A stretch of DNA of 26,788 nucleotides from Chalciporus piperatus (lineage: Eukaryota > Basidiomycota > Agaricomycetes > Boletales > Boletaceae). The first letter of the stretch is position 1. Each line of letters opens with the position of its first letter. A program made the position numbers and the translations under genes. The DNA is taken from NCBI GenBank assembly GCA_038093975.1, contig JBBPTG010000305.1, positions 1-26,788 of the forward strand. Direction: 5' to 3'. This document shows positions 1-26,788 of the stretch, one piece after another. The notes below the pieces were generated by a model. It searched no databases. It worked only from the letters and a program-made list of their open reading frames with translations, and was not told the DNA's origin.

Positions 1-199
1 TTTTTGATGGGATTTCTTTTTTCGAATAATTTACCTTAAGGAAATTAAGCACGAATTGTTTTACTTCTGTCGCCACGCCACTAAGGGACGCCCTTTCAGA
101 AGAAGAAGACAATGTATTATCAAACGAAACATGAGGCCCGGTACTAATACAACCCTTTGGTAAACTAAGTCCGTGCCTTTGAGAACCCATCTCTCTCAT
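1..199 (-). CDS. Start of a Gypsy-type Pol ORF, cut by the window edge
   Basis: An open frame starts at ATG 199-197 and runs off the left end of the window without a stop (66 codons). Its ATG overlaps the TGA of the upstream Gag frame (198-196) as ATGA, so it sits in the -1 frame relative to Gag. That is the usual arrangement of Pol after Gag in LTR retrotransposons. The visible residues are low-complexity, with a Ser run, and show no catalytic motif, as expected before the protease. The identification as Pol therefore rests on position and on the overlap only. It could instead be a short linker ORF. The rest of the element lies outside the window. Confidence 0.45.
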   Translation of the reverse strand, partial: MREMGSQRHGLSLPKGCISTGPHVSFDNTLSSSSERASLSGVATEVKQFVLNFLKVNYSKKEIPSK

Positions 200-1085
200 C
201 GGCTGCTTCCTTTTAAAGCTTCGGCTGCCTGTGCCTTAGCTTCTGACTCAATGTGGTCGTGCCAGTACGCTTCCGCTTCTTGATTGGTATATGCCGCTTG
301 ATGCGACATGTAACTTGTGCTGGTGGACGGACCAGCGGGGTAGGGGGAAGATTGGGGAGGATAGGGTGCAGGGATGGTATCTGTGAAGGGCATCTGCCGG
401 TTGTCAAACGGCAGGGAAGTCTCAATGTATTGTTGCGAATATGGATCCCACATAACCACTTGTCTCTGACGGGGACGGCGCGGTTTCGGGCAAGCGTTAG
501 CAAAGTGACCGGGCTGATCACAATTGAAACAATTGCCGTGCACCGGCGGTTTTGGCATTTGCTGTGCCGACAGATCCATCGGGGCTCCACGACCAGGCTG
601 TGTGCCTGTGGGAGTGAAACGGGGGCCGCATAAGGAGCGGGGGGCCGCGGGAGCGGGCGTGATGCAATTGGGTAACGAGGGGGGAGATACGGATATGATG
701 ATGAAGGCCTTGGCGCAGTAGCGGGTGCCTGACGAACTGGAGCACCGCGTTCAACGACGATACGTTCGAACGTACGACCTAACTTTCGGTAGGTGTCGAT
801 CGTGTTGGTCAAATTTTGCTCATCAACATTGGTGTTGATTTGCGCCTGATAATAGATTTTGTAATCTATTGCCTTTTTCAGAAGCTCTTTGGCATGAGCA
901 TCTTCAATCTCCGATTCCGCCTTCAACAATTCAAACTCCTGGAGGAAGATATCCACAGGTTTCCCAGCCTGTTTCAATGCTTCCAATTTTCGAAGACTCT
1001 CATGAGCGAGAACGTCTATTTGAAAATGTGATTTGAGGAGATGTGAAAATATTGTCCACGTGGGCCATGCTAGTAGTCCCAGGGG
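196..1085 (-). pseudogene. Ty3/Gypsy Gag (family X), N-terminus lost and frameshifted
   Basis: This is a retrotransposon Gag. A capsid-like helical region is readable from about 1085 down to 700 (key stretch AWPTWTIFSHLLKSHF, then LRKLEALKQAGKPVDIFLQEFELL), followed by a Pro-rich linker. A nucleocapsid CCHC knuckle of the form CX2CX4HX4C (CFNCDQPGHFANAC) lies at about 480-540. The capsid and the knuckle are in different frames, so there is a frameshift in the linker at about 590-650. The N-terminal part of Gag is missing because the LTR of another element begins exactly at 1086. An apparent start codon at 1151 lies inside that LTR and is accidental. The Gag stop overlaps the next ATG (see 1-199). 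Confidence 0.75.
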
Positions 1086-1554
1086 TGTTACGCTTGTACC
1101 GGGTAGGTCAAAGCGTAGACACAAAAGCCTAGTCAAAGACAAGGGTTTCAAGGTAGCCCAACGATGGGATGTCCACGTTAAGGCCTAGCGTCCGTTCAAG
1201 AGTGGGACGGTGACTCTCAGAGGGTTTAAGGAAGCGAGGAATGACCAAGCTAGATTGCGTAGGTCTAAGTTAGGGTTACAGGAGGAAACTCGAGGGTTTA
1301 TATAAGTGAAGAAACGAGTTAAGGGCAGGCATGGAACAAGTCAGAATATGTAAGAACGAGTCATGACGAATAAGAATGAGTCATGCTCGGTAAGCATACG
1401 AGTTAGCGATGACGAAGCGTGGAAGATGAAAGAATATTAAGGAATGTTCGCTGACTAAAGCAAGGTAAGAAATGGGAGGCCTAGGCAGGACTCGAACCAG
1501 CGACTAGGACTTAGTACAAGGTAATAAGCAAGGAAAGAATGAGTGATCGTAACA
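1086..1554 (-). mobile_element. 3' LTR of chromodomain Gypsy element A
   Basis: A 469-bp LTR bounded by TGTTACG and CGTAACA, a 7-bp perfect inverted terminus of the TG...CA type. A second copy of nearly the same sequence lies at 7357-7827. The element it belongs to lies to its right on the minus strand: the purine stretch CGGGGGTAA (rc of 1555-1563) directly precedes the LTR and can serve as polypurine tract. No 5-bp duplication can be tested because the 5' end of the element is lost. The LTR carries GAGTCATG-type motifs and, on the minus strand near 1490, GGTTCGAGTCC, which matches the pol III B-box consensus. Confidence 0.85.
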
Positions 1555-1599
1555 TTACCCCCGTATTAGAATCAAGTCATCGACGAAGATAAAAACTAG

Positions 1600-2766
1600 T
1601 CAAATGTTTAACCCGTAGTGACCTGGAGAACCGGTCATGTTTGCATATCCGACATCGTCGGTTGGATCATCTCCGTCATAGAGAGTGGCATCGTCGTCGT
1701 CGCGTGAATAAGTCTCACCCGAGATACGGGTATAGAGTGGAGGGGGGCGTCGAGCAGATCTATTGGTATTGGTTGGTCGGCGCGAACGGGAAGAGGGTGC
1801 AACAGGTGGTGTGGTTGTATGTCTCTGGCCACGCCTAAGTGGGCAACGACCTTGAATGTGACCGGGTGCCCAGCGGAAGCACGTGGGACACTGGTATACG
1901 GGACAGTGGACACGTATATGGCCCAGTCGGTGACATACGAAGCAGGCATCGTGGTACTGGGGATGTGAGGTGGATAGAGGTATGGTGCCAGTCCGTTGTC
2001 GTTGCGAGGTAATGTGGTTACGTTCTGCACGAAAGAACACTGCTTCCTCTTCATCGTTCAAAGGGGAGCTAGACGCGGAAGGTGTCGACGAGGGAAGAGA
2101 TGAGGTAGAAACTCCGATGACAGGGGTTGGAGATTGAGCTGCAGAGGCAGATTCTCTGAGGTAGTGGTCTAGGTCATCCAGGAACTCCGGCATCCATAGC
2201 TCGTAGAGAGCAATGCTGAGGTTGGTAATTAGATCACCGTGGATGTTGCGGAGGGAGGCAGCTTCTGAATGAGCTTGGTGAACCGTCGTCAGGGACGGAG
2301 GAAGATTGGCAAGACGAGATGCTTGCAGGTAGGCACGGTAGAGGGCAAAGAGGGGTGACCCCAGATCAAGGTGGGCGCCGATGGGTACAGAGAGACGTGG
2401 GTCAAGTAAGAATTGGGACATACGATCCATGACGGCATTGTCCATCAACTCGTCACGAAGACGATGGGCGGTGAGTGGTAATTCAACGGATAAGACTCTG
2501 ACAGTGGGAATAGCGGCAATATGAGTGGGGGCATCTAGGTCTTCCTGCAAGACTGGCCATCCAGTGGGGTTTAGTGGAAGACCAGTGGTATTCCATCCAG
2601 CCTCAGCGACGGTTGGGCTAGCGGGTTCGGGGGAAGAGGGACGAGTGGGTTGAATAGGTAGAGAACGAATAGGTAAACCAGGGGGGTAAGTAGGAGAAGA
2701 AGAAGAACGAGAAAGAGAAGAAATGGAGGACATAGTGGTCGACGAAGGGGTAGTAGGAGCAGACAT
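1600..2766 (-). CDS. Gypsy ORF3 located after Pol, with two CCHC knuckles
   Basis: The likely start is the ATG at 2766-2764 (MSAPTTPSS), four bases after the integrase stop TAA (2773-2771). The frame stays open upstream to 2988, but that part shadows the integrase frame. The product has about 388 residues: a Ser/Pro-rich N-terminus, a middle with helical character (ITNLSIALYELWMPEFLDDL), a Ser-rich linker, and two knuckles near the C-terminus, CFVCHRLGHIRVHC (CX2CX4HX4C) and a variant CPTCFRWAPGHIQGRC. The tail is acidic. It resembles a Gag-like nucleic-acid-binding protein, yet sits between integrase and the 3' LTR. A shorter copy of the same ORF precedes the second LTR (7873-8577), so it belongs to the element. 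The frame is intact; its function is not known to me. Confidence 0.75.
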   Translation of the reverse strand: MSAPTTPSSTTMSSISSLSRSSSSPTYPPGLPIRSLPIQPTRPSSPEPASPTVAEAGWNTTGLPLNPTGWPVLQEDLDAPTHIAAIPTVRVLSVELPLTAHRLRDELMDNAVMDRMSQFLLDPRLSVPIGAHLDLGSPLFALYRAYLQASRLANLPPSLTTVHQAHSEAASLRNIHGDLITNLSIALYELWMPEFLDDLDHYLRESASAAQSPTPVIGVSTSSLPSSTPSASSSPLNDEEEAVFFRAERNHITSQRQRTGTIPLSTSHPQYHDACFVCHRLGHIRVHCPVYQCPTCFRWAPGHIQGRCPLRRGQRHTTTPPVAPSSRSRRPTNTNRSARRPPPLYTRISGETYSRDDDDATLYDGDDPTDDVGYANMTGSPGHYGLNI

Positions 2767-2770
2767 AGTT

Positions 2771-3093
2771 TTAGCGGCGAGTTTTGCGTCTGACAGAAGG
2801 TGGGGATCTTGAGGAAGAAGGGAAGGCGGATGGATGAGCTTTCTTATAGTTTTCAAGAACATCCTTGGCGTGGGTAAGGTCTGTCTCTTTGAGCCAGCGA
2901 TCTTCGTCAGCAGTATATCCTTTCCAGCGAACCAGGTACAAGTGGCGTCCGGAGAAACTTCGGTGTCGGAGAATCTTTTCGATCTCATACTCTTCTTCGC
3001 CTTCTATCAAGTCAAGTGGTGGAGCCGGGAAGTTCGGTCCGTATACGGGGTTTTTGCGATAGGGCGATAACAGAGAAGCATGAAACACGGGAC
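2771..3093 (-). pseudogene. Integrase C-terminus with chromodomain (Gypsy element A)
   Basis: This is the C-terminal end of a chromovirus integrase. It begins at PVFHASLLSPYRKN, the usual boundary after the integrase core and SH3-like part. It then reads through an acidic PPLDLIEGEEEYEIEKIL stretch into a chromodomain with the aromatic signature YLVRWKGY and a downstream W (DRWLKE). Chromodomains of this class are known to guide integration towards particular chromatin. Everything upstream (Gag, protease, reverse transcriptase, integrase core) is missing: at about 3086-3093 the sequence switches directly into a DIRS-type recombinase read in another frame. So this is the 3' remnant of an element, with ORF3 and the LTR following in order. 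Confidence 0.85.
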
Positions 3094-3851
3094 TTGATTC
3101 ACGGAGAGATGAACTTGGAGTGCAGTAATGGGATCGGAGGAGTCATTTTGTCGACAGATAATGATATCTTTGCCACGTGATTTGGCGACTTTAGTGAAGG
3201 GAAGATGACATTTACATCAGAACCGTTTTTGTTGAATGGACGGGCGAGGTGTTGTCGACAGGCAACTGAGAGAGGCTTGAAGGATTTTTCCCATGGTGAG
3301 AGGATCTCTCCCAAGTGGACCTGTCTCCATAAAGTGACACATGCCGCAGCCAAGCAACAGGTGTCGAAAGGAATTGAATGGTCTAGAAAACGTGCGAGGG
3401 TGATGAGCATTGAACGGGTGACTGGAGGACGAGGGGGATTCGAGGATTGGGGCGCCAGGTTTGAGACGCTGTTGATGACATAGCGGAGACGTGTACTGCC
3501 CACCCATTTTGCGTTGTTGTAAACATGTTATGCTTTGAGGGCGGCCATGTGATTCTGGACTATGTCACCAGCGAGGCAGCCCATGCGAGATGCAGTGAAA
3601 GCGCAAAGTAAATGTTCATCTGCTGGGAGACGCTTGTGCATGGGAACCTTTTCATTGTCACAGAAAGAATGGAAGTCTTTGACGACGCCACAGTATTTCT
3701 TCAATGTTGAATCTGCCCAAGCGTGATCAAAAGCAGCTTTAACCCTAGCTGTGGTGAGCTCTGAAAAGGAGTGTTTGGAACGGTCGTGAGGAGTCAGGAT
3801 TGATAGTATCTGGAGAAAGGTTTTGGTGGTGATGTCCGAGTTTGGTTCCAT
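3090..3851 (-). pseudogene. DIRS-like tyrosine recombinase, broken and truncated
   Basis: The likely start is ATG 3851 (MEPNSD). The N-terminal core-binding domain reads well (STLKKYCGVVKDFHSFC, LLCAFTASRMG), then the catalytic domain begins with LWRQVHLGEIL, which holds the first catalytic Arg. Damage: an in-frame TAA at 3530-3528 sits exactly where relatives have Trp in an Ala-Trp-His context, with the same frame continuing as VYNNAKW after it. A one-base frameshift lies at about 3203-3213, after which the protein resumes in the neighbouring frame (HLPFTKVAK, then RGKDIIICRQND and DPITALQVHLSVNQ). The HxxR and Tyr parts are missing because the sequence passes into the Gypsy chromodomain fragment at about 3090. 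DIRS elements use such a recombinase instead of a DDE integrase. Confidence 0.8.
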
Positions 3852-3949
3852 GGTAGGGGAAGCAAGGAAAGGTGAGGATTCAAAGCTGGTGGTGTACAGA
3901 AAAAACATATGCTTAGGTAATGCCCTAATACAGAATGTGAAACAGAGTA

Positions 3950-4486
3950 TCATACAAGCTTTACAAAGGGTTTCAGGTACAAGGGCAGAGGAGGAGGACG
4001 GTCAAAGCGTGCAAGTGAGGAGGGAAAGGAACCACGAGAGACTGAATCAGAAATATTGTCCTCCGACTTTACCCATTCCACTGTCAGCCAGATTCTATAA
4101 TTGCGGAAATTTGCAACAATGCGGTGAAGGACGTCATTCTGGGCTGAATTGCAAGATCTACCGGCCTTGAGAGCACTGACTACACCTTGATTGTCTGAGT
4201 GAAACACCAGGTGGCAGTCCTTGAAGCCAGCATGGATGAGGGTGCAAAGGCCAAGATTGACGGCTACCATCTCGGCCCAACCGATATCTCTGTTGTCCGA
4301 CTTCCACCCTTTGAGCAGTTCCCAAGCGAGCCAGCGGTCGTTGAGAAGGAAGCCAATCCCGAAGGAAGATGAAGTGTCGATGAAAATGGAGTGTGGAAGG
4401 GGGGATGAGTGTGTGCTGATGGAGCAGCCACACCAATCCACGCTCAGTGTGTCCCTCCACCAATTGATGTCTTTGATAACGTGCAA
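3950..4486 (-). pseudogene. DIRS-like reverse transcriptase C-terminus with RNase H
   Basis: A 178-residue open frame ending in TGA at 3952-3950. It starts after INWWRDTLS, a motif typical between the reverse transcriptase and RNase H of DIRS-type elements. The RNase H fold is recognisable with its acidic residues in order: IFIDTSSS (Asp), GWAEMVAV (Glu), VFHSDNQGVVSAL (Asp) and KSEDNISDSVSRG (Asp). The stop overlaps an ATG of the next frame as ATGA (3953-3950), and that frame leads into the tyrosine recombinase, which is the order expected for a DIRS element. Reverse transcriptase proper is missing: a TGA lies just upstream and the homology ends at about 4487, where unrelated sequence starts. 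The first codon is TTG, so this is a fragment and not an independent gene. Confidence 0.8.
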
Positions 4487-4774
4487 ACATCAGGAAAAAA
4501 CCCCTATGCCATAACAGGTCTTTTGTGCTGCTATGGTGCACAAGGGGGCTTTTTGTGCTATGAGGGTGCCTTTTGTGCTATAGGGTATACTTTGGCTCCA
4601 TATGTGCCATTTGATATTGCCCAAATATTACATATGATATAGTATGGATAGATATATCTAGTACAAAGTCTGATATTCATACTTGCTAGACCAATTGTTG
4701 AGTAAAAATGATGAGCATCTGTCTAGCACAGTATTGGATGTCCATTCTGATGGCCATTGGGATGAGCCAGAAGC
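4487..4774. other. Non-coding stretch with short TTTTGTGCTATG repeats
   Basis: No gene is visible. From 4517 to 4580 the motif TTTTGTGCTAT(G/A) recurs three to four times with different spacing. The stretch begins with CATCAGGAAAAAAC (4488-4501), a 14-mer also found at 8562-8575, where another retrotransposon ORF is cut. The remainder is AT-rich without clear structure. Confidence 0.4.
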
Positions 4775-5014
4775 TTAAGGTATTAGTTGACAGGTTTGTC
4801 GTATAGTTTTAACAGAAACTATATCTCCCTGAACAATAGCCGGCAAGTGAGAGGATGGATGCAACAGAGCATGTTTGGAAACAGTGTACATATTATGGAA
4901 CTTGCCTGGGGAATTTGAGAGGCGGTACCATTCTATGTACGCCAATGGTTCCTTGGGCCAATTGGCAGGTGCTGGCGTCAACAAAGAAAGGGTGGTGGGT
5001 AATTTGAAAATCAC
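4775..5014 (-). pseudogene. Fragment of a transposon-associated protein (Plavaka/KDZ-like tail?)
   Basis: A 79-codon open frame without a proper beginning. The block PKEPLAYIEWYRLSN, followed by MYTVSKHA and, near the end, VKTIRQTCQLIP, resembles the C-terminal region of large proteins that accompany Plavaka/KDZ-type DNA transposons in mushroom-forming fungi, where PLAYVEWF and a terminal CHLIP-type block recur. That assignment is from memory of the family and is tentative. There is no start context, and the neighbours are a DIRS fragment and an LTR-like sequence, so it is probably a stranded relic. Confidence 0.4.
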
Positions 5015-5025
5015 CCTCAGCTGCC

Positions 5026-5475
5026 TGTTATGACGTAGTCACAACACAGCGGGGACTTAAACACTAAGCCTTGCGAAGGAATATGCTGAGTACTAAAGCT
5101 TAATTGCGGTGAAGCAACAAATGGATTAGACTGGGGTCTGTGATAAGTACAGGGCTACTTATATACTATTGAGATGTGCACACAGACCAACAGCCAAATA
5201 AGGAAAACACAAAGGGAAAGATAGATAAGGTAAAGGGGATGACGATAAGAAAAGATACCAGGCACGGATTAGGGTCTAGGCCATGACATCATTGCTGACT
5301 CATCTAAGTCTAGATCTTTGTCACGTGACCTGATTATGTAATAGATTACATAATGCTACAGGGACTACCGGAGCAGATAAAGATGAATCCAGCTTGACCC
5401 CTAAGTTGTAGACAAAGTCCAGTGTTCGAATACCGTTGTAGGCAAAAGTTTGAAAAGTTTTTAAATACTATAACA
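5026..5475. mobile_element. Possible solo LTR (TGTTAT...ATAACA)
   Basis: A 450-bp segment begins TGTTATGACG and ends ACTATAACA, giving 6-bp inverted termini of the TG...CA type. It contains a TATA-like TATATACTATTGAG, close to TATATACTATTGATAG in the better supported solo LTR at 16303-16905, and a CACGTGAC motif. The flanks (CTGCC and AGGTG) do not match, so there is no target-site duplication and the borders are uncertain. It has no coding content. Confidence 0.35.
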
Positions 5476-6240
5476 AGGTGAGCGAGTGTGATGGTAGACG
5501 CATGAAAACTAACCTCGTGATGCCGGCGGGGCTATTGAGCCCACACCGGCCTTGTGTTGTTCGAGTGGGGCTGAGGTAGGAGGTGGTGGTGGGCAGACAG
5601 CCCCGAGCGGCTGCTAACGGGGTGAGTGGATGGGATGGTGAGTGAACTGGCAGTGGGCACTCACATCGTGATGCCGGCGGGGGCTGTTGAGCCCGCGCCG
5701 GCTTTGTTTTTCCAGCTGAGGGTGGGTGAGGTGAGAGGTGGTGATGGTGGTGAGGCCAACAGCCCAAGCGGCTGCGAACGAGGTGAGCGGATGGTGTGGT
5801 GGGTAAGTTTTCACTTACATCGTGATGCCGGCGGGGCTGTTGAGCCCGCGTCGGCCATGTTTGGGTGTCAAGTTGAAGGTGGGAGGTGGTGGTGGGGCAA
5901 ACAGCCCGGTGAGCGGCTGGGTTCGAGGTCGAGGTGAGTGGATATGGTGCCAGTGTTTTGTACTTACCTTGTGATGCCGGCGGGGCTGTTGAGCCCATGT
6001 CGGCCATGTTTTAGGTCTCGAGAATGCTGGTGGTGAGGTGGAAGGTGCTGGTGGTGAGGTGCCAGTGGAAGGGCAAACAGCCCAAGCGGCTGTTTGCGGC
6101 TGCGAACGAGGTGAGTGGATGGGGTGGTAGGCAAGTACAGACTTCCCTTGAGTGCCGGCGGGGCTGTTGAGCCCACACCAGCTTTTTTTTCGAGTCAAGT
6201 GAGGTGGTGTAGGTGGTGAGAACACAAGTCGAAAGTGCTG
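5476..6240. repeat. Array of five ~150-bp units with a GC-rich hairpin core
   Basis: Five copies of the core GCCGGCGGGGCTGTTGAGCC start at about 5522, 5672, 5826, 5975 and 6151, spaced about 150-175 bp. In each, the right side (for example CGCGCCGGC) pairs back to the left side, so every unit can form a strong stem-loop around GTTG. Between cores lie GGTGGTGGTG runs, an AACAGCCC..GCGGCTG inverted segment and GGTGAGTGGATG. The open frames on the minus strand through this array are a by-product of the repeat and contain only its translated unit. A related three-unit array lies at 10360-10680. Confidence 0.8.
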
Positions 6241-6720
6241 ACACGGCAAGTTCAACATAGTCACGTGACTTGCTCGCGCGGATTTTTGACAAGTCCAACG
6301 ATTAGGGAATGGGGCTACACTTCATTAGGCAATTTTAGTACACTTTTTGTACACTTTGCTACGCTCAATTATTACACACTTTTAAGTACACTTTGTACAC
6401 TCAATTACTAAACACTTTACTACACTTTTAAGTATGCTTTGGTACACTTTTGTGTACACTTTGGTACACTCAATTATTACACACTTTGGTACACTTTTAA
6501 GTACACTTTTACTACGCTTTTTTGTACACTTTTGCTACACTAATCCCTACACCTTTACTACACTTTTGACTACTGTTTTACTACGCTTTTTTGGACACTT
6601 TACTACACTAATCAAAACACTCTTTCCCACACTTTTGACTACACTTTTAGTACGCTTTTTTGTACACTTTACTATACTCAATCCTAACACACATTTCCAT
6701 GAATGCATAGAGAAATGTCA
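6241..6720. repeat. CACGTGAC spacer followed by TACACTTT minisatellite
   Basis: After the hairpin array comes a unique-looking spacer (GGCAAGTTCAACATAGTCAC, then a GCGCGGATTTTT block and an ATTAGGGAA block), which recurs with small changes at 10740-10805. From about 6310 to 6690 the sequence is a degenerate repeat of TACACTTTT, alternating with TACGCTTTTTTG and CTCAATTA. The same order of blocks occurs in the second copy. Open frames here (6434-6724 on the plus strand) simply translate the repeat. Confidence 0.75.
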
Positions 6721-6723
6721 CTA

Positions 6724-6905
6724 ATATCAACAAATCTGAAGAATACAAATAATTCTGTGAAATTTTGACAAATATCATCTAATACACATCCTGGGATGTT
6801 CAAGTATTTATCAGAAATATCAACAAATCTGAAGAATACAAGGAATTCGGTGAAAATTTTAACTTTTTCTGGAAATTGTTAGTATTCCAGAGAATTATCC
6901 ATGGG
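6724..6905. repeat. 93-bp tandem duplication
   Basis: ATATCAACAAATCTGAAGAA starts at 6724 and again at 6817, exactly 93 bp apart, and both are followed by near-identical sequence (AATACAA.. AATTC.GTGAAA). The second unit runs into the end of the integrase fragment. Confidence 0.7.
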
Positions 6906-6914
6906 AGGTTTTTC

Positions 6915-7356
6915 CTGATGCATGGCCTTGGGCAAGTCAAGTGTGACTGCATTGGGAAGGACCTTCGTGATCTGATAAGGTCCAATCCAGTTCTGCATCA
7001 TCTTTTTAGAAGGATAAGGTAATTTGAGGTTGTACGTGGATAACATAACAAAATCTCTGATTTGATAATTTAGAGCTTCAGACCGATACTTGTCCGCTTG
7101 CCCTTTCATCCGGTTCTGAGTTTCTTCTAGCGCCTGCTCTACTTCTTTGTGTGCCTTTCCACATTTCTCTAAGAATGCACCAGCCGGAGATGAGTCGCCT
7201 TCGAATCCCATGCGTGGGAAATAGTTTTTTGTGATAGCAAAGGGGATTGTTCTGGTGGCAGTGGAAAGGGAGGAATTATGATGGAATTGTGCTATCTTCA
7301 ACCAATCAGCCCATTCTGTTTGACGTTTAGCCACGTAAGCGCGGAGATACTGCTGG
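6915..7356 (-). pseudogene. Ty3/Gypsy integrase C-terminal fragment (family X type)
   Basis: The frame is open from the LTR border at 7356 (QQYLRAYVAKRQTEWADWL) to about 6920. It covers the end of the integrase core (WLKIAQFHHNSS), the linker with RMGFEGDSSPAGAF, the coiled KEVEQALEETQNRMKGQADK region, the DFVMLSTYNLKL block and an SH3-like part (NWIGPYQITKVLPNAVTLDL). Just after PKAM, where relatives continue into a PVFHVSLL block, the sequence switches to unrelated residues and stops at 6879. The 5' side is cut by the LTR of element B at 7357. It has no chromodomain. It is a different subfamily from element A and may match the Gag at the left edge, but that cannot be proven here. Confidence 0.8.
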
Positions 7357-7827
7357 TGTTACGCTTGTACCGGGTAGGTCAAAGCGTAGACGCAAAAGCC
7401 TAGTCAAAGACAAGGGTTTCAAGTGTAGCCTAACGATGGGATGTCCACGTTAAGGCCTAGTGTCTGTTCAAGAGTGGGACGGTGACTCTCAGAGGGTTCA
7501 AGGAGAACGAGGAATGACAAGGTTAGATTGTGTAGGTCTAACTTAAGGTTACAGGAGAAACTTCGAGGGTTTATATAGATAAAGGAACAAGTTAAGGGCA
7601 GGCATAGAAGGGACCAGAATGAGTAAGAACGAGCTATGACGAATAAGAATGAGTCATGCTCAGTAAGCGTACGAGTCAGCGATGACAAAGCATAGAAGAT
7701 GAAAGAACATGAAAGAACACTCGCTGACTAAGACAAAGTAAGAAACGAGAGGCTTAGGCAGGACTCGAACCAGTGACTAGGACTTAGTACAAGGTAAAGA
7801 AAAAGGAAAGAATGGGGAATCATAACA
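7357..7827 (-). mobile_element. 3' LTR of chromodomain Gypsy element B
   Basis: A 471-bp copy of the LTR at 1086-1554, collinear throughout with scattered substitutions and small indels. Left end TGTTACG, right end ATAACA; the 1086 copy keeps the perfect CGTAACA, so this one has decayed slightly. On the internal side the same CGGGGGTAA purine stretch (rc of 7828-7836) adjoins it. On the outer side it abuts an integrase of another Gypsy family in the same orientation, as the first LTR abuts a Gag. It also carries GGTTCGAGTCC on the minus strand near 7767. Confidence 0.85.
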
Positions 7828-7872
7828 TTACCCCCGTACTAGAGTCAAGGCATCGATGAAGATAAGACAAAG

Positions 7873-8577
7873 TCAAAAATCTCTACCGTACATCCCGGGT
7901 GACCCAGTCATGTTTGCATACGCGACCTCATCGTGAGGGTCGTCACCATCCCAAACGGACTCGTCATCGCTGTGGGTGGTGGTGGTAACTCGCGGGTTCG
8001 AAACCCTGGTGTATAAGGGGGTGGTTCGTCTAAGACTTCTATGGGAATTCCTTGGTCGACGGGAATTGGAAGAGGAAGAGGAGGTGGTGGATGCTTGGCG
8101 GGTATGCCGAAGTGGACAACGACTCTGAATGTGCCCCAAGGACCAGACAAGACACGTGGGACATTGATATACGGGGCAGTCGACACGAAAATGCCCAAGG
8201 CGGTGGCATACGAAGCAGGCATCACTGTATCTGGGATGTGTGGAAGGTAAGACGGTAGTGCCGTGGCATAGTTGTTGTCCCTCATGGTGGTTTCGTTCGA
8301 CTCGAAAGAAGACAGCTTCCTCTTCGGAATTAAGAGGGGAGCTAGAAGTGGATGGAGTAGAAATCGTTGAATTAGGAATACCGATGACCGGTGGGGTGGA
8401 GTGACTAGCAACAGCCGACTCTTGTAGGTAGCGGTCAAGGTCGTCGAGGAACTCTGGCATTTGTAACTCATAGAGCGCAATGCTGAGATTGGCGGTGAGG
8501 TCCGGCTCTGTGGACAAGGGATAGCGTGGGGAGTAGGCCAGAGAGGCGGGTGGCCCCGTGGCATCAGGAAAAAACAT
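7873..8577 (-). pseudogene. Gypsy ORF3 (element B), N-terminally truncated
   Basis: A 234-residue frame that aligns to the C-terminal part of the ORF at 1600-2766: NLSIALYEL.MPEFLDDLD, a Ser-rich linker, SPLNSEEEAVFFR, then knuckle CFVCHRLGHFRVDC, a variant CPTCLVWSLGHIQSRC, and the tail VAYANMTGSPG. Similarity begins only at about residue 29 (DLTANLSIA). The first residues and the apparent start at 8577 come from the foreign sequence that cut the element at about 8566. About 260 N-terminal residues and the integrase are missing. The conserved reading frame in two diverged copies supports a real protein in the parent element. Confidence 0.7.
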
Positions 8578-8783
8578 TTCCCTATATAGAAGGGGTCTTA
8601 TCTATATAGAGCTATAGTTGCTATAGGACCTTTTATATTACTATATATTATTCTGAAAGTGAGATAGAGCACTATAAAGTTCTATAGTATCTGTCATAGT
8701 ACTATATATCATTTTGTAAGTGAGATACGGTACTATAAAGTTCTAATTGCCAGTTGAGGTTGGGTGAAATAGTAGAATGAGAT
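8578..8783. repeat. AT-rich duplicated segment
   Basis: Two diverged copies of a unit of about 75 bp: ACTATATATTATTCTGAAAG at about 8640 and ACTATATATCATTTTGTAAG at about 8701, each followed by TGAGATA..GCACTATAAAGTTCT or a close variant. No coding content. Confidence 0.6.
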
Positions 8784-9060
8784 TAGGCATGGCCGAGGGT
8801 AACCCATGGGTATTTTAACTCATACCCCCACCCATACCCTCAATATACCCCTACCCTCAACCAAGGGTAAGGGTATGTTGAGGGTTTGGATTTTGATACC
8901 CTTGGGTATACCCTTGAAGGGTTTACCCAAGGGTATGCTAGATTAACTAGAGTAATATATGCATATAATGCTTTTCCACTATACCTAAAAAAAAAGATAG
9001 CCCCTATCATACCCTTGAGATACCCTTGAGGGTATTGAGGGTATCAGCTCATCTCGCTGT
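8784..9060. other. GGGTA/TACCC-rich block beginning TAGGCA
   Basis: Dense GGGTA and TACCC motifs in both orientations, as in the terminal regions of the hAT element at 17202-17370, which starts with the same TAGGCA. It may be the terminus of a related non-autonomous hAT. No matching right end or 8-bp duplication of the left flank (AATGAGAT) was found, so it is left unassigned. Confidence 0.35.
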
Positions 9061-9089
9061 TGTGTTGCTATGCTGAAATAAGTCATTTG

Positions 9090-9660
9090 AGGCGTTGACG
9101 AGTCGCTCGGGTGTAGACGAGTTGTTTGAAGTGTCGGTGAGTTGTTTGGACTGCGGATTAGTCGTCTGGGGTGTTGGCGAGTCGCTCGGGGTGTCAGTGA
9201 GTTGTTTGGGCTGCAGATAGGTCGTGTGGGCTGCAGATAAGTCGTGTGGGCTGCAGATCAGTCATTTGGGGAGTTGGTGAGCCATTTGAGGTGCGAGTGC
9301 GTCGCTTGGGGTGTAAACGAGTTAGTTGGGGTGTAAACAAGTCGTTTGAGGTGTCCGTGAGTCGTTTGGACTGTAGATGAGTTGTCTGGGGTGTTAGCGA
9401 GTTGTCTGGGGTGTTAGCGAGTTGTCTGGGGTGTTAGCGAGTTGTCTGGGGTGTTAGCGAGTTGTCTGGGGTGTTAGCGAGTTGTCTGGGGTGTTAGCGA
9501 GTTGTTTGCGGTGTAAACGAGTCGTTTGGGCTGTGGATAGGTCATTTGGGCTGCAGAGAAGTCGTTTGGGGTGTTGGTAAGCAGTTTGAGGTGCGAGTGT
9601 GTCGCTTGGGGTGTACCGAGTCGTTTGAGGTGTCCGTAAGTCGTTTGGACCGCGGATGAG
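9090..9660. repeat. 20-bp minisatellite (GAGTCGTTTGGGGTGTNNNC)
   Basis: Nearly the whole stretch consists of degenerate 20-bp units. Six consecutive units GAGTTGTCTGGGGTGTTAGC are identical (9379-9498), flanked by variants such as GAGTCGTTTGGGGTGTAAAC and units with CTGCAGAT. Minus-strand frames here (for example 9454-9678) only translate the repeat. Confidence 0.85.
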
Positions 9661-9666
9661 TCGTCT

Positions 9667-9720
9667 CATCAGCAACACTGCAAAAAGTCTGAAGTTACTA
9701 GAATGACTGGATCACTTAAA
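9667..9720 (+). repeat. Left 54-bp terminal inverted repeat
   Basis: Matches the reverse complement of 12343-12396 at 52 of 54 positions; mismatches at A/G in TACTRGAATG and C/G in ATCASTTAAA. Confidence 0.85.
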
Positions 9721-10170
9721 CCAGTATGCCAGTTGCTCAGTTGCCCAGTCATCCAGTCAGCCAGTCATTTCAGTAATCTCATTAGTTCATTAGCCCAGTC
9801 ATGAAGACATTTCAGTTGTCTCAGTGGCCCAGTCATTCAGTCATCCAGTCATTTCAGTAGTCTCAGTTATCCAGTTATCCAGTTATCCAGTTATCCAGTC
9901 ATTTCAGTAGTCCAGTGGTCCAGTGGTCCAGTCAATCCAGTCATCCAGTCACTTCAGTAATCCAGCCAGTCCAGTTATACAGTCATCCTAGTAATCCAGT
10001 CACTCCAGTAATCCAGTCACTCAGGGGTCCAGTAATCTAGTCACTCTAGTAACCCAGCCACTCAGGGGTCCAGTAATCCAGTCACTCCAGTAACCCAGCC
10101 ACTCAGGGGTCCAGTAATCCAGTCACTCCAGTAACCCAGCCACTCAGGGGTTCAGCAATCCAGTACCCAA
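9721..10170. repeat. Left satellite arm (CCAGTCATCCAGT)
   Basis: Irregular repeat of CCAGTCAT, CCAGTTAT and TTTCAGTAGT. Towards the core it becomes a longer unit of about 50 bp containing CCAGCCACTCAGGGGTCCAG, present three to four times (10010-10160). Confidence 0.8.
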
Positions 10171-10234
10171 TTACTATTTCACTATATTTTACAATTATTT
10201 CACACTTTATGTAGTTCAGGAGTTCAGGAAAAAT

Positions 10235-10735
10235 GTGAAATATATCTGTCTAACTAGTACATGTATTGTGCTACAGTGGGAAGTGGTGGTGGGGCACGAG
10301 TGGCTATGTAGCATGTTCGAGGTTAGGATGTGGTGGTGGGTAAGTAAAAACTCACCTAGTGAGGCCGGCGGGGCTGTTGAGCCCTCGCCGGCCGTGTTCA
10401 AGTGGGTGTTGAAGGTGGGAGGTGGTGATGGGGCACGAGCAGCTATGTTTGAGGTAAGTGGATGTGGTGGTGGGGGAGTGGAAACCCACCTAGTAAGGCT
10501 GGCGGGGCTGTTGAGCCCTCGCCGGCCGTGTTGTTCGAGTTGGTGTTAAGGTGACTCAGAGGTGGTGGTGGTGGTGGGGGAGACTCGAGTGGCTGTTGGT
10601 GAGATGAGTGGGTGGGTCAGTGAGTGAGTAGAAACTCACTTTGCATTGCCGGCAGGGCTGTTGAGCCCTCGCCGGCCATGTTGCTGTTGTTGTTGAGGTG
10701 TGGTGTAGTGGTGTGAGACAGACTCGAAGAAGTGG
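10235..10735. repeat. Second hairpin array, three units
   Basis: Cores GCCGGCGGGGCTGTTGAGCC, or one-base variants, begin at about 10361, 10497 and 10647, each closing with CTCGCCGGCC. The units have the same GGTGGTGGTG and GTGAGT context as 5476-6240, but are shorter (about 136-150 bp) and more uniform in the core. Confidence 0.8.
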
Positions 10736-11460
10736 CGCGGCAAGTTCAACTTGGTCACGTGACTTTTTCGCGCGGATTTTTTGTCAAGTCCGAGCATTAG
10801 GGAAATGTAGCTACACTTTATTAGGATCTTCTACACTAGATAGCTACCATATTTTTTGTACACTTGTGTATGCCTTTTTGTACACTTTCAATAGGTTTGA
10901 TCTCCACATACTTTGCTACACTTTTAACTACACAATTACTGCGCTTTTTTGTACACTTTTGCTACACTAACCTAATACACTTTCCCACACTTGTAACTAC
11001 ACATTTACTACGCTTTTTTGTACACTATTGCTACACTCAATCTAGCTACACTTTCCTACACATTTGATTCAAGTTTTACTACGCTTTTTTGTTACACTTT
11101 GCTACACTCAATCACTACACTTGTAACTACACTTTTAGTACGCTTTTTTGTACACTTTAGCTACACTCAATCTAGCTATACTTTCCCACACTCTTGACTA
11201 CACTTTTACTACACTTTTTTGTACACTTTAGCTACACTCAATCTAGCTACACTTTCCCACACTTGGACTACACTTTTACTACACTTTTTTTGTACATTTT
11301 GCTCACTCAATCTAGCTATACTTTCCCACACTTGTAACTACACTTTTACTACACTTTCTTTGTACACTTCACTACACTCAATCCTAATACCCTTTCCCAC
11401 ATTGTTAACTACACTTTTAGTACACATTTTTGTGGACTTTAGCTATAATCCATCCTATGA
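10736..11460. repeat. Second CACGTGAC spacer and TACACTTT minisatellite
   Basis: The spacer at 10738-10805 parallels 6241-6310 (GGCAAGTTCAACTTGGTCAC, GCGCGGATTTTT, ATTAGGGAAA). It is followed by about 650 bp of TACACTTTTACTACGCTTTT-type repeats with recurring CACTCAATCTAGCTACACTT. It ends at ATGAATG..AAATGTCACTAATT, as the first copy does at 6700-6724. Confidence 0.75.
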
Positions 11461-11494
11461 ATGATTATAAAATGTCACTAATTAGAATGACTCT

Positions 11495-12342
11495 ATTAGA
11501 TGACTGAGTAGTACTGGAGTGATTGGGTGAGCTGAGGGCTGGGTAACTGGATAACTGGTATGACTGGTGTGACTGAAGTGACTGGATTACTGGACCACAG
11601 GATGACTGGATTACTGGAGTGACTGGATTACTGAGGTGACTGGATTACTGGAGTGACTTGTGTGACTGGAGTGACTGGAGTGACTGGAGTGACTGGAGTG
11701 ACTGGAGTGACTGGATTACTGGACCACTGAGTGACTGGATTACTGAAGTGACTGGATTAACTGGAGTGACTGGATTACTGGAGTGACTTATGTGATTTAT
11801 GTGACTGGGGTGACTGGAGTGACTGGATTACTGAACCACTGAGTGACTAGATTACTGGAATACTGGAATACTGGATGACTGGAGTAATGAGACAACTGGA
11901 TTGCTGGATGACTAGGGCACTGGGCTACTAGGCTACTGAGATAACTGGATGACTGGAACACTGGGCTACTGAGCTACTGAGACTACTGAAGTGACTGGAT
12001 GATTGGATGACTGGGCTGCTGGGTTACTGGAACTACTGGATGACTGGATGACTGGGATGCTGAGACTACTGAAGTAACTGGATAACTTGATGACTTGATG
12101 ACTGGGCTACTAAGACTACTACTGGATGACTGGGCTGCTGGATGACTGAGACTACTGAGACTACTGGATGACTGAATGACTGAGCTACTGAAGCTACTGA
12201 AATGACTGGATGACTGGGCCACTAGGCCACTGGGTTACTAAGACTACTGAAACTACTTGATGACTGGGTGACTAGGTTACTGAAACTACTGAAACTACTG
12301 AAACTACTGAAACTACTGGTTACTGGGCCACTGGACTACTGA
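11495..12342. repeat. Right satellite arm (ACTGGATGACTGG)
   Basis: An irregular satellite of ACTGG, GAGTGACTGG, GGATTACTGG and GAGACTACTGA units, including five consecutive GAGTGACTG units at about 11665-11712. It is the reverse-complement style of the left arm but nearly twice as long, so the arms are not collinear copies. Confidence 0.8.
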
Positions 12343-12396
12343 TTTAACTGATCCAGTCATTCCAGTAACTTCAGACTTTTTGCAGTGTTGCTGATG
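12343..12396 (-). repeat. Right 54-bp terminal inverted repeat
   Basis: Partner of 9667-9720; ends GCAGTGTTGCTGATG at 12396. Confidence 0.85.
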
Positions 12397-12869
12397 TGGG
12401 ATGGACCACGCACGACACATGACACACGACCTATTTCTGCGGCCCGTATTGCGCCACGCGAGGCAACTGGAACGAGCCCAACCCGCCCTCAAACGACGAT
12501 CGAGACGAAGAAGAATGACGGGACCGACCGACCAAGCACGATCGTGCTCGACACGGCCGACACGATCGACCACACAACGGACCGTGATGCTGCCACCCGA
12601 GGGGCGAGCCGTCAAGGGGTCAACGAAAACACGAGGTCAATGAAAGCTTCGTTCGAGGCGAAGGGACGAGCAACTTGGGATCTCCGAGTTGTGCTCCTGG
12701 GGGGAGGGACGTCCCCCTCTCCCCCAAGGGCACAACGCGAAGATTCCAAACATGCGAAGGTCGAACGGGATCGCGAACACGATCGTGCATCCACGATGTG
12801 CGAACGGCTTGAACACTTCCAGAGTGTTATGAGTGACGGGACAGAGACATTCGATAGGTGGGCAGTAAG
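12397..12869 (+). other. GC-rich stretch with an unassigned open frame
   Basis: The plus frame is open from 12385 to 12879, but its first codons lie in the TIR of the left neighbour and its last in the MITE, so the borders are accidental. The middle is Arg/Asp/Thr-rich and highly charged and matches nothing I recognise. The end (about 12755-12840) is a diverged direct repeat of 13840-13920, with CGAACACGATCG in both. It may be upstream sequence of the Crypton gene or another relic. Confidence 0.25.
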
Positions 12870-13596
12870 TAGTGATTAAAAGTCCGGTCCGGTCCGGTCT
12901 TTGCCTTATTTGGAAAGGACCGGACCGTAACCAGTCTTTCCTAATCGGGAAATCAGAAAAAACCGAACCAAACTGATGAAGACTGGTCCTAAACGGTCCT
13001 TTATCAGTTGCAACCGGTCTAGGACCGGTTACAACCGATATTTCGCTTAGCGTGGGAGAAATAAAACATAGTACCGGTTCCTGGCTACAAATCGGTCCCT
13101 GGGCCAAGCAAAACGGTTCACACGCCATAGAAATATGACCATTTCAAAACAGCATGTCTTTTGTAGTGATACATGAGATATTATCAAATTACGTGTGACG
13201 GCAAGACCAATCATAGACTCAATTCTCAACACATACTAATAAAATATACATCAATATGTGACTCAATGAGTGTATATACATGATAGAATGAATTGTATGA
13301 CATGTCAATTAATATTATCATCAGCTAACCTCAATATCTCACCAAAACATCCAATAAAGTCAGACAAACTTGGGAAAAATCAGGGAAAAATCAGGAAAAA
13401 TCAGAAAAAATAGGGTAATATATCGGAGGTGGCTGTGCATCGGTTGCAACCGGTTGCAACTGGTTTTTTTTAGAATTTTTGGTCCTGTCAAAATGCAGGA
13501 CCAAGACCAAGAGTTGCAATTAACAGTTGCCGACAGTCTAAGTTGGGTTGGGTTGTTGGTCTTTTGACGGTCCTAGGACTGGATCTGACAACACTA
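12870..13596 (+). mobile_element. hAT-type MITE, family 1, copy 1
   Basis: 727 bp bounded by TAGTGATTAAAAGTCCGG at the left and GACAACACTA at the right, with a perfect 8-bp target-site duplication GCAGTAAG (12862-12869 and 13597-13604). The 8-bp duplication and TAGTG termini fit hAT. Subterminal regions are rich in CCGGTCC and GGTTGCAACCGG. The core is AT-rich without a gene; open frames inside are shared by all copies only because the sequences are. It is close to copies at 15567-16294 (reverse) and 21284-22034. Confidence 0.92.
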
Positions 13597-13604
13597 GCAG
13601 TAAG

Positions 13605-14136
13605 TCTGATTTATTTTCTGATCCGAATGACGAGTGCACGATCACTTTAGTGTGCCACTCACGAACAAGACTCGCGAACAAGACTCACGAAGGTCACAAA
13701 CGAGCCTGCCACTCACAAACAAGACTCGTGAACAAGACTCACAAATGAAGGTCACGAACAAGACTCACGAACGAGGGTCACGATCTGAGCAAACAATTGT
13801 GAGTCTCGTTCAGGCCGAACACAACATTCACGCCAAAGATGCAGGTCGAACACGATCGCAAACACGATCGAGTGCCCGGGATGCACGAACGACTCAAACA
13901 TTTACGGAGTGTTACAAATGAATAATGATCTGTGCACTCGAGTGCACGCTCGGTTTAGTCCAAACGAGCAAACGATCGTGTACAGGGTTTGGCCGAACGG
14001 CACTTGTATGCCTATCGTGCTCACTTCGGAGTTGCAAGTCACGATAGGTATCATATTTCAGCCGGTGCGGAGTGCCGTGTCCCGCGATCGTGAGGTATGC
14101 CATTCCCCCCACTTCTTCTGCAATGAGACTCACAAA
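13605..14136. other. Short direct repeats, no gene recognised
   Basis: 13650-13790 contains repeated CACGAACAAGACTC and variants (five to six copies). 13840-13920 is a diverged copy of 12755-12840. Open frames at 13634-13921 and 13909-14154 show no recognisable domain. It may be the 5' flank of the Crypton gene. Confidence 0.35.
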
Positions 14137-14144
14137 CCAGCACC

Positions 14145-14833
14145 TAGTGTTTAAAAGTCCAGTTACATAACTGGAAAAAAACCGAAACTTAACTTAACTA
14201 GAGTGAAATATAACTGAAACTAAGTGAAAAATTGTAACTGGTTACGTCCGGTTTCAGTTACAGTTTTGTCACTTCCAAAATTTTACAAAACTGTACACAA
14301 ACTGGTTATAACTGGTTATAAATAATAACCTATATATGGTCATCTACCACTATTTTTCCTGATTTTTTACAAATCTTTCCGATCTTATTTGACTTTCTTT
14401 CTGAATATTGAAGTAAATTGATGAAATGACTGATTGAGACACACTCAACTCAAATACACATGTTAATTTGCACTGCTGAGATTACATATTTGCTTGTATT
14501 TTACTTAACTTGACCTCCATTCCAATGCTATATCCACCAACACATATGATAATCATGGTAATATAATAAAATGAGCATATCTTCTCAAGGACTGAACCAA
14601 ATCATATAATCCAGGGGTCATTTTAAAGCTAAGGATTAGGGCTTTCTAATGTTTGTCCAGTTATTACAAAAAACCGGTCACAGACTGGTCACAAACTGGA
14701 CCATAACTGATATGACAGTTATGTAGAGTTTCAGTTCAGTTAAACTGATTTTGCCGAAATTGATAACCAGTTACAGTTACAGTTTTGTCAAAAGAGGTAC
14801 AAAAAATTAACTTAACTGGACTTTTAAACACTA
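14145..14833. mobile_element. hAT-type MITE, family 2
   Basis: 689 bp with 21-bp perfect terminal inverted repeats beginning TAGTGTTTAAAAGTCCAG and a perfect 8-bp target-site duplication CCAGCACC (14137-14144 and 14834-14841). The interior is AT-rich and non-coding, with repeated AACTGGTTA-type motifs. Its terminus differs from family 1 by one base in the first 16 (TAGTGWTTAAAAGTCC), so the same transposase may recognise both. It sits 56 bp upstream of the Crypton start codon. Confidence 0.92.
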
Positions 14834-15566
14834 CCAGCACCACAACTTTCAGATCACTTTGTCCACTCGCTCACACTCGCTACTTTCGATGGCCCCACTC
14901 TCCTCACTTGTGCCGAACACGCCCGTCGAGCATGCCACAGACCATCCACTGGATGTTTCCAACGAGCTGAGTCATCGTAAGTCAAGACCTTCTCAAGCTT
15001 TCACTCAAATCAACTGACACGACACGACACATACTACAGGAAACATGCCCGCCCGTCTTGTCATACACGGTCTGCACGTGGGCGATGACCCCATTGCTGC
15101 TAATGCTGCTGCTCGCACTGGCCAAGTCGACCCAAACCACGACACGACAAGTCGTTTCAAACCTGGGCCTATCCAACCACATCCGCTTATTGTCCAGGCC
15201 TCCGATGGCACGTCGCCTGTGCCGGCAGTTGTGTCGACCACACAGCCGCCTCCAACCACTGCTGTCGCTCACTCGACGACCGGTTCGCTTGCATTCATGG
15301 GCCCGACGACAGCGAGCCACGATGATGTGTCCATGCAGCACGCACTCCATGCCCTCGACATGGAGATGCACACTGTTCGCTCTCGTATTGCTGCACGTGA
15401 GCGTGATGACAAGGAAACGAAGCGATCGTATGCACGCCATGTCCGTAACTACGAGGCATGGTGGGAGGAAGACCAGGCACGAAAGACAAAAGAGAATCCA
15501 TCGAAGCCGACCATTCCTGCCTTGCCTGTCATGGCGGCAAAGGTCGTGCTCTTCCTTGAGTATGAG

Positions 15567-16294
15567 TAGTGTTCTCAGGTCCAGTCCTAGGACCGTCAAA
15601 AGACCAACAACCCAACCCAACTTAGACTGTCGGCAACTGTTAATTGCAACTCTTGGTCTTGGTCCTGCATTTTGACAGGACCAAAAATTCTAAAAAAAAC
15701 CAGTTGCAACCAGTTGCAACCGATGCACAGCCACCTCCGATATATTACCCTATTTTTTCTGATTTTCCCTGATTTTCCCCTGATTTTTCCCAAGTTTGTC
15801 TGACTTTATTGGATGTTTTGGTGAGATATTGAGGTTAGCTGATGATAATATTAATTGACATGTCATACAATTCATTCTATCATGTATATACACTCATTGA
15901 GTCACATATTGATGTATATTTTATTAGTATGTGTTGAGAATTGAGTCTATGATTGGTCTTGCCGTCACACGTAATTTGATAATATCTCATGTATCACTAC
16001 AAAAGACATGCTGTTTTGAAATGGTCATATTTCTATGGCGTGTGAACCGTTTTGCTTGACCCAGGGACCGATTTGTAGCCAGGAACCGGTACTATGTTTT
16101 ATTTCTCCCACGCTAAGCGAAATATCGGTTGTAACCGGTCCTAGACCGGTTGCAACTGATAAAGGACCGTTTAGGACCAGTCTTCATCAGTTTGGTTCGG
16201 TTTTTTCTGATTTCCCGATTAGGAAAGACCGGTTACGGTCCGGTCCTTTCCAAATAAGGCAAAAGACCGGACTGGACTGGACTTTCAATCACTA
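15567..16294 (-). mobile_element. hAT-type MITE, family 1, copy 2 (reverse)
   Basis: 728 bp, reverse orientation relative to copy 1: starts TAGTGTTCTCAGGTCC and ends CTTTCAATCACTA. Perfect 8-bp target-site duplication AGTATGAG (15559-15566 and 16295-16302). It is inserted in exon 2 of the Crypton gene, after the codons for FLEYE. Copies 1 and 2 face each other across about 2 kb and could pair as a long hairpin in a read-through RNA. Confidence 0.92.
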
Positions 16295-16302
16295 AGTATG
16301 AG

Positions 16303-16905
16303 TGAAACGACTCAACTCAATCAATGAGCTAGCGCTTGCATCAGACGACATGCCCTAGTGGAACCACATCAACTCAGTAACTAGAGCTGAGGATCAGACC
16401 AGGCAAGCAGGAGTGCTTGGCCCATGAAGTTAAAGAAGAGGATACTCCAGGAGAACAAGACTGGGGAACCAGTGCTTGTCGACCCGGGTTTATATACTAT
16501 TGATAGTGTTTGTACATGTTGTGACTAAACCTTAAATATATGACTAGGGATGACTAGATATGAGTCATGGCGAGTAACAGCCAATAGCGTATATGACTAG
16601 GAAGCGAGATGAGTCAGTGTGAGTCAGTATGAGTCACGGTGAGTCATAATGAGTCATTAAGAGTCTGAGTCATGGTGACTCGGTATGAGTCATGGACAGT
16701 GGGGAAAGTGCACAGCCACGCACAGCCACATTACGTAAGCGAAAGGCTAGACCTAGCTGATGTCAGCAGGTCACGTGATGTGATCTTGATAAGATAAGAT
16801 AACTGAAAGTGAAAGAAAGCGACCAAGTCCAAAGATGAAAGAGAAACGTAGTAAGCGTAGTGAAGTGTAGGAAAGACTAGGATAAGAAATTGAGCGTTCG
16901 TAACA
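16303..16905. mobile_element. Solo LTR in the Crypton gene
   Basis: 603 bp beginning TGAAACG and ending CGTAACA, flanked by the 5-bp duplication ATGAG (16298-16302 and 16906-16910). TG...CA termini with a 5-bp duplication and no internal region are the mark of a solo LTR left by LTR-LTR recombination. It contains a TATA-like TTTATATACTATTG at 16490, a cluster of TGAGTCA motifs (16561-16692) and CACGTGATGTGATC. The sequence differs from the LTRs at 1086 and 7357. Removing it joins GAG to ATG ACG AGG in the Crypton frame. Confidence 0.85.
16561..16692 (+). promoter_or_regulatory. Eight TGAGTCA (Gcn4/AP-1-type) motifs in the LTR
   Basis: Exact TGAGTCA at 16561, 16610, 16620, 16630, 16640, 16650, 16666 and 16686. 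Five consecutive motifs are exactly 10 bp apart, that is, on one face of the helix. TGA(C/G)TCA is the site of fungal Gcn4/CpcA-type bZIP factors, so an amino-acid-starvation or stress response of the LTR promoter is possible but inferred. The cluster could also just be a 10-bp tandem repeat. Confidence 0.55.
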
Positions 16906-18652
16906 ATGAGATGACGAGGGAGAAGGTGCGTAGAGTGTATTATTTATGGTTCACGGGCGGCCTTGACTCATGTTCTCTTGCCTTGCGCTCGCAGAAAAAG
17001 CGAGGCAGTCAGTCTGAGACCATCGCTGACTCATTGGTTGGGCAGTCGCAGATCACCCAGGCCATCAGTGCCCTCGAGGACCGCCGTCGGGATGAACAAC
17101 ATCTCTACCCCAACAACCGCGATGTGCAGTGCAGACTCCGTGATGACATCCGTGTTCGTGCCATTGAGTCGGCTGCCAAGCACAACGAGCCCAAGCGCAT
17201 CTAGGCAGTAGCAGGGGTAAAACCCCGGGTATCATAGCACATACCCGGACCCAGACCCGGGAAATACCCATACCCAAACACCGGGTCTGGGTCATGACGT
17301 AGGCCAGTGAAAAAATACCCGAGGGTATACCCGTACTTGGGTATACCCTAGGGTATTAAGGTATAATGGCAATGACGACAGAGTAATGTACGATACAACT
17401 AATTAATGATGATTTGGTCCCAGCCATCTTCGAGCTCAGTCTCCGCTTCATCCCTGATATCTGGCAGCTCGCTCACAGACCTGATGTCCTCATTCTTGAT
17501 AAGATTGAGTTTACGCCACATGCCGAGGCAGAGGAGCGCTCGAGTGGATTGTGCATTGAGGCGGGACCGAACATGGGAAAGGAGCAGGCGGCCGCGGCTG
17601 AATAGCCTTTCAACATCAACAGAGGTAGCTACAGAAACATTATTAATATGGTAGAACAAGCTGAAGAACATATAAAACTTACCTGGTATTGTTAAATAGT
17701 CGAGGGCCATCCGAGAGAGTCGAGGGTAACTTTGACGATGTTCGTACCACCACGTGATCGGATCGGTAATGTGTTCAACATCTGTGTTCAGGTACCGCTC
17801 GAGCTCAGACCCTAGCTCAGCGGGCTTTGGTGGGGCAAGAGCGGGGAGATTGTCAAACATGTTGGCAGTCTGGATCACAGTAAATTCTGTGTACATAGTA
17901 GTGGAGCTGAATAGGCACTCACCTTTTCGCTTTTGTGCTTCACCGGTTCGATCTCCTCAATGTCCAAGTCCATAGCTTTGTCGGTGTCATTGGTGCTAGC
18001 ATATGAACATTTGAATTCCTCCTTCACAAGTTCTTGTGCTGTTTTGATCCAATCGTCCTGCCAGTGAGCTGCTTTGAAGTACGAAAGCTTGTGTCGTGGA
18101 TGGAGTACTAACAGGCTATCAATACAACATTTGGGTATAATAACCAATTAGTTACATGTACCCATAGCAATGTGATATACCTCAGAGTCGTCAGTGAGTG
18201 AATAGTAGTGGTTAAGCGTCTTCCTAGAATGTGAAACGGCGGCGCGAATGGACCGAAGGTACTTGGTGTCGCGCGAGTACGTCGTAAGCTCCTTGTCGAT
18301 ACAATCCATGGCTGGAATGACGGTTGCAAGGTTTGGAGTTGACCGCAAGAAGAATGTGGTAGCATCCTTCAGCACCTGAACAAGGCAAGTGAGTGTTTTG
18401 TTACGGCGAGTATCTACAAGTTCTCTCAGCGCGCTGTAAGTATTCTGACATTCTGTGAGAACTAACCTTATCTTTTATCCCAAATTCTTCCAGCATCGAC
18501 GCAAACACTGTCGCCAATTCAAGTCCCGTGTGCGACTAACAAACAAGTTGGATCAATCATCACCGTGACTGGCATGCATTCCAAGTAAGTCCTTACCTTT
18601 GGTACCTCGATAACGTCTAATGGCATGCTTATTGGCTGACCTTTCACAAGGT

Positions 18653-19221
18653 GTAGCTACTTATTTGGGATGCCGACGGCGCAGCCCATGTGAATATTGT
18701 AGGGATTGCGACCGGCGAGCCAACATCGGCCCATATGGGTGCTCGGCAAATTGACTGATGGGCCGAAATGGGTGGTCGGTCACTGACCCATGGGCCCATT
18801 GGTTGTATATGAGAGTTGTAATACAAGTGTCAGTGATTGGATAGTGTTTTTTAGCCTTCGGTATTTTGCTATGATGTCTCGGCGTGTCGCTATTTTGCTA
18901 TTTGATGTCTTGGCATGTTGCTATTTGCTGTTTGATGTCTCGGTGTGTCGCTATTTCGCTATTTGATGTCTCGGCATGTCGCTATTCGCTGTTTGATGTC
19001 TCAGCATGTCGCTATTTGCTATTTTGATGTCTCAGTATATATGTCTCAGTATTTTGCTATTGTTGTCATCACTGAGCAGAATCAGTGATATAGTGAACAG
19101 ATCCTTGGCATTCCTCAGCATTAATTATGCCAAAGGTTACTACCAGTGAAATTCCATTGCCAAAGTCATTTCTGTAATTTAGAGCATGTGTAGAGTATTT
19201 AGGCAAACAAGTACAATGAGC
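18653..19221 (+). repeat. Left foldback arm
   Basis: Pairs with 19362-19930 with constant coordinate sum 38583, so no indels. From 18872 to 19060 it contains six units of 30-31 bp of the type GATGTCTCGGCATGTCGCTA, which recur mirrored in the other arm. Confidence 0.92.
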
Positions 19222-19922
19222 AAAATGCATCGCCGAGCAAAATCGGCGATGTTGCCGGCATATCCTTGGTGTCCCTCTGTATTAATGTCGCCAGAGGTTG
19301 TTACTGAAATTCCATCGCCAGAGTTCTTTTTATGTTTTGGAGTGTATTTAGAGGATTTGGTGCTCATTGTACTTGTTTGCCTAAATACTCTACACATGCT
19401 CTAAATTACAGAAATGACTTTGGCAATGGAATTTCACTGGTAGTAACCTTTGGCATAATTAATGCTGAGGAATGCCAAGGATCTGTTCACTATATCACTG
19501 ATTCTGCTCAGTGATGACAACAATAGCAAAATACTGAGACATATATACTGAGACATCAAAATAGCAAATAGCGACATGCTGAGACATCAAACAGCGAATA
19601 GCGACATGCCGAGACATCAAATAGCGAAATAGCGACACACCGAGACATCAAACAGCAAATAGCAACATGCCAAGACATCAAATAGCAAAATAGCGACACG
19701 CCGAGACATCATAGCAAAATACCGAAGGCTCAAAAACACTATCCAATCACTGGCACTTGTATTACAACTCTCATATACAACCAATGGGCCCATGGGTCAG
19801 TGACCGACCACCCATTTCGGCCCATCAGTCAATTTGCCGAGCACCCATATGGGCCGATGTTGGCTCGCCGGTCGCAATCCCTACAATATTCACATGGGCT
19901 GCGCCGTCGGCATCCCAAATAA
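18661..19922. mobile_element. Foldback element with near-perfect 569-bp arms
   Basis: 1262 bp lying in the hAT transposase gene, starting TTATTTGGGATGCCG and ending as its reverse complement. It is flanked on both sides by GTAGCTAC (18653-18660 and 19923-19930), an 8-bp target duplication that is itself a palindrome, so duplication and arm cannot be told apart. Including it, the arms 18653-19221 and 19362-19930 pair base for base without a gap; reading them by eye I find two mismatches. The 140-bp loop is a diverged copy of the inner arm. There is no gene; the two mirror-image 72-codon frames beginning MCRVFRQTS are a result of symmetry. Confidence 0.9.
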
Positions 19923-19930
19923 GTAGCTAC
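19362..19930 (-). repeat. Right foldback arm
   Basis: Reverse complement of 18653-19221. Differences seen: T/C in AAGTGYCAGTG and T/G in GTGTTTTTKAGCC. Confidence 0.92.
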
Positions 19931-21283
19931 ATGGGGTGGACCTTTGTGCCCTAGGTGGACTGAAAAGGCAACGAACGCGCGATGGTTTGGTGATGTCCAT
20001 GCATCGGTTGTAAAGTTGAGCTTTCCATTGTATTCCTAGTAAATAAATGAGTAGTATTCTTGATTTAATCTCATTCGACTAACCCGTAACATTTTAGCAA
20101 TCTGAATATGGGTGCATGCAAAAACGAGTCGAACATCACGCGATACGGTTGCGCGAGACGGTATGTAATATTCTGGGCGACCAGTCTTCATGAGGGACTG
20201 AAATCCGCGGTCTTCGACTATTGCAAATGGTCGTAGACTTTCAGCAACCCAGCGAACAATTTCAGCACTACAAATTACTCTGTTATTCAAGGCCAATGTG
20301 TCCAAGTGTTCGAGCTCACCGTGTCTCTTGCTGGGTATGCTGCCGGTTGGAGTATGTTACCTTTCCTTTCCCCTTTCTCTCGAATGCCGCGGTAATGGGA
20401 ACAAAATTTTTGACAATCTTGGTACATACTTCATTCGCGTCATTGGCGTCGTCTGCGACTGATAGTTCTTCGGATCCCCAGCCGCGGCACGACTTAACAT
20501 GCTTGCGCATGTTACTTGTGGACCGGGTGTCTTGTTTATCGAGGAACCGACGGACGGTTGCCTTACAGCCACCTGCACTGCACCTGAACTCATGTGCACG
20601 CCGGCCATTGATTTCAACAATCTGTGGCTTCGGGTTAAAAAAGGCATGGACTGGTGAGGTCCAGCCCTTCATCTCGTGTTCTGTGATTTGTATTCAGCTA
20701 ATTAAAACCATTGTAAAATAATAACAGCATACCTAATTCATCCTCAGGGCTTGTAGGCTCTGGGGATGCTGATGGTGCTCATTCTTGACCCCCAACACTT
20801 GCTGCAGGTACAGGTGGATCATCTTCATCAGGTACCTCCTCAACAGTCGCGCGCCGTGCGAAGAAAGATGTCGACACCTTGGCGCTCCCAGACTGCGGGG
20901 TCAAACGTGCCCTTTTGGGTGCGGTTTCTTCACGTTCGACATCCTTCTGATTAGCCGCTGTCTCTTCAACGTGTCCATCATTTTTTCTCTTGGTTGCCTT
21001 CCTGCCTTGCCGCTCTTTGAGTGCCACCCTTGCTTTGTTGGTCAGCTTCACAGCACGTTTCGATGTCACCTCTGAGGACATGTTGGGTGGGGTTTGGGTA
21101 GAGTTTCATAACTTGTGAATACTTGTGAATACTTTGCTGAATGCTATGCAGTCTAGTCTCACAGCCTAGTGTACATAGCCTCTGAGTCGGATTCTTTATG
21201 ACCGTGCGGGTTACCCGGACCCGTGATCTTGCCTAAGCGCATCAAGTCAGCGCAGACTCTCAAGGCATCAGGGACATCATCGG

Positions 21284-22034
21284 TAGTGATTAAAAGTCCG
21301 GTCCGGTCCGGTCTTTGCCTTATTTGGGAAGGACCGGACCGTAACCGGTCTTTTCTAATCAGGAAATCAGAAAAAACTGAACCAAACTGATCAAGACTGG
21401 TCCTAAACGGTCCTTTATCGGTTGCAACCGGTCTAGGACCGGTTACAACCGATATTTCGCTTAGAGTGGGAGAAATCAAAAATAGTATTGGTTCCTGGCT
21501 ACAAATCGGTCCCTGGGTCAAACAAAACGGTTCACACACCATAGAGATATGACCATTTCAAAACAGCATGTCTTTTGTAGTGATACATGAGATATTATCA
21601 AATTACGTGTGATGGCAAGACCAATCATAGACTCAATTCTCAACACATACTAATAAAATATACATCAATATGTGACTCAATGAGTGTATATACATGATAG
21701 AATGAATTGTATGACATGTCAATTAATATTATCATCAGCTAACCTCAATATCTCACCAAAACATCCAATAAAGTCGGAAAAACTTGGGAAAAATCAGGGA
21801 AAAATCAGGGAAAAACAGAAAAAATAGGGTAATATATAGGGGGTGGCTGTGCATCGGTTGCAACCGGTTGCAACTGGTTTTTTTTTAGAATTTTCGGTCC
21901 TGTCAAAATGCAGGACCAAGACCAAGACCGTCAAAGACCAGTTGCAACCAGTTGCAATTAACAATTGCCGACGGTCTAAGTTGGGTTGGGTTGTTGGTCT
22001 TTTGACGGTCCTAGGACTGGACCTGACAACACTA
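21284..22034 (+). mobile_element. hAT-type MITE, family 1, copy 3
   Basis: 751 bp, same orientation and ends as copy 1 (TAGTGATTAAAAGTCC ... GACAACACTA). Target-site duplication ATCATCGG (21276-21283) against ATCATTGG (22035-22042), 7 of 8 matching. It is about 24 bp longer than copy 1, through an extra GACCGTCAAAGACC-type segment near its right end. It is inserted in the Crypton gene exactly at an exon end: the intron donor GTATGC follows the right duplication directly at 22043. Confidence 0.92.
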
Positions 22035-24274
22035 ATCATTGGGTATGCACTCAGATGTTTTCATGGCCCATTCTGACCTATCCCCTCAGACACATACACC
22101 AGGGAGGAGCTTCTTCGATGCTCTCTCTGGGGTCTCTCTGATGGGTCTGGACCTCAGACGATCTGGATAGCACTGCGAGACCGTGCGATGTTGCTGCTCT
22201 CTGTGGCAACTGCGTTCCGTGGGGGCAGTGCTCGTGCCCTCCTGTGGTCGGATCTCTTTGTCTTGAGGATATATATTGATGATAGTCATCCCAGCAATGA
22301 TGTTCCTGTGAGTGCTGAATGTCAGAGTGTTGTGTCTTACTGCCAGTGTGTCTGATGCAGGTGGGACTTGTAGGTGCTTGCTGCTCTGGCAGACAATGCC
22401 AAGCACAATCAGGTTGGATGGGTGGAGGAGCATGGGGCCCTTCGACATTGTGATGTCAAGGCCTGTGCTGTGGGTTCTGTTGCCATGCTGCTCTTTGCTC
22501 ACTTCCACATCATTGCCCGTCCCTTGCCGACCCTCATACCTGACTTTGCCAACACTGAGTTTGGTGAATGGGGATATCGTGCCTGGTATGCCTCCCATGT
22601 GTTCTGGACCAAGTCAGAGTCAGAGGAGATGTCCTATGAGAGTGAGCAACCTTTGCTGTCTACCTTCCTGGCTTGGTCAAACCGAGATACCCTCTAGACC
22701 ATCGTGACTGGGTGAAGTACATCCACACCAAGAATGAGATCTCTATCACCAAGATCACTCATGCCACTCGTCACTATGCTGCTCAGACTGCTCGCACCCA
22801 TGGTGCCAGTGTGGCTGGTACCAAGGCCCTTGGGGGTTGGAGTGAGAATGGCTCTTTTACTCCAGTGTATGACAATGCACTCCCAGTTGATGCTCTTTTG
22901 GGAGCAGCCAGATTTGATGCAAGCCGTCCTGAGCGCTATCATCTTCCTCGTGACCATCTGGGTGAGTGTCTGCCAGTGGGCTTTTCTGTTAGCATTTGAT
23001 GGTGCATTAATCATCTCTCTCTTGTGACCAGATCCTCCTGCAGAGCTTCTCTCTCAGATCTTTCCCTTTGTGGAGGCTGAGCAAGCTGCTCTGGCAGTTC
23101 GTGAGCGTTGTAGCCCCCTTGCACATGACATTGCCCTTGCCCAGTTTCTCAACCTTCTTGTCTGGCTTCGCACTGTTCTCCTTCAAGATGTAGCAGTATT
23201 GTATATGGAGCATCCAACCCTTCCCATCTTCAAGTTTGCTCCCTTCAGCTCTGCTGCTTTTCAGGCTTTTGCCAATGACTCGGTGGCTGTCTTGGTCCAA
23301 GCAGCCAGTGATGCAGCAATGACACTCAAGAGCCTTCCAGAGAATTTAGTCATGAGCATGAATGGATTCTTGAGTCGAGCCTCCATGCAGAGTCAGATGC
23401 AGCATGCAGAGCAGAGCTCTCAGATCAAAGGTATTGGAGAGCGTCTTGATCACATGGAGAATCTGATCAAGATGCTGGTGGGCTCAAAAAAGTCCACCAG
23501 GTCTGAAGGCAGGTCCTTGATGTTTCAACATTGACTGTGGCTGATCATCTCACCCTGTCATGATGATAGTCTTGCCCCCCACTGTCCTCTCATCACCTTC
23601 TCTTTTCCAACCTGGCCATCTCAGTGCTCTGTCTCAAACCCTGCCTTCCAGAGCTCTTGCCCCAAGTCCAGCTGGGTCCAGTACCTCACCTGCCATCACC
23701 ATCAACTTCAATGATTCAAATGTCACCAATGGTGATGCTCTCTCTTCCACCCTAGCTGTTGTGTCACAGTTCACCTCCTCTTCTTCCAACTCAGGCCCTA
23801 TCACTGTTGCTCCATTTGATCCTCAGCTTCCTCCAGCAGCTCCCTCTGAGAGTGTTGGTGCCTCATCCTCTTTGGTGGATGGTGAGCTTGATCCCAAGAT
23901 GACTGCATGGCAGGAGCTTGTTGGCAGGTTCAGTGAGGCTCGCCTCCTGAAGCACCAATGGGACTGGGTGGAGCATACTCATCAGTATATCCCCTATTAT
24001 ATTCCCCAGAAGGCCAGCACCATCAGAGGAGTGTGGGAGGAGCATGCCACTGGCCTCAATGGCTTTCTTGCTGAGTGTGATCTCACAGAAATGTGGATTC
24101 TCAATCAGATAATTATACACACCTTGATACACATGAAATCAGCTAGCCACACATGAATCTAAAACTAGACTGGAAATTTGGACCATACACCAAAGGTCAA
24201 CCAGCAGCACACTTGAATGAATCACCAAAACAATCAGCTGGAAGCATAACAGTGCAACAAGACAACAAGACAAA

Positions 24275-26029
24275 TCACAAACCAACACCAGACTTGGCCT
24301 TGTCAAGATAGCTTTTCAAATAGTTGTGGATCTCCTTGTGTCCCCAATTGTTGTTGTTTTCTTCCAAGGTCTGGATGAGATCCTGCCTAGGGTCATTGCC
24401 ATTTTGGCCATAGAGATCCAACACAACTGTAGCTGTCTCAGCCTCTGTCAGCCAAGTAGCACCTACACCAAGTGCTTGCTGGATCATCTTCTTGGTAAAG
24501 TGGCCATCAACTCCCTTTAATTTCATCATCAGCCAGATGATCAGACAAGTAGACAAAGAGCAATCTCACTGAAGAAGAGGAGGATTTTTTGTTGAAATCA
24601 CGAGAGAACTTGGCTGCAAATTGCCAAGTGGCAATGATGTTGTTAACAGTAGTACTTCTGTTCTGAGATGCTTGATGGTAAGCATAGCCTGGATAACGTT
24701 GGGCCTGATCCCTCAGCCAGACCACTTGTGGATTATCACCACCAACTTGGGATCTACCAGCAGGAGCAGACATAATAGTGGACCCAGAGGGCTGTGACGA
24801 AGACACTGGCAACTGCACAGAAGGTTCACCCTTGAGGGGCTCATGGTGGCTGGTGGGCTGAACATTCACACTGTCTCCTGTGACCTTGATGGCAAATGCC
24901 CATCAGCTAGAACCACTTGAAAGCCTAGATAATTTACCTCATTCACCATCAGGTGAAAGGTATTGATGTCATTCTCATTCCTTTTGACTTTGAGTAGTGG
25001 CTCATCAGGGGCTGTCTGAGCAATAGAGCTGCCATGGTGGGTCCTCAGAAAGCAATGTCTGAAAGCTGGGTTGATGGGTTCAGGGTAGGACAGCAACACA
25101 GGCTCTGGGTGATCAAAAGCCAGGCATCAATGTGAAGGCACTTGCAACTCAACATCAAAGACACACTTGAGTCTGCGAGAGCAGCAGAGCTTGTTTGAAG
25201 CTGCTTCAGGAACTCAGTAGAATCAGCATTCCACTCATCAGGCTTGCAGCCCTGGTGACTATGAACAGGAAGGGCCAGAGTACATGATTTGAGTAAAGGG
25301 CCAGTCTGGCCTGAACAGCTAGTATCTGTGATGAACACATGCACTGTGTGCATGGACTCAGCAGGCTGGATTGTGATACAATGCACATTAGGGAAAAGCT
25401 GACACCCCAACCCCAGAAATACTCACCAGGTCAGCCTCAGTGGGTTCATCCTTAATACCTGCTCAGGATGAGTCAGATGAGTGCAGACTGAAAAAAGGAG
25501 ATCTTACCATGATGAGCCGCTGACTTGATAGTCACATTGGCTATAGGGAGACCTCAGTCAGTCAGTAGATGAGACAATACATGTGACACCAACTCAGACC
25601 TACCAATATCCTGCTCATCATCAGAGCCCAATACAATGGGCTCCTTCTCCAGCCCACCTGAGCTGTCAGCTCGATCCACAGAATCTGTGCTTGAAATCAG
25701 GAGGATGTTCACAAGGGGCAAGGGGACTCACCCTCCAAAGCCTCAGCAATGCCAGCATCTTCAAGCATGGCAGCATTTCCCTGTTCATCCTCCTTTGAAT
25801 GTTCCTGCACTACCTTTGTGAACCCACAGACTGGATTCAGTAGAACTGACCTCATGCTTGCATTGGTCATATGGGTTGGACTGAAGCTTGGATGGGGCCA
25901 TTTCTCAATCTCACGTTGCACAAGCTGGACAAGCTCACACTTCTTTAAACCATCCCTGTTCACATTGTCCATGTCCCGACGGCACAGCAACACAATGCAT
26001 TCCATGTCGTGAGTACACATGAAACACAT
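24275..26029 (-). CDS. Spliced gene of unknown function, 454 residues
   Basis: Eight exons fit: 26029-25732, 25684-25604, 25540-25508, 25458-25427, 25365-25167, 25104-24938, 24884-24570, 24514-24275. All seven introns are GT-AG, 47-63 bp, and phases agree throughout (1365 coding bases, 455 codons with stop). The start is the ATG at 26029, the first after an in-frame TGA; ATGs at 26020 and 26005 are alternatives. Visible parts: an N-terminal helical block NVNRDGLKKCELVQLVQREI, loosely SAP-like; an acidic linker (GSDDEQDI, IKDEPTEADL); a central region with LLSYPEPINPAFRHCFLRTH; a Ser/Pro-rich linker; and a C-terminal domain (QALGVGATWLTEAETATVV, NWGHKEIHNYLKSYLDK). I recognise no family. It converges on the Crypton gene with about 120 bp between stops, and could be a host gene or cargo. 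Confidence 0.65.
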
Positions 26030-26788
26030 GTTCCAGGTTTCAGAAATACCGAGTCAGCCACTGCATCATACATCAAAAAGGACTTACAGGTCCTCGGAAG
26101 TGTAAGGCACCTCCTGTACATCTCGCATACCTGCCATGACACCTTGTTCAGGTTGTGTTGTATGTTGATTGTGGGCACAGACTACTGGTCTGTGATCGTT
26201 AGCGAGCATGTTCGCAACAACCGAGAGGTGCACATACCTTTCATAGACGTGCACGGTCGTTCCAAACGACACCAGGTACCTTGTTTTATTTTATTTTATT
26301 TTTTGGATCACGTTGAGAGTGACGGCTGACCGTACTGGGACGACGGGGGCGAGAACTGGTCCATGAGGATGAGCAATCGATTCTGAAGGATGATCGAGAG
26401 AGGGTACGTACTGAGATGGGTGATGCAAATGAGCTGATCGCACAATCAACGTGCACGTGTGCTCGTTTGAACAGCAAAGCTGACCGAACATGAATGGCAG
26501 GTGAGAAATGATGCACGACCGTCAGCGAATGCTCCAGAGACGGACACGACAAGCACGCACTGAATGGGGGTCACAACCGTTCTATCGACGTGAGCGTGCG
26601 TCTGTTTCGATGCTCAGACTTCACTTGCCACTTGAGGCGACCGAGGCGACCGTGAATCCGTACGAACGCGCGGGTGCGATCGAGGAGAGTGGCGAGCGAG
26701 CGGGTTTCGAGAACGAGCTTTGATGAGGGGTGTGGGATGAGCTGGATGCTGATTTACTGGTGCGCGACCTGGAGCGAGCGAGCTGCGA
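26030..26788. other. No recognised gene; (TTTTA)n tract
   Basis: A run of TTTTATTTTATTTTATTTTT lies at about 26283-26302. To its right the base composition becomes GC-rich with many CGA/CGAGCGAG motifs, similar in style to 12400-12860. The plus frame 26508-26723 is Arg/Glu-rich without a recognisable domain. An upstream exon or the promoter of the minus-strand gene could lie at 26030-26280, but nothing decides it. Confidence 0.3.

Follow-up and report, generated by a model that had tools for sequence, protein, structure and literature searches.

The near-perfect palindrome that splits a hAT transposase gene of Chalciporus piperatus is, as we consider likely, a non-autonomous Galileo-like foldback transposon that would be mobilised by a KDZ transposase, probably of Kyakuja type, and whose A-side arm was overwritten from its C-side arm. 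The stretch of DNA analysed here, called the window in the following, is contig JBBPTG010000305.1 (C305) at its full length of 26,788 nucleotides; the genome comprises 35.5 Mb in 484 contigs, and other contigs are named in the same way. The family of the window element has at least three more two-ended copies. Respective coordinates are provided in Table 1.

Table 1. Coordinates of the foldback element, its host gene and the genes of the KDZ-bearing region (window positions unless contig C132 is named).
Feature	Position	Strand	Remark
Host hAT transposase gene	17393..20669	-	interrupted within a conserved coding block (window 18588-20044, element excluded)
Left target site duplication GACCTTT	18638..18644	+	7/7 identical to 19939-19945
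Complete foldback element	18645..19938	+	1294 bp, non-coding; CAC...GTG tips adjoin the duplications
A-type tip CACAAGGT	18645..18652	+	8 bp, left end of the element
Left arm (I2)	18652..19222	+	head of ~413 bp (tandem repeats of ~30 bp) followed by a single ~157-bp unit
30/61-bp tandem repeat in left arm head	18865..19033	+	mirror at 19550-19718
Spacer	19223..19360	+	second ~157-bp arm unit, shortened
Right arm (I2)	19361..19931	-	569/571 identical to the left arm
C-type tip CACCCCAT	19931..19938	-	8 bp, read inward from the right end
Right target site duplication GACCTTT	19939..19945	+	7/7 identical to 18638-18644
C132 region, TET/JBP gene	57022-57414 (C132)		
C132 region, KDZ gene	60012-60681 (C132)		
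C132 region, CxC2 gene	60732-61625 (C132)		

The inverted repeat (I2) has arms of 571 bp around a spacer of 138 bp. This is far beyond the length expected by chance for an inverted repeat, i.e., the palindrome is real. The two arms differ at two positions (18830, T/C; 18852, T/G) and show no indels, which confirms the near-perfect palindrome described in the initial annotation. Its location (18653-19930) holds as well, but the arms extend one base further per side than the 569 bp given there. As a single RNA strand, the 1294-nt element is predicted to fold into one long hairpin (raw MFE -1179.7 kcal/mol). All arms of the family follow one plan, that is, a head of about 413 bp with 30-bp tandem repeats is followed by units of about 157 bp, with several units per arm in the longer copies; the copy number of the 30/61-bp tandem repeat in the head varies among foldback copies. 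The spacer of the window copy matches the corresponding unit of the other four copies with 94-96% identity and unit 1 with 70%. Since the spacer is thus itself a second unit, the window copy resembles a longer foldback that has undergone internal deletion.

Searching the genome with the arm as query resulted in at least 39 matches. The terminal 21-mer occurs 12 times exactly, while a reversed control pattern gives 6 matches at up to three mismatches. Beside the window copy, we identified three two-ended copies (in C13, C10 and C306, with 4.5 kb for C306 and 1.9 and 3.0 kb for the other two) and one single end (C205). The boundaries of the window element match those of the other two-ended copies, and directly outside of CAC..GTG three of the four show a perfect 7/7 duplication: GACCTTT in the window, GTGCGGA in C13 and CTTGAAC in C10. 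For the window, the flank match falls to 3/6, 3/8 and 2/9 when lengths of 6, 8 and 9 are used. The further copies anticipated by the initial annotation do exist, but their flanking duplications are 7 bp instead of the expected 8 bp; the window element likewise departs from the 8-bp target duplications of hAT elements. Every two-ended copy carries one A-type tip (4/4, with the variant CACAAGAT in C10) and one C-type tip (4/4). The A-type tip is also present at both ends of the KDZ region of C132, the C-type tip at the single end in C205 and at an end in C170. The longest stop-to-stop frame spans 78 aa in the window element; in the remaining three two-ended copies it reaches 85-111 aa. Long inverted arms, internal tandem repeats and non-coding sequence place the family in the foldback structural class, as do dispersed copies with target duplications (3/4 at 7/7; 3/7 for C306).

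The flanks of the 4.5-kb copy in C306 (L012:950-5445) are unmatched (3/7) and suggest a possible recombination or assembly breakpoint. Its right flank is the interior of a KDZ-type element with an unoccupied counterpart in C132; its left flank is unrelated. A recombinant, or a join made in assembly, would be expected to look like this. Another foldback family, unrelated to the first, was also observed (L033:5847-7203 in C170 and L034:1492-3378 in C205). In C170, it has 599-bp arms that are 98% identical around a 159-bp spacer; in C205, it lies inside the core of a window-family copy, i.e., a palindrome within a palindrome.

Next, we compared the arms of the family with each other. Those of the window are 99.6% identical (569-column comparison); the nearest other arm is the C-end arm of C306 (98.5%), and the rest range from 91.8 to 97.0%. 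We counted private states, that is, columns in which all other arms agree and at least four of them have a letter. The window arms share five private substitutions, while one is found in the A-side arm only and one in the C-side arm only, and a tree pairs both arms at 100/99 support (with 4/6 inner branches open). Given these counts and this pairing, lineage-specific changes were apparently copied from arm to arm. The sequences thus indicate that one window arm was copied onto the other after the copy had diverged, with the tips staying different. The copying must have stopped near the A tip, because that tip is still of A type. In C13 and C306, 23 columns distinguish A from C arms, and at all of them the A-side arm of the window shows the C-end state; 21 of them fall into one block (427-499) and are hence not independent, and this block probably reflects a single difference in unit order. 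In the other copies, shared versus single private states amount to 2 vs. 3+0 (C13), 2 vs. 5+6 (C10) and 1 vs. 2+0 (C306), and the tree joins the A arm of C13 to that of C306 (100/100), apart from their own C arms. Homogenisation is therefore marked in the window copy only. Among the two explanations for the arm identity offered initially (a very young foldback or arms homogenised by conversion), the data favour the latter.

To identify a possible enzyme source, we followed the ends. The first ~153 bp of the element are 86-88% identical to four ends, i.e., two in C132 and one each in C170 and C306. The two in C132 are inverted ends (90.5% alike over 590 columns) that flank a region of about 18 kb (C132:49502-67712) with the KDZ, CxC2 and TET/JBP genes of Table 1; its KDZ domain shows in-frame TGA codons, possibly introns. 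We rejected this region as one intact insertion, given that both of its tips are of A type and its flanks (AGTGCCA and CATCCTT) are unmatched. No GTG-plus-duplication partner for the C132 tips was found within the stretches examined, and a duplication search for the other end in eight end-bearing stretches gave no perfect partner. The C170 end has a C tip and, across 631 columns, 92.7% likeness to one of the C132 ends. In C103, C261 and C403, a diverged family carries the related tip CACAAGGAATGGCACC; among the matches listed, all of which are to C103, tblastx shows C103 to be colinear with C132 from the end to the CxC2 region. Ends and transposase genes thus travel together in two diverged elements.

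For the CxC2 protein of the C132 region, the best matches with a name are from Paxillus (4 of the 10 proteins listed), others being from Scleroderma, Fomitopsis and Exidia, in keeping with a mushroom-forming host close to Boletales. Pfam matched 4 of 10 ORFs from end-bearing stretches (3/10 strictly; six without match), namely RVT or related retrotransposon domains twice, CxC2, and a gag domain below the cut-off (L038:5409-6632). The genome contains at least 75 KDZ matches, and another KDZ copy among these could be the partner. Convergent KDZ and TET/JBP genes also mark a multi-copy family in C178 (L055), C230 (L056) and others, with C178 and C230 being 98% alike; it was discarded as partner since its aligned part does not end in the tips of the window family.

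For Kyakuja elements, PMC12730594 (section 3.2.1) reports duplications of 7 bp and CA..TG ends, but no TIRs. The window family shows 7-bp duplications in three of the four two-ended copies and CAC..GTG ends in all four, and it has long inverted arms behind the tips. Because these arms contrast with the published lack of TIRs, we do not file the window element as Kyakuja proper. Nor can the lineage be read from the length of the duplications alone, as the KDZ elements described from Cryptococcus have TIRs and duplications of 4-8 bp while Kyakuja is without TIRs. Based on the link between ends and genes and on the features from literature, we name KDZ as the putative enzyme source with good confidence and the Kyakuja lineage with moderate confidence.

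In the host gene, PF05699 is found in 17399-17956 (E 4.2e-14; minus strand), and colinear hAT relatives in C17 and C21 span the insertion point once the element and one duplication are removed (67-70% DNA identity); tblastx blocks of 49 and 52 aa with 71-73% cross it. The palindrome does thus lie within a hAT gene, as initially annotated. That this gene is clearly degraded, on the other hand, is not what we observe. When the nine homologous blocks are translated (with inferred exon borders), three show one stop each near the block edges and the coding blocks are otherwise open. Two of the stops lie in the first few codons of their block, probably an intron edge, and one lies in the last block, three codons from its end. 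We conclude from these comparisons that the gene was, as far as can be judged from its blocks, broken mainly by the insertion of the element, which suits a recent event.

Further repeats are present in the window. A hAT-like miniature element of about 0.73 kb occurs in three copies, at 12870-13596 (+), 15567-16294 (-) and 21284-22034 (+), with ends TAGTGATT...CAACACTA or variants thereof and 8-bp flanks GCAGTAAG (8/8), AGTATGAG (8/8) and ATCATCGG/ATCATTGG (7/8). The first two copies form the inverted repeat I1 (697 bp, 99%). At 9667-12396, satellite-like arrays of CCAGTCAT type are inverted about a minisatellite of TTTTACTACAC type, which gives a foldback-like structure.

Which other explanations could account for the palindrome? 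If the palindrome were a non-autonomous hAT element inserted into another hAT, the octamer GTAGCTAC would be its 8-bp target duplication. The element does sit in a hAT gene, and the octamer fits nTnnnnAn, the target pattern of hAT elements. But GTAGCTAC is part of the arm in all nine foldback ends (9/9), which are located at different sites. It is thus element sequence and was ruled out as a duplication; moreover, the true duplications are of 7 bp and differ between copies. This explanation is already refuted, and we give it practically no weight. An assembly fold-over deserves consideration in so far as perfect palindromes are a known failure of assembly. Here, the two tips are unlike, the target duplications match and hAT coding sequence continues colinearly on both sides; independent copies also share the plan of the window copy, such that an artefact is very improbable.

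It is also conceivable that the arms are simply young, i.e., that the palindrome was made recently by snap-back or inversion without any conversion of old arms. The arm identity of 99.6% and the restriction of such symmetry to the window copy are in line with this. A simple snap-back, however, would also have copied the A tip and its flank, whereas the right end bears the C tip of the family and the arms cease to match at the tip. If a template switch went back to the original end, the process would hardly differ from the favoured conversion. We consider young arms unlikely. Finally, the transposase might belong to another superfamily with 7-bp duplications (e.g., P/Galileo-like), with the KDZ likeness of ~153 bp being captured sequence. 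Galileo indeed combines long, internally repetitive TIRs with 7-bp duplications (PMC3573991). Tips and terminal sequence are, on the other side, common to KDZ-bearing elements in two diverged families, which renders a foreign transposase rather improbable. We therefore retain the KDZ-mobilised foldback with a converted arm as the preferred reading.

With respect to known systems, the family shares with Kyakuja (PMC12730594) the 7-bp duplications and the CA..TG ends, and its probable partner region holds KDZ, CxC2 and TET/JBP; it differs in being non-coding, 1.3-4.5 kb long and equipped with long inverted arms of tandem units. Galileo (P superfamily, Drosophila; PMC3573991) resembles it in its repetitive TIRs and duplication length, in high arm identity within copies and in chimeric copies with unmatched 7-bp flanks, as seen for C306, and repair of one TIR from another has been proposed. 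However, Galileo has a P-type transposase and belongs to another kingdom, and a fixed pair of unlike tips is not mentioned in the part of PMC3573991 consulted. Tetris, a foldback of Drosophila virilis (PMC4079207), is likewise non-autonomous, with tandem arm units of ~220 bp, and mobilised by the enzyme of another element, but differs in sequence and probable enzyme. KDZ1-3 of Cryptococcus neoformans (PMC12810828) are KDZ transposons with TIRs (139-241 bp), but they are autonomous, 9-11 kb long, carry CxC1 and have duplications of 4-8 bp. Among the papers listed from literature on Kyakuja, fungal and basidiomycete foldbacks, KDZ/Zisupton TIRs and Paxillus KDZ, no KDZ foldback was seen. The window element is real and its boundaries are well defined; it is of a known structural kind, and its probable enzyme source is one for which these listings show no foldback.

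We propose the following origin of the window copy. A large KDZ transposon, most likely of the Kyakuja lineage, would supply the transposase that cuts and pastes the foldback; this enzyme would recognise the tips together with the adjoining ~150 bp. The small form found in the window would derive from a longer foldback with several units, such as the C10 copy, through loss of internal sequence. The C-side arm would then have overwritten the A-side arm by gene conversion or template switch, with a copying tract that ended a few tens of bases from the A tip such that both recognisable ends survived. The two remaining arm mismatches would be later mutations, one per arm.

The initial annotation had also suggested that a hairpin transcript may silence the element's own family as well as the hAT gene. 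The genome contains 17 Piwi and 17 RdRP matches (on 6 contigs each), which makes hairpin silencing possible. We therefore compared the 549 21-mers of the arm with potential targets: every one of the four further foldback copies shares between 180 and 352 of them and the KDZ region of C132 shares 21/549, while the remainder of the window and the hAT loci of C17 contain none (0/549). Judged by these matches, an effect on the foldback family is possible and one on the KDZ partner would be slight; silencing of hAT by homology is not to be expected, which speaks against this part of the suggestion. A wider reading, which we put forward tentatively and regard as rather doubtful, is that the ends in this KDZ lineage are set by the short unlike tips alone, the inverted arms playing no part in this. 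Arm-to-arm copying that halts just inside the tips would then continually build and renew long TIRs, although the published members of this transposon group lack them; the window copy would be a fresh product, and its hairpins may serve as input for RNAi against the family.

These findings would add KDZ transposons of mushroom-type fungi to the foldback life-style, which has been studied best in insects. As the unlike tips mark each end, they show where arm-to-arm copying stopped, such that growth and renewal of long TIRs become testable by sequence alone. Finally, the element offers a natural long hairpin, has further copies and lies in a genome with Piwi and RdRP, such that a role in silencing would be testable with small-RNA data.
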